64,000 bases of DNA from assembly GCA_003242085.1 (NCBI GenBank), contig QBML01000020.1:1-64000 (forward strand), written 5' to 3'. The DNA is from Pseudanabaena frigida. GTDB lineage: Bacteria > Cyanobacteriota > Cyanobacteriia > Pseudanabaenales > Pseudanabaenaceae. Of this stretch, positions 1-64,000 are shown piece after piece (positions within the stretch are counted from its first letter, which is position 1; every line of letters starts with the position of its first letter). Under the pieces are notes generated by a model, which saw only the letters and a list, made by a program, of their open reading frames with translations, ran no database searches and had not been told where the DNA came from. The position numbers were made by a program, and so were the translations under genes.

Positions 1-31
1 AGGATGGGCGGCGCGAAGCGCCGCCCATCCT
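1..31. repeat. Perfect inverted repeat with GAA triloop
   Basis: Two 14-base perfect arms (starting AGGATGGGCGG) flank a GAA loop, giving the apex GCGAAGC. It is the first of a recurring family of intergenic hairpins in this window. It could act as a bidirectional terminator for a gene ending to the left of the window, but no T-run follows closely. Confidence 0.75.
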
Positions 32-100
32 ATCCTCTCTAGTTTGTATTAATTTTATCGTCAGTTTGACAATGTTCTATTTAAAACATTAAAAGCTGTG

Positions 101-153
101 GGTTTCGACTTCGTTCAGCCATCAGTGTACGCTGGCTGAGCGAAGTCAAAGCC
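101..153. repeat. GGCTTCGACT/AGCCA inverted repeat, copy 1
   Basis: Left arm 101-121 and right arm 133-153 pair imperfectly around an 11-base spacer. The sequence belongs to the family seen again near 7555, 8422, 15120, 22703 and 58033. It lies upstream of the LysR gene, outside any reading frame. Confidence 0.75.
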
Positions 154-187
154 TAATTCCAATCTAATATATTTCAGATCGAATTGC

Positions 188-214
188 CAAATAACGTAAA
201 ATCAACGTTATTTG
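188..214. promoter_or_regulatory. Inverted repeat upstream of LysR gene, candidate operator
   Basis: CAAATAACGT and ACGTTATTTG are exact reverse complements separated by seven bases, ending about 52 bases before the LysR start codon. It contains the T-N11-A arrangement typical of LysR-family sites. Its role in autoregulation, or in control of a divergent gene to the left, is inferred. Confidence 0.55.
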
Positions 215-266
215 AACGTACTGTAAGATGAATTTTGATCGATCTATTTAAGATTTTAGAGATTGA

Positions 267-1178
267 ATGACGCTCGAACAATTACGGATTTTCCTTGCAG
301 TTGCCGAACATTTACATTTCACCCGTGCTTCTGAAGAGCTATATATTACTCAACCTGCAGTTAGTGCTGCCGTTCAGAGTTTAGAAGCAGGGTATGGCGT
401 AAAACTTTTTCATCGCATTGGTCGCCACATTGAAATTACCGATGCAGGAATATTACTCCAAACTGAAGCTAAAGATATTCTCGATCGCATCAAACTGATG
501 GAGCGAGGTTTGCGTGAATTAAATGACTTGCAGCGTGGTGAACTAAAGCTGGGTACGAGTCTCACTATTGGCAATTATTGGCTACCCGCAAAAATCAGCC
601 AATTTCAGGAACTATATCCAAATATTTCGATTAAATGTACGCTCGCCAATACCGAGGAAATTTGTGATGGAACGGCGGCAGGTTTATTCGATTTAGGTTT
701 GATTGAAGCTGATGTTAAGCCCTCATTACAAAAAAACTTAGACCAAGAAGAAATTGGTCGCGATCGCCTATTGATTGTTGTTGGAGAAATGCATCCTTGG
801 TACGATATTCCAGAAATAACCTTAGACGATCTAGCTAAGACTGCATGGGTGATGCGCGAATCAGGATCGGGAACGCAGCAAGTATTTGAGCAAGCTTTGC
901 AAAGTTGGGGTGTTAATCCAGCCGATCTAGAAATTATGTTAGTTCTGAGCAGTGGCGAAATGGTGAAAGCAGCATTAGAAAGTAGTGTACGCGCAGCAGC
1001 AATTTCCGAACTAATGGTACAAAAAGAATTTCAACTCGGAACCCTACGCGCAGTTAAGGTTTTGGATAGCGATCGTCTTACGTCTTTAGAGATTACCCGC
1101 CCATTTCTCAAACTCACCCATAACAAGCGTTTTCAAACGCGCATAGCCAAAGTATTTGGCGAGATTCTCCTTCAGTAA
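267..1178 (+). CDS. LysR-family transcriptional regulator
   Basis: This 303-residue protein has the standard LysR layout. An N-terminal winged helix-turn-helix (about residues 1-60, with FTRASEELYITQPAVSAAVQ as recognition region) is followed by a linker helix and a periplasmic-binding-like effector domain (about 90-300). The length is normal for the family. The effector domain resembles the CysB/CysL/RbcR side of the family, but the sequence alone does not give the inducer. A near-perfect palindrome sits about 52 bases upstream and is the obvious candidate for its own operator. The gene is followed by a very long hairpin (1189-1251) that probably ends its transcript, so it appears monocistronic. 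The regulated target may lie to the left of the window. Confidence 0.9.
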   Translation: MTLEQLRIFLAVAEHLHFTRASEELYITQPAVSAAVQSLEAGYGVKLFHRIGRHIEITDAGILLQTEAKDILDRIKLMERGLRELNDLQRGELKLGTSLTIGNYWLPAKISQFQELYPNISIKCTLANTEEICDGTAAGLFDLGLIEADVKPSLQKNLDQEEIGRDRLLIVVGEMHPWYDIPEITLDDLAKTAWVMRESGSGTQQVFEQALQSWGVNPADLEIMLVLSSGEMVKAALESSVRAAAISELMVQKEFQLGTLRAVKVLDSDRLTSLEITRPFLKLTHNKRFQTRIAKVFGEILLQ

Positions 1179-1188
1179 AAATAATGTC

Positions 1189-1251
1189 GCCAATTGCATT
1201 AGAAGAAAAGGACATCGCTTTGCGATGTCCTTTTCTTCTAATGCAATTGGC
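1189..1251. repeat. 30-bp perfect inverted repeat with 3-base loop
   Basis: Arms 1189-1218 and 1222-1251 are exact reverse complements over 30 bases around TTT (AAA on the other strand), giving the apex GCAAAGC on the minus strand. It begins 11 bases after the LysR stop codon, so it could terminate or stabilise that mRNA. No T-run follows. It is the longest perfect member of the GC-NNN-GC hairpin family. Confidence 0.8.
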
Positions 1252-1382
1252 TAATGTCTTCTAGAGCACTTGACTTTGCACATCAGCTAAATTAATCTAC
1301 GGTACACCTATCAAGATAACGTAGATTAAATTCTTGAATTAAGGTTACGCATAACTTTAGTTCAAGGTCAAAAGGAATACTT

Positions 1383-2654
1383 ATGCTCAAAGATGCTCAA
1401 GGACTCGATGTAAGCACTGTTTCAGAATTAGCGATCGCCGCGATCGATATCTATATTGAGCAATGCCTATGCTATGGCAATCAAGCTGAGTCGAGCATCT
1501 TAGCGGCAGTTAACGCCGAGCCTCACTGTATTCTTGCCAATACCTACGCAGCCGCCTACTATCTCAGTCAAGAAAATGTAGCAGATGCACAAGAAGCAGT
1601 TTCTTATCTTCACAGGGCAAGAAATTATTTTACTCATGCAAATGAGCGTGAAAAATTACATTTTTTAGCGACGGAAGCATGGGCAAACAAGAGAATCGAT
1701 CGGGCGATCGCCTATTGCGAGGAAATTGTGGCTCGATATCCTCAAGATCTATTGGCAGTCCAGCAAGGACAATATCATTACTTTTACCAAGGCGATAAAT
1801 CGGGGCTGACTTGCATTGCGGGAACTGTTCTGAATGCTAATGCAGGCAATCATTATCTGATGGGAATGCTTGCCTTTGGACTAGAGCAAAGCGATCGCCT
1901 TGCCGAAGCCGAACGTCTAGCGCGCTTTGCCCTAGAAATTAATCGTGCCGATCCTTGGGCGCAGCACGCCGTAGCCCATGTCATGGAAACTCAGGGACGC
2001 TATCGAGAAGGAATTGCTTGGATGGAGAGTTTTGCCGATACTTGGGGAAATTGCAATTCCATGCTCTATACCCACAACTGGTGGCATGTTGCGCTTTTCT
2101 ATTTAGCAGATGGTGAAATTTCTAAAGTTCTATCAATCTACGATATCCATGTCTGGGGAAAGGCAGATAAGACATCGGCAAAGGATCAAGTTGGGGCGAT
2201 CTCTCTGCTAATGCGTCTAGAGCTAGTTGGTATTGATGTGGGCGATCGTTGGCAAGATCTATCGTTCTATCTACGCGATCGCGTCCACGAACACGCACTA
2301 CCATTTCAAGATCTCCACTACGTCTATGCTCTAGCTCGTGCTGATTATTTGCACTTAGTCACAGAGATGTTAGTTAGCATGACAAAATATTCTCAAAAGG
2401 TTCCGACTTGCTTACAGAAAACTTGGCAAGATGTTGCGCTTCCCGCCGCCAGAGGTGTAATCGCCCATTCCATCTATGACTGGAGAAAAACTGTTAAAGA
2501 GCTAAAACCAATTATTCATCGTCTTTCAGAAATTGGAGGTAGTAATGCACAGCGCAAATTATTTGAGCAAATTTACGAAGATGCAAATCAAAAACTAGCT
2601 ATTCAAATCACGAGCCGTAGCCATCTCGATTACCCTCATGCGATCGCCTCATAG
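1383..2654 (+). CDS. TTC38-like tetratricopeptide repeat protein
   Basis: A soluble 423-residue helical repeat protein. The stretch around residues 190-240 carries the signature of the tetratricopeptide repeat protein 38 family: DPWAQHAVAHVMETQGR followed about 30 residues later by THNWWHVALF. Upstream are TPR-like helices with alternating Ala, Leu and Tyr. There is no signal peptide or membrane segment. AAGGA is placed a suitable distance before the ATG. The 3' end overlaps the convergent PhnD-like gene by 19 bases. The biochemical role of bacterial TTC38 proteins is not established, and partners cannot be read from the context. Confidence 0.75.
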   Translation: MLKDAQGLDVSTVSELAIAAIDIYIEQCLCYGNQAESSILAAVNAEPHCILANTYAAAYYLSQENVADAQEAVSYLHRARNYFTHANEREKLHFLATEAWANKRIDRAIAYCEEIVARYPQDLLAVQQGQYHYFYQGDKSGLTCIAGTVLNANAGNHYLMGMLAFGLEQSDRLAEAERLARFALEINRADPWAQHAVAHVMETQGRYREGIAWMESFADTWGNCNSMLYTHNWWHVALFYLADGEISKVLSIYDIHVWGKADKTSAKDQVGAISLLMRLELVGIDVGDRWQDLSFYLRDRVHEHALPFQDLHYVYALARADYLHLVTEMLVSMTKYSQKVPTCLQKTWQDVALPAARGVIAHSIYDWRKTVKELKPIIHRLSEIGGSNAQRKLFEQIYEDANQKLAIQITSRSHLDYPHAIAS

Positions 2655-3451
2655 CCAACGCCAATCGCGGCATCATAGGCAATTGCGATCGGTTCGTAAT
2701 CAATAGCCGAAACCTCCACATAGTGACTAACTTGGGCTGAGGTCATTGCTGCTTGTAACTCTAAATCGGGGTTTAGTAAAACCTGACGTATCTGCTCGAT
2801 CGTATTCGTCTCTAATCGTGAAGACACTGCGATCGGTGGCATTGGCGAAGGAATCGACTCAATTATGCGGAAGGACTGCGAAAGTTCAGGATTTCTTCGC
2901 AATTCAGCTTCCATGACTATGCTATCGATCGCGGCACAGTCGGCTAATCCATTCGCAATCCATTGTAGCGATCGCTGATGAGAGCTAGATTGTTGAGCAG
3001 TTTCAAAAAATCTATGTTGAGAATAATCGAGATGATTTGCTTGTAAATATCGTAGCAAACGATAGCGCAACAGGTTATAACCACTGTTGGAACCTGTATC
3101 GTTGTAACAAAATCTCGTTCCTTTTAAGTCTGAAAATTTCTTGAGATTGCTAGCTGCATTAACAACAACATCTGCAAAATAGGTGGGCTGATTTTGATAG
3201 CGATCGCCTAACATTACAGGTGCAGCTAAAACTTGTAATGGAATCTTCGCAGTGCGATTGTGTCTAATTAACGGTAATCCACAGATAAATGACAGATCCC
3301 ACCCATCCTTCTGCAACAAAATATCTTCCAGTGGATTGCAATTAGCCTCAGTGATTGCCACTTCTAGATGGCACTGACGACCAATCACATCAATAATAGC
3401 TTTATAAAACCAGAATAAATTTGGAGATAAATAAGAAATAGCCTTGAGAAT
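2636..3451 (-). CDS. PhnD-like phosphate/phosphonate-type substrate-binding protein
   Basis: The protein belongs to the PhnD-like periplasmic-binding fold (PF12974). Visible hallmarks are DLSFICGLPLIRH, a PVMLGDRYQN segment, YFADVVVNAAS, FCYNDTGSNSGYN and ADCAAIDS. The ORF track starts at an internal GTG (3388), but family-like sequence continues in frame upstream (LKAISYLSPNLFWFYKAI). It ends just after a TGA, with no ATG, GTG or TTG available. ATT at 3449-3451 with GGGAG about seven bases upstream is the best start, giving 271 residues without a signal peptide. No permease or ATPase is adjacent, so a stand-alone role (sensor or binding protein) is as likely as transport. Confidence 0.8.
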   Translation of the reverse strand: MLKAISYLSPNLFWFYKAIIDVIGRQCHLEVAITEANCNPLEDILLQKDGWDLSFICGLPLIRHNRTAKIPLQVLAAPVMLGDRYQNQPTYFADVVVNAASNLKKFSDLKGTRFCYNDTGSNSGYNLLRYRLLRYLQANHLDYSQHRFFETAQQSSSHQRSLQWIANGLADCAAIDSIVMEAELRRNPELSQSFRIIESIPSPMPPIAVSSRLETNTIEQIRQVLLNPDLELQAAMTSAQVSHYVEVSAIDYEPIAIAYDAAIGVGYEAIA

Positions 3452-3490
3452 AAATCACTCCCAAAAAATCAAGAAAAAAGTGAGAAAAGA

Positions 3491-3919
3491 TTAATCAGGG
3501 ATCAGCATATTCATTTGTTCAAGCGGGGCGGCAAAAACATAATAGATAACGCCTGCACCAATCAATGTAATTGCCAGACTAAACAATACTACCCAGCGAT
3601 CGGGTGGGTCGAATGTATCAGCATCAATGTCGTGGCGAACAGCAAAATAATGATGAGTCGAGAGCCAAACCGTCAACATGCCAATGATGGCGAATGCTAA
3701 TCCTAACTTCCAACCATTACCAGGTGAAGCCTGCATCGGCGGACGTAAAATTCTTAGGCGCACCACAATCACTCCAACCCCTAGTAGAGCGATCGCCATT
3801 CGCATCCACGACAAATAAGTTCTTTCGTTAGCTAAATGATCGCGCACGCGGTTAGGATTTTTCTTTCCTAACAGGGCAGACTCTTCTAGATCTTTTTTCG
3901 GTTTAAATAATAGCTGCAT
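3491..3919 (-). CDS. DUF202/YidH-family inner-membrane protein
   Basis: From the internal ATG at 3919 this is a 142-residue protein with the DUF202 core: NPNRVRDHLANERTYLSWMRMAIALLGVG, then membrane segments at about residues 40-60, 75-95 and 115-135. The ERTYLSWMRMA motif is diagnostic. The longer ORF-track start at 4021 is rejected because its first codons lie inside the terminator hairpin at 3987-4032. DUF202 proteins are small membrane proteins without an agreed function. It lies just downstream of the exported protein and CadD genes, probably transcribed separately. Confidence 0.8.
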   Translation of the reverse strand: MQLLFKPKKDLEESALLGKKNPNRVRDHLANERTYLSWMRMAIALLGVGVIVVRLRILRPPMQASPGNGWKLGLAFAIIGMLTVWLSTHHYFAVRHDIDADTFDPPDRWVVLFSLAITLIGAGVIYYVFAAPLEQMNMLIPD

Positions 3920-3986
3920 TATTGGATTTCGGGATCTACGATATTTCTTGTTGAGCAAGTCTTTATTCTCCAGATTATATAGTAAA

Positions 3987-4032
3987 AAATCTCCTGTGCA
4001 AAAAGATGAGAATCCTTTCATACAGGAGATTT
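3987..4032 (-). terminator. Intrinsic terminator downstream of the exported protein gene
   Basis: Arms AAATCTCCTGT and ACAGGAGATTT (11 bp) flank a 24-base loop. On the minus strand the structure runs straight into TTTTTT. It starts 34 bases after the stop codon of the gene ending at 4066. Confidence 0.75.
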
Positions 4033-4065
4033 AGTTGATTTAAACTACACTTTTAAAGCGTGAAA

Positions 4066-4626
4066 TTAATCCAAAGGCGCTTGAGGTAGTTGAATAGCTG
4101 CTAGTGCTTCCGCATTCTCAGGGATAGCCCAATTTACTTCACCAGCTTTAAAAACTTTAGCAGCAGGAATATTCAGTTCCACAAGCCCAGTTTCAGGGCT
4201 AGAAGTGGCAACTAATTGAGTACCAGTTACCAGTTTTACCGCGACAGGCAAGCCATCATTATTTAAGCCCGTTGGCAAATAAATTCCTTGACAGTTCCAA
4301 TCTTCATTGGTGGTTTTACCGCTAGGCAATACATAGAGAGCATTGTCAAAGGTAGACTGATCGAGTTTAGACTTCTTGCCATAAACAACTAGGGGACTAG
4401 CAGTGAGATTACGACATTCGGCAAAGGAGTCACCTGTTTCGATGATGTATTTCTCAAATTGGAGCTTAGCAATTTCAGTAGGATCGGTTGCATTGGCCAG
4501 TTCTTCAGTAACAGCGATGTAGTCAGGATTGCTGGCTACAGGGGGCTTATTTGCGAAAGATGGTTGAGCGATCGCTAAATTAAACAGCATTACCAAAGCA
4601 ACAATTAGAATGTGAATCGTTTTCAT
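4066..4626 (-). CDS. Small exported protein of unknown function
   Basis: The start at 4626 gives a 186-residue precursor with a clear signal peptide (MKTIHILIVALVMLFNLAIA, likely cleaved after PSFA). The ORF-track start at 4725 would overlap the upstream CadD gene and bury the signal peptide. The mature part contains two cysteines (AECRNL and NWNCQG-like context) that could form a disulfide. No family is recognised. It follows the CadD-type gene by 46 bases on the same strand and precedes a terminator, so the two are probably co-transcribed. That suggests, without proving, a periplasmic partner for the transporter. Confidence 0.65.
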   Translation of the reverse strand: MKTIHILIVALVMLFNLAIAQPSFANKPPVASNPDYIAVTEELANATDPTEIAKLQFEKYIIETGDSFAECRNLTASPLVVYGKKSKLDQSTFDNALYVLPSGKTTNEDWNCQGIYLPTGLNNDGLPVAVKLVTGTQLVATSSPETGLVELNIPAAKVFKAGEVNWAIPENAEALAAIQLPQAPLD

Positions 4627-4672
4627 AGTTTTACTCTTGATATTTCTTATTTCTAGATTTTGCGGGTCAAGG

Positions 4673-5407
4673 CTAGGGTTGAGGGGAAAGGGGCTCTTCA
4701 GCATTGAGCGCGTTAAGTTCAGCAAGATTTCGACCGAGATTTAAGACAACTAATCCGCCAATTAGTAAGCTGAGAACTGCTAAACCACGATTTTCGAGGG
4801 TGTGGCTATCGATCATGATGAGAATACCTAAGCCAATTAATACAAAAGGAACTAGTAAATTTCCATAACGGGTGAGGGCATCAGCGATCGCAGGGACTTG
4901 GATCAATCGGTAGGCGGCATAACACCATACCCCCACCATTCCGAAGAACACACTCAGGATCACAAGCAAGCTTTCCCATGTAGCACTGGCAAAGAGGGGA
5001 ACATAAATTCCCACATTGTCGCCACCATTAGCAAAAGTGACAGCCGCTACGCTATAGACTTGGGGGGAAAGCAGGTTGGAAAACCAAGAATTTGTTCGCT
5101 CTGGTTGACTTTCTTCTGATTCGATTTCTTCAGTTTCAGGAATAAACAAGCGATTCAATCCAATGGCGATCGGCATAATTCCTAACATACCAATCCAGTC
5201 ACGAGGCATTAATAGTCCACCAAAATATCCAGACAAACTTGCCACCACCAGCGCTCCAAAACCGAGATACTGACCAAGCACAATATGCCGCTTGCGAAAT
5301 GTAGTACTTACTTGGGAGAAAAAGAGTAACAGAATAAGAACATCATCAAGGTTTGTGGCAGTAAAGGCTGTTAGAGCTGTGGGGATCGAAGTTAGTAGTG
5401 GATTCAT
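4673..5407 (-). CDS. CadD-family cation/cadmium resistance transporter
   Basis: A 244-residue integral membrane protein of the CadD family (PF03596, LysE-like fold). Paired motifs stand near the two halves: TATNLDDVLILLLFFSQ (about residues 17-33) and TFANGGDNVGIYVPLFA (about 123-139). Both carry acidic or polar residues within helices, as expected for metal-ion export. About six hydrophobic segments are visible, with an acidic cytoplasmic loop (IPETEEIESEE) between the halves. The C-terminus extends beyond the shorter plus-strand paralogues. The actual substrate is unknown; cadmium is a family label. Confidence 0.85.
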   Translation of the reverse strand: MNPLLTSIPTALTAFTATNLDDVLILLLFFSQVSTTFRKRHIVLGQYLGFGALVVASLSGYFGGLLMPRDWIGMLGIMPIAIGLNRLFIPETEEIESEESQPERTNSWFSNLLSPQVYSVAAVTFANGGDNVGIYVPLFASATWESLLVILSVFFGMVGVWCYAAYRLIQVPAIADALTRYGNLLVPFVLIGLGILIMIDSHTLENRGLAVLSLLIGGLVVLNLGRNLAELNALNAEEPLSPQP

Positions 5408-5730
5408 AGTGCTAATTAACGGAATTGTCTCGTTAAAATGATGGAATCTATGGGAATTGAAGTTAAATTCAAGCTTTGAGTTAGAGTTTTGTTGGGAATA
5501 TATTCAATATAGCGATCGCAATCAATAAAATCAAATATTGTTTCTTTTTAGAACAATAACTTTAAGTAATCAAAAAGTGATCAAAAAAGGTAAGTTCTTT
5601 CATCCTAATCAAATTCACATTCAATCGCAACGGCATTTTCTAAATCGAAAGCTCTTATTGGGGTCGCTTTTTAATTGACTGAAGTATTGCCAAATTTTGG
5701 GAAATGGAATAAGAACACAAATTCGTCTAC

Positions 5731-5838
5731 ATCAATAACCTAAAGTTATTGATTCGACAAGAAGCAATATTTGTTTTTATCGAAATGGGTTGATACTGTG
5801 AATTCAACAAATAAAGAAGTTGAAAGGAGAAAGAACTA
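5731..5838 (+). promoter_or_regulatory. Leader of first plus-strand CadD gene, repeated before the second
   Basis: The leader begins with the palindrome ATCAATAAC-N5-GTTATTGAT (5731-5753). It continues with ACAAGAAGCAATATTTGTTT and an AAGGAG ribosome site just before the ATG at 5841. A diverged copy with the same order of elements precedes the next paralogue, so the duplication included control sequence. No known riboswitch class was recognised. The rest of 5408-5730 is AT-rich with no supported gene. Confidence 0.5.
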
Positions 5839-5840
5839 AG

Positions 5841-6497
5841 ATGGAATGGTTATTCGGAACGATCGCAACAGGCATCGCAGTTGCAGTGGCAACAACCTCG
5901 GACGACAATCTATATCTCACATCATTCTTTGGGAAAGTAAGTCGTACTTTTCGCCCCCGCCACGTAGTAGTTGGAGAATTGCTTGGACTTACTGTGTTAG
6001 TTAGTATTAGTATGATTGGCTTTTTCGTGGGTTTGGCGATCCCTGATATGTGGATAGGGTTGCTTGGCATCCTACCAGTTATGATTGGGATCAATCAGTT
6101 AATGAGCAAAGAAGAAGATAGTGATGTTGCGGAAGAAGTTGATAAGCTACAGACAGAAGTTGGCAGACCTCGCATTAAGCAATCATTATGGTCAACGCTC
6201 CGCGATCCAAAAACCCACCGAGTCTCAGCCGTAACTATATCTAATGGTGGCAATAACCTTGGAGTCTATATACCTTTATTTGCAAGCAGCAGCTTACCAA
6301 GCCTTGGCGTTATTTTGAGCATGTGTTATGTGACGGTTAGCTTTTGGTGTTTCTGTTGCTACAACCTAACCCGTTTTCCTGGTATTTCAGTTATTGTTGC
6401 CCGTTATGGACGTAAAATCTGTCCTTTTGTTTTAATTTGGCTTGGTCTATCTATTCTTTTTAAAGCCCAGTCTTATCGGTTAATCCTACCTGTATAA
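5841..6497 (+). CDS. CadD-family transporter, tandem copy 1
   Basis: From the ATG at 5841 (AAGGAG ten bases upstream) this is a 218-residue CadD-type membrane protein. Motif one reads ATTSDDNLYLTSFFGKVSRTFRPRH; motif two reads TISNGGNNLGVYIPLFASSS. The ORF-track TTG start at 5820 overlaps the ribosome site and is not used. It is closely similar along its whole length to the next gene and more distant from the minus-strand CadD gene. The two lie head to tail, about 130 bases apart, a recent tandem duplication. Substitutions such as GGDN to GGNN relative to the minus-strand gene suggest a different ion preference, which is inference. Confidence 0.85.
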   Translation: MEWLFGTIATGIAVAVATTSDDNLYLTSFFGKVSRTFRPRHVVVGELLGLTVLVSISMIGFFVGLAIPDMWIGLLGILPVMIGINQLMSKEEDSDVAEEVDKLQTEVGRPRIKQSLWSTLRDPKTHRVSAVTISNGGNNLGVYIPLFASSSLPSLGVILSMCYVTVSFWCFCCYNLTRFPGISVIVARYGRKICPFVLIWLGLSILFKAQSYRLILPV

Positions 6498-6519
6498 AGT
6501 TTTTCACTTAATTATCATT

Positions 6520-6622
6520 AACTAATAACTTTTAGTTATCGTTTTAACAAGAAACAATATTTGTTTCTATTGGAAGGAGCAGATACTATCAATTCAATAA
6601 GTGAACTGAAAGGAGAGAACTC
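6520..6622 (+). promoter_or_regulatory. Leader of second plus-strand CadD gene, diverged duplicate
   Basis: It matches the 5731-5838 leader in order: an ATAACTTTTAGTTAT hairpin, then ACAAGAAACAATATTTGTTT, then a purine-rich AAGGAG before the ATG at 6626. Conservation of the hairpin through compensated changes hints at function, but the sample is only two copies. Confidence 0.5.
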
Positions 6623-6625
6623 ACG

Positions 6626-7285
6626 ATGAGTTGGTTAGAAGGAACGGTCGCAACAGGTATCGCAGTTGCAGTGGCAACAACCCTTGACGACAATATTTAT
6701 CTCACATCATTCTTCGGTAAAGTAAGTCGTACTTTCCGTCCCCGTCATGTGGTAGTTGGGGAATTTCTTGGATTTACTATACTAGTGGGCATTAGCATGA
6801 TTGGCTTTTTTGTCGGTCTAGTAGTTCCAGATATGTGGATCGGTTTACTTGGCTGTTTGCCGATCATTATTGGAATTAATCAATTAATAAGTAAAGAAGA
6901 CGATGGAAATGATGTCGTTGAAGAAGTAGAAAAAGTACAGACAGAAGTTGGTAGACCAAGAATTAAGCAATCATTATGGTCAACTGTACGGGATCCCAAG
7001 ACCCATCGCGTCACGGCTGTACATATCTCTAATGGCGGTAACAATATTGCAGTCTATGTCCCTTTATTTGCTAGCAGCAGTTTACCCAGTCTTGGCGTTA
7101 TTTTGACTATGTGTTACATGACCGTTGGGGTTTGGTGTTTTTGTTCTTATAGCCTAACCCGTTTCCCAGGTATTTCTACTCTTGTTGCTCGATATGGTCG
7201 CAAAATCTGCCCTCTTGTTTTGATTTATTTAGGACTCTCTATTCTTTTTAAAGCTCAGTCCTATCGCTTGATCTTCCCCGTCTAA
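6626..7285 (+). CDS. CadD-family transporter, tandem copy 2
   Basis: A 219-residue membrane protein, near-identical in layout to the preceding gene. It has ATTLDDNIYLTSFFGKVSRTFRPRH in the first half and HISNGGNNIAVYVPLFASSS in the second, plus the same acidic linker and the C-terminal ILFKAQSYRL. AAGGAG sits ten bases before the ATG. The gene is followed after a few bases by a 28-bp hairpin (7293-7351) that probably ends the transcript. With the minus-strand gene this gives three CadD members within 3 kb. Whether the tandem pair forms a heteromer or separately regulated isoforms cannot be told. Confidence 0.85.
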   Translation: MSWLEGTVATGIAVAVATTLDDNIYLTSFFGKVSRTFRPRHVVVGEFLGFTILVGISMIGFFVGLVVPDMWIGLLGCLPIIIGINQLISKEDDGNDVVEEVEKVQTEVGRPRIKQSLWSTVRDPKTHRVTAVHISNGGNNIAVYVPLFASSSLPSLGVILTMCYMTVGVWCFCSYSLTRFPGISTLVARYGRKICPLVLIYLGLSILFKAQSYRLIFPV

Positions 7286-7292
7286 ATTTAAA

Positions 7293-7351
7293 ACCAAACC
7301 CAAATAAATAAAGACAGTGCGAAGCACTGTCTTTATTTATTTGGGTTTGGT
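7293..7351. repeat. 28-bp perfect inverted repeat with GAA loop
   Basis: Arms 7293-7320 and 7324-7351 are exact complements and close on GCGAAGC. It starts eight bases after the second plus-strand CadD stop codon and likely acts as its transcript end. Confidence 0.8.
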
Positions 7352-7356
7352 CTAAG

Positions 7357-7504
7357 TAACGTCAGTTCGGGTTAAGCTTGCAAATTTTACAGGCACAGAA
7401 GTAAAAGCCTTGCTAAGCAAGGCTTTTACTTCTGCGCTTTGAGAGGGTGTTTGCGTAGCAAACACCCTCTCAAAGCGCGTTTCAAATTATCCCGAACTCG
7501 CGTT
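7357..7504. repeat. MITE-like composite: two hairpins inside terminal inverted repeats
   Basis: About 19-base imperfect terminal repeats (TAACG..AGTTCGGG.TAA on the left, its complement at 7487-7504) enclose two long hairpins. These are 7396-7434 (18-bp arms, TAA loop) and 7434-7478 (21-bp arms, GTA loop). The ORF-track entry 7439-7645 is only this structure read through. No transposase is present. Confidence 0.6.
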
Positions 7505-7554
7505 AAGTACAACCTGCATTGCTATAGCAGTTCTAAATCATTCCTAAGATTCAG

Positions 7555-7606
7555 GGCTTCGACTTCTCTCAGCCAAAGATTTACGCTGGCTGAGCCGAGT
7601 CGAAGC
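7555..7606. repeat. GGCTTCGACT/AGCCA inverted repeat, copy 2
   Basis: The left arm 7555-7575 pairs with 7587-7606. It lies between the MITE-like composite and the transglutaminase-like gene, outside coding sequence. Confidence 0.75.
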
Positions 7607-7655
7607 TATCTTTTGTGCAACTCTCTTTGGCGTTCATTGCTATAGCAATGAAAAT

Positions 7656-8270
7656 CTATAAAGTTTTTTTTGTTTCAAGTCCATAATTTTGTGCGTCCTC
7701 CAAGGAAATATCTGGAAGATTGCTAAGCACTGCATCCCATGTTTTTTGAGTTTGTAAAGCCCTGATAACAGCTGGAAGTGGTTCTGATAGTACGCCTAAA
7801 AAATCTGCTTCTTCAAAAAAATGAATCTTGAAAGCTAACTTTTCCTGCGGTGGAGTAAATTGAGCGTCAATGTCCTTTTTATTTCCTCGCGCGTCAATTC
7901 GATACCAACCAAATTCAGGCAAATAGACCGCATTCAATCCATGCAAACAGTAAGGAGCACCACGATCGTCAATACTCAATCTCTGATAGCAAAACCCAGC
8001 TGGAATACCATTTGCGCGTAGCAACGCGGCCAACAAATGGCTTTTGGCAAAGCAATATCCTGTTTTGCACTGAAGTACATCCGAGGCTATCCAAGTTACA
8101 GGGTTCATTTGGTAGTCAGAACTATGACGAATCTCATCGCGCACCCATTTAAAGCAAGCTTTAGCGATCGCTTCAGACGATCGCAGACCTGATGCAATGC
8201 TTTTTGCAAGCTGCAAAATTTCTGGATGCTTCCAGTTAATTACATTGCTTACGCTTAAATACTCTTCCAT
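7656..8270 (-). CDS. Transglutaminase-like cysteine protease-fold protein
   Basis: A 204-residue soluble protein with the transglutaminase-like core. The nucleophile region is LQCKTGYCFAKSHLLAALLRANGIPAGFCYQR, the histidine region is YCLHGLNAVYLPEFGWYRID, and the aspartate follows in RIDARGN. This completes a Cys-His-Asp triad with normal spacing. There is no signal peptide or membrane segment, so it is probably cytoplasmic. Bacterial members usually cleave peptides or isopeptides rather than cross-link proteins. The substrate is unknown and no neighbour suggests one. It stands alone between repeat elements. Confidence 0.8.
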   Translation of the reverse strand: MEEYLSVSNVINWKHPEILQLAKSIASGLRSSEAIAKACFKWVRDEIRHSSDYQMNPVTWIASDVLQCKTGYCFAKSHLLAALLRANGIPAGFCYQRLSIDDRGAPYCLHGLNAVYLPEFGWYRIDARGNKKDIDAQFTPPQEKLAFKIHFFEEADFLGVLSEPLPAVIRALQTQKTWDAVLSNLPDISLEDAQNYGLETKKTL

Positions 8271-8410
8271 TGTGAATATCTCGACAAACTTAAATACTCT
8301 GCTAAAGATGGCTCAAAACCCAAGCAAAATCTTGAAAGTGTTGCTCTCATCCTTACGAAATGTAGTGTTTTCACTACTGACAAAGTCTATGGAAGTGAAG
8401 TCATAATATT

Positions 8411-8486
8411 ACATAGAAATTGGGTTCGACTTCGCTCAGCCAACATCAACTAGTAGCGTAGTCGAAGCCTTATCCAATTTCTATGT
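8411..8486. repeat. GGCTTCGACT/AGCCA repeat, copy 3, inside an outer inverted repeat
   Basis: ACATAGAAATTGG and CCAATTTCTATGT (13-bp arms, 8411-8423 and 8474-8486) enclose a partly deleted copy of the repeat whose right arm lacks its first bases. It lies just upstream of the protease gene leader. Confidence 0.7.
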
Positions 8487-8515
8487 TAATAGCAATGCTT
8501 GAAGGAGAGAAACTA

Positions 8516-9205
8516 ATGTTTTTTCATTCATCTTATTTAATCTTAATTCCAGGGATGATTTTGATGTTTTGGGCGCAACAGCGAGTGAAAGCGACCTACG
8601 AGAAATATGCAGATATCCAATCTAGTCTGGGAATGACAGGTGCACAGGTTGCCAAAACAATCCTCCAACGCATGGGTATTTATGATGTTACAGTCGAGCA
8701 AATCGCAGGCGAACTGACCGATCATTATGACCCTTCTGCAAAAGCAGTACGTTTATCTGAATCTGTATATTCTTCCGCGTCACTAGCTGCTGCTGCGATC
8801 GCCGCCCATGAATGCGGACATGTTTTACAAGATGTACGTGGTTACAAATTCATGAATATCCGTGCATCATTAGTGCCTGTAGCCAATATTGGTGCAAATT
8901 TTGGTCCGATGATGGTAATGGCGGGATTGTTTTTAACTGCTCTAGGAAGTCTAAGCACAGTTTTTATCAATATCGGTATTGCCTTATTTGCAGCAGCTAT
9001 CCTATTTCACATTGTTACTTTGCCAGTAGAGTTTGACGCATCTAGCCGCGCCCTTAAACTGATCGATGAGCTAGGCATTCTCCAAGGAAGTGAAAATCGT
9101 GGCGCTCGAAGTGTCCTTAATGCGGCAGCTTGGACGTATGTGGCGACGGCAATTTACGCAGTTCTCCAGCTCGTACAATTGCTCTTAATCCGAGGCGATC
9201 GCTAA
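8516..9205 (+). CDS. YugP-family membrane zinc metallopeptidase
   Basis: From the ATG at 8516 (AAGGAG eight bases upstream; the ORF-track start at 8483 is less likely) this is a 229-residue member of the neutral zinc metallopeptidase family PF04298. It has an N-terminal membrane segment (YLILIPGMILMFW) and the zinc-binding motif AAHECGH at about residue 95. Two or three further membrane helices follow, and the PVEFDASSRAL motif conserved in the family supplies a likely third ligand. It should act at the membrane on unfolded or regulatory membrane proteins by analogy with HtpX-like enzymes. The substrate is unknown. It is not obviously in an operon. Confidence 0.85.
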   Translation: MFFHSSYLILIPGMILMFWAQQRVKATYEKYADIQSSLGMTGAQVAKTILQRMGIYDVTVEQIAGELTDHYDPSAKAVRLSESVYSSASLAAAAIAAHECGHVLQDVRGYKFMNIRASLVPVANIGANFGPMMVMAGLFLTALGSLSTVFINIGIALFAAAILFHIVTLPVEFDASSRALKLIDELGILQGSENRGARSVLNAAAWTYVATAIYAVLQLVQLLLIRGDR

Positions 9206-9331
9206 TTAGAAATCAGACGCAAAAGAGTTTGATAAAAAGATCGGTAACATAGTTAGTTAATCATGAGAGGCTCATGTTCATGTATCGTTTACTATTAACT
9301 TTTTACTAAACTCTTATACAAAGCGATCGCG

Positions 9332-10723
9332 ATGCCTCAAGCGTATGTACTGGGACTGGGACAGTCTGGAATTTCTGCCGCAAAATTACTCAAAGCTGAT
9401 AGTTGGCAGGTGATAGTTAGTGATAGTAATACTAGTCCTAGTCTAGAAAAGCGGAAACAGGCGTTAGAAGCAGAAGGGATTACCGTTGAACTGGGTGGGT
9501 TTCCTGACTTTGCCAAATTGCTTGAGGCAAACCAGACGGTTGACTTGGTTGTGGTTAGTCCTGGAGTGCCTTGGGATCTGCAGGAAGTCGTCCAAGCCCG
9601 ATCGCTGAATATTGATACTGTTGGTGAGATTGAACTTTCTTGGCGCTATCTCAAACATATTCCTTGGGTGGGCATCACGGGAACCAATGGCAAGACAACC
9701 GTTACCTCATTGACGGCAGCCATATTTCAGGCAGCAGGACTGAAGGCGATCGCCTGTGGCAATATTGGGTTTCCTGCGTGCGAAATTGCTTTACAAGTCT
9801 TGCAACAAAAAATTCATCCCGACTGGATCGTTGCCGAACTAAGCAGCTATCAGATCGAGTCTACCCAAACCGTAAAGCCCAAAATTGGTGTTTGGACAAC
9901 ATTCACCCCCGATCACCTCAATCGTCACTATACGCTTGATGCATATCGCAATATCAAAGCTAGTTTGATCGATCGTGCAGAGCATATTATTCTTAATGGT
10001 GACGATCCTTATTTGGTCAACTTTGGCGCAGCAATGTGGCCGAAAGCAATTTGGACGGGGATTGATGAACAAGTCGTCGAGGCGATCTCCGATGGAGCTT
10101 GTATTGAAAATGGTTGGGTGAAGTTTCGTGCCGAACAAGTTTTTCCGATCGCGCATTGGCATCTCTTGGGCAAGCACAATCGCCAAAATTTATTAATGTC
10201 CGTAGCAGCGGCAAAGTTAGCAGGGATTAGTTCTGAACATATCGATCTTGCTATATCTGAGTTTCAAGGAGTGCCGCATCGACTCGAACATATTTGTTTT
10301 TATGAAGGGATTGCTCTGATTAACGATAGCAAGGCAACTAATTACGATGCAGCAGAGGTGGGGTTGAGAGCTGTGAAACCACCTGTTGTTTTAATTGCAG
10401 GTGGTCAGCCTAAGCAGGGCGATGCTAGCGCGTGGTTAGAGCAAATTCGCCAAAGAGCGATCGCCGTATTATTGATTGGTGAAGCTGCACCTTTGTTTGC
10501 AGAAATGTTAAATGATGCGGGATTTAAAAATTATGAGATTGTGGAAACCCTCGATCGAGCGGTAAAGCAAGCAGCAAGCATTGCCCACAGTCGTGCCCAT
10601 AATCACCCTAGCCAGCCTTTGCCAACTGTGCTATTCTCCCCTGCATGTGCTAGCTTTGACCAGTTTGCTAATTTCGAGCAACGGGGTGATCGTTTCCGCC
10701 AACTTTGTCAAGAACTCTCATGA
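9332..10723 (+). CDS. murD: UDP-N-acetylmuramoyl-L-alanine:D-glutamate ligase
   Basis: The 463-residue Mur ligase adds D-glutamate to UDP-MurNAc-L-Ala in peptidoglycan precursor synthesis in the cytoplasm, using ATP. The N-terminal Rossmann-like domain begins VLGLGQSGISAAKLL. The ATP-binding loop reads GITGTNGKTTVTS at about residues 112-124. The central domain has ELSSYQIE and TFTPDHLNRH. The C-terminal domain contains the NDSKATN motif and SPACASFDQF near the end, as in other MurD proteins. Its stop codon overlaps the ATG of the following ftsI-type gene as ATGA, so the two are translationally coupled in a small cell-wall operon. Confidence 0.95.
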   Translation: MPQAYVLGLGQSGISAAKLLKADSWQVIVSDSNTSPSLEKRKQALEAEGITVELGGFPDFAKLLEANQTVDLVVVSPGVPWDLQEVVQARSLNIDTVGEIELSWRYLKHIPWVGITGTNGKTTVTSLTAAIFQAAGLKAIACGNIGFPACEIALQVLQQKIHPDWIVAELSSYQIESTQTVKPKIGVWTTFTPDHLNRHYTLDAYRNIKASLIDRAEHIILNGDDPYLVNFGAAMWPKAIWTGIDEQVVEAISDGACIENGWVKFRAEQVFPIAHWHLLGKHNRQNLLMSVAAAKLAGISSEHIDLAISEFQGVPHRLEHICFYEGIALINDSKATNYDAAEVGLRAVKPPVVLIAGGQPKQGDASAWLEQIRQRAIAVLLIGEAAPLFAEMLNDAGFKNYEIVETLDRAVKQAASIAHSRAHNHPSQPLPTVLFSPACASFDQFANFEQRGDRFRQLCQELS

Positions 10724-12594
10724 CCTCATCTTTTCCATCTAGAGATTTAACGACCGTTAATCTATTCAAACGCCGAACTGTGCTGATTTGGATGATTTTG
10801 GCACTGGCAATGATTGGCTTAGTTGTGCGCTTAGTTTTTTTGCAAGTTTTCACTTCAAACGATCTGCTGGAAAAAGCGCGAAGGCAGCAAATGTTTACGC
10901 TACGCCCCTTTATTCCCCGTCGTACGATTACTGATCGCAAAGGTACTGTTTTAGCCCTAGATCGTCCTGTCTACACCCTATTTGCTCATCCACATCTTTA
11001 CAAAGAAAAGCCTGAAGATATTGCAGCAAAGCTCGCACCAATTCTCCGCAAACCAGCAGAAAGACTGCTCAGTATCCTCACTCGCGACACAACGTCCATT
11101 CAAGTTGAATATTGGCTATCTGAAGAAAATGCCGATCGTATTTATAATTTGCGCCTTGATGGCTTCGATCTAATTCAGCAGCGCCATCGTCTTTATCCGC
11201 AGCAAGATCTCGCGGCGGAATTACTTGGCTATGTAAATGTCGATCATCGCGGACAGGCAGGAATCGAACTCAGTCAAGAGAAATTATTAGAGAGGACTGA
11301 CCAGACTCCTGAAGTAGCTCAAGATGGCAATGGCAAGTTAATTCCCAATCGAATTCCTGCGGGTATGATTCGCAGCGATCGCACTAGTTTACAGATGACG
11401 ATTGACTCACGCATTCAGCGTACGGCAAGACAAATCCTGAAGCAGCAAATGGTCAAGTTTAGTGCCAAACGTGGCGCAGTAATCGTTATGGATGTTAGAG
11501 ATGGTGGATTACTCAGCCTCGTTACTGAGCCAACCTATGACCCCAATCGCTATTACGAAGCTGATGTCAAACTATTTAAGAATTGGGCGGTTTCCGATCT
11601 CTACGAACCAGGTTCCACTTTTAAGCCACTGAATGTAGCGATCGCTCTAGAGGCAGGGGCGATCCAACCCGACACAGTTTTTAATGATGAAGGAGCGCTT
11701 ACCATTGGCGGCTGGCCTGTGGCAAATTTTGACTACGAACAAGTTGGCGCAGTCGGTCCTCTGAGTATTGGTCAAATCCTAGAGCGATCGAGCAATGTTG
11801 GCATGGTACATATTATCCAACGGATGAAGCCATCGGTTTACTACGGTTGGCTAGAACGAATTGGACTGGGAGATACTTCAGGCATCGATCTACCTTCGGA
11901 AACAGCTAGCGCTCTTAAGCCCCAAGATCAGTTCAATGAATATGTAATTGAGCCAGCAACCGCAGCCTTTGGACAAGGCTTTTCGCTTACGCCAATTCAG
12001 TTGGTTCAATTGCATGGCATTCTTGCGAGTGGTGGTAAATTGCTGACACCCCATGTCGTCAAAGGCTTAATCAATGAAGAGGGAGAAGAGTTCTATCAGT
12101 CCAAGTTACCTACGCCTCGACAAATTGTTTCGCCAGCAACAGCCCAAAGGGTGATCGAAATGATGACTGGAGTAGTAGAAAAAGGTACAGGTTTACCTGC
12201 GCGTATTCCTGGCTATCGCATTGCTGGTAAAACGGGAACTGCACAAAAAGCCTCCCCTACAGGTGGTTACTCTAATGCCAAAATCACTAGTTTTGTCGGC
12301 ATATTCCCTGCCAAGGAACCGCGTTATGTGGTTCTGGCAGTTATTGATGAACCCATTGGCTCTGATGCATTTGGCTCAACTGTGGCGGCGCCAATCGTTA
12401 AGACGGTCATCGAAGATATTATTGTTAGCGAAGGTATTCCACCAAGCCATCCTGAGGAAGTCACTTCCAAAATACCTACTTTGCCTGACCCTCAGCCCAT
12501 ACCAACAGTATCCCCATCATCGCAACCATCAGATACTGCATCACCTTCGCCGAATACATCGCCAAAACCCAATCCATCTCGCGATCGCAATTAG
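10720..12594 (+). CDS. ftsI: Penicillin-binding protein, FtsI/PBP2-type transpeptidase
   Basis: This 624-residue class B penicillin-binding protein cross-links septal peptidoglycan in the periplasm. It has a short cytoplasmic tail, one membrane anchor (about residues 22-45, IWMILALAMIGLVVRLVF) and a dimerisation domain. The transpeptidase carries the active serine in EPGSTFKPL, SSN in ERSSNVG and KTG in AGKTGTAQ. The C-terminal 60 residues are rich in Pro, Ser and Thr (low complexity). The ATG at 10720 overlaps the murD stop; the ORF-track TTG at 10705 is not needed. The pairing with murD supports an FtsI rather than an elongation-type assignment, but the symbol remains family-level. Confidence 0.88.
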   Translation: MTSSFPSRDLTTVNLFKRRTVLIWMILALAMIGLVVRLVFLQVFTSNDLLEKARRQQMFTLRPFIPRRTITDRKGTVLALDRPVYTLFAHPHLYKEKPEDIAAKLAPILRKPAERLLSILTRDTTSIQVEYWLSEENADRIYNLRLDGFDLIQQRHRLYPQQDLAAELLGYVNVDHRGQAGIELSQEKLLERTDQTPEVAQDGNGKLIPNRIPAGMIRSDRTSLQMTIDSRIQRTARQILKQQMVKFSAKRGAVIVMDVRDGGLLSLVTEPTYDPNRYYEADVKLFKNWAVSDLYEPGSTFKPLNVAIALEAGAIQPDTVFNDEGALTIGGWPVANFDYEQVGAVGPLSIGQILERSSNVGMVHIIQRMKPSVYYGWLERIGLGDTSGIDLPSETASALKPQDQFNEYVIEPATAAFGQGFSLTPIQLVQLHGILASGGKLLTPHVVKGLINEEGEEFYQSKLPTPRQIVSPATAQRVIEMMTGVVEKGTGLPARIPGYRIAGKTGTAQKASPTGGYSNAKITSFVGIFPAKEPRYVVLAVIDEPIGSDAFGSTVAAPIVKTVIEDIIVSEGIPPSHPEEVTSKIPTLPDPQPIPTVSPSSQPSDTASPSPNTSPKPNPSRDRN

Positions 12595-12606
12595 AACTTA
12601 AAATCA

Positions 12607-12653
12607 TAAAATCCTTTAAAATTGTTACTTAGCAACACTTTTAAAGGATTTTA
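12607..12653. terminator. 15-bp hairpin after the ftsI-type gene
   Basis: TAAAATCCTTTAAAA and its exact complement flank a 17-base loop, 12 bases after the stop codon. The AT-rich stem and trailing T-containing sequence fit a transcript end. It could also belong to the intergenic hairpin family. Confidence 0.5.
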
Positions 12654-12757
12654 TGAATCTGACGAATGATTTGGGGTTGCCATAGCAATACCTTTGTTTT
12701 CTGGTCTTTAAGATTTGTTAAAATTGAAAAGTGTTTTAACGTATTTAGAGAAATTTT

Positions 12758-13015
12758 ATGGCAAAGGTCGAAATCTATACATGGCGAATGTGTCCTTTTT
12801 GCATAAGAGCAAAACATTTACTCGATAAGAAGGGAGTTAACTATACTGAATATGTAATCGATGGTGACGATGCCGCGCGATCGGCAATGGTTGCCAGAGG
12901 CTCCGATGGCAAACGTTCCGTACCGCAGATTTTCATTGACGATAAACATATCGGAGGTTGTGACGCGATTCACGATCTAGATCGTCAAGGTAAGCTCGAT
13001 CCTTTATTAGCTTAA
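12758..13015 (+). CDS. grxC: Glutaredoxin 3-type dithiol oxidoreductase
   Basis: An 85-residue thioredoxin-fold protein with the active site CPFC (RMCPFCIRAKHLL, residues 12-15). The glutathione-binding features RSVPQIFIDDKHIGGCDAI include the cis-proline in TVP-like position (SVPQ) and the GGCD turn. The length is typical. It reduces protein disulfides and ribonucleotide reductase with glutathione in the cytoplasm. It is a single gene between two hairpins. The neighbouring glutathione-transferase-like gene points the other way, so the shared glutathione theme may be chance. Confidence 0.93.
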   Translation: MAKVEIYTWRMCPFCIRAKHLLDKKGVNYTEYVIDGDDAARSAMVARGSDGKRSVPQIFIDDKHIGGCDAIHDLDRQGKLDPLLA

Positions 13016-13053
13016 CAAGATGTTTTTGGACTTTTAGAAGCCAGATCTATCGC

Positions 13054-13094
13054 AAATAAAGGAAGGCGGCGCAAAGCGCTGCCTTCCTTTATTT
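13054..13094. repeat. GC-NNN-GC hairpin between grxC and GST gene
   Basis: 19-base arms with one G-T type mismatch close on GCAAAGC. It lies between two convergent genes and may serve both as transcript end. Confidence 0.7.
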
Positions 13095-13113
13095 AGACCT
13101 TATGTATGTGTAT

Positions 13114-13746
13114 CTAGGAAACGACTTTCTTGACGGTAGGAAGATCCTTTACTCGATCCCACCAAGTCCTCAGTTTAGGTGTTTGTAAAGTGACTACATC
13201 AAATTCTGGAGTTAGAGACAAATAGATAAAGATAGGAATTAGATAGAAGTCAGCAATACCTATTTCGCTACCTAGCAGATATGGATTACCAACAATAAGT
13301 GTCTCGATCGCTTCTACTGATTTTTTAACTGGGGCGATCGCATTGTTCACAAGCTCTTCATCGGCTGTACCACCCTGACTTGGTACAATCAAACGCTGAA
13401 CTACAATCTTGCTAATCGCAGGTGTATATAGGTAACTATCAACAATCGAAAAGATCTGACGCATCCGCGCTAGTTGCAGTGGTTCAGACGGGCTGAATTT
13501 GCTACTTGCAACCATGGCATCAAGATATTCCGTAATCGCCGTTGTTTCATAGAGTATTTCCCCATCAAATTCAATTGTTGGGACTTTACCAAATGGATGC
13601 TTTGCCAAGTATTCTGGTGACTCATTATCACCATTAAAAATACCAACTTCTTTAAACTCGTACTCAGCGTTTGCTTCTTCAAGTAACAATCGAACAGTAC
13701 GGACGTAGGTGCTAATAGAAGCACCATAAACAGTAATTTTTTTCAT
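13114..13746 (-). CDS. Glutathione S-transferase family protein
   Basis: From the ATG at 13746 this is a 210-residue GST. The N-terminal thioredoxin-like domain starts KKITVYGASISTYVRTVRLLLEE. The cis-proline and the glutathione gamma-Glu contacts are visible in HPFGKVPTIEFDGEILYETTAITEYLD. The all-helical C-terminal domain follows. The first-helix Ser/Thr cluster replaces the catalytic Cys or Tyr of other classes, suggesting a theta- or phi-like enzyme, but class is not certain. The ORF-track start is five codons longer with no better ribosome site. The electrophilic substrate is unknown. Confidence 0.85.
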   Translation of the reverse strand: MKKITVYGASISTYVRTVRLLLEEANAEYEFKEVGIFNGDNESPEYLAKHPFGKVPTIEFDGEILYETTAITEYLDAMVASSKFSPSEPLQLARMRQIFSIVDSYLYTPAISKIVVQRLIVPSQGGTADEELVNNAIAPVKKSVEAIETLIVGNPYLLGSEIGIADFYLIPIFIYLSLTPEFDVVTLQTPKLRTWWDRVKDLPTVKKVVS

Positions 13747-14035
13747 GCCGAATCGAATCACAAAATAAGCGCGATAGCAATTATCCTAATCGATCATTCA
13801 AGAACGGGAAGTAGCGCAAAGCATCGCCTCTTGATTCTTAGACAAAGAAAGTTGCAGCGCGGAGCGCCGCAGCTCTGCCCTAAAAAAACATGATTGTAAA
13901 TCTAAGCAAAGCCAAGCTTAATGAAAACTAAGGTGATGGCATACTAGGGGTAGTTAAATGAAGCCGTGATTTGATTCTATGGGCAGAAATACTCAAATCA
14001 AATCGCTGTTTTAAATCGCTCGAACAGAGAAAATC

Positions 14036-14221
14036 ATGCAAAATTCAGATTGTTTTGAAGGATTGGCTTGGACAACAGAAGCAAAAGTCAAGTACAAAAA
14101 TATTCCCTACTTTGTGCGATCGCAAGCACGTCAACGCATCGAACAACTAGCAATTGCCGCTGGTAGTGATACGATTACCGCAGAAATTGTCGAAAAAGCA
14201 AGGGTTGAGTTCGGGCAGTGA
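14036..14221 (+). CDS. Stand-alone PCP_red domain protein
   Basis: A 61-residue protein made almost entirely of the PCP_red domain (PF08369), the module found at the C-terminus of the ChlB/BchB subunit of dark-operative protochlorophyllide reductase. The signature is [30 protein letters not shown] followed by [10 protein letters not shown]. Free-standing copies occur in cyanobacteria with no assigned activity. Its stop codon overlaps the murQ GTG as GTGA, so the two are translationally coupled. A GATTTGATT inverted repeat (about 13968-14003) lies in the 274-base upstream region, which otherwise shows no gene. Confidence 0.8.
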
Positions 14222-15147
14222 TAGAAAAATTAACTGGCGATCGTGGTTATTTGTTGACAGAGCAAGCAAATCCCCACAGCCAAAATTTGGATCGGCTGAA
14301 TGCCTTAGAAATAGTTGAACTTTTCAACAGAGAGGATGCCAAAGCAGTTGAAGCTGTTGGGCATGAAAAAGCAGCGATCGCTAAAGCAATTACCACTATT
14401 GCTGAGGCGATCGCCAAGGGTGGCAGATTGTTTTACGTTGGTGCAGGAACTAGTGGCAGACTCGGTGTCCTCGATGCTGCCGAATGTCCACCCACTTTTT
14501 GCAGTGACCCAGAACTGATTCAAGGCATTTTGGCAGGTGGAATGAAGGCCATGGTCAGAAGCTCAGAAGCACTCGAAGATCGCGAAGATGATGGGGCAAA
14601 AGCGATCGCTGAAAAAAATATTAGCGATCGCGATGTTGTATTTGGAATTACCGCAGGAGGAACCACTCCCTATGTCCATGGAGCGCTAGGAGAAGCAAGA
14701 CTCCGCCGCGCAACAACTATCTTTTTTTGCTGTGTACCACCAGAGCAATTTCCAATTCAGTACGATATCGAGATTCGTCCTCTTGTCGGTGCAGAAATTT
14801 TAGCAGGATCGACCAGACTCAAAGCAGGCACAGCCACCAAACTAGTGCTTAACACCATTTCTACTGGCGTAATGGTGAAACTTGGCAAGGTTTACGGCAA
14901 TCGGATGATCGATGTATCGGTCACCAATAGCAAGCTTGAAGATCGGGCGATTCGAATTATTAGCGATCTCACTTCGATAAGCCGCGAGGATGCTGCCATA
15001 CTACTAGAGCGATCGGGCAAGCGGGTAAAACTAGCTCTGTTAATGTATTGGCAAAGCGTGGATGTCTCTGCCGCAGAGCGATTGCTGCTTGATACTAAAG
15101 GAAATTTAGGTGAGGCGATGGCTTCGGCTTCACTCAGCCAACGTTAA
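14218..15147 (+). CDS. murQ: N-acetylmuramic acid 6-phosphate etherase
   Basis: This 309-residue SIS-fold enzyme splits the lactyl ether of MurNAc-6-phosphate to GlcNAc-6-phosphate and D-lactate in cell-wall recycling. Key segments are [23 protein letters not shown] (sugar-phosphate site), [21 protein letters not shown] (general acid-base Glu region), [16 protein letters not shown] and [17 protein letters not shown]. The start is GTG, overlapping the upstream PCP_red stop. The last codons (ASASLSQR) are encoded by an intergenic-type repeat that has run into the gene, so the natural C-terminus has been replaced or extended. No muramic-acid kinase is adjacent. Confidence 0.93.
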
Positions 15148-15182
15148 TGCTTGTTTTAGCTGAGTGGAGCCGAAGTCAAACC
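15120..15182. repeat. GGCTTCGACT/AGCCA repeat, copy 4, overlapping the murQ 3' end
   Basis: Left arm 15120-15140 lies in the murQ coding sequence and supplies the last codons and the stop. The right arm 15158-15182 is intergenic. Confidence 0.75.
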
Positions 15183-15228
15183 TGCAAGACACTTAAGATA
15201 AGATGTGTTAACCAAAAATGTAGAAACT

Positions 15229-15540
15229 ATGACAGGCTCAGAACTTCGTCAAGCGATCGCTAATAAGTGGGACTTTTCCTATGACGTGCAACTTCGCAAA
15301 ACTCAAGGAAAAATTTTCTTGCAAGTAATGTGGCGTTATCAAGAGCAGCAGTCTTTCTCTATGAGTGAGTTAGAATTTATCCAGCATCTTGACGTAATCG
15401 CCTCTTATTTAAGCGATTGGGGCGTAGTAGAACAAGTGCAAAAATTTATCGAAAGCACCAAAGAACGTCCGCGTCTAGGTAAAGCTGTCAGTATTCCTTT
15501 GCAAATTGGTGAGAGAGCGCTAGAATGGCTAGTCGAGTAG
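15229..15540 (+). CDS. DUF3067-family protein
   Basis: From the ATG at 15229 this is a 103-residue soluble protein of the DUF3067 family, conserved in cyanobacteria and plastid-bearing eukaryotes. Recognisable blocks are MTGSELRQAIANKWDFSYDVQLRKTQGKIFLQVMW, GVVEQVQKFI and ERPRLGKAVSIPL. The ORF-track GTG start eight codons earlier is less likely. No enzymatic motif is visible and the function is unknown. It follows murQ by about 80 bases on the same strand but is separated by the repeat element. Confidence 0.8.
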   Translation: MTGSELRQAIANKWDFSYDVQLRKTQGKIFLQVMWRYQEQQSFSMSELEFIQHLDVIASYLSDWGVVEQVQKFIESTKERPRLGKAVSIPLQIGERALEWLVE

Positions 15541-15763
15541 ACGAGAACATAGAAATGATGCTGCACACTATCTTTTTATGAAGAATGCTATAAAAGTTGA
15601 TAAAAGTGTGACGTATTGCTGACTTTCTTGGCTAAAGATTGTACGCTTATGATGCAAAGCTGTTTGTTGATCTATTTTTGTAAATTTTCTTCAAAAAAAC
15701 TTTCAGTCTTCTACGGTACGCCGCTAACCATACCTCCTCAGTCAAAAACGTCAGGGTAAAAAT

Positions 15764-18544
15764 ATGAGTCAAGCAGGAGCTAACCCATGGGATCGCCAAT
15801 TTGTTAACCTTGGGCGAATCATGCAGTTCTTGCGTGATGAAGATAGTATTGACAACCTGTTGACTGCGACACTCGATTATCTTCGAGATAATTTCGAGTA
15901 CAAATTAATCTGGATTGGGCTTTACGATGCAGAAAATCACCGACTTACAGGCAAAGGCGGTACTACGCCAGCAGGAGAAATTAAATTCTTAAAGGAACGG
16001 TTTGCACTTAATGCGGGTGATTTGCTCGATCAGGTCATTTTGCAACGTAAGCCCGTACCGATCGCCGATCTGCGGCAAGAAAAACGTAGTGGCGAATGGC
16101 AGAAAGTAGCCCAAAAGTTTGATATTCAAGGCACATTGCTATGGCCAATCTACCATCGCGATCGTAGCTTTGGGGTAGTTCTATTAGGCTCAAACCTATG
16201 GAATGTTACACCAAGAAATGAAGAGAGAGCGAGGCTTTCAGTCGTTCTCGGCACTCTTGGCTCTACCCTTAGTCGCCTCGATGATGAGTGGCGCTATCAC
16301 AACGTCAAGCGTCCAGACGAACCATTACTGCAAATACTCTCTAAAATCCGCAACATTCACACTCTTACCGATCGCCTTGAAGAGATCGTGCAGGAGACTC
16401 ATAACTATGTAATGCCCGATCACACCAATATTTATTGGTTTGAGCGCGAACACCAATACTTTTGGCGGCGTGTAGCGAACCGCCAAGCAGGGCCTAAAGC
16501 CAAGCAAGCGGTTGACAATACGGCTGGGGTAACAGTGCAAAATGCCCCTAGTTTGTATCAGGCATTATCTAGAGATCAGGTTGTGGTAGTGGTTGATGCA
16601 AAGTCCATGACCAAAGGCGAAGTTAGCAATCGCGTAATGGAACAATTTGGGGCAACCTCCATAATTATTGCGCCCATATTCTTTCAATCTGAGCTGTTAG
16701 GTTTTTTATCTGTAGAAGGTGACGAACCGAGGTTGTGGACAGATGATGAACGTAATTTTGTACTTGGAGCTGCTCAACTAGCCGCAATTACTGCTCCCTT
16801 AGAAGAAATGGAAGTTACTGTCGATCGCATTGCTTCCGATCAAATTCTCACCGCAGGGATTGCTAGGGCAATTTACTCGGATAGTGATTGGCAAAGTGCG
16901 CTTGATAAAGCCGCTGAGCAGTTATGCCTACGATTGGGACTAGAGCGATTTTGGGTGGCAACCTACGATAAAGATAATGATTTTTTTCGAATCGATTTTC
17001 AATATCATCCCAAAAACCGTCGCCCCATTCCAAATATGCTGCCAGGATTGGCTGCTGTAGATGTGCAGATGATGGAGCAATCTCCCGATGCCGCAACCGT
17101 AGAAAATCTCGATAGTGATTTCAAGTTTCTCGCATGGCGAAATTCTCTAATCGATCTTGATGTGCGATCGATGATTGTAAGTAGCACTGCTACTGGAAAA
17201 TCTCTCGAAGCTATTCTAGCAGTTGCCCATGAGGCTCCGCGCACATGGTCTCGCCCCGAGCGCGAAATGGTACAGGCAGTCGCCCAGCAAATCGGTTTGA
17301 TCGTTCACCAAAATGAATTACAACGGATATCCGATGAGCGTCAAAAATCTCACCAAGCCGTGCAATTTGGTCTAGTTGCTTTGCAACAGTCCACAACTCT
17401 TGAAAAATTGCACCATACCGCTACTCAATTAATGGCACAGGTTACGCAGTCGCCCCTTGCGGTACTTGTTGTATGGTTACCAGGTCGTCAAGGCGGACAA
17501 ATCGCGTCGGTATTTGCCAGCCGAGATGACTATCAACTATCAATTAACGAAACATTAATTGCGATCGAAGAAGATCCACTTGTGCAATGGACGATCCAAA
17601 GTGAAGGGATTTTACCGCTCAGTATTCATGATTTGCCAGAACAAACCAAGGCTTGGCTTAATGCCCCTGCGCTCGGTCATTTAATGGTGACTGCATTGCG
17701 AACAACACCAGATCACCAAGCGACGGGAATGATTTTGGTTGCCGATCGCGCAGGGCGGCGATGGGTCGATCGCCAGTTGCAAGCATTTAATATGCTGGCA
17801 AATCAGCTTGCATGGTCGCGGCGTCACTTACTACTGGTAGATCATCTCAAACATAACCGTCAAGAACTAGAACGCCTTAACTGGTATAAGCACCGTCGTC
17901 TGGAAGATATCTATCGAACTGTCAGTAGTGGCGTGCAGCGACTACTAGATGTTGATGCTCGTGCTAACGGTACTGGCGGCATTAATAATGTAACGTTGCA
18001 AAGCTCTCTGAAGCAATTACAGGGTTCTCTATTACCTTTGCCACAGATTATCCGCAAAGAGCAATGGCGTTTGCGTCCCAATTACGAAACCGCTCCTCTT
18101 GCGGGTATGCTCAAACGCGCTTTAGAGCGGGTCGATCCGTTAATCAAGCAACGCCAGATTTGGTCGCAGGTTCACAATCAAGCGAATGTTGTCGTTGGTG
18201 GTGATATCGCCAAAATGGAGATGATTTTAAATGAGTTGTTGTTATTTGCTTGCGGGCGATCGGATGTTAATGGTCGCATCGATCTCTGGTGTCGTCAGAT
18301 TGATGAAAAACTTTTAGAACTATCGATTACTGATTATGGTGTAGTTGATGCATCTTTACTCCAAGAGCTACATCAAGGTAGAGCGATCGATCCTCTATCT
18401 CCGTCGTTGCTAGATCAGCCCCCGGGATTACATCTTGCGATTTGTCAAAGTCTCATGTTAGAAGCTGGTGGAGAGTTGTCGCTCTATCAATTAGAAGATA
18501 ATCGCATTCTCAGTCGTCTAATTTTGCCTCTTTCTAGCTCATAG
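15764..18544 (+). CDS. Multi-GAF protein with degenerate histidine-kinase tail
   Basis: A 926-residue soluble protein with four GAF-like domains, at roughly residues 30-170, 195-350, 365-520 and 530-690. A coiled segment (HNRQELERLNWYKHRRLEDIYRTV) and a C-terminal region shaped like a kinase ATPase domain (N-box-like MEMILNELLLFACG, then GVVDASLLQELHQGR, and GLHLAICQSLMLEAGGELSL) follow. The usual H-box HELRTPL and a clean DxGxG box are missing, so catalysis is doubtful. A chromophore cysteine of the phytochrome type was not identified. It may be a light, redox or small-molecule sensor acting through a partner. No response regulator is adjacent. Confidence 0.75.
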   Translation: MSQAGANPWDRQFVNLGRIMQFLRDEDSIDNLLTATLDYLRDNFEYKLIWIGLYDAENHRLTGKGGTTPAGEIKFLKERFALNAGDLLDQVILQRKPVPIADLRQEKRSGEWQKVAQKFDIQGTLLWPIYHRDRSFGVVLLGSNLWNVTPRNEERARLSVVLGTLGSTLSRLDDEWRYHNVKRPDEPLLQILSKIRNIHTLTDRLEEIVQETHNYVMPDHTNIYWFEREHQYFWRRVANRQAGPKAKQAVDNTAGVTVQNAPSLYQALSRDQVVVVVDAKSMTKGEVSNRVMEQFGATSIIIAPIFFQSELLGFLSVEGDEPRLWTDDERNFVLGAAQLAAITAPLEEMEVTVDRIASDQILTAGIARAIYSDSDWQSALDKAAEQLCLRLGLERFWVATYDKDNDFFRIDFQYHPKNRRPIPNMLPGLAAVDVQMMEQSPDAATVENLDSDFKFLAWRNSLIDLDVRSMIVSSTATGKSLEAILAVAHEAPRTWSRPEREMVQAVAQQIGLIVHQNELQRISDERQKSHQAVQFGLVALQQSTTLEKLHHTATQLMAQVTQSPLAVLVVWLPGRQGGQIASVFASRDDYQLSINETLIAIEEDPLVQWTIQSEGILPLSIHDLPEQTKAWLNAPALGHLMVTALRTTPDHQATGMILVADRAGRRWVDRQLQAFNMLANQLAWSRRHLLLVDHLKHNRQELERLNWYKHRRLEDIYRTVSSGVQRLLDVDARANGTGGINNVTLQSSLKQLQGSLLPLPQIIRKEQWRLRPNYETAPLAGMLKRALERVDPLIKQRQIWSQVHNQANVVVGGDIAKMEMILNELLLFACGRSDVNGRIDLWCRQIDEKLLELSITDYGVVDASLLQELHQGRAIDPLSPSLLDQPPGLHLAICQSLMLEAGGELSLYQLEDNRILSRLILPLSSS

Positions 18545-18554
18545 TTAGGGTGTA

Positions 18555-18606
18555 ACCGAAGAAGCGAGTGGCGTTGGCTTTTCCCCCCCCACTCGCTTCT
18601 TCGGTT
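18555..18606. terminator. Hairpin between convergent genes
   Basis: AACCGAAGAAGCGAGTG and its exact complement (17-bp arms) flank an 18-base loop ending in a run of C. It sits between the GAF protein stop and the convergent Rrf2 gene and probably terminates both. Confidence 0.6.
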
Positions 18607-18623
18607 CTTGAGGCTTTAGTAAT

Positions 18624-19058
18624 CTAAATATAGAACATTACATCTGCTTGTTTTTTCTCCTCGCATTTCCTTAAGAGATCCTCAAGTGTATGCTTATGTA
18701 AAATCTCGAAAGATGCTACCTTCGCAGTTTCCCACATATCAATAACTGCTGCTTTTTCAATTGTCAGTAACTCGGAGTTTTTTTGTTCTTGAGTACTTTC
18801 TCCATCTAAAGCAACTACCACATCAGTAAGTTTAATTTGCCAAGGCTCACGAGCGAGGTGATACCCACCTTTCGCACCGCGTTGACTTTTAATGATTCCC
18901 GATCGCCTTAGCATTGCCATTACTTGATCGAGATAGCGAATGGGAATACTTTGACTGATTGCAATTTCACTAACAGAAGTAGGCTTGCCCTGTTTGTGAC
19001 GTACCGCCAACTCAAGCAGAGCAATACAAGCATAATCAACCTTACAAGATAGTTCCAT
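18624..19058 (-). CDS. Rrf2-family transcriptional regulator, CymR-like
   Basis: A 144-residue Rrf2 regulator: MELSCKVDYACIALLELA at the start, the winged helix-turn-helix with SVSEIAISQSIPIRYLDQVMAMLRRSGIIKSQRGAKGGYHLAREP, then a dimerisation helix. The three clustered cysteines that bind the iron-sulfur centre in IscR or NsrR (around residues 90-105) are absent; the only cysteines are at positions 5, 11 and 132. It lies 57 bases downstream of cysK on the same strand. In Bacillus subtilis the cluster-free Rrf2 protein CymR uses CysK as co-repressor, so a cysteine-sensing role is likely here by analogy. Confidence 0.85.
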   Translation of the reverse strand: MELSCKVDYACIALLELAVRHKQGKPTSVSEIAISQSIPIRYLDQVMAMLRRSGIIKSQRGAKGGYHLAREPWQIKLTDVVVALDGESTQEQKNSELLTIEKAAVIDMWETAKVASFEILHKHTLEDLLRKCEEKKQADVMFYI

Positions 19059-19115
19059 ATATTTTGATGTTAAATATAGGATGGGTGGCGCTTGTCCATC
19101 CTTCCTTATCAGTGA

Positions 19116-20087
19116 TTAGTGATTAGTAGAAGCTGATGCAGTTGCAATAAATTCGGCATCCTGAAACAGAGGAGTACTGAGATAGCGTTCGCCAAAACTT
19201 GGCTGCACAATTACAATTAGACGATCGCGATTTTCTTCTCGCTTACCCACAGCGATCGCGGCGGCTAATGCTGCACCTGAGGAAATTCCCGAAAGTAAAC
19301 CTTCTTCGCGAGCAAGGCGACGACCATAGATAATTGCTAGCTCATCAGAAATACCAATAACTTCATCAATCAAATCTTGGCGTAATACTTCAGGTATAAA
19401 TCCTGCACCAATGCCCTGGATTCGGTGAGCTCCAGGCAATCCACCAGAAAGTACAGGGCTATTCAATGGCTCAACGGCGATCGCTTTAAAACTAGGTTTG
19501 CGTTGTTTGATCGCTTCGGCTACGCCCGTAATTGTGCCGCCCGTTCCAACTCCTGAGATCAAAATATCTACTTGTCCATCGGTGTCATTCCAAATCTCCT
19601 CAGCCGTAGTTCTACGATGCACCGCTGGATTAGCTAGATTCTTAAACTGTTGCAACATATAAGCATTTAGCGTTGATGTGGTGATTTCTGCGGCTCTGCG
19701 AATTGCACCCCGCATTCCTTCACTGGCTGGAGTTAACTCCAATTCTGCCCCATAAGCTCTGAGCATGGCACGACGCTCTAAACTCATCGTTTCTGGCATC
19801 GTTAAAATCAAACGATAGCCTTTAGCCGCCGCCACCATTGCCAACGCAATTCCTGTATTACCAGAAGTTGGTTCCACTAAAATCGTCTTAGTAGGAGAAA
19901 TCAAGCCATTATTTTCAGCATCCTCAATCATGGCTAGTCCAATCCGATCCTTCACCGATGAAGATGGATTAAGGCTTTCTAGTTTGACGACAATTTTTGC
20001 TAAAGAACCGTCTCTTTGCGGAATGTTATTGAGAGCAACAAGTGGTGTATTACCAATTAAATGGGTGATATTTTGAGCAACTTTCAT
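19116..20087 (-). CDS. cysK: Cysteine synthase (O-acetylserine sulfhydrylase)
   Basis: This 323-residue PLP enzyme makes cysteine from O-acetylserine and sulfide in the cytoplasm. The PLP lysine lies in [10 protein letters not shown], the substrate loop in [12 protein letters not shown], and the phosphate-binding loop in [15 protein letters not shown]-terminal [12 protein letters not shown] completes the family pattern. It heads a short minus-strand unit with the Rrf2 gene and is transcribed away from the Crp-family gene. The 130-base divergent region holds an 11-bp inverted repeat suited to regulator binding. Its C-terminal extension past FQDAEF is slightly longer than usual. Confidence 0.94.
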
Positions 20088-20124
20088 AAGAGACCAAATG
20101 TGTCAGAAATATTTTACAAATAAA

Positions 20125-20166
20125 AAGTACGGTATCTTGGTGGGAATACCGTACTTAGTAAGATAC
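20125..20166. promoter_or_regulatory. Two overlapping inverted repeats in the cysK/crp divergent region
   Basis: AAGTACGGTAT and ATACCGTACTT (exact, 10-base spacer, 20125-20156) overlap a second pair, GTATCTT (20132-20138) and AAGATAC (20160-20166). The position between divergent cysK and the Crp-family gene makes them candidate operators for the Rrf2 or the Crp-type protein. The ORF-track start at 20098 for the Crp gene would place them inside the coding region, which is unlikely. Confidence 0.6.
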
Positions 20167-20220
20167 AATACTTTTCTGTGCAATACAAATAAAATCTACT
20201 GTTCTCCGATTGGGTATCTG

Positions 20221-20790
20221 ATGATTTATCTCGAAACTGTTACTTCTCGGCTTTGTAAGCGGCGAGATATGCTGCCACGAAGAGCCAACTATATATGGAA
20301 AATTGAGTCTGGTGTAGTGCGATCGCTTACTTGGACTGAAGATGGGCAAATAATTTGTTCGGGGCTTTGGGCTGAGGGTGACGTGATCGGTGGTGAACTG
20401 TCAAATTTACACCCCTACGAGATGGAATGTTTAACCGATGTGCAATTGACTGAGATACCCCGTTCAAACTGGGGTGATTATATTAATGAAATTATTCGCC
20501 ATAACCAAACTAATGAATTTTTATTGAAAATTGCTCACTGCCGATCTAAAGATGATGCGGTAAGGCAGTTATTAGCTTGGTTAACAAATCGGTTTGGTGA
20601 AGACGATCGCAATGGAAAGCTAATTGGTTTACAACTTACCCACCAAGAAATTGCTGAATTAATTGGCTCAACTCGCGTTACGGTGACACGCATTATTAAC
20701 GATCTAGAAAAGATTGGTTTTGTATCTCGTAAAGGTCGCAAGCTGCTGTTTCTATCTGATTTATCTGAGCAATGGCATTATGAGATTTAA
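20221..20790 (+). CDS. Crp/Fnr-family transcriptional regulator
   Basis: From the ATG at 20221 this is a 189-residue Crp-family protein. A short cyclic-nucleotide-binding-like beta domain (IWKIESGVVRSLTWTEDGQIICSGLWAEGDVIGG) is followed by a dimer helix. A helix-turn-helix reads LTHQEIAELIGSTRVTVTRIINDLEKIGFVSRKG. Residues needed for cAMP in CRP are not evident. Its position, divergent from cysK, recalls the cyanobacterial sulfur regulator CysR, also a Crp-family protein, but this is inference. A clean terminator follows the stop codon. The 41 extra N-terminal residues in the ORF track cross the operator region and are rejected. Confidence 0.85.
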   Translation: MIYLETVTSRLCKRRDMLPRRANYIWKIESGVVRSLTWTEDGQIICSGLWAEGDVIGGELSNLHPYEMECLTDVQLTEIPRSNWGDYINEIIRHNQTNEFLLKIAHCRSKDDAVRQLLAWLTNRFGEDDRNGKLIGLQLTHQEIAELIGSTRVTVTRIINDLEKIGFVSRKGRKLLFLSDLSEQWHYEI

Positions 20791-20818
20791 AAAAAAGCAT
20801 CCACTAGGATGCTTTTTT
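20791..20818 (+). terminator. Intrinsic terminator of the Crp-family gene
   Basis: AAAAAAGCATCC and GGATGCTTTTTT flank an ACTA loop immediately after the stop codon, a standard rho-independent terminator with a T6 tail. It is symmetric enough to work on both strands. Confidence 0.9.
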
Positions 20819-20894
20819 GATTTTAAGAGATGCAGATCATAGCACCGCATCTTATCTGTTTGTTTGTACAAAGCTTTGCGCTCAAACCCAAACC

Positions 20895-20938
20895 AAGAAG
20901 AATTTTGAAAGCTTTGCAAAGCTTTCAAAATTCTTCTT
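20895..20938. repeat. 44-bp perfect palindrome
   Basis: AAGAAGAATTTTGAAAGCTTTG and its exact complement abut without a spacer. It lies between the convergent Crp-family and aldo/keto reductase genes. It may end the latter's transcript or be a spaceless member of the hairpin family. Confidence 0.75.
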
Positions 20939-20969
20939 TTGGCTCGTTCGATCGGTAATTGCTGTAACT

Positions 20970-21956
<987 letters not shown>

Positions 21957-22026
21957 GGAATGACTCCTATTTTGTTTTGCGCAAGAATTTAGAGTTAGGA
22001 TCGAGTAGCACTTTGTGCTGATTGTC

Positions 22027-22578
22027 CTAACATTTTGATTTCTGTAATAATTCGATCAGTTTCGAGATACTGTCTGAATCGAAGTGCCCGATTAACTTTT
22101 GAGCAGCAGTTTCTGGCTCTAAAGGAAGATTGATGGAGCGATGTTTTGTTCCTTCTTGACCCATTGCAAGATAAGTAGAAAGGTGATATGAATCTGCTTC
22201 ATTAGTAATCTCTTTTTCCTCTAATTCCTTATAGTAAGCGATCTTTTTGCTAATAACTTCAAGACTATAGTTAAGTTCTTGCTGGCTAGCAGTAACTGAT
22301 TCATAGTGCTCTTCTAATAGCAAACGTCTTTGATAAGCTGAAGTGATTCCTTGTCGGCGGAGTTCCGAAAACTGCTGCATTTGCCGAATAGGCATCTTGG
22401 TTGAACGAAGCTTAGTCAGAAACTTTACACAATCAAGATCGTATTTTGTAAATCTACGATACCCACTATCATTTCGATTAATTGAATCAAGTAGATTCAT
22501 GCGTTCGTAGTAGCGCAATGTATACGTGCTTACGCCTGTGATTTGGGCGGCTTCTTGAATGGTAAATGTCCTTTCCAT
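22027..22578 (-). CDS. MerR-family transcriptional regulator
   Basis: A 183-residue MerR protein. The helix-turn-helix and wing read [58 protein letters not shown] long dimerisation helix and an acidic C-terminal part follow. Cysteines are few: Cys50 (DLDCVKF) sits where AdhR/NmlR-type regulators carry a single redox or aldehyde-sensing cysteine, and one lies at the extreme C-terminus. With the aldo/keto reductase downstream, an electrophile- or aldehyde-sensing role is a fair inference. The promoter just upstream has the 19-base spacer typical of MerR control, and the mRNA appears nearly leaderless. Confidence 0.88.
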
Positions 22579-22585
22579 GAAATTA

Positions 22586-22616
22586 ACTCTAAACGTTAGA
22601 GTGCACTCTAAGTCAA
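22586..22616 (-). promoter_or_regulatory. MerR-type promoter with palindromic operator in a 19-base spacer
   Basis: On the minus strand TTGACT and TAGAGT are separated by 19 bases, two more than optimal, the classic MerR arrangement. The perfect palindrome TTAGAGTGCACTCTAA (22596-22611) fills most of the spacer. The expected transcription start falls within a few bases of the MerR start codon. Confidence 0.85.
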
Positions 22617-22702
22617 GTACTATTTTTAAAATGATGCAAATAAATATTCTCTTGTACTTAGAAAGAAAAAATTAGAAAGAAAGAGGTTGGATTTAATGAA
22701 AA

Positions 22703-22756
22703 AGGCTTCGACTACGCTCAGCCAACGTAGACTGCTGGCTGAGCGTAGTCGAAGCC
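22703..22756. repeat. GGCTTCGACT/AGCCA inverted repeat, copy 5 (perfect)
   Basis: 21-bp arms (22703-22723, 22736-22756) are exact complements around a 12-base spacer. This is the least decayed copy and serves as reference for the family. Confidence 0.85.
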
Positions 22757-22802
22757 CTGAATCTCACGAATGATTTAGGACTGCTTATTGAGCTGAATCT
22801 AT

Positions 22803-23138
22803 TTAAATATCCTCGTCGTCCCATTTCTCTTGAGTATATCCAAGTTCGATCGCGGCTGCTTGCTCTTCACTGGAAAGGTCATCCCAAAGTTTTTCTGCCG
22901 ATTCGGGAATATCATCTTCTCCTTCCCAACTAGATTGAGTCCAACCTAGAACTCCCCAGAGTTTTTTATCTTCATTAGATAGATCGTCCCATTCTGGAAA
23001 ATCTACTGCATCATCCCAGTTATCTTCATTCCAACCTAATTGCGTCCACAGCTCTTGTTCGGCAGTAGAAAGATCTGACCAACTCAGTTCACTCCAGAAT
23101 TCATTAGGATCGCCAGTCACTTCACGGATAGTAGTCAT
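22803..23138 (-). CDS. Acidic protein with three W-rich repeats
   Basis: A 111-residue, strongly acidic soluble protein made of three tandem units of about 32 residues. The pattern is W-x-DLS-x-EE(Q/K)-x-LW-x-x-LG(W/Y)-(T/N)-x-x-x-W(D/E). Examples are SWSDLSTAEQELWTQLGW, EWDDLSNEDKKLWGVLGW and LWDDLSSEEQAAAIELGY. The final unit replaces Trp by Ala and Tyr. There are no cysteines, signal peptide or membrane segments. I recall similar motifs in proteins of algae and cyanobacteria, but no function is known to me. It is a stand-alone gene after a repeat element. Confidence 0.7.
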   Translation of the reverse strand: MTTIREVTGDPNEFWSELSWSDLSTAEQELWTQLGWNEDNWDDAVDFPEWDDLSNEDKKLWGVLGWTQSSWEGEDDIPESAEKLWDDLSSEEQAAAIELGYTQEKWDDEDI

Positions 23139-23262
23139 AAAAATTTGCTCGCAAATTAAAGTTCACCTAGATTTCATCATAGGTTTTGCTAGCTTTGAGA
23201 AGCAACAGCTAAAATTTAACCTTTCAAAAAAAGAGGGTGTGCAAAGCACGTCTTTTATTTAC

Positions 23263-25155
23263 TTAGATGCTTATGTTGCGAATAAGCATTGTCTCAAAGT
23301 CTGTGGCGTTTACAGGTTTTCCAAGGTAATAGCCTTGTCCATAGATGTAGCCCATTTCTATAAGTAAATCCATCTGCTCTTTCGTTTCAATTCCTTCGGC
23401 AATTACAGAAAATCCAAGGGTATGGGAGAGATCGATGATTGTTCGACAAATGCCAATCTTTTTCTCATCATTTCGATGTCTAGGAACTAGGCTCATATCT
23501 ACCTTTACCTCATTAAAGGGGAACTGCAAAAGCTGAGCCAACCCACTTTGTCCAGTTCCAAAATCATCGACTTTCAGTCTAATATCAAGAAGCCTAAGTT
23601 CATCTAATGCGGCTAAATAGTGGTTTAAGTCGCTATAAATGCCCCTTTCAGTAACTTCTACGCCAACGCATTGAGACTCAATATTTTCACGTCCAACAAG
23701 TTTGATTAGATTTGATAGGAACTCACCATCTTCTAACTCGACTGGTGAAATGTTTACAGCAACTGCCAATGAGGATTTTATTTGCCTCCATTCAGCTAAT
23801 TGGGCGATCGCATTTCTGACCACCCAGTTGCTTAGCCTATAAATACTTCCATTATTTTCGGCGATGGGAATAAATCTAGCAGGGGACACAAAACCAATAG
23901 CGGGGGACTGCCACCTTAGAAGTGCTTCAGCACTTACTATCTCACCTGTAAGCAGATTTACTATAGGCTGATAGGCAAGCCATAGCTCGCCTTCGATATT
24001 GCCTTTTAATCCCACTTCAATTTGTGAAGTAGCTGCTTCAATTTCTGAGAGCTTATCATCCCACACAACAATCCTGTCGATAGGTAAGTCAGATTTTTTA
24101 TTGGTCTTTGCTTTTCGGCTAGCGGTCTCCGCAGCTTGCATTAATTTAGCAAGATCGCTACAACCATCAAAAACTTTAATCTCGCCATAAGCAACGCCAA
24201 TAGAAGCACTAATATTTGCTTTCTCACTATCAATGTGAATTCCTTGAATTTTAGCTAATATCGTTTTTGCTACTTCCTCAACCTCAGTATATTCAAATAG
24301 GAATACAAATTCATCCCCACCTTCTCTAATTGCAATCCCATTATTTTCTATAGCAATCTTTTTTAACTCGCGACCAACATCAACCAAAACCCTATCGCCA
24401 ATGGCATGACCTCTTGTATCATTTATCTGTTTAAATTTATCTAAATCTAAATAGATACAACTTTTCCACTTCCCCTCAGTTGGCTCTGACTCAAGGATAC
24501 GGCGACTATACATATTTGTAAGATAGTCTTTTACTGATGCTTCCTTGACCCCTGATATATCAATAAAATTCATATATAGAAGTCCGTCTGGTAGTGGCGC
24601 ACAGAGGTTTAGAAACCAAGATGTAATGCTATCCCCCCGATACATGAACTCTAGCTCTGTTGGCTCTTTAATCTCTAGGTATAAGTCAATTAACGGCTTT
24701 TTATATGGATAGGAAATCTCTTTGTGGTGAGGTAGTGATTCGGTCAATAACTTCCCTTCAACTAGTTGATTGTTTGACAGTTCAACAGCTTTAGGATTGA
24801 CTTTTAAGATCAATAGATCGTTCCCCTCAGGTATATGTTGAAATATAGCTTTTCCAGATAATGCTTGATCGAACGCGGTATCAAATAGTTCTGAGGTTTG
24901 TGAAATCAATAGAATTTTTTTCTGATTTGCAGCAAGTGCAAATACCGTAAGCCAACTAACGATCGCGGTTACGCCATGCCAAAGAGTATGCAATCCAAAG
25001 AAATCAAGTAGATGTCCAATGCCACAACAGATTATAAAAAGAGAAATTAGTACCGCAATATATTGCGCTTCCTTTTTAATTACTCCTAATAATGGCAACA
25101 ATAAAAATGGGATCACAAAATAAGATATAGCGATCGCTAAATCAAGGTATCGCAT
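23263..25155 (-). CDS. Ethylene-receptor-like N-terminus with PAS, GGDEF and EAL domains
   Basis: A 630-residue membrane protein. Three membrane helices (about 5-23, 30-53 and 61-77) carry Asp5, Tyr12, Ile15, Pro16, Ile41, Cys44 and His48. This spacing matches the ethylene/copper-binding residues Asp25, Tyr32, Ile35, Pro36, Ile62, Cys65 and His69 of plant ETR1. A PAS-like region (about 90-200) is followed by a diguanylate cyclase with intact GGDEF (279-283) and a phosphodiesterase with intact EALLRW, NISPVEL, TERGI, KVDDFGTG and AEGIET motifs. No RxxD inhibitory site precedes GGDEF. It should make or degrade c-di-GMP in response to a membrane signal; ethylene as ligand is inference. Confidence 0.85.
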   Translation of the reverse strand: MRYLDLAIAISYFVIPFLLLPLLGVIKKEAQYIAVLISLFIICCGIGHLLDFFGLHTLWHGVTAIVSWLTVFALAANQKKILLISQTSELFDTAFDQALSGKAIFQHIPEGNDLLILKVNPKAVELSNNQLVEGKLLTESLPHHKEISYPYKKPLIDLYLEIKEPTELEFMYRGDSITSWFLNLCAPLPDGLLYMNFIDISGVKEASVKDYLTNMYSRRILESEPTEGKWKSCIYLDLDKFKQINDTRGHAIGDRVLVDVGRELKKIAIENNGIAIREGGDEFVFLFEYTEVEEVAKTILAKIQGIHIDSEKANISASIGVAYGEIKVFDGCSDLAKLMQAAETASRKAKTNKKSDLPIDRIVVWDDKLSEIEAATSQIEVGLKGNIEGELWLAYQPIVNLLTGEIVSAEALLRWQSPAIGFVSPARFIPIAENNGSIYRLSNWVVRNAIAQLAEWRQIKSSLAVAVNISPVELEDGEFLSNLIKLVGRENIESQCVGVEVTERGIYSDLNHYLAALDELRLLDIRLKVDDFGTGQSGLAQLLQFPFNEVKVDMSLVPRHRNDEKKIGICRTIIDLSHTLGFSVIAEGIETKEQMDLLIEMGYIYGQGYYLGKPVNATDFETMLIRNISI

Positions 25156-25174
25156 AAGCTGAGGTTTGTTTTAT

Positions 25175-25226
25175 TAGTATGCTAAAAGTCCCCATTGCTA
25201 AAGCTATAGGGGCTTTTAACATACTA
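25175..25226 (-). terminator. Hairpin downstream of the FTR1 gene
   Basis: TAGTATG...AAAAGTCCCC pairs with GGGGCTTTT...ATACTA around a 15-base loop, starting about 20 bases after the FTR1 stop codon on the minus strand. It separates the iron operon from the GGDEF-EAL gene. Confidence 0.6.
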
Positions 25227-25244
25227 ATGCATCAGCCTAATGTA

Positions 25245-26168
25245 TCAGCGAGAAGATTTTAATTGCTTGCCTAAGCTGCGGTAATAGATTGTGCCGACGA
25301 TCGCAAAAAATAGGATATAGGCGATCGCCTGTACTAAATAAAGCTTATCGGTATAGCCAAATAGCGAACTAAAAATTATACCTGGAAATTTTTCGGCGGG
25401 TAATACTTTGCTTGTATTCCAGACCATATTGCCAAGGACGCAGGAATGCTCGCGGGCAAAATGCTCGTAGTAAAAACAAATAGCTTCGGACTTACGATCG
25501 CTTTGAGACAAAATCCGTAGAGCCGTATCAAAATGTCCGAGGGCAGAAATTACCAAGCCTGAAACAATGGCTAGCAGCATAAAGCCCATAATTTTGAAGA
25601 AAGCACGGATATTAATTTGGATGCCAAATTTAAATAGGGCAATGGCGATCGCGGTTGCAGCTGCAATACCACTTACAGCTCCGAGAGCTGGCATAAATCC
25701 TTCTTGAAACTTAGCGGAAATAAATAAAACAACTTCAAACCCTTCCCGTAAAATCGCAACCAGAATCAGTCCAAAAATTCCTAATCCTGCTTTTTGTCCT
25801 TTACCTAAAACATTATGTAACGAGCCTTCGATTTCTCCCTTCAAGGCACGACTTTGTTTGGTCATCCAGATCAACATCCAAGTCAACATGGCGATCGCTG
25901 CAACGCTAAACACGCCCTCAAGCAACGGCTCGAATACTGCCGATAACTCTGGGTTACTAGTACCAACGCTCTGCATGAACCAATTGAATAAAATGCCAAC
26001 GATCGCACTAATTACCAAACCCGTGCCAATCCCTGCAAATACCCATCGATTAAGATGCGATCGCTTAGCGCGTTTGAGATACGCCATGACGATGCCAATT
26101 ACTAAGGCAGCTTCGACTCCTTCGCGCAGAGTAATGACAAAAGTTGGAAGAGTTAAACTGAAGTCCAT
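25245..26168 (-). CDS. FTR1-family iron permease
   Basis: A 307-residue inner-membrane permease of the FTR1/EfeU family with two REGxE iron-handling motifs, TLREGVEAALVIG (about residue 14) and ILREGFEVVLFIS (about residue 137). Six to seven membrane helices and a cysteine-containing loop (FYYEHFAREHSCVLGN) follow. FTR1 proteins take up Fe3+ produced by a ferroxidase. Here the oxidase and a periplasmic lipoprotein are encoded immediately upstream on the same strand, which supports an oxidase-coupled system. A CCCCTT/AAGGGG hairpin lies in the 122-base gap before it. The exact metal is not proven. Confidence 0.92.
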   Translation of the reverse strand: MDFSLTLPTFVITLREGVEAALVIGIVMAYLKRAKRSHLNRWVFAGIGTGLVISAIVGILFNWFMQSVGTSNPELSAVFEPLLEGVFSVAAIAMLTWMLIWMTKQSRALKGEIEGSLHNVLGKGQKAGLGIFGLILVAILREGFEVVLFISAKFQEGFMPALGAVSGIAAATAIAIALFKFGIQINIRAFFKIMGFMLLAIVSGLVISALGHFDTALRILSQSDRKSEAICFYYEHFAREHSCVLGNMVWNTSKVLPAEKFPGIIFSSLFGYTDKLYLVQAIAYILFFAIVGTIYYRSLGKQLKSSR

Positions 26169-26290
26169 AAAGTTTTTAAAAAGTTTTCAAATAAGAATCT
26201 ATGCTGTTAAATCCTAGATATCCCTCTAGTTCCCCTTAATAAAGGGGATGATTTAATTCTTCCCACTTTTTAAGTTGGATTGAGGCAAAT

Positions 26291-27373
26291 CTAAGATTTT
26301 GTATAAACTTTGGCGGCGGATTGTTCGTTGCCTTTAATCAACTCTGACATATCAGCAACGGACAGGACAGGTTGCTCTGGGGCGATCGCACTAGGATAAG
26401 CGGTCTTGAGTTTTTCTAAACTTGCCGTAAATTGTTTATGAGCATCTGGATGTTCCTTTTCCATAACTAGCGCAATATTCTTATACAACTGCTCTACATA
26501 AATAGTGAATCCGCGTGAATCTTGATATTCAATGATTTCTTTAATCTTGTTGTTGGCGATCGCCGCTCGATATTCTGTACCTGCCGTATCGAGGATGGTA
26601 TTAATCACTTGCAGCGTAAACTTCGGCGATTGGCGTTGAGTTTCAGGAATTGCCGAGATTGCCATATCGATACTGGCGATCGCTTCATTATATTTCGCAG
26701 CAATCGTGGGATCGTTGGGCTTCGACTTAACCAACTGCTGTAAATCCATCAACACTTGCTTAAATTCTTTGACGTTACGCTCCTTGAGCTGACCTTCTAC
26801 ATCAGCGTAGATTTCTTCAACAGGATGTTCAATGTGAGGGAGCGCTTGATCGGGTTTCTGAAGATCGAGCAATTCTTTAGCCACAATCATGTGTCCTTTC
26901 ATCAGACCTAACTTAGTTAAGTAGTCAACGTCTTTCGCTTCGCCTGTTAGCACAACAGTTTCTGTGCCAACCATATCTTTGATTTGGTCAAACTGTTCAG
27001 CAGTTACTACTTTTTTCGTAACTAAATCCTCAGCTTTGACATAGGGACGAGCCGCTTGAATTTTGTTAGATAAACCTGCTATTCCTAACTTTGCTTCAAC
27101 TTTATCTAAATCCGATAAAATTGCTTCGTTAATATTAATTTTGGATTTACTATGACCAGCCATCATTGAGTCTTTTTGAGTCTCGGTTTTGGACTTAGAG
27201 CTAGACTCAGTAGTCGCAGGATTAGAGTTAGGAGGGTTTGAGACTTTTACCTCACTGGTACAGGCTGAGATAGCGATCGCGCCAACCAATGAGAGCGTGA
27301 ATAGCATTAAAAATGCTTTGGTTTTGACTAGATTTTTAAAAGTCTTACTGATGAAAGAGATAATTGCGAGCAT
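26291..27373 (-). CDS. Periplasmic HHH-containing lipoprotein of the iron uptake operon (EfeO-like)
   Basis: A 360-residue exported lipoprotein: hydrophobic signal with lipobox-like AISACTSE, then a Ser/Thr/Lys-rich linker containing a Met-His patch (KDSMMAGHSK). A helix-hairpin-helix-type segment follows (INEAILSDLDKVEAKLGIAGLSNKI...AEQFDQIKDMV), then a helical C-terminal half with scattered His, Glu and Met (MKGHMIVAKELL, ALPHIEHPVEEIY). The helical half resembles imelysin/EfeO-type proteins, though no HxxE signature is clear, so the family is tentative. Between the multicopper oxidase and FTR1 genes it is the natural candidate to carry iron from oxidase to permease. Confidence 0.65.
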   Translation of the reverse strand: MLAIISFISKTFKNLVKTKAFLMLFTLSLVGAIAISACTSEVKVSNPPNSNPATTESSSKSKTETQKDSMMAGHSKSKININEAILSDLDKVEAKLGIAGLSNKIQAARPYVKAEDLVTKKVVTAEQFDQIKDMVGTETVVLTGEAKDVDYLTKLGLMKGHMIVAKELLDLQKPDQALPHIEHPVEEIYADVEGQLKERNVKEFKQVLMDLQQLVKSKPNDPTIAAKYNEAIASIDMAISAIPETQRQSPKFTLQVINTILDTAGTEYRAAIANNKIKEIIEYQDSRGFTIYVEQLYKNIALVMEKEHPDAHKQFTASLEKLKTAYPSAIAPEQPVLSVADMSELIKGNEQSAAKVYTKS

Positions 27374-27530
27374 GAATATAAATCAAGAAAATATAAATGG
27401 GTAATGCAAGTAATTTGCAATAACTGATTTAAGCATATTGGAACGTAAACTTGCAAATAATTATCAATAAAAATTCAAGTATCTGCAAGGTTGATTTGGC
27501 AAGGGTTTTAATCCCCCTTGCTCTTAGTGA

Positions 27531-28529
27531 CTAACTCGCAACTACATCAAACAATCCCATACAACCAGCTTCCGCGATTACATCTTGGTGCGGATGGAAC
27601 ATGTACTTACCTGTAAATCGATAGGTCAACTCCAAAATATGACGTTCGGCTGTTCCCATCGTAATTACATCCGTTTCTTCGCTAGGGGTCATGGTGCGTC
27701 CCGTGCGGTAAACCTGAAACATATTGGCATGGACGTGAAATGTAGCCACAGGGTCAAACTCAATCATATTAAGGACATATAAACGCAATAACTGATTTTG
27801 CTGCACTGCGATCGGCTGCTGCATATAGAAATGTGGTAATCCGTTAAAGGCATACATATCATTACGCCCATCGCCATCTATGTCGTATCCCGCCATGATT
27901 AACACCATCTCATCCGCAGGAGGTCTGGGAGTAGGTGGGTCAATAATAAACATCCCGTATAAACCTTTGCCAATGTGCCGCGCCACAGGTGCAACATGGC
28001 AATGATATAAATGCACACCGTAGGGCATTGCATCGAATTCATAAATAGTCGCGGCTCCATTGCGAATTGGATTGACTCCATCCATCGCCGAGGGATGTTC
28101 GCCATGAAAGTGCAGCGAGTGTGAATGTCCCCCTTGATTAGCAAAGGCAATCCTAATGCGATCGCCTTCATTGGCTCTCAACGTCGGGCCTGGCACGCGA
28201 TCGTTTACATTCCAAGTAATGAAATCCGTAGAAGCATTTAACTTAACTGTTTTACTTTTTGCAGTTAGTTCAAACTCTCGCACCGTCCGTCCATTTTCTT
28301 GAGTAACTTTGCCATAGTCAAATTCTCGTAAAGCCGCGGTCGGATCGAGCCCACTAATTTTGATTCTGTCCTTCGATGCCTCACTAAGATTTATTGGCGG
28401 AATCACAATCTTTTTTGGAGTGTCGCTTGCTGATTTATTTGAAGCTATGGGACTACAAGCGATCGCGCCCCCAAGCAGTCCCAGTCCACCAATTCCCCAC
28501 TCCAGTATTTTTCTACGCTGCCGATCCAT
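27531..28529 (-). CDS. Two-domain multicopper oxidase, candidate ferroxidase
   Basis: From the ATG at 28529 this is a 332-residue exported protein with a twin-Arg-containing, lipobox-ending leader (DRQRRKILEWGIGGLGLLGG...ACSP). Two cupredoxin domains follow. Copper ligands are visible in HSLHFHGEHP and YHCHVAPVARHIGKGLYGMF (type 1 Cys and His with nearby Met), then TFHVHANMF and MFHPHQDVIAEAGCMG. This is the pattern of a small two-domain oxidase rather than a three-domain laccase. Located upstream of the HHH lipoprotein and FTR1 on the same strand, it probably oxidises Fe2+ for uptake, like Fet3-Ftr1 in yeast. Copper export or other substrates remain possible. Confidence 0.85.
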   Translation of the reverse strand: MDRQRRKILEWGIGGLGLLGGAIACSPIASNKSASDTPKKIVIPPINLSEASKDRIKISGLDPTAALREFDYGKVTQENGRTVREFELTAKSKTVKLNASTDFITWNVNDRVPGPTLRANEGDRIRIAFANQGGHSHSLHFHGEHPSAMDGVNPIRNGAATIYEFDAMPYGVHLYHCHVAPVARHIGKGLYGMFIIDPPTPRPPADEMVLIMAGYDIDGDGRNDMYAFNGLPHFYMQQPIAVQQNQLLRLYVLNMIEFDPVATFHVHANMFQVYRTGRTMTPSEETDVITMGTAERHILELTYRFTGKYMFHPHQDVIAEAGCMGLFDVVAS

Positions 28530-28617
28530 TAACTCTACTTGCAAATAGTTCCTATTTATCTTAACGAATTTCTTGCAGCTTTGGATATGGCAGATCTATC
28601 GTTTATTTAGCTAGAAA

Positions 28618-28645
28618 GCAAGGATTTGCGATCGCAAATCCTTGC
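28618..28645. repeat. 28-bp perfect palindrome centred on HIP1
   Basis: GCAAGGATTTGCG and ATCGCAAATCCTTGC form a perfect palindrome whose centre is GCGATCGC. It lies in the 466-base gap upstream of the oxidase gene. The rest of that gap holds the 28905 terminator and AT-rich sequence, with no gene seen. Confidence 0.75.
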
Positions 28646-28904
28646 CTAAAGTTGAGACTTCAAGTCTTATAAATAGTCCTATAAATAGACTCTCTATCTC
28701 ATTTAGATACTAAATAGAAGTCAAAAAAATGGGAATCCCATTGTAATATTTGACTGAATGAATAAATATTAAGCAATAGCACAACATTGCAAGCAGATAT
28801 AAGCTTACGAATTTACCTAGAATCCTTGTCGTGTAATATAGCTTGCGATAATGGTTATTTACGCAAGCTAAGCATACTGATTAGATTTAGTAAGCTAAAA
28901 ACAT

Positions 28905-28957
28905 TTAACCCACAATATCAAAGTTTTATACGGTTAGGCTTTGATACTATGGGTTAA
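28905..28957 (-). terminator. Interrupted hairpin downstream of the FecR-domain gene
   Basis: TTAACCCA-N3-TATCAAAG pairs with CTTTGATA-N3-TGGGTTAA, a stem with a symmetric internal loop, starting about 40 bases after the stop codon on the minus strand and followed by ATGTTTTT. Confidence 0.6.
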
Positions 28958-28995
28958 TTTTTGATAGACAATTTAAGTTAGATACTCAAATAAAT

Positions 28996-29751
28996 CTAAT
29001 TAGCTGGGGGCGTTTTCTCTAAACTGGCTTGTCCAGGAGTAAGTTTATCGATAATCGCTTGAGTAGGTAGAGGCGACTTAAAGCCTCGTAACAACGAACT
29101 TTTTGCAGAAGTATCTTTCCATTCATCCAGATTTAGGCGGCGGACTACTGGCGGAGTTGGAGAATTGGGTTTAACAATAATTTCTTCGCCTGTTAATAAA
29201 GTAATCTCCTTTGACTGATTTGCTAGTTTTACAACTACAGTTCCTTCCCAAGAAAAAAATCTAATACCTTGATTAATATCCTTGGGGATTTCTACAAAGG
29301 CAGTTGTCCCACGAATTGCGGCTGTGGCATAGGATGTAGAAATTTCTGTTGGTACTTTTAGACCAGGATTAACCCAAGTAATCATTTTTCCTGATGTTAG
29401 GTTAAGACGATTATTGGGCTGAATCTGTAACTCGGCATCACCAGCAATCCGAAAGCCTACCCCATTGTTAAATTCAACTTGAGTCTTGCCTTTTCCTTGA
29501 GTGCGGATCGTGTCTGCCAAATACAGTCCCATACCAACTTTGGCATCAGTTTCCTTTTCCTTTGAGGTAGCTTTTTGCTTAGACTGAACGAATACAGGCT
29601 TTTCTTCGATTAATGATACCTTTGCGATCGCTTGTTCTTTTACTGCCGTAGGTGTAGAGCTAGTTACTGGAGACGGAGGCGCAGAATTTGGTTGTGATTC
29701 GCAGCCAAATATGAAGAGAGTAACAGCAACCATTAATAGAGAACTTTTCAT
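28996..29751 (-). CDS. FecR-domain lipoprotein
   Basis: A 251-residue exported lipoprotein with a lipobox (FIFGC) after a short hydrophobic leader, a Pro/Ser/Thr-rich linker and a FecR-type domain (PF04773). The domain reads GLYLADTIRTQGKGKTQVEFNNGVGFRIAGDAELQIQ, then SYATAAIRGTTAFVEI and SWEGTVVVK. These free-standing cyanobacterial FecR proteins lack the anti-sigma N-terminus of true FecR and are probably cell-envelope proteins. Proximity to the iron operon is suggestive, but a promoter-less gap and a terminator separate them. The C-terminal tail after the domain is proline-rich. Confidence 0.8.
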   Translation of the reverse strand: MKSSLLMVAVTLFIFGCESQPNSAPPSPVTSSTPTAVKEQAIAKVSLIEEKPVFVQSKQKATSKEKETDAKVGMGLYLADTIRTQGKGKTQVEFNNGVGFRIAGDAELQIQPNNRLNLTSGKMITWVNPGLKVPTEISTSYATAAIRGTTAFVEIPKDINQGIRFFSWEGTVVVKLANQSKEITLLTGEEIIVKPNSPTPPVVRRLNLDEWKDTSAKSSLLRGFKSPLPTQAIIDKLTPGQASLEKTPPAN

Positions 29752-29816
29752 TAGGGTATCTCAACGAAAGTCTGGACTGAAATTTAGATAAATGTTTGCA
29801 TAGTCGTCCCCATCAA

Positions 29817-30005
29817 TCAAGTGTATTTTATGCTTATATCTATTTCGATTTCGCCAGTGCCTTTGCAATACGAACAATTTTCCTCTCGTTGAATCTCTCC
29901 AGAACAGTCTCGCAGTTCAATGTAGCCTTTGCCTTCACAGTGATGACAAGGTTTCGATTTTTGTGGAAGAGATGATAGGCGATCGCCTTCTAATTTTTCT
30001 GACAT
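29817..30005 (-). CDS. Small DnaJ-like zinc-ribbon protein
   Basis: A 62-residue protein with two CxxCxGxG motifs (CHHCEGKG and CSYCKGTG) about 18 residues apart, the pattern of one DnaJ-type zinc-binding unit. No J domain is present. Such tiny proteins are common in cyanobacteria and may assist folding or act as redox-sensitive zinc proteins; the function is unknown. It is transcribed toward the FecR gene. Confidence 0.75.
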   Translation of the reverse strand: MSEKLEGDRLSSLPQKSKPCHHCEGKGYIELRDCSGEIQREENCSYCKGTGEIEIDISIKYT

Positions 30006-30031
30006 ATTTGATAAAAAGTAAAAGTGTAGGA

Positions 30032-30338
<307 letters not shown>

Positions 30339-30418
30339 TCAAACTCCTAATTCTGTTATGTACATCAAAATTTGCTGATTGAATCGAGTCGAGAAGCTAA
30401 GCTTTATCGAAAAACTAG

Positions 30419-31177
30419 CTATGAATGCCACTCGATTGATTGAACAATTGAGCTAACGAGTCGTTGCACACAATCTTTAACTGATGCATCAGGAATGGAA
30501 AGACTGCTGAATTGTTCTGATACTACATTAGATATCGCCTTCCAAGTTGTCCAGCAAACTACTTCATGAGCTTTTTCTAAAAGTACAGACTTATCAAAAT
30601 CATGATTTTCGGTACGTTGTAGTACAGATTCAAGATAAATTTCAATTGCATCAACAGGATTTAATCTTCCATGCCCCAAGACCGATATAGGGGGCTCGGA
30701 ACCTAGTATAAGCCATAATATCGGCTGACGATTCCTAAGCAAAGCTTCTTGCATTACTAAAACAAACTCTCGTGCTAATTGCTCTTTTTGAAATGAACTT
30801 CTTTTAATCCTTTTAGCTTCAATTACGACAAAGTTGCTTGGCGTTTGAATAATCCCATCAGGTTGAACAGCTAGACTATTTCGATGCAATTTTGCACTTG
30901 GAATGAGATAAAAATTTCCAGGTAAAAGAGTAAATTCTGCTTGTTCGATTTCTTCTCGCAGTTTTTTACGCGCTTCCATTGCACCTTGAGAAACCTCAAC
31001 TACAGATCCTAAAAAAGATTGCCGAGGGAGAAAATCAAGAGCTTGAAGCACCTCAGCAGTAAGAACATTCTCAAATCCACGCCCTCCTTCCCGATAGTCT
31101 TTAATTGTATTACCGACCCACGATAATTCTTCTAAAAGCCTTCCTAAAACTCTAGGGTTGTTTGAAGCAAGATTCAT
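30419..31177 (-). CDS. PD-(D/E)XK nuclease-like protein paired with ParA
   Basis: A 252-residue protein of no named family that I recognise. The central part has the layout of a PD-(D/E)XK nuclease core: Glu36 in an early helix (GRGFENVLTAEVLQAL), then Asp107 in VQPDGII and Glu120-x-Lys122 in FVVIEAKRIKRSSFQKEQLARE. A following helix carries Gln and Arg. The C-terminal half is helical with two cysteines. It starts 35 bases after the ParA-type gene on the same strand, so the two form a unit. Nuclease activity is a fold-level inference. The N-terminus begins with a short hydrophilic helix that could contact ParA. Confidence 0.6.
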   Translation of the reverse strand: MNLASNNPRVLGRLLEELSWVGNTIKDYREGGRGFENVLTAEVLQALDFLPRQSFLGSVVEVSQGAMEARKKLREEIEQAEFTLLPGNFYLIPSAKLHRNSLAVQPDGIIQTPSNFVVIEAKRIKRSSFQKEQLAREFVLVMQEALLRNRQPILWLILGSEPPISVLGHGRLNPVDAIEIYLESVLQRTENHDFDKSVLLEKAHEVVCWTTWKAISNVVSEQFSSLSIPDASVKDCVQRLVSSIVQSIEWHS

Positions 31178-31212
31178 AAAGATTGCACAAACATGAATTA
31201 ATTAAAATTATT

Positions 31213-32175
31213 TTATTCTAAATCAACTAAACTCAATCTAGAGGTTTGCTCTTTCTTGCCTAGCGAAACTTCTAGCTTTTTCAAAAGCTCTACAGTTACC
31301 TCAGCAAAAGCTTTTGCGCCGCCAGAATTGGGATTTGCTAACGATGCGGGGACGAAATTATCTACAGCTTTCGCGATGTTTACATCATTGGGAATTTTGG
31401 TTTTAAAAATCTTGGCACTGCTAAAGTCCGCCGCTACTCGATCCATTACTTTTTGGTAATATCTGCTCAACGTAAAGCCAGCCGACATGCTGAATACAAT
31501 ACCTAAAAGTTGAATATTAACTGAGTTATCTTCTCGGTAGACTTCGCGCAATTTCTCGATGCGTCTTTCTAATAACTGAATACCGACTACAGACAAAGGC
31601 TCAGGTCTAGCGGGCATTAGGTAAAAGTCGCTAGCGACAATACTACTGCGTGTGATGAGGTTATATCCAGGGGCACAGTCGAGAATGATGTAATCGTAGC
31701 TTTTTAGAGCAGGAGCGAGAATACCTTTGATTAGAGTTTGCTCAAACTTGCTCCAAGTCTGCTGAAAGCTTTGCTTTTCTTCGTATAGTAGCGATCGGTT
31801 ATATAGCATTTCCGAAACGAGAAACTCATCGTATAGATCGATATCCCCTACTAAAAGATCTAATCCCTGCACCTTGCAAACATGGGGAATTACGATATCT
31901 TTGATTTGATATACCTTTTCTTCGGGATCGTTAACTTGTACCCCATAACGTGCGATCGCCTGACTAACGAGATACCTTAGAGTACGATTTTCTTTACGAC
32001 ACTTAGCGAACTCGGCTGGTGAAATCATGCTTAGAGAAGCGCTGATCTGGGTATCTAAATCTACGACTAAGACCTTTTTACGATGGATTTTAGCCAAGCA
32101 GGTGGCAATATTTACAGTGAGGGTGGTTTTTCCTACTCCACCTTTCATATTGACCGTTGCTATCACTTTACCCAT
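31213..32175 (-). CDS. ParA/Soj-family ATPase
   Basis: A 320-residue deviant-Walker ATPase: KGGVGKTTLTVNIA at residues 11-24, switch I-like DLDTQISASLS and Walker B-like YDYIILDCAPG. RPEPLSVVGIQLLERRI follows. It is longer than minimal ParA through an insertion around residues 60-140, and it lacks the N-terminal DNA-binding domain of P1-type ParA. Three AAATACCCA-type direct repeats lie just upstream of its start codon. No ParB or McdB-like gene is adjacent; the partner is the PD-(D/E)XK-like gene downstream. Roles could be partition of an element, positioning of a complex, or a defence-type assembly. Confidence 0.88.
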   Translation of the reverse strand: MGKVIATVNMKGGVGKTTLTVNIATCLAKIHRKKVLVVDLDTQISASLSMISPAEFAKCRKENRTLRYLVSQAIARYGVQVNDPEEKVYQIKDIVIPHVCKVQGLDLLVGDIDLYDEFLVSEMLYNRSLLYEEKQSFQQTWSKFEQTLIKGILAPALKSYDYIILDCAPGYNLITRSSIVASDFYLMPARPEPLSVVGIQLLERRIEKLREVYREDNSVNIQLLGIVFSMSAGFTLSRYYQKVMDRVAADFSSAKIFKTKIPNDVNIAKAVDNFVPASLANPNSGGAKAFAEVTVELLKKLEVSLGKKEQTSRLSLVDLE

Positions 32176-32180
32176 TGTTT

Positions 32181-32212
32181 AAATACCCAATAAATACCCA
32201 GTTAAATACCGA
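32181..32212. promoter_or_regulatory. Three iteron-like direct repeats upstream of parA
   Basis: AAATACCCA (32181-32189), AAATACCCA (32192-32200) and AAATACCGA (32204-32212) are spaced 11 and 12 bases apart, about one helical turn, and begin six bases from the ParA start codon. They are plausible operator or centromere-like repeats. The remaining gap to 32343 holds nothing else recognisable. Confidence 0.6.
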
Positions 32213-32343
32213 CTAAACAAAATTCGATGAGTCTCTTTGAGGCGATTATCGTAAATCATTTTTTGTCAGTTAACAATACACCATTGAACTACTAAGTCAT
32301 CTTTAATTATAAAAAGCAGATGAAATGCTGGAGATTGTCTTTT

Positions 32344-32928
32344 TTAATTGAGGTTTGGATTAACGACATGACCTCTTGTTGGATCGGGAATAAATAAGCC
32401 GAGGCGGAGCGATCGCAACATAGCTTCCCAGACTTCACGCATTTGTTCTTCGCCCTCTGTCCAGTAGTCAAAGGTAAACAGGACTTGGACATTACCACCA
32501 ATACCTACCAAAATACGAGATGTGGCGGGTCTTTTCTCAGTAGCATCGATATATTGAATATCTGCCCAGACTAGTCTCATACCATCACGATTAGCGCTAG
32601 TAACTTTGCTTCTATGGGTAATTTCGCGATCGTCATCATCGAGGATTTGTTGAAGGGCTTTTTTGAGGGGAAATGTCGTCCAATCATTAGGGGGTAAGCG
32701 ATTGAAGGACATTTCTAACGCGCCAGTATCATCAGTTGGTTCTAGATCGTGGAAGCTGACAGACTTTTCTTTAAATTTAACGATCCAGTCTTTGGGGAAA
32801 TCAAATCTTACCGCACCGCGATCGGCGACAAATATCTTATATCCCTCTTCTGATTCCCAACCATGATCGCTGCGTAATGTTAAGTCCTTTTTTCGCATAC
32901 TGCTATCCAGATTAAAAACTAATGTCAT
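32344..32928 (-). CDS. Conserved hypothetical protein, possible DcrB/PsbP-like fold
   Basis: From the ATG at 32928 this is a 194-residue soluble protein; an alternative ATG lies at 32898 (MRKKDLTLRSDHGW). The sequence pattern is a set of strands separated by a central helix: VRFDFPKDWIV near the start, then DMRLVW-type strands, and a C-terminal helix (EEQMREVWEAMLRSLRLG). It resembles Mog1/PsbP/DcrB-like proteins in outline, which is weak evidence. It lies 45 bases downstream of the cytochrome b561 gene on the same strand. There is no signal peptide, so any link to the cytochrome is cytoplasmic. Confidence 0.55.
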   Translation of the reverse strand: MTLVFNLDSSMRKKDLTLRSDHGWESEEGYKIFVADRGAVRFDFPKDWIVKFKEKSVSFHDLEPTDDTGALEMSFNRLPPNDWTTFPLKKALQQILDDDDREITHRSKVTSANRDGMRLVWADIQYIDATEKRPATSRILVGIGGNVQVLFTFDYWTEGEEQMREVWEAMLRSLRLGLFIPDPTRGHVVNPNLN

Positions 32929-32973
32929 TATAAAACTCAATAAACGTAGGGAGTACGAAGTGTCTCCTTACAT

Positions 32974-33645
32974 TTATTGAGGAGAGAAGGCTGGCAATAT
33001 AAAAGCGATCGCAATGCCGCCAATCACTAGAGCTTCAAAAACGAATAGAACTATGCTAGCGGGCTTGAGATGAAATCCTCGAAACCAATGATTAGGAGTA
33101 TCTTCTGCACGAATCTTCCAGTTGTAGATGGATAGTAGTAATGATATTCCGCCAACTTTTGCACTCATCAATAGATGCATTGCTATACCAATAATCATCA
33201 ATAACCATGCGATTAAATGACCGATATACCATGCATGATTGAACTCTCCGCTTGGTAACCATTCCTCATTCATCATCCTGCCTGTAATGACAGCAAAGGT
33301 TCCAGATAGAAGGATTGTAGTATTAGTAATCCGCTGAATTGATATCCACCATATTGGTTTGCCAACGTCTTTGAGATGGCTTAGAGATTCTTTTTGGACG
33401 AGGCGACGATAGCCTAAATGAAAACAATACAGAGCGAAGATCGGTAAAAGTATTAAAAACACTAGCGCGATCGTGCCGTGAATACCCTGTGTATTGCGGA
33501 TTTCAGGTAAGTTAAGCGTGCCAAATCGCTTGTCATATCGGTCATAGACCATAAAGCCAGTAATTAAGGAAGCAAATACAAGTAAAGCGATCGCATTATG
33601 CAATAGGCGGAGTAAAACAGGCTGATACGGTGTAGTTTGCGACAT
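32974..33645 (-). CDS. Cytochrome b561-family membrane protein
   Basis: A 223-residue di-heme b-type cytochrome (PF01292-like) with four to five membrane helices. Candidate heme ligands are the histidines in LLHNAIALLVF, QGIHGTIALVF, YIGHLIAWLL and IAMHLLMSAK, placed in successive helices as in YceI-linked and nickel-hydrogenase b-type cytochromes. It would transfer electrons across or within the membrane between quinone and an unknown partner. The neighbouring gene product is not a recognisable redox enzyme. It is divergent from the small membrane protein at 33705. Confidence 0.82.
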   Translation of the reverse strand: MSQTTPYQPVLLRLLHNAIALLVFASLITGFMVYDRYDKRFGTLNLPEIRNTQGIHGTIALVFLILLPIFALYCFHLGYRRLVQKESLSHLKDVGKPIWWISIQRITNTTILLSGTFAVITGRMMNEEWLPSGEFNHAWYIGHLIAWLLMIIGIAMHLLMSAKVGGISLLLSIYNWKIRAEDTPNHWFRGFHLKPASIVLFVFEALVIGGIAIAFILPAFSPQ

Positions 33646-33704
33646 AAGCTTTTTGTTATGATTGCGAAAGAATTGTAATGATTAAATTCTTGAGGGGTAA
33701 AACA

Positions 33705-33884
33705 ATGACAAAAATATTTATGTATTTTGCGATGTTTGTTGGTGCGATTCTAATTGCTTACTGGGTATCTAGTCATGCTAGCTACTTTTTTAATAATTTG
33801 CTTTACTTCATTAGATATAACTGGTTACCTGTATTAGGAGTTGTATTTGTAGGTGCAATCGCTTACAAAGTCGTTAAATCATGA
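33705..33884 (+). CDS. Small two-helix membrane protein
   Basis: From the ATG at 33705, preceded by GAGGGG seven bases upstream, a 59-residue protein has two membrane helices (MYFAMFVGAILIAYWVSS and WLPVLGVVFVGAIAYKVV) joined by an aromatic loop (SYFFNNLLYFIRYN). No family is recognised. It ends six bases before the recombinase ORF, so they may be co-transcribed. The ORF-track start nine codons upstream is less well supported. Confidence 0.55.
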   Translation: MTKIFMYFAMFVGAILIAYWVSSHASYFFNNLLYFIRYNWLPVLGVVFVGAIAYKVVKS

Positions 33885-33890
33885 TGCAAT

Positions 33891-35477
33891 ATGACAGATG
33901 ACATTGCTAAGCAAATTCTAGCTGCTTGCGATCGCTATACATTGGCAGGTCAGCGAGACTATGCAATTTTGCGTCTATTGTCAGAAAATTCGCTCAAGCG
34001 TCAACAGGTTGCAGCAATCGATATTAGCGATCTTGATGTTGAGGGGCGATCGCTAAAAATTGACCGCAGATATAAGCGACAAGGTCAGCTAAATCAGAAA
34101 GAAATTATTAGTCTCAGTCTAGACACAACCGACGCATTACAAGACTGGCTCAGTTTAATTCATATTCCCAGTGAATCTGGCAACATTCAAGCAGATGAAT
34201 ATGCGGCTCAAGTCCCCCTATTTATATCTCTGGATCGCGCTAGTTATGGGCATCGGCTAACTGGTACTGCCATATATGGCATTGTCAAGAGAGCCGCGAT
34301 GAATGCTGGTATTGTGCAAGCGATCGCCCCCGAACAGTTGCGATTAAGCCAGAAAAGATATGCCTTAAATCAAGGATTAGAGACTCTAAATAAGACTTTG
34401 GTTGAGACTGGTGAGACTCAATCGAGAATGATGGTTGTATCTAAATTAGAATACGAGAATCAAAGTAGGACTCAAATAGAGAGTTATGAGACTCAGATAA
34501 GAGCAAACGCGATCGCCCCAATAGATTCCCAATTAGATGCCAACCTTCCCTATGCTCTTAGAGAATTTAGCCCAGATATCTTAACTGCGCTCCTTTCTGA
34601 CAAACGAAGTCTCAATACAAGACGCGCTTACGAAAAGGACTTGCGATATTTTTTCCTTGCTGCCTATGGACAGAAGCCAACTGAGGCAGCGATCGCGCAG
34701 TTTTTGCAACTGAATCGATTTGAAGCGATCGCGATCGCATTGCGATACAAATCAGACTTAATCGCCAAAGGCTTAAAAGAATCCACCATTAACCGCCGCC
34801 TGTCTGCACTCAAATCATTAGTAAACTTCGCTGCCAAGTTAGGAAAATGCACTTGGAATCTTGATGATGTCCAAACTGAGACTGTCCAAACCTATCGCGA
34901 TACGACTGGGATTAAGCCCGATGGAATCCGCACAATGTTGCTCAGCATTAATCGTGATACCACTAAAGGTAAGCGCGATTTTGCGATTTTGAGACTACTT
35001 TGGGACAACGCCCTGCGTCGTAATGAAGTGGTCAGCGCAAATATTAGTGATTTTGACTATGAAGGGCGATCGCTGCAAATTTTAGGTAAGGGACGAGGCT
35101 CTCAAAAGAGTCTCATTAGTCTTAGTATTGGAACGGCTAACGCAATTCAAGACTGGCTATCTCAAAATAAGACAAGAAATGGCGATCGACCACTATTCCA
35201 TTCCCTCGATCCCGTTAATCACGGACATCGGCTAACTGGCACTGCTATTTATCAAATCGTCGATCGACTTGCCAAAGACTCAGGCATTTCCAAAAAAATG
35301 TCGCCCCACCGCATCCGACATTCTGCTATCACCGCCGCCCTTGATGCCACTAATGGCAACGTTCGCAAAGTTCAGAAGCTCTCGCGTCATAAGAAACTGG
35401 ACACGCTCATGCTCTATGACGACAATCGCACTAATATGCAAGGCGAAGTATCAAGTTTGTTAGGTGATTTAATTTAG
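33891..35477 (+). CDS. Tyrosine recombinase with extra degenerate catalytic domain
   Basis: A 528-residue protein built from two related halves. The C-terminal half is a complete tyrosine recombinase: SAM-like core-binding domain (about 225-325), then catalytic residues Arg in NALRRNEV, Lys in LGKGRGSQK, His473-x-x-Arg476, His500 (SRHKK) and nucleophile Tyr509 (LMLYDDN). Residues 1-165 repeat the catalytic domain (RDYAILRLL, ISDLDVEGRSLKI, HRLTGTAIYGIV) but have lost HxxR, the second His and the Tyr. The two halves are joined by a Gln/Thr-rich linker. It should rearrange DNA at an unknown site; the N-terminal part may bind DNA or regulate. No att site was identified. Confidence 0.85.
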   Translation: MTDDIAKQILAACDRYTLAGQRDYAILRLLSENSLKRQQVAAIDISDLDVEGRSLKIDRRYKRQGQLNQKEIISLSLDTTDALQDWLSLIHIPSESGNIQADEYAAQVPLFISLDRASYGHRLTGTAIYGIVKRAAMNAGIVQAIAPEQLRLSQKRYALNQGLETLNKTLVETGETQSRMMVVSKLEYENQSRTQIESYETQIRANAIAPIDSQLDANLPYALREFSPDILTALLSDKRSLNTRRAYEKDLRYFFLAAYGQKPTEAAIAQFLQLNRFEAIAIALRYKSDLIAKGLKESTINRRLSALKSLVNFAAKLGKCTWNLDDVQTETVQTYRDTTGIKPDGIRTMLLSINRDTTKGKRDFAILRLLWDNALRRNEVVSANISDFDYEGRSLQILGKGRGSQKSLISLSIGTANAIQDWLSQNKTRNGDRPLFHSLDPVNHGHRLTGTAIYQIVDRLAKDSGISKKMSPHRIRHSAITAALDATNGNVRKVQKLSRHKKLDTLMLYDDNRTNMQGEVSSLLGDLI

Positions 35478-35559
35478 GAGAAAGCTAGAGCGATCGCTGA
35501 TTGATATCAAAAAGTCTTTATTGGATTAAACTAGCAGTAACCCAATTCTTGGAATTTGT

Positions 35560-36186
35560 ATGGCTTTCAGTAATTTTAAAAGTATTGGACAGACGGTTAA
35601 AGAATTACAAATAATTTATTCAGAAGCGAATTTTATTTTAGAGTCGGGTTTTCCTGTGTCTGATTACTTTCGGCAAGATCTGGAATATGTGATGCGGGAG
35701 GGGGTGGTAAATAATTCGGAGTTTGCGATTTGTGAGAACTTGATTTACCCTGTGCTGAAGGAGGTTTGGAAGTCCTATAGTAGTAAGTTTACATTGTGGA
35801 GTCATCAGTTATTAGCTTGCGATGAGGCTTTGTCTGGCTTTCCTGAGTATATTTTGGCAAGGCGATCGCCTCTTGGTAAAGTGGTTTTTGATCGGCCTTA
35901 TTTATTGATTGTAGAGGCGAAGCAGGATAATTTTGATTGGGGATGGGGGCAATGTTTGGCGGAGATGGCGGCGGCTGATCGTTTGCATGGTGAGTCTGCT
36001 GTGACTATTTTTGGAGTTGTGTCTAATGGCATAACTTGGGAGTTTGGTATGTTGGAGGGGCGAAATTTTACCCACCATCCTGCAACCTATAGTATTTTTG
36101 AGTTGGATCGATTGTTTGCTGTGGTTAATTACATTTTTCTGCAATGTGAGATCCAATTGGCTGGTTATTTAGATATGGCGGCTTGA
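35560..36186 (+). CDS. PD-(D/E)XK-like cyanobacterial hypothetical protein
   Basis: A 208-residue soluble protein of a family common in cyanobacteria. The core reads PEYILARRSPLGKVVFDRPYLLIVEAKQDNFDWGWGQCLAEMAAADRL. The IVEAK motif with downstream Gln-x-Leu-x-Glu helix resembles type I restriction R-subunit-type PD-(D/E)XK folds. A Glu-rich first helix (ICENLIYPVLKEVW) supplies the usual early acidic residue. Nuclease activity is not proven; relatives are usually annotated as hypothetical. Codon usage is G-richer than the neighbours (many GGGG runs), a possible sign of separate origin. It follows the recombinase by about 80 bases. Confidence 0.65.
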   Translation: MAFSNFKSIGQTVKELQIIYSEANFILESGFPVSDYFRQDLEYVMREGVVNNSEFAICENLIYPVLKEVWKSYSSKFTLWSHQLLACDEALSGFPEYILARRSPLGKVVFDRPYLLIVEAKQDNFDWGWGQCLAEMAAADRLHGESAVTIFGVVSNGITWEFGMLEGRNFTHHPATYSIFELDRLFAVVNYIFLQCEIQLAGYLDMAA

Positions 36187-36316
36187 CTGACAGAAGAAAA
36201 TACAAAAAAACAAAGTATAGAGTATTTGTCGTCATGTAAAACCGACCTCTTAACTTTCAGCCTTCATTCTTCCGCCTTTAAATTTCTCCTCTATCTCACA
36301 AACTCAAAACATACCC

Positions 36317-36694
36317 ATGACCAACAGAGAAACAGACCCCATCAGAGAAAATCGAATTGACTATGAAATAGTAGTTGATGCTTACGACGAATCAGAAAGA
36401 GCAATGGGTTGGTACTGCTATCTCCAAGACAAAATCACTTTCCCATTTCTTGCTAAATGGAAGAAAAAAACAAAAAAAACAGGCGCGATCGCTGAAAAAG
36501 AAGTTGAAGTATTAGACATGGCTTCAGCAGAAGATTGTGAAAGTAACATGTATGTTGAAGTAGCCTACATTGGCGAAGAAGATGACACCTTTACAGCAAA
36601 ACTATCAGACATCGAAGCCATACACCCAGACCCAAACACCGAAGAAGCGCTAGCAGACTGGCAATATTGGATAGACATGAATTATGGATTTTAG
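36317..36694 (+). CDS. CcbP-like calcium-binding protein
   Basis: A 125-residue acidic protein matching the cyanobacterial calcium-binding protein CcbP family. It has DYEIVVDAYDESERAMGWYCYLQDKITFPFLAKW near the start, EVEVLDMASAEDCESNMYVEVAYI in the middle, and an acidic end with EEALADWQYWIDMN. In Anabaena the CcbP protein buffers free Ca2+ and influences heterocyst differentiation. Whether this protein does the same is unknown, as no differentiation gene is nearby. A Lys-rich insert (KWKKKTKKTGAIAEKE) includes a HIP1-encoded Ala-Ile-Ala. Stand-alone gene. Confidence 0.8.
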   Translation: MTNRETDPIRENRIDYEIVVDAYDESERAMGWYCYLQDKITFPFLAKWKKKTKKTGAIAEKEVEVLDMASAEDCESNMYVEVAYIGEEDDTFTAKLSDIEAIHPDPNTEEALADWQYWIDMNYGF

Positions 36695-36787
36695 ACCTAG
36701 CAACTCAGTAGGGATCGCCGCCACATCAAGATTACTCTTATACTTAAATCTAGACTAGATTTAGTATTTCGGAGATAGTAATAAGTA

Positions 36788-37504
36788 ATGTATGTCTTAA
36801 TTGGTGGAGCAGGCATGATAGGGCTGGGGCTAGCTCAGCAGTTATTGCAACAAGGACATACAGTAGCCATTATTGATATCGATCCACTAGCCTGCCGCTT
36901 TGCGCGTGAAAAAGTTGGTGTAATGGCTTTTGAAGGAAGTGCTGTTAGTACGACTGTTTTATTGGAAGCAGGTATTAGAAAAGCAGACGCAGTAGTGGCA
37001 GCTCTAAAAAATGACGCTCTCAATTTAGCATTGATTACGCTATCTAGAAGCTATGGCATTTCTCATATTGTTGTGCGGATGGGCGATCGCGAGTTTTTGG
37101 AAGCCTACCGTCTGGCTCAAGCCAGTCACATTATCAATACAGTGGACTTAGCTGTAGCAACTATGGCAAATGCGATCGAATACCCTGAAGTTGAGTCAAT
37201 GATGCATTTTGAGCAGGGACAGGTGGAAGTACTGAAGCTACCCGTTCCAAGCGGTTGCTATGTAGTAGGACGTGCCATTGCCCAGATTGCTCAAGATCCT
37301 CGATTTCCCACAGGATCGCTGATCATTGGATATCAATCACACGCATCAGCGAGTCTAGAAATTCCCAATGGCAATACTTTATTGGAAGCAGGTTCAACCA
37401 TTTTGGTGGTGACACGTCCTGAGTCAGTCCATCAAATGATTGATTTCTTAGGCATTCAGGCTAGTCATCTTTCAAGTTTAGAAGTTTCTCATCCAAATCT
37501 TTGA
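36788..37504 (+). CDS. TrkA-type RCK domain protein (K+ transport regulatory subunit)
   Basis: A 238-residue cytoplasmic protein with an RCK N-domain (MYVLIGGAGMIGLGLAQQLLQQGHTVAIIDIDP, a Rossmann NAD(H)-binding site with GxGxxG-like GGAGMIG). It continues with VVAALKNDALNLALITLSR and an RCK C-domain (VEVLKLPVPSGCYVVGRAI). This is the ligand-gating ring component of Trk/Ktr potassium uptake. The membrane partner is not adjacent. Instead it converges on a Na+/H+ antiporter gene with a 44-base overlap of 3' ends, so K+ and Na+ control genes share an antisense region. Confidence 0.88.
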   Translation: MYVLIGGAGMIGLGLAQQLLQQGHTVAIIDIDPLACRFAREKVGVMAFEGSAVSTTVLLEAGIRKADAVVAALKNDALNLALITLSRSYGISHIVVRMGDREFLEAYRLAQASHIINTVDLAVATMANAIEYPEVESMMHFEQGQVEVLKLPVPSGCYVVGRAIAQIAQDPRFPTGSLIIGYQSHASASLEIPNGNTLLEAGSTILVVTRPESVHQMIDFLGIQASHLSSLEVSHPNL

Positions 37505-39089
37505 TGTAAGCCTGTACTAAATCTTCAGGGATAATGGACTTACGCAGTGCATCACTAGCTGCTCCTTTTTCAGCCAAAAGTAATTGTCGGCGAATCGCAT
37601 CCAGTCCATTACTATCGCTGTTGAATTGACTTTCCCGATATTGATTGTAAAAATCTCGAAGCGTTCGTTCGGAATGAGCCACTTTAGCTTGATAAGATGC
37701 CCAAAGCTCTTCATAGACTGATTTTGGCAATATACCAGATTTTAATAAACTATCTAGCTCTTCTTGAGCGGCTTTAGCCACAATTAACTGAAGCTGTAAC
37801 TTCCTAGCCTCTTGCATGGCATCAGAAGTACTAACGACATTAAGACGTTTGATCATCCAAGGTAGTGCTAATCCCTGAATTACTAGAGAAAACAAAACAG
37901 ATCCGAATACTAGTTCGATGATCAGATCGCGTCCTGTGAGAGTTAGAGGAATGGCAACGGCTAACGCCATTGAAAGCGAACCTTTAATGTTTCCGAGAAA
38001 TAAAATATGCTGCCATCGGATTGGAATCGGGCGATCGAATCGGCGCAGCCCTGCCAACAATACGTAAATTGAGATAACCCGTCCCAGCTGATAGGCAATG
38101 ATGACGAATAAGATGGACGGTGAGATTTTCCAAAGTGAGATGGGATTAATTTCAATGCCGATCAGCAAGAAAATAAAAGTATTCACGCCAAAGCCCGCAT
38201 ATTCCCAAAAGCTCAGTAGGCTGATGCGATCGGAAGCAGACGCACTGCGATTCAGACCAAAGTTGCCAAAGACTAGCCCAGCAATAACTACTGCAACAGC
38301 ACCCGACACACCGAGGAACTGTCCAAGCTGAAACGTGCCTAAGGCTAAGGCAACTGTGAGTAGCAGACTGCTCAAGGGATCGTTCAAACGTGTAAATATC
38401 GGTAAACACACATAGCCTAAAACTGCGCCTAAAAGCACGCCTCCCAAGGCTACGATCAGTACTTCCTTGATGCCATCTACTGCACTCAGCGAGCCTGTTG
38501 TATAGATAATTAAAATCAAATTAAAGGAAACTAGAGCTGCTGCATCATTAAATAAGGTTTCTCCTTCAACAATGGTGGATAAACGAGCAGGGACGCGGAT
38601 CTCCTTAAAGACGGCAATCATTGAGACCGTATCGGTATTCGCCAGAATGATGCCAATCAACAAGGCGGGAATCCATTCCAGCCCCAATCCATACTTCACC
38701 AACGTGGCAATAATTGCCGAGGAGATGAGCGAACCTGGCCCTGCTAGTAAGGCGATCGGCTTAAAGGTGCTGCGGAGACGACTTATATCCGTATTGATCG
38801 CCGCTTCAAAAATGAGAATTGGCAGGAAAAGATTTAAAACTAAGATCGGGTCTAGCCCAACTCGACGGGAGAAAACCTCTGTGATCGGTAACCCAGCTAG
38901 GACTAAACCTGTAATGTAAGGAATTCGCAATCGCTGAGATACCAGTGCAACTACCGTTGCGATCATCAGGAGAATAATCAAAATAATAACTACTTCAGGG
39001 ATAGTGTCTGCTGTTTGACCGCTTACAGCAGGATTACTATCTAACGGCTTTTGTAGTGCGACTAGCCACTTAATTCCTGATTCTTCCAT
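37461..39089 (-). CDS. CPA1-type Na+/H+ antiporter
   Basis: A 542-residue membrane protein of the NhaP/CPA1 antiporter family. About twelve helices run between residues 30 and 420 (IPEVVIILIILLMIATVVALVSQRLRIPYITGLVLAGL, then EGETLFNDAAALVSFNLILI holding the ND ion-binding pair). The C-terminal 120 residues are a charged cytoplasmic helical tail (LEELDSLLKSGILPKSVYEELWASYQ). It exports Na+ in exchange for H+. The 3' end overlaps the convergent TrkA-type gene. No TrkA domain is fused, unlike some cyanobacterial relatives, so the neighbouring RCK protein could interact, which is speculative. Confidence 0.9.
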   Translation of the reverse strand: MEESGIKWLVALQKPLDSNPAVSGQTADTIPEVVIILIILLMIATVVALVSQRLRIPYITGLVLAGLPITEVFSRRVGLDPILVLNLFLPILIFEAAINTDISRLRSTFKPIALLAGPGSLISSAIIATLVKYGLGLEWIPALLIGIILANTDTVSMIAVFKEIRVPARLSTIVEGETLFNDAAALVSFNLILIIYTTGSLSAVDGIKEVLIVALGGVLLGAVLGYVCLPIFTRLNDPLSSLLLTVALALGTFQLGQFLGVSGAVAVVIAGLVFGNFGLNRSASASDRISLLSFWEYAGFGVNTFIFLLIGIEINPISLWKISPSILFVIIAYQLGRVISIYVLLAGLRRFDRPIPIRWQHILFLGNIKGSLSMALAVAIPLTLTGRDLIIELVFGSVLFSLVIQGLALPWMIKRLNVVSTSDAMQEARKLQLQLIVAKAAQEELDSLLKSGILPKSVYEELWASYQAKVAHSERTLRDFYNQYRESQFNSDSNGLDAIRRQLLLAEKGAASDALRKSIIPEDLVQAYIKDLDEKLLNLKDD

Positions 39090-39295
39090 AAATCTCTTTC
39101 TTTCAGAGTTGTGAAATCGAATCCTAATATCTTCATACCTTTTGGGAATATTGACTACTTACCCCCCTTTTATAGTGGCTTTCATTTTGCCGTAGGCAAA
39201 ACGCTATATATACTTTGGGGAGACGGCGATCGCACTAACGGTAAAATAGCTATAGCTAAAATTGTCATGTAGGCAGTTGCCCCCTGAAAAAAGTT

Positions 39296-41866
39296 ATGCC
39301 CGTACCCGTCGAACAGTTACTTACCTCCGAAATCCTCAAACCAGCCCGTTATTTAGGTAACGAGTTTGGGGCAGTGCGAAAACCTTGGGACAATGCGATC
39401 GTGCGCTGGTCGCTGACTTATCCCGAAATCTATGAGGTGGGTGCGTCAAACTTGGGGCATATCATCCTTTACAGCATTATTAATTCCAAAGAAGGACAAC
39501 TCTGCGATCGCGCCTATTTACCCGCACCTGATTTATCAGCAAAACTGCGTGAAACCAAAACAGATTTGTTTGCGGTGGAGTCAAAGCGATCGCTACGGGA
39601 ATTTGACATTTTAGGCTTTAGTCTTAGCTATGAGCTAGGCGCAACCAATGTTTTAGAAATGTTGGATCTGGCAAATATTCCGATGACATGGCGAGAAAGG
39701 AGTGAATTGAGTATTGAAGAATGTCCTTTAATTTTTGCAGGGGGACAGACTGCTACTTCTAACCCTGAGCCTTATGCCGACTTCTTTGATTTCTTTGCTC
39801 TCGGTGATGGAGAAGAATTATTGCCTGAAATTGGTGAAGTTCTTAAAGATTCCAAATTAGCAGGTAAAAATCGCCGTGAAACCCTTTTAGCACTTGCTAA
39901 TGAAGTCGATGGCGTATATGTGCCTGAATTTTATGATATGGATATCAAGACTGGCGCGATCGCACCCAATCGCAATGATGTCTCACCTCGCGCCCTGCGT
40001 CGGGTCGCCACACCGATGCCAGAGCATAGTATTGGGCTAGTTCCCTTAGTGGAAACCGTTCACGATCGCCTAACCATCGAAATTAGGCGCGGATGCACTC
40101 GCGGTTGTCGTTTCTGCCAACCTGGGATGCTCACCCGCCCCGCCCGTGATGTCGATCCTGAGAAGGTTGTCGATACGATTGAGAAAGCGCTGCGGGAAAC
40201 AGGCTACAACGAGTTCTCTTTACTTTCTCTCTCTTGTTCCGATTATCTAGCGCTGCCATCGGTGGGCGTACAGATTAAAAATCGCTTTAAAGATGAGCAT
40301 ATAACTCTCTCATTGCCTAGCCAAAGAGTCGATCGCTTTGATGAGAACATTGCCCATATGTTACGCAGTGGTGATGGTCGTCAACAACAGGGGCTAACCT
40401 TTGCGCCCGAAGCTGGTACACAGCGTTTGCGCGATGTGATTAATAAAGGCTTGACCGATGAAGAGTTATTGCAAGGTATTAAAACTGCCTATACCGAAGG
40501 TTGGGATAAGGTAAAGCTGTACTTCATGATTGGCTTGCCGACGGAAACCGATGAAGATGTAATTGGGATTGTCGATACGGTGGCTTGGTTGCAGAATGAA
40601 TGTTCTGAAAAAGGGCGGAGGAAATTATCGGTTAATATCACCATTTCTAATTTTACGCCCAAGCCCCACACTCCTTTCCAGTGGCACACTGTTTCTAGCG
40701 GCGACTTTGTGCAGAAGCAGAAACTATTGCGCCAAGAGTTTCGCCGCTTGAGTGGAGTGAAGGTCAACTACACCGATATTCGCATCAGTGCGATGGAAGA
40801 TTTTGTCGGACGTGGCGATCGCCGTTTGGGTAAAGTCGTGTATCGGGCATGGCAACTGGGTGCAGGTATGGACTCATGGTTTGAGAATACTGAGAAAGCT
40901 TTTGGAGCATGGACTCAAGCGATCGCGGAAGCCGATCTGGTATGGGATGCACCATCGCTAAAAATGCAAGACGATTTACCTTGGGATCACATTGATACGG
41001 GCATCGATAAACAATGGTTGATCGAAGACTGGGAAAGGGCGATCGCAGCTAAAATTATTCCTGATTGCTCCTTTGGTGGTTGCTCGGAATGTGGTGTTTG
41101 TGGCCCCGAATTTGGACATAATGTCGTTATACCACCACCAGAAATCCCTGCTATTTCCTTAGAGAAGCCAATCGTTCCTCCGAGAGTACAGCGCATTCGG
41201 TTGAAGTTTGGCAAACTGGGCGATATGAGCCTGATTTCCCATCTAGATTTACATCGTTTCTTCCAGCGGGCTGCTCGACGTGCGGCTCTACCTGTGGCTC
41301 ATACAGAGGGGTTTAATCCATTGCCCCGCATTTCCATTGCCAAAGCATTGCCTCTTGGTCAAACCAGCAGTGCTGAGTTTGTCGATTTCGAGCTGACTGC
41401 AACTATTCCCATTGAGGAATTTCAACAACGCTTTAAAGCGGAACTAGATGCTGATTTACCGATTTATGCGATCGAAGAAGTGGAAGTACATTCGCCATCT
41501 TTAGATTCAATTCTCGAAGTTGCCGAATATACTCTCACCTGTGCATTTATCACTCCCAAAGAGCGTAACGCTGCCGACATCATGGATCTACTCGAAGGTG
41601 CGGGTTACTGTGTACTCGCGGCAACTTCCATCCAAATGCCAAAAGTCTCAAAATCGGGTCGCAATCAAATGTTGGAATTGCGCGATCGCATTTTTGCAAT
41701 TAATGTCCTTAACCCCGATCCTGAGTTTCCAAAAATCCATTTCATGGGCAGTTGCAAGCCAGACAGCAACCTCAAACCTGAGTATGTGGTGTACATGATG
41801 AATAAGTATTTAGCTGAAGAAGACGAAATCAAACTAGTCAAGGTTCATCGCGAATCGATGCGTTAA
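39296..41866 (+). CDS. Radical SAM protein fused to DUF2344 (TIGR03960/TIGR03936)
   Basis: An 856-residue cytoplasmic fusion. Residues 1-240 form a B12-binding-like domain (YPEIYEVGASNLGHIILYSIIN). A radical SAM core follows with the cluster motif IRRGCTRGCRFCQPGMLTRP (CxxxCxxC) and FAPEAGTQRLRDVINKG. A cysteine-rich linker (CSFGGCSECGVCGPEFGH) could hold a second iron-sulfur cluster. The last 230 residues are the DUF2344 domain (VQRIRLKFGKLGDMSLISHLDLHRFFQRAARRA). These two parts are separate neighbouring genes in many bacteria, so the fusion supports a joint role, possibly in RNA modification. The reaction is unknown. Confidence 0.9.
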   Translation: MPVPVEQLLTSEILKPARYLGNEFGAVRKPWDNAIVRWSLTYPEIYEVGASNLGHIILYSIINSKEGQLCDRAYLPAPDLSAKLRETKTDLFAVESKRSLREFDILGFSLSYELGATNVLEMLDLANIPMTWRERSELSIEECPLIFAGGQTATSNPEPYADFFDFFALGDGEELLPEIGEVLKDSKLAGKNRRETLLALANEVDGVYVPEFYDMDIKTGAIAPNRNDVSPRALRRVATPMPEHSIGLVPLVETVHDRLTIEIRRGCTRGCRFCQPGMLTRPARDVDPEKVVDTIEKALRETGYNEFSLLSLSCSDYLALPSVGVQIKNRFKDEHITLSLPSQRVDRFDENIAHMLRSGDGRQQQGLTFAPEAGTQRLRDVINKGLTDEELLQGIKTAYTEGWDKVKLYFMIGLPTETDEDVIGIVDTVAWLQNECSEKGRRKLSVNITISNFTPKPHTPFQWHTVSSGDFVQKQKLLRQEFRRLSGVKVNYTDIRISAMEDFVGRGDRRLGKVVYRAWQLGAGMDSWFENTEKAFGAWTQAIAEADLVWDAPSLKMQDDLPWDHIDTGIDKQWLIEDWERAIAAKIIPDCSFGGCSECGVCGPEFGHNVVIPPPEIPAISLEKPIVPPRVQRIRLKFGKLGDMSLISHLDLHRFFQRAARRAALPVAHTEGFNPLPRISIAKALPLGQTSSAEFVDFELTATIPIEEFQQRFKAELDADLPIYAIEEVEVHSPSLDSILEVAEYTLTCAFITPKERNAADIMDLLEGAGYCVLAATSIQMPKVSKSGRNQMLELRDRIFAINVLNPDPEFPKIHFMGSCKPDSNLKPEYVVYMMNKYLAEEDEIKLVKVHRESMR

Positions 41867-41941
41867 TTAACTTTTTGTTTTTTTGGATGCGAAATACTCA
41901 ATACGCAATTACTATAATTTTTAGAAACTTATGAGGTAGAG

Positions 41942-42631
41942 ATGTTTGCATTTCCCGTGCATTTAGCTATGCATATCCCTGATGGCTATCTCAGCTTGCC
42001 AGTAAGCTTAGTCACAGGAGCCGTTGTGATCGCCTTAATTGCACTTTCGCTCAATCGAGTACAGTCAGAATATAAGGAACGTACCGTTCCTTTAATGGGA
42101 GTTTGTGCTGCCTTTATTTTTGCTGCCCAAATGGTTAACTTTCCGATTTTAGGTGGTACATCTGGACATTTACTCGGTGGGACGCTGGCAGGCATTTTGC
42201 TGGGGCCTTGGGCTGGCTCCTTGGTAATGTCAGTAGTCTTTATCGTGCAATCTGTAATGTTTCAAGATGGTGGACTTACAGCATTGGGGGCAAACATCAC
42301 GATCATGGGCTTAATTGGAACCTTTGGGGGATATTACCTTTATCGGTTAATCCGAGCTTTAGTTGGTCAAAATACTTGGCTGGGAATGAGCGTTGGTACG
42401 GCGATCGCTTCATGGACTAGTGTAGTTGTAGCGGCAATGGTTTGCGCCGTACTGTTAGCTCTATCAGATACAATTCCTCTAACTTTAGGACTGGCAGCAA
42501 TGTTGTCATGGCATTTCATGATTGGTATTGGCGAAGCATTCATTACCCTAGCTATAACCAGTTTTCTCTGGCGCACTCGCCCCGATCTAATTTACGATTC
42601 TCCAAAAGCGTCGATCCGTCAAGATGATTAA
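41942..42631 (+). CDS. cbiM: Energy-coupling-factor cobalt/nickel transporter, CbiM component
   Basis: A 229-residue membrane protein that is the substrate-binding component of an ECF-type Co2+ or Ni2+ importer. It has MHIPDGYLSLPVSLVTGAVV near the N-terminus and GGTSGHLLGGTLAGILLGPW later, both diagnostic. In NikM-type structures the metal is held by the amino group of Met1 and by His2, which would require starting at the internal ATG (41969). Yet GAGG-N4-ATG favours the ATG at 41942, nine codons earlier. The gene heads a cbiMNQO operon. No cobalamin riboswitch is visible in the 75-base upstream gap. Confidence 0.9.
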   Translation: MFAFPVHLAMHIPDGYLSLPVSLVTGAVVIALIALSLNRVQSEYKERTVPLMGVCAAFIFAAQMVNFPILGGTSGHLLGGTLAGILLGPWAGSLVMSVVFIVQSVMFQDGGLTALGANITIMGLIGTFGGYYLYRLIRALVGQNTWLGMSVGTAIASWTSVVVAAMVCAVLLALSDTIPLTLGLAAMLSWHFMIGIGEAFITLAITSFLWRTRPDLIYDSPKASIRQDD

Positions 42632-42962
42632 TAGAAGTGGTATGAATAAGAATCGCATTGTTATATATTCAGGATTAGCTTTAGCTTTAAGTATTGCGGC
42701 ATTTCTATCTCCCTTTGCCAGCAAAGCCCCTGATGGATTAGATCGTGTTTCCCAAGATTTGAAATTTGAAGAAAAAGCTGCTTCCGAACCACCAACCAAA
42801 CAACTTCCATTTTCACGGATTTTTGAAGAATATTCGATCAAAGGTGTTTCCGATCCAAAAGTTTCGACTGCGCTAGCAGGTGCTACGGGAACATTAGTTG
42901 TTTTTGGTCTGGCATGGGGAATCGGCAAACTAACAGTACGAAAATCATCTCCAAAAGAATAA
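42624..42962 (+). CDS. cbiN: CbiN-like component (PDGLE domain)
   Basis: A 112-residue small membrane protein with two helices (IVIYSGLALALSIAAFLSPF and ALAGATGTLVVFGLAWGIGKL). Between them is the ASKAPDGLDRVSQDLKFE segment, the PDGLE motif of CbiN/NikN. It assists CbiM in metal loading. Its ATG overlaps the cbiM stop region by eight bases, showing translational coupling. A second ATG at 42642 (MNKNR) could also be used. The gap to cbiQ is 44 bases. Confidence 0.85.
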   Translation: MINRSGMNKNRIVIYSGLALALSIAAFLSPFASKAPDGLDRVSQDLKFEEKAASEPPTKQLPFSRIFEEYSIKGVSDPKVSTALAGATGTLVVFGLAWGIGKLTVRKSSPKE

Positions 42963-43006
42963 ATCAGAAGAGGGAAAAGTAAGCTCCTTCTCTAAATATT
43001 AGAACT

Positions 43007-43813
43007 ATGTTGTTTCATATTCCAATAATTGAAGTCTGCGATCGCTTATCACAAAACGATCGCTTAAATCTATGGAATCGCCTCACCATTCATACGCGCT
43101 TGCTTTGCATCTTCATGCTAGTATTCGCGATCGCGCTAACGCCAGTTGGGAGATGGTGGACATGGGCACTATATGGGATTGTTAGTTTACCAATTTTCTA
43201 TTGGAGTAAGGTTAGTTTAGGAACACTCGCTAGACGGATGGCGATCGAGTCAGCATTTATTAGCGTCATCTTGTTAGGAACTCTATTTCGTGGCGGCGGG
43301 GAAGTTCTTTGGCAGTGGGGAATATTCCAGATTACTAGCAATGGTTTGGTCGTATTGGGTAGCGTGAGCATTAAAGCATTTCTTTCTTTACTTCTACTGA
43401 ATATTCTGACGCTGAGTACTTCTATTCCGTTATTATTACAAGCTCTAGTTACTCTTAAAATGCCACCACTTTTAGTGAGCATCCTTGCTTCAATGTATCG
43501 TTATATTGGTGTACTAACCAATGAGTTTAATGCGATGCGCCGTGCGGCAACTGCTCGTAATTTTGCAGCTCGCAATCTTTACGATCGCCAAAGACCAGAT
43601 CGAGTGTGGCAAAGGCAAGTGCTGGGCAATATGTTGGGTGTTTTATTTATCCGTACTTACGATCGCGGCGATCGCATTTATCAGGCAATGCTGTCACGAG
43701 GCTATCAGGGTATTCCTATGATTATTGAAGTAGAAACTGGCGGATGGCGCGATCGCCTTGCAATTGGGTGCATTATGATCGTAATTTTAATCGGTCAAAT
43801 CCTTGTTATGTAG
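43007..43813 (+). CDS. cbiQ: ECF transporter membrane component CbiQ
   Basis: A 268-residue membrane protein of the CbiQ/EcfT family. Membrane helices lie in the first 150 residues. The coupling region with the paired Ala-Arg-Gly-type motifs follows: MRRAATARNFAAR and YQAMLSRGYQG, which contact the ATPase. CbiQ links the substrate-specific CbiM to CbiO. It belongs to the cbiMNQO operon, although a strong hairpin between cbiQ and cbiO may attenuate the ATPase gene. Confidence 0.9.
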   Translation: MLFHIPIIEVCDRLSQNDRLNLWNRLTIHTRLLCIFMLVFAIALTPVGRWWTWALYGIVSLPIFYWSKVSLGTLARRMAIESAFISVILLGTLFRGGGEVLWQWGIFQITSNGLVVLGSVSIKAFLSLLLLNILTLSTSIPLLLQALVTLKMPPLLVSILASMYRYIGVLTNEFNAMRRAATARNFAARNLYDRQRPDRVWQRQVLGNMLGVLFIRTYDRGDRIYQAMLSRGYQGIPMIIEVETGGWRDRLAIGCIMIVILIGQILVM

Positions 43814-43855
43814 TGCGTCTAGCGCACTACAGCAGTTTTCGAGCGAAAGAACCAC

Positions 43856-43904
43856 AATAAAATTTTTAAAAGCGTTGCGAAGCAACGCTTTTAAAAATTT
43901 TATT
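43856..43904. repeat. 23-bp perfect inverted repeat with GAA loop between cbiQ and cbiO
   Basis: Arms 43856-43878 and 43882-43904 close on GCGAAGC. It is inside an apparent operon rather than at its end. A smaller hairpin (TAGTGCG/CGCACTA, 43811-43829) overlaps the cbiQ stop codon just upstream. Confidence 0.8.
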
Positions 43905-43945
43905 GGTTCTGATTTGAGCGTAAAGCACTGTAAGTAAAACTATAT

Positions 43946-44695
43946 ATGCACCATAATCCCATCTCTATCGAGAACCTCAGTTATATCTATCCTGATGGCA
44001 ATCAGGCTTTAAAAGAGCTGAACCTCCAGATAGCCGCAACCGAAAAAGTAGCGATCGTCGGTGCGAATGGCTCGGGCAAATCGACTTTGCTACTGCATCT
44101 TAATGGCATTCTCATGCCACAGCAGGGTGAAATTGTCATTGGAGAAATGCTAATAGTTCCAAAGAATTTGCTGGCAATTAGGAATTTTGTCGGTGTAGTT
44201 TTTCAGAATCCAGACGATCAGCTTTTCATGCCAACGGTTTGGGAAGATGTTGCCTTTGGACCGATGAATCAAGGAGTGCGAGGAAAAGATATCGAAATAA
44301 GAGTAGCCGAAGCCCTAGTAGCAGTTGGCTTAGACGTAGATAAGTATAGACATCGCCAGTCCCAAAATCTCTCTGGCGGCGAAAAAAAACGAGTGGCGAT
44401 CGCTGGAGTATTGGCGATGCAACCGCAGGTTTTAGTATTTGATGAGCCATCAGCCCAACTCGATCCACGATCGCGCCGTCAATTGATCCAACTTTTACGA
44501 ACTCTACCTGAAACTCAATTAATCGCCACTCACGATCTAGACTTGGTATTAGAGCTATGCGATCGCACGGTTGTATTAAGTGAAGGAGAAATTGTCTATG
44601 ACGGTAAAACCGAGCAGGTATTAAGCGATCGCGAATTTTTGTTAGCACATTCTCTAGAGATGCCCTTAAGTCGTAGTTACCCCAGACAGGGTTAG
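43946..44695 (+). CDS. cbiO: ECF transporter ATPase CbiO
   Basis: A 249-residue ABC ATPase with Walker A GANGSGKSTLL, Q-loop VVFQNPDDQLF, signature LSGGEKKRVAIAG, Walker B LVFDEPSAQLD and switch ATHDLD, all intact. It powers the CbiMNQ complex for cobalt or nickel uptake. It is separated from cbiQ by 132 bases containing two hairpins. The order cbiM-N-Q-O matches known cobalt loci. No cobalamin biosynthesis gene is adjacent, so Co versus Ni is undecided. Confidence 0.93.
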   Translation: MHHNPISIENLSYIYPDGNQALKELNLQIAATEKVAIVGANGSGKSTLLLHLNGILMPQQGEIVIGEMLIVPKNLLAIRNFVGVVFQNPDDQLFMPTVWEDVAFGPMNQGVRGKDIEIRVAEALVAVGLDVDKYRHRQSQNLSGGEKKRVAIAGVLAMQPQVLVFDEPSAQLDPRSRRQLIQLLRTLPETQLIATHDLDLVLELCDRTVVLSEGEIVYDGKTEQVLSDREFLLAHSLEMPLSRSYPRQG

Positions 44696-44729
44696 CGCTT
44701 TACGCCGACCCGATCGCTCCAATTTTGTA

Positions 44730-45839
44730 GTGAATAACGTGAAAAAACATATTTTATTTATCTTGCCTTACCTCAATCAAGGTGGCACCGAAAAACAAGC
44801 TCTAAGCTTGATCGAAGGATTGCGCGATCGCTATAAAATTTCGCTGTTAGCCCCCGATGGTAAAGGCGCACCTCAATTTAGAGCATTGCCGATTTTGCAA
44901 CGAGAATATACAAAATGGGAGATTAATTTTTTTAAGGGTTTACCAGAATTAATTGCAGGAATTAAAGAAATTCAAAAAGAACAGGCAATCGATCTAGTCC
45001 ACGTTCATGGGGCGCATGAATTGATGTTACCTGTTCGGTGGACGGTAGGTAAAGTTCCGATTGTCTTTACGGTGCATGGTTATCATGGAACTGGTACAAA
45101 ATTTAGCTATCAAACATCATGCTGGTTTAGTAATTGGTTTGCCGATCGCGTAATTAGCGTTTGTGAAGCAGAATATAATCTTTTGCGTGAATATGGGCTA
45201 AAAGAGAGAAAACTCCATTTAATTTATAACGGCGTTAAAGAACCAATTCTCGATGCTGATAAATCCTTAGAACTAGCCCAAAAATTCCATCTCGATCCTT
45301 CTAGCCAAATTATTCTTGGTACAGCCGCTCGCCTTGATGAAGCCAAAGGACTAACTTATTTACTCCAAGCTTTTGCAAAGTTACAAGGTGAGAATTTGCG
45401 TTTAGTAATTGCTGGTAATGGGGACTTAGAAGCGTCTCTCAAGCAAGAAGCTCAAGATCTAGGCATAGGCGATCGCGTTATTTTTACTGGCTATCTTGAA
45501 GGCTTGCCCAACTTGATGCAGTTATTTGATATTTTCGTACTCCCTTCTCTCCAAGAAGCTTGTAGCCTTGCCTGTGCGGAAGCGATGTCTCAAGCAAAGC
45601 CCGTAGTCGGTACTTGTGTGGGTGGTATTGCGGAACAGGTCAGCGATCGCCAAACAGGTTATATCGTTATGCCCCGCGACCCTGAGAGTTTAGCCGCAAA
45701 GCTTACTGAACTCATTAACGATCGAGACTTACGCGATCGCTTTGCCAAGAATGGTTACAGCCGCTATCGTCAGCTTTTCTCTAGCGAAATCATGCTCGAA
45801 AAGACTGCTGAAATATACGATTTATATCTATCTGCATAA
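44730..45839 (+). CDS. GT4-family glycosyltransferase
   Basis: A 369-residue GT-B-fold glycosyltransferase. The N-terminal domain starts ILFILPYLNQGGTEKQALSLIEGL and contains HVHGAHELM and FTVHGYHGTG. The C-terminal domain has LGTAARLDEAKGLTYLLQAF, GYLEGLPNLMQLFDIFVLPSLQEACSLACAEAMSQAKPVV (the E-x7-E site) and a nucleotide-sugar pocket. The start is GTG; a second GTG three codons later is equally possible. It probably transfers a hexose to cell-surface polysaccharide or lipid, but acceptor and sugar cannot be read. It lies 34 bases after cbiO, so it may be read through from that operon. Confidence 0.88.
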   Translation: MNNVKKHILFILPYLNQGGTEKQALSLIEGLRDRYKISLLAPDGKGAPQFRALPILQREYTKWEINFFKGLPELIAGIKEIQKEQAIDLVHVHGAHELMLPVRWTVGKVPIVFTVHGYHGTGTKFSYQTSCWFSNWFADRVISVCEAEYNLLREYGLKERKLHLIYNGVKEPILDADKSLELAQKFHLDPSSQIILGTAARLDEAKGLTYLLQAFAKLQGENLRLVIAGNGDLEASLKQEAQDLGIGDRVIFTGYLEGLPNLMQLFDIFVLPSLQEACSLACAEAMSQAKPVVGTCVGGIAEQVSDRQTGYIVMPRDPESLAAKLTELINDRDLRDRFAKNGYSRYRQLFSSEIMLEKTAEIYDLYLSA

Positions 45840-46002
45840 AACCCAAAAATGCAGGGCAACACAACACAATGTACTATCTCTCGTTTTCGGGATTTACTTG
45901 CATCGTTGTAATACCCCTAACTTTTAAGCTCTGATTGCCTTACTATACTTTATGGCAATTCACCTTCACCACGATCAAGCACATACCTCCCCAGCATATT
46001 AG

Positions 46003-47235
46003 ATGAGTAATTCTTTAACGAAACAAGAAAGCGAGAGAAAACGGGTTTTATTTATCAGTAATGGTCATGGCGAAGATTTGAATGCTTGCGAGGTCTTAAA
46101 AGCTTTGCGAAGTAAGTATCCTGATGTAGACACGATCGCTTTTCCGCTTGTTGGGGAGGGAAATGCCTATCGTCGAGCAGGTGTAGAGATCGCCACTCCT
46201 ACCAAGGCTTTGCCATCGGGGGGGTTTGCTTACATGAGTTTGCGGAAGCAGATTGAAGATTTTCAATCTGGGTTATTGAGTCTAACTTGGCAACAAATCA
46301 AAGCAGTACGTGAATGTAGTAAAACCTGCAATTTTGTCTTTGCAACTGGTGATGTTCTTCCAGCTATCTTTGCTTATTTGACAGGCTTGCCCTATTCCAT
46401 ATTTTTGGTATCTTCATCAGGGTTTTACGAGAATCGCTACATACCTAATTTGCTGCAAGCTTCGATCATGCGATCGCCGCGATGTCGACAGATTTTGACC
46501 CGTGATGCCTATAGTGCTGAACTGATTGAGCGAAGAGGTTATCAAAATACCAGTTTTGTAGGCTATCCAATTATGGATGTACTGGAACCAACGGGCAAAG
46601 ACCTATGCTTAATTCCTCACGTACCGACGATCGCTTTACTTGCGGGTAGCCGCTTACCTGAAGCCGCCGAAAATTTGTTGTTGCAATTACGGTTATGTGT
46701 GGAAATAGCCAAATCTTTTGCTCCAGATCCCGTTCAATTTCGCGCTGCGCTCGTACCCAGTCTGATGCCTAAATTAGCAGAAATCGCCGACCAAGCAGGT
46801 TGGCAATATGCCGATGCGAAGCTTTATCATCAGGATTTAGATATTGGTGTTCTCTGCTTCAGTGATGCTTTTCCTGATATTTTACAGCAATGTAATTTGG
46901 CGCTTGGTATGGCGGGAACTGCTGTCGAGCAGGCAGTAGGACTTGGAAAACCTGTTGTCCAGATTATGGGAAATGGCCCCCAATTCTCTTATCGTTTTGC
47001 CGAAGCACAGGAACGATTACTTGGCTTATCGGTGCAAACAATTGGCAAAGGGGCAGCAACACCTGAAATCCTAGTCGAAGCTGCTCAATGTGTTAAACGT
47101 ACTTTAGGCGATCGCGATTATTTAGAACGTTGCAAACAGAATGGATTAGAAAGAGTTGGTGCAAAAGGCGGATCGATGGGATTGGCTGAAGCGATCGCCA
47201 AGCAAATTTCAATAATTTCAAAACGTGACCAGTAG
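46003..47235 (+). CDS. Lipid-A-disaccharide-synthase-related protein (TIGR03492 type)
   Basis: A 410-residue GT-B-like protein of the cyanobacterial/plastid family related to LpxB. Motifs include VLFISNGHGEDLNACEVLKAL, FPLVGEGNAYRRAGVEI and PSGGFAYMSLRKQIEDF. ALLAGSRLPEAAENLLLQLRL and LGMAGTAVEQAVGLGKPVVQI follow later, similar to the LpxB donor site. A true LpxB role is unlikely to be assured from sequence; these proteins are thought to act on lipids or surface glycans. It follows the GT4 gene by 163 bases on the same strand, with no clear terminator between. Confidence 0.85.
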   Translation: MSNSLTKQESERKRVLFISNGHGEDLNACEVLKALRSKYPDVDTIAFPLVGEGNAYRRAGVEIATPTKALPSGGFAYMSLRKQIEDFQSGLLSLTWQQIKAVRECSKTCNFVFATGDVLPAIFAYLTGLPYSIFLVSSSGFYENRYIPNLLQASIMRSPRCRQILTRDAYSAELIERRGYQNTSFVGYPIMDVLEPTGKDLCLIPHVPTIALLAGSRLPEAAENLLLQLRLCVEIAKSFAPDPVQFRAALVPSLMPKLAEIADQAGWQYADAKLYHQDLDIGVLCFSDAFPDILQQCNLALGMAGTAVEQAVGLGKPVVQIMGNGPQFSYRFAEAQERLLGLSVQTIGKGAATPEILVEAAQCVKRTLGDRDYLERCKQNGLERVGAKGGSMGLAEAIAKQISIISKRDQ

Positions 47236-47251
47236 CAGCAGCTATAGCAAT

Positions 47252-47329
47252 AACAAAGGCGGCGCAAAGCGCCGCCTTTGTTTATTCGGGTTGTAATTAC
47301 CTTGTCTATAAGGCAAGGTAATTACAACC
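47252..47329. repeat. Two adjacent perfect hairpins after the TIGR03492 gene
   Basis: 47252-47282 has 14-bp arms closing on GCAAAGC. 47289-47329 has 16-bp arms (GGTTGTAATTACCTTG) around a 9-base loop. They start 17 bases after the stop codon and may end the transcript. Confidence 0.75.
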
Positions 47330-47376
47330 TCAGTAAATTCACCAAGTTTGCTATCAATTTCTAACGTTCCCTGATG

Positions 47377-47970
47377 CTACTTAGCGATGATGTCATAGAC
47401 AAGAGAAAGCCCTAATCCCGTTCCTGAACCTGGGGGCTTGGTTGTAAAGAAGGGATCTAAAATTTTAGAGCGGATCTCAGGATCGATACCGCAGCTGTTA
47501 TCACGAATACGAATTTCAACTTGTTCTGCAACTAGCTGCGTTGAAAGCGTAAATGTAGGGATATATTTTGCACTTCCATGAAAAGTATCTTTATCAAGCT
47601 CAGACTTTTTAAAATAAATCGCATCACAGGCATTGTCAATTAAGTTAATGAAAGCCCGAATTGTTGAAGGTTGGCTGTTTCGAGATCTTTGTTCAGTTGA
47701 GATAATTCTTGCAAAAGTCGGCTGATTGACTCTTCAGCTTGTTTTCGCTTGGTAATGTCCATTGCCACACCAATGATGCAAGTGCCGTCCGCATTTTGAA
47801 CTACTTTCCCATTTACTGCTACCTAATGCACTCCGTCATTTAAGCGGTTAATTCGATATTCAATTTTATAAGGCGATTTTGTAGAAAAACTATGGGCAAG
47901 AGCATTAAATACTCGTTCTTGATCTGTTGAAGAAGATTTACGTAAATAATCACTAAAAATAGCGATTTAG
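47377..47970 (-). pseudogene. Histidine kinase pseudogene (PAS plus ATPase domain)
   Basis: On the minus strand, PAS/PAC sequence (FNALAHSFSTKSPYKIEYRINRL) runs to an in-frame TAG where Trp is expected. It continues (VAVNGKVVQNADGTCIIGVAMDITKRKQAEE) and then jumps frame into an ATPase domain ([49 protein letters not shown]) ending at 47377. The H-box region is deleted. It lies just downstream of the APC-kinase fusion gene on the same strand. Confidence 0.8.
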
Positions 47971-47995
47971 ATTCGATCTACGTTGGCTCTGATGT

Positions 47996-50521
47996 CTACG
48001 CAGTTTTTTGCTTAATAGGAATCTGGATGACAAACTCGGTACCTTGATTTAAATTAGAGAAACATTCTAGCTTACCGCCATGTTTTTCAACGATTATTTG
48101 ATAACTGATAGACATCCCTAAACCCGTTCCCTTACCAACTGGTTTAGTCGTAAAAAATGGATCGAAAATCCGTTTTTTGATATCCTCAGGAATACCGATA
48201 CCATTGTCAGCGATCGCAATTTGAATCCAATCAGAACCAATTATAGAAGTTCTAATATCAATACGTTTGGGATTGTCTTTAACATTCTTTAAATCCCTTT
48301 TTTCATCTGCCTCGTTTAAAGCATCAATAGCATTGGATAAAATATTCATAAAAACTTGATTTAGTTGTCCGGGATAGCAATCAACCAGTGGCAAAGTATC
48401 ATAATTTTTTACTACCGTAATCTCTGGATAATTTGAACTTGCTTTGAGGCGGTGTTGCAAGATCATAAGAGTACTATTAATACCACTATGAATATCAGTT
48501 GATTTAAATTCAGCTTCATCCATACGTGAAAAATTACGAAGTGATAGCACGATTTCACGGATACGAGCCGATCCTACTTGCATGGAATTAAGCAGATTAA
48601 GTATATCTTTTTGTAAAAAAATTAGATCGATGGTATCTGCTCGATCATCGATTTCTTCGTTCGGAATGGGATAATGCTTCTGGTAGAGATGGATAAAGCT
48701 TAGCAAGTCCTCTACATAGTTTTTTGCATGATTAACGTTACCGTGAATAAAATTAATCGGATTGTTAATCTCATGGGCAATCCCTGCAACCATCTGCCCT
48801 AGACTAGACATTTTTTCCTGCTGCACCATTTTTAATTGCGTTTGTTGAAGTTCTTGGAGCGCAGTTTGCAGTTCTTCAGTTAGTTTTTCAGCTTGCTCTC
48901 GGGCTTCGTCAACAGCAACTATCTGTGGAAAAATTGTCCAGCAAGCGATCGCAATTCCTATAAATGAAAGAAATAAAATCAACACCACCAACAAACTAGC
49001 ATGAATTGTTGCTGGTATTTTGGCAACTAAACCGCTACTCGACCAACTAATTATTGTCGTTCCACAAATAAATAAAACTAGTACAAATACCTGAATTGCA
49101 ATAAAATCTTGCAGATTTTGCTTTTCTCTTTGCTGCTCTCGAATAAAGTATCGATCGATCCACCATTGAGGTTGGAGCGGAAGCCATGTAGATCTCTGAA
49201 TAAATCGATCCCCAATCAAAATAGCGATCGGTAGTAATAATCCCAGCATTAAATCTTGTATCCCCCAAGCAAATCCCCCAACGATGAGAACTATCACCTC
49301 CATTACACACAATCCTAAAGATAATCTAGGAAATAGTATCTCTGGACGATCGCGCTGTTGCCACAAACCCCAATGGAGGATAATGAAACATACCAACCAT
49401 CCAACCCCAGTTATCATCACAATCCGAGACACATTTCCCAATATGAGCCAGACTAGACTCAAGATTAAAGTCAAAATCAAACCTGGTGTAAAGACTCCTT
49501 GACGAGATGTAATCCCAAATACAGGAGATAGATGTCCATCTTGAGACAATTGATAGAGTATTCTCGGACAAATCGCAACAGCAGTAGCACAAGACAACAG
49601 GCTACTAGAAACTACTAAAAATGTTACTAAAAATGATGCTGATTGCCCCCAAAATGCTTTAGCAGCCGCAAACAAACTCAAAAAGGTGTTGTCACCCAAA
49701 CCCAGTTCGGTTGCTAGATGCAATAGTACCCATGAGCCACCAATGTAAACTACTGGAATTAAAATTGCCGCTACTAATAAGCTTTGTAGAGTCCCAAACG
49801 GACGTTTACTATCAGACACAAAGACAGATGCAGTTTCACAGGCATAGAAAGCGTAGGTTCCGTTTAAATACCATTTTGCCCATCCTAAAAAAGAAAATGC
49901 TGTGCCATCATTTGGCAATAAATCGATAGTAGGTGATGAAGTAATTACTGAATAACTGCCTTGTAGACAGAACGTAAGTAGAAATCCTACAGCAGGCAAG
50001 AGAAAGATGAGGTGAAGAGTTCCAAGTGTATGACTTCCACTAAAGGCAACAATGAAAGCTAAAACCGTAAATCCAATCCGTAAAACAGTTTCAGGTAAGT
50101 TAATACCGATTGGATCGAAAATAGCTTTAATCAGGTCAGTTAGAATAATTGCATTAACTGGTAAAACGGCAACCCAGCTAACAAAGTATCCAACTGCTGC
50201 GTAACTTGTCAGTTTTGGATAGTTTTTCAGCAGCTGCGTAACATAGTTAGGAGTTCCACCAGATACATCTGGGTAAATCCGCCCCAATTGCCTGACTTGT
50301 AAATTAATCAAAACTCCAACAATTGCTCCAGTTATCCATACCCAGATAGACTGAGAGCCTAACTCGGCTTGAGTAGCAGGAGCAACACCCATCCATAACA
50401 GCAATCCTGTTAGACCAAACCCCCATGTTTCTATAAGGCTCAGATTGCGAACTAACTTGGTTGAGTTGGATGAGTTAGAAGGCTCAAGTATCTTGTAACT
50501 AGCGGTTGAGTCCTGAAGCAT
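47996..50521 (-). CDS. APC-superfamily permease fused to histidine kinase
   Basis: An 841-residue membrane protein. Residues about 25-450 are an APC amino-acid permease: [37 protein letters not shown], about twelve helices, and [11 protein letters not shown] typical of the family. Two more helices (about 495-560) and a coiled coil ([21 protein letters not shown]) lead to a histidine kinase with H-box [14 protein letters not shown]-box [15 protein letters not shown]1 IADNGIGIP and G2 [10 protein letters not shown]. It is likely a transceptor that senses or takes up an amino acid or amine and signals by phosphorylation. No response regulator is next to it. A 560-base AT-rich gap precedes it. 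Confidence 0.88.
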
Positions 50522-51098
50522 TGTTAAGAATTCTCATTGAGAGTCTGATTAAGAAATAGAGCTAAAAATTAAATTTTTATAAAAAAGCGTCAGCAAATCA
50601 TTGAAAAATAGTCTCAAGATTTTTTGAGGTTAATACTCAAAAAATTTCAATGTAAAGCCTATATTTAAGACTATCTAATAGCTATTAATAGGCTGTATTT
50701 AATGCTACCCCTAGAAATATTTAGCCTATTGAGGGAATTCTCCTACAAGTTCCGACGGCCTCTGCAAAAATCGATCTGTTTGTGGTTATATGCTGATAAG
50801 ACAGTTAAATAAAAATCCCAATCACTCTACAGGTTTGGGTTATAGTTTTTTAATTACTCCCAGCTACTTATAATATTTCACTAAATAGATTAAGGTAGGT
50901 TTCAAATTTCAAATTTTGAAAAATATTCAAGCTGAAATTTTTAGGGTGGCGATCGCAAAGCCAGGATGCGCAGAGCTAAGCAACACTCATCCTAGCTTTA
51001 AAATCATGCCATCTTTGGAAATACCGTTTTTAGAAAATTTATGAATTCGGTAATTCTGTTAATTACTCTAAATTTATATAATTTTGATTCAATTAGTG
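50522..51098. other. Intergenic region, no gene seen
   Basis: An AT-rich gap between divergent genes (APC-kinase on minus, binding protein on plus). It contains an imperfect hairpin (AAAGCCAGGATG/CATCCTAGCTTT, about 50956-51002) and a weak CCCAA...TTGGG structure with a T-run near 50818-50856. Promoters for both genes must lie here, but I could not assign them with confidence. Confidence 0.6.
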
Positions 51099-52118
51099 AT
51101 GTTAACAACTAATATTTTCAGCAACATAAACAAGAAATTATATGGGACAGTATTTGTTATAGCTTTAGTATTAACGATTTTAGTTAATGCTTGCTCGCAG
51201 TCACAGGAGTTAAAAACTTTACGGGTGGGTATAAATAATTGGCCTGGCTACACGATCGCGCTGTATGCTAATGAAGCTAAGCTCTTTGAGAAAAGAGGAA
51301 TTAAAGTTGAATTGATTCGTTTTAACAATCAGCAAGATAGTATCCGAGCAACAATCAGAGGCTCACAAGATATGAGCTTTGTTCCACTTTGGGAAGTAAT
51401 GCAAGTCGATCCAAGCAATGACAAACCTGTAATTGTTCTCGTAACCGATATCTCGGCAGGTTCAGATGGAATTGTTGCGCGTAAGGGGATTGAGTCGATT
51501 AGGGATCTAAAAGGCAAAAAAGTCGGTCTTAAACTCGGTACAGTAACCCATCTAATTTTATTGGAAGCCCTCAAGCATAATCAAATAAAACCAACTGACA
51601 TAGAAATTTATGATATTTCTAACGAAAGAGGAGCAGAATTGTTGAAGTTGGGAAGTCTTGATGCAGCAGTGTTATGGGAACCATCCCTCAGTCAAACTGC
51701 TCAAGAGATTGGGGGAAAAGTTATTTTTACTACAAAAGATGTCGACAGTTTAGTGATCGATAGTTTGGTAATAAGTGCTAATTCTTTACAGTCTAATAAA
51801 GATGAAATAACTAAATTTATCTTGGCTTGGTTTGACGCTATTCATGCAGTAGAAACCACTCCAGAAAAAGTGTTTGAATCTATTAGCAAACAAATTAAAC
51901 AACCTGTGGAAACAGTTGCTAGGGATTATAGAGGGCTTAAGAAAGGAGATATTCCCATGAATCAGAGAATGTTCGCTCTAAAAGGACGTTTACTCAATGC
52001 AATTCAAGAATCTGCAAATTTGTTGCGTGAAGATTTGCGCCATGGGAGAGTAATTAGAGAAGATATTGAAATTAATTCAGAACCATTGCTAACCGCAATT
52101 AAAAATTGGAAACCATGA
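51099..52118 (+). CDS. SsuA/NrtA-like ABC substrate-binding lipoprotein, kinase-linked
   Basis: A 339-residue exported lipoprotein with lipobox (ILVNACSQ) and the periplasmic binding fold of the nitrate/sulfonate/taurine type. It shows LRVGINNWPGYTIALYANEAKLFEKRGIKVELIRFNN, then GSQDMSFVPLWEV, DLKGKKVGLKLGTVTHL and LDAAVLWEPSLSQTAQ. The ATG at 51099 is preferred over the ORF-track TTG at 51084. No permease or ATPase follows. Instead its stop codon overlaps the ATG of a histidine kinase (ATGA), so it is probably a periplasmic co-sensor rather than a transport protein. Ligand unknown. Confidence 0.85.
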   Translation: MLTTNIFSNINKKLYGTVFVIALVLTILVNACSQSQELKTLRVGINNWPGYTIALYANEAKLFEKRGIKVELIRFNNQQDSIRATIRGSQDMSFVPLWEVMQVDPSNDKPVIVLVTDISAGSDGIVARKGIESIRDLKGKKVGLKLGTVTHLILLEALKHNQIKPTDIEIYDISNERGAELLKLGSLDAAVLWEPSLSQTAQEIGGKVIFTTKDVDSLVIDSLVISANSLQSNKDEITKFILAWFDAIHAVETTPEKVFESISKQIKQPVETVARDYRGLKKGDIPMNQRMFALKGRLLNAIQESANLLREDLRHGRVIREDIEINSEPLLTAIKNWKP

Positions 52119-53842
52119 AGAATAGTTTATCCAAACAACTTTTGGGTGGTTTCGGTATATCACTAGTAGTAGTTGGGGTTTCAACTCTTTGGCTCAACTA
52201 TCGTCTGCTACAAAATAATTTGCAAGAGCAAGTACGCAACCGCGCCCAATCGATCGCGCGAAGTCTGGAGTTTGCAACTGAGGGATTAATTGAATATGGC
52301 AACGTTGGCATTTTGCAACGTATGGTACAAAACTACGCTACTTTACCCACAGTCATAGAGATTGCGATCGTTGCTCCAGACGGCAAAACTATTGTTAATC
52401 AAAATTTAGATGATAATGTCAGCTATGCAGCCTTACATCCCGAACTAATTCCTTATTTAGAAAAAGCTTCAACAAGTGGATTAGAAATTACTGTAGAAAC
52501 AAAGATTAACAGTAAAGTTGCAATTGTTCAAATTTTACCTTTTAGTAGTAAGTTATTTGAAAAATCTGGTCAAAGATATTCTAATAAGCGTGGTTTAGCA
52601 ATTACAGCAATTGATTTACAGCAGGTTCAGCAAGAAGCGTGGAGAACTTTTGTAACTTCAACGATTACGATGATTGCTGGCACTTTAGCGATTTTATTTT
52701 TGATGGTATCTCTTATTCAGATATATGTTCTGCAACCATTAAAAAAATTAAATGCAGCAATTAAATCCAGCGAAACTACAGGAAATGTAGTCTTACCACA
52801 ATCTTTACCATCTAATGAAATTAGCTATTTAGCAAATACACTAGTTATAGCGATTTCTCAACTACAAGAGATAGAGTACTCTAAGAATGAAGAATTACGT
52901 AAGATAAATACTAAACTTGAGGAATTAAGTGAATCCTTAGAATTGAAAGTAATTGCTAGAACTGCCGAACTGACTGCTACAAATATTGAACTACAGCAAG
53001 CAAAAGAAATAGCTCAAGAAGCAAGTAAGACAAAAAGCTCTTTTTTAGCAAATATGAGTCATGAATTAAGAACTCCACTAAACGCAATCTTGGGTTTCAC
53101 GCAATTAATAATTGAAGAGAGAAATGTTTCATCTGAAGTAGAAGAACAACTACGTATAGTCAATCGGAGTGGCGAACATTTACTCGATCTGATTAATAGT
53201 ATTTTAGCAATATCTAAAATTGAGTCAGGCAAACAGACATTGAATGTAAATAGCTTTAGTCTTGATAATTTACTGAGTAGTGTCAGAGAAATTATCGAAT
53301 TTAAGTCGAAAGAGAGGGATCTATATCTTGAAATCGAGAATCTTGCAAATATACAATGCCTAATTAGAGCAGATGAATTGAAGTTACGACAAGTTTTAAT
53401 TAATTTACTTAATAATGCGATTAAGTTCACCTCAGTAGGTGGGGTAATACTGCGAGTATCAAGTATGTATAATAATGCTGAGCAAGGTAGTAATAGCTGC
53501 GATAAGAGTGTTTACATATATTTTGAGGTTGAAGATACAGGAGTAGGAATTCCCCAAGAAGATTTAGGAAATATATTTGAAGCTTTCTTTCAGTCTGAAT
53601 CTGGAAAGCAATTACATGAAGGTACTGGACTAGGATTAGCAATTAGCAAGCAATTCGTTAGATTAATGGGTGGAAATATATCAGTATCAAGCATTCTAGA
53701 CAAAGGCTCAATCTTCCAATTCTATATCTTAGCGCAATTGGTTGATGATGAGTTTATAGATTTCCCTACTTCAATAACCGTAGATAATCTAGGCGACAAA
53801 ATAATTGATAGTACAACATTAAATAATTTGCCGTCATTTTAG
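52115..53842 (+). CDS. Cache-HAMP histidine kinase, C-terminal receiver cut off
   Basis: A 575-residue membrane kinase. TM1 (about 8-30) and TM2 (about 190-215) flank a periplasmic Cache-like sensor. HAMP (LQPLKKLNAAIKSSE), a coiled coil, HisKA with [19 protein letters not shown], and ATPase with QVLINLLNNAIKF, VEDTGVGIP and GTGLGLAI follow, all intact. The TAG at 53840 is followed in the same frame by the start of a receiver domain, so the ancestor was a hybrid kinase. It overlaps the binding-protein gene by four bases, and the two probably form one sensory unit. No separate response regulator is present. Confidence 0.88.
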   Translation: MKNSLSKQLLGGFGISLVVVGVSTLWLNYRLLQNNLQEQVRNRAQSIARSLEFATEGLIEYGNVGILQRMVQNYATLPTVIEIAIVAPDGKTIVNQNLDDNVSYAALHPELIPYLEKASTSGLEITVETKINSKVAIVQILPFSSKLFEKSGQRYSNKRGLAITAIDLQQVQQEAWRTFVTSTITMIAGTLAILFLMVSLIQIYVLQPLKKLNAAIKSSETTGNVVLPQSLPSNEISYLANTLVIAISQLQEIEYSKNEELRKINTKLEELSESLELKVIARTAELTATNIELQQAKEIAQEASKTKSSFLANMSHELRTPLNAILGFTQLIIEERNVSSEVEEQLRIVNRSGEHLLDLINSILAISKIESGKQTLNVNSFSLDNLLSSVREIIEFKSKERDLYLEIENLANIQCLIRADELKLRQVLINLLNNAIKFTSVGGVILRVSSMYNNAEQGSNSCDKSVYIYFEVEDTGVGIPQEDLGNIFEAFFQSESGKQLHEGTGLGLAISKQFVRLMGGNISVSSILDKGSIFQFYILAQLVDDEFIDFPTSITVDNLGDKIIDSTTLNNLPSF

Positions 53843-53983
53843 AAGTTACAAATCCTTCTAGCTCAAGATGATTTTGTTGACCAGAAAATTACTCTGAATA
53901 TGCTAAAACAATTTAGACTGGAGGCACTCAAAAAAGTTTTGCAGCAGGACAGCATATATATTACTGGTAGCTTCAATTCGTAA
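53843..53983 (+). pseudogene. Receiver-domain fragment after kinase stop codon
   Basis: In frame with the preceding kinase, immediately after TAG, the sequence reads KLQILLAQDDFVDQKITLNMLKQF, the first strand and acidic pair of a response-regulator receiver. It then degenerates and stops at 53981-53983. The phospho-acceptor region is missing. The remaining gap to 54147 contains HIP1 sites and no gene. Confidence 0.75.
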
Positions 53984-54146
53984 GCGATCGCCAAAAACTG
54001 TAATCTGTAATACCTTTGCTCAGTAAGCGATCGCCTTAAATACAGTAGCAAAAAGACAATTAAAAGCTTAAATCTAGGAAATATTTGCACTTTCCAGATT
54101 GACGTTAATTGACGACAAAACATAAAAATCATAACTGCATTAATCC

Positions 54147-55415
54147 ATGGGACTAATAATCGATAGAATTACTTCTGTAGTTTCCATTAAACATCTTTGG
54201 ACTGCCGCAATAGTTGGGATATTAGCTGGCGCTTGCAATAGCACTCCAACACCTTCAGCATCTAATACTACAGCTTCACCAACAACTTCTACCGCAGATA
54301 CATCGAAAGAATTTAAGGCGGCGATGATTTTAGTTGGTCCCAAAAATGATTCAGGTTGGAACCAAGCGCATTACGAAGCATCAAAATACGTAATGGAAAA
54401 GCAGTCGGGCATTCAATTTGATTATGTAGACAAGGTCAACCCAGGCGATCGCCCAAACGTCAAGGCTTCTCAGGTAGCTGATGATCTAATTGCCAAAGGT
54501 GCTAAATTAATTATCTTCAATTCTGATGACTTTAAAGATGATGCTCTGGAAACATCTAAAAAGCATCCTAATGTGTCGGTAATTCATGCCAGTGGTGACT
54601 ATGCTTGGAAAGAAGGAAAGAATTTCAAGAATCAGAAGAATCTTGGCAACATTATGCCTCAAATAGAATATGGCAAAATGATTGCTGGTTGTTCAGCCGC
54701 TCTCAGCTCCGACACTGGCAAAATTGGATATGTGGGTCCACTAATTAATGACGAGACTCGCAGACTTGTATCTGCTAGCTACTTGGGGGCTAAATATTGC
54801 TGGCAAACCTACCGCAAAAAGAATCCCGAAGATCTAAAATTTAAGGTTGTCTGGATTGGTTTCTGGTTCAACATTCCAGGGCAGACACTTGACCCAACCA
54901 AAGTTGCTGACGATTTTTATAACGGTGGCTATGATGTCGTCATGAGTGGCATTGATACACCCGAAGTGGCGGTGCAAGCTAAAAAAGCTGCCGAAGCAGG
55001 GAAAAAAGTTAAATTCGTGCATTACGACCTTAAAACTGGCTGTAGTCTAGCGCCCGAAATTTGTGTAGGAGTTCCCTACTATAACTGGGGGCCTGCTTAT
55101 CTCGATCAAGTCAAAAAAGCAAAAGATGGTAAGTTTACTGGAGAATTTGTTTCCGCAGAACCAAATTGGAAAGATTTAAACAATCCTGATACATCAGCAG
55201 TTGGCTTTGAGAAAGGTAAGGCTTTGATTCCAGAAAATGATAAGTTCTTAACTGAATTTATTACAGGCTTGGGCGATCGCAGTATTAATCTTTATAAAGG
55301 CGCTCTCAACTATCAAGATGGGACACCATTTCTAAAAGACGGCGAAACCGCAACTCCACAACAAGTTTGGTACTTCACGAAACTATTGCAAGGTATTGAA
55401 GGAGCTAGCAAATAA
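54147..55415 (+). CDS. BMP-family ABC substrate-binding lipoprotein
   Basis: A 422-residue exported lipoprotein (lipobox ILAGACNS, then a Ser/Thr/Pro linker) of the basic membrane protein family PF02608. Blocks include ILVGPKNDSGWNQAHYEASKYV, ADDLIAKGAKLIIFNSDDF and YGKMIAGCSAALSSDTGKIGYVG. Family members bind purine nucleosides or related compounds in Treponema (PnrA), Bacillus (NupN) and others. It heads an operon with one ATPase and two permeases. Its stop codon lies inside a long hairpin. Several Cys residues (AKYCWQTY, TGCSLAPEICVG) could form disulfides. The substrate here is not proven. Confidence 0.9.
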   Translation: MGLIIDRITSVVSIKHLWTAAIVGILAGACNSTPTPSASNTTASPTTSTADTSKEFKAAMILVGPKNDSGWNQAHYEASKYVMEKQSGIQFDYVDKVNPGDRPNVKASQVADDLIAKGAKLIIFNSDDFKDDALETSKKHPNVSVIHASGDYAWKEGKNFKNQKNLGNIMPQIEYGKMIAGCSAALSSDTGKIGYVGPLINDETRRLVSASYLGAKYCWQTYRKKNPEDLKFKVVWIGFWFNIPGQTLDPTKVADDFYNGGYDVVMSGIDTPEVAVQAKKAAEAGKKVKFVHYDLKTGCSLAPEICVGVPYYNWGPAYLDQVKKAKDGKFTGEFVSAEPNWKDLNNPDTSAVGFEKGKALIPENDKFLTEFITGLGDRSINLYKGALNYQDGTPFLKDGETATPQQVWYFTKLLQGIEGASK

Positions 55416-55459
55416 ATGTAATTAGGTGGCGCAAAGCGCCACCTAATTACATTTATTTG
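55409..55459. repeat. 24-bp perfect hairpin overlapping the BMP protein stop codon
   Basis: Arms 55409-55432 and 55436-55459 close on GCAAAGC. The left arm includes the last codons and the TAA of the binding-protein gene. It may lower expression of the downstream ATPase and permeases relative to the abundant binding protein. Confidence 0.8.
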
Positions 55460-55482
55460 GGCGCTATATGAAGGTGTGAATA

Positions 55483-57003
55483 ATGAAAGTTGAACTGAAC
55501 CACATTTACAAATCCTTTGGTAATGTTCATGCCAATCACGATATCTCAATGACAGTTGAGGCAGGAACTGTCTATGGGGTATTGGGTGAAAATGGCGCAG
55601 GTAAAAGCACCTTATCGAAAATTTTAAGTGGTTTTATCACCAAGGATCGGGGCGAAATCTTATTAAATGGAATTGAAGCGAATATTCAAAATCCCGCAGA
55701 TGCGATCGCGGCTGGTGTGGGAATGCTCCATCAAGATCCATTGGATTTTCCTTCTCTATCGGTACTTGATAATTTCATGGCTGGTCGAAGTACATTAAGG
55801 AAAATCAAAAGCAACAAGCAGCATTCTGATAATCGTTCAGATTTAGTTAAAGAACTTCGGCAATTATCCACAGCTTTTGGCTTTGAATTGCATCCTCGCG
55901 ATCGCGTTGCTAATCTCACGGTCGGGGAACGACAACAGTTAGAGATCTTGAGGCTTTTGTCACTTGGTGTGAAGACTTTGATTCTCGATGAGCCGACTAC
56001 AGGTATTTCCGCTTCTCAGAAAACCGCCTTATTTGCAGCCGTAAAACAGTTAGCTTCAGAGGGAAAATCAATAATTTTTGTCTCTCACAAACTGGAGGAT
56101 GTTGAAGAATTATGCGATCGCCTGATGGTCATGCGCCAAGGGAAGGTAGTTGGTGAAGCTGATGTGAAAGGACGGGACTCAGCCGAATTAGCTTCATCAT
56201 TAGTAGAAATGATGTTTGGACGAGAGCTATCAATCCCTGCCAAACACGAAACAAGTCTGGATAACCAAGAACCAGCTTTGATAATTAACGACTTGCACGT
56301 AGAAGGCGATCGCCTAAGTTTGCAGATTGAGAAATTGACAGTTGCCGCTGGTGAAATTATCGGACTCGCAGGGTTAGAGGGTAATGGACAACAATTACTT
56401 CTGCTTGCCTGTGCAGGCTTATTACAGCCCAAAACTGGATCGATTCGGATTAATGGGTTAGAGATGGTTCATCGCAATTATCGTAATTTCCTCAAGGCAG
56501 GAATAGGCTATTTGCCAGCCGATCGCTTGCAGGATGGTTTAATTAGAGGGCTTTCAATTCACGAACATTTTATGCTGCGTCAGCCAAATTCGGGATCTAA
56601 TGCTGGATTCTTTATTAATTGGCGAGATACAAGGAAACTTACGGAACAAGCAATTAAAACTTTTAACATTCGTGGTAAGCCCATAACTAAGGTTGAAAAA
56701 TTGTCAGGTGGCAATCAGCAAAGAACCCAAATATCTCTTTTACCAGATTTCTTGAGCTTACTATTGATGGAGCAGCCCACCAGAGGTCTGGATATCGAAT
56801 CGACATTATGGATTTGGAAACAGATGATGGAACGCTGTGAAAAAGGGATGATGATTTTCTTTATCTCTTCCGATCTAGACGAGATTTTGCAATATAGCGA
56901 TCGCATTCTCGTGTTTAGTGGTGGTCGAGTTTCGCAACCACTGGATGCTAAAACCCTAACAGTCGATAAGCTCGGTCAAGCGATCGGAGGCAAGTTTGAA
57001 TAA
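55483..57003 (+). CDS. ABC importer ATPase, two-domain RbsA/NupO type
   Basis: A 506-residue duplicated ABC ATPase. The first half has LGENGAGKSTLSKIL, VGERQQLEILRLLSLG and LILDEPTTGIS, with its SHKL switch. The second half has a weakened Walker A (LAGLEGNGQQLLLLACAG), signature LSGGNQQRTQIS and LLMEQPTRGLD where Glu-Gln replaces the usual Asp-Glu pair. This asymmetry is normal for sugar and nucleoside importers. It energises the BMP-type transporter with two permeases downstream. Its 3' end contains GGAGG that serves the next gene, which it overlaps by eight bases. Confidence 0.92.
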   Translation: MKVELNHIYKSFGNVHANHDISMTVEAGTVYGVLGENGAGKSTLSKILSGFITKDRGEILLNGIEANIQNPADAIAAGVGMLHQDPLDFPSLSVLDNFMAGRSTLRKIKSNKQHSDNRSDLVKELRQLSTAFGFELHPRDRVANLTVGERQQLEILRLLSLGVKTLILDEPTTGISASQKTALFAAVKQLASEGKSIIFVSHKLEDVEELCDRLMVMRQGKVVGEADVKGRDSAELASSLVEMMFGRELSIPAKHETSLDNQEPALIINDLHVEGDRLSLQIEKLTVAAGEIIGLAGLEGNGQQLLLLACAGLLQPKTGSIRINGLEMVHRNYRNFLKAGIGYLPADRLQDGLIRGLSIHEHFMLRQPNSGSNAGFFINWRDTRKLTEQAIKTFNIRGKPITKVEKLSGGNQQRTQISLLPDFLSLLLMEQPTRGLDIESTLWIWKQMMERCEKGMMIFFISSDLDEILQYSDRILVFSGGRVSQPLDAKTLTVDKLGQAIGGKFE

Positions 57004-58072
57004 TTTGCTCGACATATCTATTCTGAAAAGATTGCCAAGGGTCACTTATTTTCGGATTGGGGCTTTTGCAGTAGCTTTATTATTCATCACTGGAGTGATT
57101 TTGCTATCAAGCGGATCTCCAGTACAAGTAGCAGCAGGTTTGTGGACTGGAGCTTTTGGTAGTACCGATCGCTTTGCTAGAGTTATTTCTACGCTTTGTC
57201 CACTATTACTCGCTGCCTGTGGTCTGATCTTTACCTTTACCTCAGGCTTATACAATCTGGGCATTGAAGGTCAGATTATTGCTGGGGCGATCGCCTCAAC
57301 TTTTTTGCTGAGACTAATTCCTGAAGGATTTTCACCAGCGATCGCGATCGTGTTGGCGATGTTATGCGGCATACTGGGTGGTGGCTTATGGGGATTATTA
57401 GCTGGGCTGCTAAATGTTTATGGCAAAGTCAGCGAGATTTTTGCGGGTTTAGGCATGAACTTCATGGCACAAGGATTATCGCTTTATTTAGTATTTGGTC
57501 CTTGGAAGCGATCGGGTGTTGCCTCCATGAGTGGTACTGAGCCATTTAGTGATGCTTTAGCCTTGCCCACCATTGGCAATACCGATTTTAGTCCGATTGC
57601 TTTAGCGATCGCCATCTTTGCCTTAATTTTGACAGCGATCGCTATTAAAGCTACTTACTACGGATTAAAGCTCAAGGCTGTTGGCAATAATCTCCGAGCT
57701 GCTTATGTGTTGGGTATTCCTGCGATCGCGCAAATGCTGAGTAGTTTTGCGATCTGTGGCGCGTTAGCAGGACTTGCTGGCTCTTTGCAAGTAGTGGCTG
57801 TATTTCACCGCTTAATCCCTAATATTTCTAGCAATTTAGGCTTTTTAGCACTTCTAGTTGTGATGTTGGTTAACTACAATCCCTTCTTGATTCTGCCGAT
57901 TGCTTTTCTATTTAGTTCGCTCAATGTTGGCAGTCTAGAGTTACCTATATCTCTAAGTTTAGACTCGTCGCTTTCAGGCATCATTCAAGGCGCGTTGCTA
58001 TTATTCGCAATTCTCGGTGAAGGATTGGCTAAGGCTTCGACTAAGTTCAGCCACCAAGTCAATGATGGCTGA
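56996..58072 (+). CDS. BMP-type ABC transporter permease 1
   Basis: A 358-residue permease of the BPD_transp_2 family (NupP-like) with about nine helices. It has SGLYNLGIEGQIIAGAIAS, the EGQ motif conserved in nucleoside permeases, and GLLNVYGKVSEIFAGLGMNFMAQGLSLYL. The start is TTG, supported by a full GGAGG five bases upstream within the ATPase gene. The C-terminal 13 residues (ASTKFSHQVNDG region) are encoded by a GGCTTCGACT-family repeat rather than by family sequence. It should pair with permease 2 as a heterodimer in the inner membrane. Confidence 0.9.
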   Translation: MNNLLDISILKRLPRVTYFRIGAFAVALLFITGVILLSSGSPVQVAAGLWTGAFGSTDRFARVISTLCPLLLAACGLIFTFTSGLYNLGIEGQIIAGAIASTFLLRLIPEGFSPAIAIVLAMLCGILGGGLWGLLAGLLNVYGKVSEIFAGLGMNFMAQGLSLYLVFGPWKRSGVASMSGTEPFSDALALPTIGNTDFSPIALAIAIFALILTAIAIKATYYGLKLKAVGNNLRAAYVLGIPAIAQMLSSFAICGALAGLAGSLQVVAVFHRLIPNISSNLGFLALLVVMLVNYNPFLILPIAFLFSSLNVGSLELPISLSLDSSLSGIIQGALLLFAILGEGLAKASTKFSHQVNDG

Positions 58073-58127
58073 GCTTAGTCAAAGCCCACTCTAGATAATT
58101 CCACGTTGGCTGAGCGAAGCCGAAGCC
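58033..58127. repeat. GGCTTCGACT/AGCCA repeat, copies 6 and 7 (half)
   Basis: A full copy (58033-58053 and 58066-58086) forms the 3' end of permease 1 including its stop codon. A second right-arm copy (58105-58127) follows, just before permease 2. The ORF-track start of permease 2 (58106) lies in this repeat. Confidence 0.8.
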
Positions 58128-58141
58128 AGCCCACTTTACTA

Positions 58142-59116
58142 ATGAAACCCATGGATATAATCACAATTCTGGCTACAGCGATCGCAACTTCTACACCTCT
58201 AATTTTTGCCAGTATTGGCGAAACAATTACCGAACGCGCAGGAGTGATCAATCTATCCGCAGAAGGTACGATTTTGATGTCGGCGATGACAGGATTTGCG
58301 GTCGCGAAGTTTTCCAATAGCTTGATTTTAGGATTTGCAGTGGCTGCTCTCGTCGGAGCGGCGATCGCCTTAGTTGTAGCATTTGGGGCAATTACCCTTA
58401 AACAATCGCAAGTATCGATCGGATTTGTACTGGCTTTAATGTGTAGCGATTTATCTTCTTTTTTGGGTAATCCTGTGGTTAGAGTTGAAGGAATTACCGT
58501 TCCTAGTTTCAAAATTCCGATCTTAGAAAACATCCCAATTTTCGGTAAATTGCTATTTCAAAGTGATTTGTTAGTTTATAGCAGCTATATATTAATTCTC
58601 TTCTCTTGGTTCTATTTTTATCGTACCCAAGGCGGCTTAATTTTGCGAACTGTAGGCGAACAGCCTGCCGCCGCCTTTGCTAGAGGTACTAATGTGATCC
58701 AAAGACGTTATATCTATACGCTTATCGGTGGTGCATTAATGGGAATCGCAGGAGCAGCTTTTTCGTTGGATTTTAAAGCAGGATGGAGCCATCGACATAC
58801 CGCAGGCTATGGATGGATCGCTCTAGCGATCGTCATTTTTGGTGGCTGGAATCCTCTACGGGTGGCTTTAGGCGCTTATCTATTTGGCATTTTGCAATCA
58901 CTTGCTAGCGTGGCTCAAAGTGCTATTCCCGATGTACCAACTCAAGTATTTAATACTGCACCTTTTGTATTAATGATCTTGATGTTGGCACTAACTTCTG
59001 GGGAATGGCTCGATAAATTAATATCAGCGCTCCCTCGATCGCTCAAACAAGCAGTATTAAATATAGTCAGAACGACTCCTCCCGCATCGCTAGGAAAAGT
59101 ATTCGATCAAGACTAG
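58142..59116 (+). CDS. BMP-type ABC transporter permease 2
   Basis: From the ATG at 58142 (or 58151) this is a 324-residue permease of the same family (NupQ-like). About eight helices are visible, with SIGETITERAGVINLSAEGTILM, the conserved AEG-type motif, LRTVGEQPAAAFARGTNV and KAGWSHRHTAGYGWIALAIVIFGGWNPL. The extra N-terminal residues in the ORF track (AERSRSQPT) are repeat-encoded and rejected. It completes a BMP-ATPase-permease-permease operon, the arrangement of known nucleoside importers. A hairpin overlapping the convergent kinase gene ends the operon. Confidence 0.9.
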   Translation: MKPMDIITILATAIATSTPLIFASIGETITERAGVINLSAEGTILMSAMTGFAVAKFSNSLILGFAVAALVGAAIALVVAFGAITLKQSQVSIGFVLALMCSDLSSFLGNPVVRVEGITVPSFKIPILENIPIFGKLLFQSDLLVYSSYILILFSWFYFYRTQGGLILRTVGEQPAAAFARGTNVIQRRYIYTLIGGALMGIAGAAFSLDFKAGWSHRHTAGYGWIALAIVIFGGWNPLRVALGAYLFGILQSLASVAQSAIPDVPTQVFNTAPFVLMILMLALTSGEWLDKLISALPRSLKQAVLNIVRTTPPASLGKVFDQD

Positions 59117-59127
59117 AACAGGATATT

Positions 59128-59180
59128 AAACCCAAAGAAATAGAGGCGGCGCGAAGCGCCACCTCTATTTCTTTGGGTTT
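59128..59180. repeat. 25-bp inverted repeat shared by two convergent genes
   Basis: Arms 59128-59152 and 59156-59180 (one mismatch) close on GCGAAGC. The right arm contains the last codons and stop of the minus-strand hybrid kinase, and the left arm lies 11 bases after the permease stop. It probably terminates both. Confidence 0.8.
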
Positions 59181-62100
59181 TGAGATGCATCTAAAGAAGT
59201 CACAATACTAACCGCGTTGCTATAGTCCGATATTGCTCTTTCAATCTCTTTAAGTGTAAAAGGCTTACTGATGTAATCATTCATGCCTGCATCTATACAA
59301 TCCTGATGATCGGCAGGCAAAGCGTCAGCAGTTAACGCAACAATCCAAGGCTTAGTTGAAGATATCAAGTTTTCTCTGATCGTTTTAGTTGCAGTCAGTC
59401 CATCTATTACAGGCATTTGCACGTCCATAAACACTAAGTCATATTGTTGATCAGACATAGCAACTAGAAACTCATGACCATTTTCAACTACGTCAGCTTC
59501 ATATCCCAATCGTTGGAGCATGAGTCGAGCAATCTTTTGGTTGAGAATATTATCTTCAACCACTAAAATCTTGATTGGTAATCGCTCAGGGCTAATCTCA
59601 AAATCCATCACAGAGAGAGAGTCATGCTTCTCATTTAACTGATTTTGACTGGCTAATGGCAAGGCAACCGTAAAATAAAAAGTTGAACCTTGAATATTAT
59701 GGTGAGCAGCTCTCACGAACCAATCTGGGGGCGGATTACCTGCCACAACTCCTCGACTTTCCACCCAGACTGTGCCATCCATCAACTCAACAAGGCGCTT
59801 ACAAATCGCTAGCCCCAGACCAGTACCGCCAAATTTACGGTTAATGGAAGCATCTGCTTGAGCAAATGGTTTAAATAGATTATTTATCCGATCGCAGTCA
59901 ATGCCAACACCTGTATCGGCGATCGCACATCTAAACTTATAAGTGTTAGCCGTAATAAATTCTCCATCAACTGTAATTGAAACGAAGCCTCGTTCAGTAA
60001 ATTTGATAGCATTACCAATTAAGTTGATAAATATTTGTCGCAACCGCGAACTATCGCCGATCGTTTTAGAGGCAATATTACAGTTAACTTGATATTGCAG
60101 ACTAATGTTCTTGTCAGAAGCCTCTTTACTTAATAGATTACAGGCAGAAATTAAAGTGTCAGTAAAGTTAAAATCCTTTGTTTCCAGATGCAAATTGCCA
60201 GATTCTATTTTCGAGAAATCAAGAATGTCATTAATTACAGTAATCAGCAAATCACCACTATCTAAAATAGTACTGACAAAATCCTTTTGTTCGTCATTCA
60301 GAGGGGTATTCGCGAGTAATTGAGCCATGCCAAGTACTCCATTCATCGGTGTCCGAATTTCATGACTCATGTTAGCAAGAAAAGCACTCTTTGCTTTGTT
60401 AGCGGCTTCTGCTAATTCTTTTGCTTGTGCTAATTCAACTTCTGTCTGCTTACGTTCGGCTAGTTCAAGCTGTAACTGTTGATAGAGAGTTGCTTGTTGA
60501 ATAGCGATCGCAAGTTGATTTGCGATCGTCTGTGTTAGCTCAATTTCATCATCTTCCCAAAGTACGACTTTATGAGACTTGACTAGACTAAAGCTACCCC
60601 ACACTTTCTCATTCACAATAATGGGAACTAGCAGCCAAGCCCCAGATTTTCGTTTTGCTATTTCTTTATTGATTTCATCTTCGATCTTATCAGTATCGTT
60701 TACTTGGATAATCTCCATGCGTTTGAGTCTTTCGGCAAAAGGATTTCCATGATCGGGAATTTCTAAGATAATTTCAAAAGGTTCAACAACATCTATAGGA
60801 TTTCGAAAAACAGCTATGTGTTTCCAAACTTTTCTCTCCGCAAGATACTGCACAATACCTGACTGTTTTAGGTCTAACAAATTAACGATCGCCTGAGTTG
60901 CTGCATTAAATATAATTTGTAAATCTAGAGAGCTCCGAATTGTTTGGATAAATTGATTTAACATTTGCTCTCGTTGCACTCTGAGCCGTAATTCTTGTTC
61001 AGCAAGCTTTTGCTCAGTAAAATCACGGGAAATTGCGATCACAGAGACAACAACTCCATTTGCATCAAATTCTGGCATAAGTCTAGATTGAAAATATTTG
61101 GTTGCATCTGATCCAGCATATTTAAATTCTACGATGTTCATTTCACCTGATGTAAACACCCTTTCAACGCTCTGGTTAGAGAAGTCAACAAAATTGTTGG
61201 GAAACTCCAAGTCTCTATTCGATTTACCAATAAAGTTCTCAGGGGAAAGACCTATAATACTTTCAATGACAGGATTAATATAGGTATAGCGTAAGTCACG
61301 ATCAAACCTACATATTATATCTGGAGCATTCTCAATCAGCGTTCTAACTTCTTGCTCTTGCTTGCGTAGTTTCTCTTCAGCTAGTTTTCGCTGTGTAATA
61401 TCCCGACAAATGCAGAATTGAATTACATCATCACCCTGCCCAAATGAGTTAGCACTGATTTCCACATTGCGGATTGAACCATCTTTTCGCAGATAGCGAG
61501 TTTCAAACATAGCTCTTTTGCCAGATTTGAATTCTCGAATACCCTGCGCTAACTCTTCCCTTGTCCATTTCACATCAATATCGTAGATACTGAGATTGGT
61601 TATTTCTTCGATTGTATAACCTAAGATCGTTACTAAACTTGGGTTTGTCTCAATAATATTGCCTTCACTATCTAAGATAAAAATGCCGTCAAAGGAATTA
61701 TTTAAAAGCATTTTATTACGGATTACTTCTTGTTCTAGAGCAATCTCGATCTGTTTGCGATCGCTGATATCAAACATCACCCCAACCATCCGCAACGCAT
61801 TACCTGCGCTGTCATATATACCTCTTCCCTTAGTCACAACCCAATGAATATCGCCTTGAGGGTAAACAATTCGATATTCTATTTCCAGTAATGTATGATT
61901 TTCTAGAGCATCATTAAAAGTATTTTCCACCCATTCCAAATCATCTGGATGAACACGATCGTGCCATGTTAAATAACTACTTTCAGAATCACAAATGTCT
62001 AGCCCCATTAGCTTAAAATGGTTTTCGCTCCAATTAGCCTTACCTGTCTTTACGTCTAATTCCCAGCAACCTATTTGACTTAGATCAGTCGCTAGCCTGC

Positions 62101-64000
62101 GTTTCTCCTCACTTTTTTGTAGGGCTGCGATAAGCTGACTTTGTGTAAGCGCGATCGCCACTTGATTAGCGATCTGTTGCATTAGATCGATCTCAAAATC
62201 ATTCCATTGTCTGTAGCGATCGCATTGATCGACAATCAATAATCCCCAAGGATTTCCAGTTTGAACGATTGGAATTGTCACATGAGATTTGATACCCAAT
62301 TGACGTAAAAAATCAGTATGTTCTTGATTAATACTATCGATATCAACATTGTCAACTTTAATGCAATTACCTAAGAGAAATTGTCGCTTATATTCATCAT
62401 AAAAAGAGGGCATCTCAATATGCATCCCTATAAGGGACTGAAATGGTGCGTTTATAGCTTCGCTTAAAACGTCTGAAGACCCGTCATCATTAAGTTGCAA
62501 AGCTAACACTCGATCCGCTTGCAATATTCTTTTAACCCCTGCAACTGCCATCTGTAAGATTTCTTCTATATTTAAAGATTGGCGAATTTCGAGCGTGACT
62601 TCTGCAATTAGCTGCGATCGCTGATACTGGATTTGCAATTCTTCTTCAGCATGTTTGCGATTGCTAATATCTGAGACAACACCATACAAAGCAAAATCAC
62701 CATTTTCTCGTCGTTCTGGACGCAAATTAGCCTTTAGCCACTTGATCTTGCCTGATGGAGTGACAATTCGCCACTCATGTCGAAAGGTGGATAAAGTTTC
62801 AATGCTATATCCCAGTGCTTCCCAAAGATTCGCAATATCATTGATGTGTATTTGATCGAAGCAGAGTTGAGGATTATTCATAACCTCTTCAACCGTTAAC
62901 TCATTGATCTCTTCAAATGCTGAACTCAAGTACTCAAAACAAGCTGAGCCATCACAACGTAGGACAAAAATCTGGATTATTCCAGGTGATGATTTGGCTA
63001 TTTTTTGGAGTCTTGCTTCACTAGCTCTGAGGTTTTCTTCGGCATGTTTGCGATCGCTAACATCGCGAACAACAACGATCACCGCATCTTCTCGAACAGG
63101 AACAACGCGAACCTCTTCGTATTTCAAGTAATCATTTATTCTAAAGCTTTGCTCAAGAGTCTGCATTTCTCCAGTAGCAATTGCTTGCTGCACCGCTTCA
63201 AACTGGGGTATGGCAATTTCTGCTGGTAAAATTTCTATTAGATGTTTGCCGATACGATTGATATGTGAAGGAACAATGTCGTAAGCGACATTATTAAGTA
63301 TCGACTCGATATAAATGCCATCAGCAGTTATAAAGTTAATGATATCTGGCATCGAATTTAAAATAGAGCGCATTTTAAATTCGCTAGCTTGAAGTTCAGC
63401 CGTGCGTTCTTGGACTTGTCGCTCTAAGCTGCTATTGAGAAGTTGCAAGTTCTGATGAATTTCTGCTTGCTGAATGGCGATCGCCAACTGCACGGAAAGC
63501 TGTTGAAGTAACTGAATTTCTTCATCTTCCCAAATACGTGGAGCAGAACATTGATGGACAATTAGTAATCCCCATAAAAATTGACTACTGTGTTGACTAC
63601 TCTGGCTCGGATCATTGTTAAGAGGTCGGGATAAGAGAATTGGCACTACCACATTAGCTTTTACCTGAAAACTCTCCAACATCTGGACATGACATTCAGA
63701 AAAGTTGGCATTGTATATATCAGATGTAATCCTGATCTTGCCTTCTTTATATTCTTCTATTTCCAAACTAGAGGGACTTAGGCAATTTTCTTCAGACACC
63801 GCGTTTGAGCAAGATTGCCAAGGAGATGCAAGAGCTTCAGATATAATCCTGCGACCCATATCTTCGTTAAATTTGTAGATAACCGTTCGATCGGCTTTAA
63901 TAAATTTACGAATCTCTTGGACGATCGCTTGACAAATATCTTCTAAATTTAAAAATTGGCGGATATTTAAAGCAATTTGCGAAACTAGTAATTCGCGCCT
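59165..64000 (-). CDS. Hybrid histidine kinase with alternating GAF and PAS domains, 5' end outside window
   Basis: The ORF track starts at an internal ATG (63859), but the frame stays open to the window edge and encodes GAF sequence ([24 protein letters not shown], then [12 protein letters not shown]), so the gene is partial, over 1611 codons. Domain order: GAF, PAS, PAS, GAF, PAS, PAS, PAS, GAF, HisKA with [19 protein letters not shown], ATPase with [13 protein letters not shown] and GGTGLGLAI, then a complete receiver ([24 protein letters not shown]). No membrane helix is seen, so it is a cytosolic multi-signal hybrid kinase. The last codons lie in the terminator-like hairpin. Confidence 0.92.

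Follow-up and report, generated by a model that had tools for sequence, protein, structure and literature searches.

The membrane domain with which plants sense ethylene, classified as ETR1_N (PF25487), is found in several named systems: ETR1 of Arabidopsis, SynEtr1 (UirS, Slr1212) of Synechocystis, GeiEtr1/2 and AzoEtr1. Seven residues are required for ethylene binding in ETR1 (PMC6682694), whose copper site comprises Asp25, Cys65 and His69 (PMC12643061; PMC6586836). Ethylene binding and an effect on motility are described for SynEtr1/UirS (PMC5812497), and reviews note that bacterial proteins carrying this domain differ widely in their outputs, some of which are domains that plant receptors lack (PMC7700396). 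In the literature searched, which was largely open-access, we found no published account of a shortened "mini-domain" (mini-EBD) of this type fused to PAS, GGDEF and EAL domains. Here we describe such a protein from Pseudanabaena frigida.

The gene lies in a window of 64,000 nucleotides, the whole stretch of DNA that was analyzed (contig QBML01000020.1). Its open reading frame (25155..23263, minus strand) has 630 codons and encodes 630 amino acids, in which three transmembrane helices are followed by a signaling helix, a PAS domain, a GGDEF domain and an EAL domain. The ethylene-binding-like domain and the start of the next helix (78–96) occupy residues 1–90 (24886..25155, minus strand), and the end of the signaling helix and the PAS domain (about 100–200) occupy residues 91–205 (24541..24885, minus strand). 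The GGDEF domain, with its GGDEF motif at 279–283, covers residues 206–358 (24082..24540, minus strand; Pfam PF00990 at residues 210–354, E 1.5e-23), and the EAL phosphodiesterase domain covers residues 382–630 and the stop codon (23263..24012, minus strand; PF00563 at residues 388–614, E 1.1e-64). The AlphaFold model contains three N-terminal helices (approximately 2–25, 28–53 and 59–76), a helix at 78–96, a PAS fold at about 100–200, and then GGDEF and EAL; the membrane helices were modeled with moderate confidence (mean pLDDT about 59–86 per block). The linker resembled LOV, PAS and PYP structures in Foldseek, and a weak PAS_4 match in the relative L224 supports the PAS assignment. A sequence-only reading of this DNA had recognized the membrane, GGDEF and EAL domains; it missed the PAS domain, as well as the losses within the membrane domain described below.

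Residues 5–81 matched ETR1_N with an E-value of 8.3e-10 and 39.2 bits against a cut-off of 27 (42.2 bits in the genome search), and in a search across all of Pfam no unrelated membrane-sensor family gave a better match, ETR1_N being the only family assigned. Asp5, Tyr12, Ile15, Pro16, Ile41, Cys44 and His48 were all found where the sequence-only reading had placed them, as counterparts of ETR1 Asp25, Tyr32, Ile35, Pro36, Ile62, Cys65 and His69. The ETR1 spacing that it had claimed was likewise borne out, the sole difference being the distance from the proline to the helix-2 isoleucine (26 in ETR1 and 25 here). In an alignment of ETR1 with 161 canonical cyanobacterial domains, each of these seven residues was conserved in 150–161 sequences. 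An HMM built from canonical cyanobacterial domains only scored residues 1–90 at 40.9 bits, whereas the highest score among 2000 shuffles was 14.6 bits and all other frames of the window stayed below 7 bits. HHalign of the protein's family against the canonical domains gave a probability of 98.8% and an E-value of 6.6e-17; a search of the domain sequence against solved structures returned nothing significant. These profile comparisons indicate that the resemblance of the N terminus to the ethylene-binding domain is homology.

The domain is nonetheless divergent. Its score of 42 bits compares with mostly 125–157 bits for canonical cyanobacterial domains in the same kind of search. It shares with ETR1, SynEtr1, GeiEtr1/2 and AzoEtr1 the three transmembrane helices, the seven binding residues and, by HMM and profile comparison, the family itself, but its N terminus is very short: the protein begins four residues before Asp5 and lacks the HCYLW stretch with its cysteine. 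The loop between helices 2 and 3 is also shorter than in canonical domains. Lys91 is important in the ethylene-binding domain, and its position is Lys or Arg in 154 of the 161 canonical sequences; the Pseudanabaena protein has no clear equivalent, the column being occupied by His60 or left empty according to how the gaps are placed. The Lys/Arg residue and the HCYLW stretch are common in the family and are not published criteria of membership. On sequence grounds, we consider the sensor to be a genuine but divergent and shortened member of the ethylene-binding-domain family.

When a profile of residues 1–205 was used as the query, only 2 of 386 cyanobacterial genomes gave full-length matches, that of P. 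frigida and one from another cyanobacterial order (G046), and no full-length match to the gene was present in the 25 other genus members searched. In the order to which G046 belongs, full-length relatives with the domain occur in about 17 of 65 genomes. A peptide-pattern search for close relatives in 85,462 species genomes gave only four weak matches, and a search for plasmid relatives gave only weak matches to Acaryochloris domains. Sequence comparison thus places the protein in a small family of mini-domain PAS-GGDEF-EAL proteins, represented here by 16 relatives (L206–L218, L220, L221 and L224); those examined were 31–46% identical to it. The positions of Tyr32, Cys65 and His69 are invariant in all 16, and 13 have a His in the column of His60. 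The architecture is the same throughout, but the relatives mostly have Asn at the Asp25 position (15 of 16), where the Pseudanabaena protein retains Asp, and they lie in another genomic neighborhood. L224 looks intermediate, having the Asp, a Lys and an N-terminal PHGSCYFW. The family PAS domain is as conserved as the remainder of the protein. In L222 (G478), a single transmembrane helix replaces the ethylene-binding-like domain in front of the same PAS-GGDEF-EAL; this natural domain swap implies that the output can work without that domain. In a tree, the Pseudanabaena protein fell within a clade of proteins from the other order, as a long branch joined to another long branch, so that its exact place is unsure.

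The catalytic columns of both output domains are kept, and the description of the GGDEF and EAL domains as intact therefore holds. In the EAL domain, the motifs EALLRW, NIS, EVTE, DDFGTG, KVD and EGIE and residue Q607 are all present; the stretch before GGDEF, compared within the family, contains no RxxD inhibitory site. The structures closest to the whole protein in Foldseek were PA0861, PA0575, MorA and DosP, which are PAS-GGDEF-EAL or GGDEF-EAL proteins with a similar output module but unrelated sensors. Because these nearest enzymes suggest it, the EAL phosphodiesterase probably provides most of the output, and the GGDEF domain would bind GTP as a regulator or have minor cyclase activity.

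The protein has GGDEF-EAL in place of the histidine kinase output of the SynEtr1 type. The statement that known bacterial receptors of this type are kinases proved too narrow, since GGDEF or GGDEF-EAL occurred in 7 of 164 cyanobacterial domain-bearing proteins, including this one: GGDEF-EAL in four (again counting this one) and GGDEF alone in three. A kinase-like motif was found in 76, and the others were left unclassified, many sequences being incomplete. Canonical ethylene-binding domains are joined to GGDEF-EAL in L083 and L105 and to GGDEF in L093, L046 and L156, with GAF also present in L093 and L156. These five proteins share an ethylene-receptor-type domain and a c-di-GMP output with the Pseudanabaena protein, but their domains are canonical and high-scoring, with other PAS/GAF linkers, whereas its domain is divergent. 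Among ethylene-binding-domain proteins, a c-di-GMP output thus seems to have more than one origin. The same P. frigida genome also encodes a canonical ethylene-binding domain-PAS-PAS-HisKA_2 kinase (L001, G000:C28:46647).

The gene lies 89 bp downstream of, and on the same strand as, a gene for an FTR1-family iron permease (25245..26168, minus strand), which is conserved in the genus without it. Further upstream are genes for a 360-residue protein with a weak helix-hairpin-helix match (26291–27373) and a two-domain multicopper oxidase of 337 residues (27531–28544, minus strand). This trio, which looks like a copper-dependent iron-uptake set, is kept in most genus members with a close FTR1. Thirteen genus members, including the genome of the window, have a close FTR1 orthologue, and in eight of them no gene intervenes between FTR1 and the one that here lies downstream of ours, so that the site is empty. 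That downstream gene (22803–23138, minus strand) encodes a small acidic protein of 111 residues, is 74–83% conserved in the eight relatives, and has an internal 51-nt repeat and no Pfam match; at 22704–22756 lies a terminator-like inverted repeat with perfect 21-nt arms around an 11-nt spacer. Because FTR1 directly adjoins the next gene in these eight relatives, the most natural reading of the locus is the insertion of a single gene, its copper/iron neighbors being incidental; this is simpler than the alternative, a loss in all the others.

A hairpin with a T-run lies 3' of the gene (23232..23256, minus strand). In several relatives its terminator-like counterpart comes after FTR1, and here the hairpin delimits the presumed insertion on its 3' side. 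A 27-nt imperfect inverted repeat, forming a terminator- or attenuator-like hairpin, separates FTR1 from the gene (25173..25228). It has no second copy in the genome, and we rejected its identification as a mobile-element copy on that ground. Codon usage is ordinary and gives no sign of recent transfer, although the gene's GC of 0.387 is the lowest, and its GC3 of 0.322 near the low end, among the window genes compared. If the gene arrived by insertion, as is probable, its source was most likely the cyanobacterial lineage carrying the relatives. In the other order (L212, L218, L220 and their neighbors), the family gene is flanked on one side by a GDSL-type esterase-like gene and a small conserved ORF and on the other by a glutamate dehydrogenase-like gene, the esterase and dehydrogenase being named by eye from sequence.

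Taken together, our preferred reading, to which we give a probability of about 0.55, is a membrane c-di-GMP enzyme with a divergent sensor of the ethylene-binding family whose helices hold Cu(I), probably acquired as a single gene. Since all seven ETR1 residues are kept, the protein is likely to bind Cu(I) and could bind ethylene. The helices would form a dimer in which Cys44, His48 and Asp5 coordinate Cu(I); ethylene as ligand, or an altered copper or redox state, would shift the helices, and helix 78–96 followed by the PAS domain would relay the movement to GGDEF-EAL, altering c-di-GMP and in turn surface behavior or motility. The protein is most likely a membrane sensor, probably Cu(I)-dependent, that would tune c-di-GMP turnover, mainly as a phosphodiesterase. 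Of the earlier proposal that ethylene or copper is connected to c-di-GMP, the domain homology and the c-di-GMP output stood; support for the identity of the ligand did not go beyond the retained residues, given the strong divergence and the Asn at the Asp25 position in the relatives. Ethylene is a plausible ligand, and the link to motility would follow by inference.

Asn takes the place of Asp25 in most relatives, so that the signal sensed by the family may be something other than ethylene. The domain could have been repurposed to bind Cu(I), or another metal or redox signal, and to report copper or redox state rather than ethylene. In favor of this explanation, Cys and His are invariant, whereas 15 of 16 relatives have Asn for Asp25 and the Lys91 position is not conserved, and a copper-dependent oxidase and an iron permease adjoin the gene; however, these neighbors are ancestral to a locus into which the gene was probably inserted, relatives elsewhere have other neighbors, and the protein itself retains Asp, so that we regard the explanation as possible but rather doubtful. 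It is unlikely that the helices are a structural anchor that merely dimerizes the protein in the membrane, with the PAS domain as the real sensor: such a role would fit L222 and a PAS domain conserved to the same degree as the rest, but the metal-binding residues are invariant across a family at most 46% identical to the protein, which is unexpected for a mere anchor.

Alternatively, the gene could share an operon for copper/iron uptake with the genes for FTR1 and the multicopper oxidase, its product sensing the metal needed there. Its position, on the same strand 89 bp 3' of FTR1 and before FTR1's original terminator, would permit read-through transcription, but a strong hairpin separates the two genes, no such gene follows FTR1 in relatives, and family members elsewhere are flanked by the esterase-like and glutamate dehydrogenase-like genes; we consider membership highly improbable. 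Conserved co-function with FTR1 and the multicopper oxidase was rejected on the same two comparisons, and the copper/iron neighborhood is weak evidence for function because the gene is probably inserted and family neighbors differ in the other order. The preferred reading of a divergent Cu(I)-holding sensor can be extended to a horizontally moving receptor for ethylene (or Cu(I)) that would set c-di-GMP within one polypeptide, the canonical Asp/Lys pair being replaced across the family; this extension we hold tentatively, at somewhat less than even odds.

A c-di-GMP output on ethylene-binding domains already exists elsewhere, and what is new here is the divergent mini-domain variant. If the protein binds ethylene, a gaseous hydrocarbon would be tied to c-di-GMP with no phosphorelay in between, and this might account in part for the effects of ethylene on motility and biofilm in cyanobacteria. 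With any ligand, a family that keeps Cys and His and varies the Asp25 and Lys91 positions offers a ready-made set of variants for testing the copper/ethylene site, and if these proteins are indeed divergent receptors, they would provide a natural series showing which residues ethylene binding needs.
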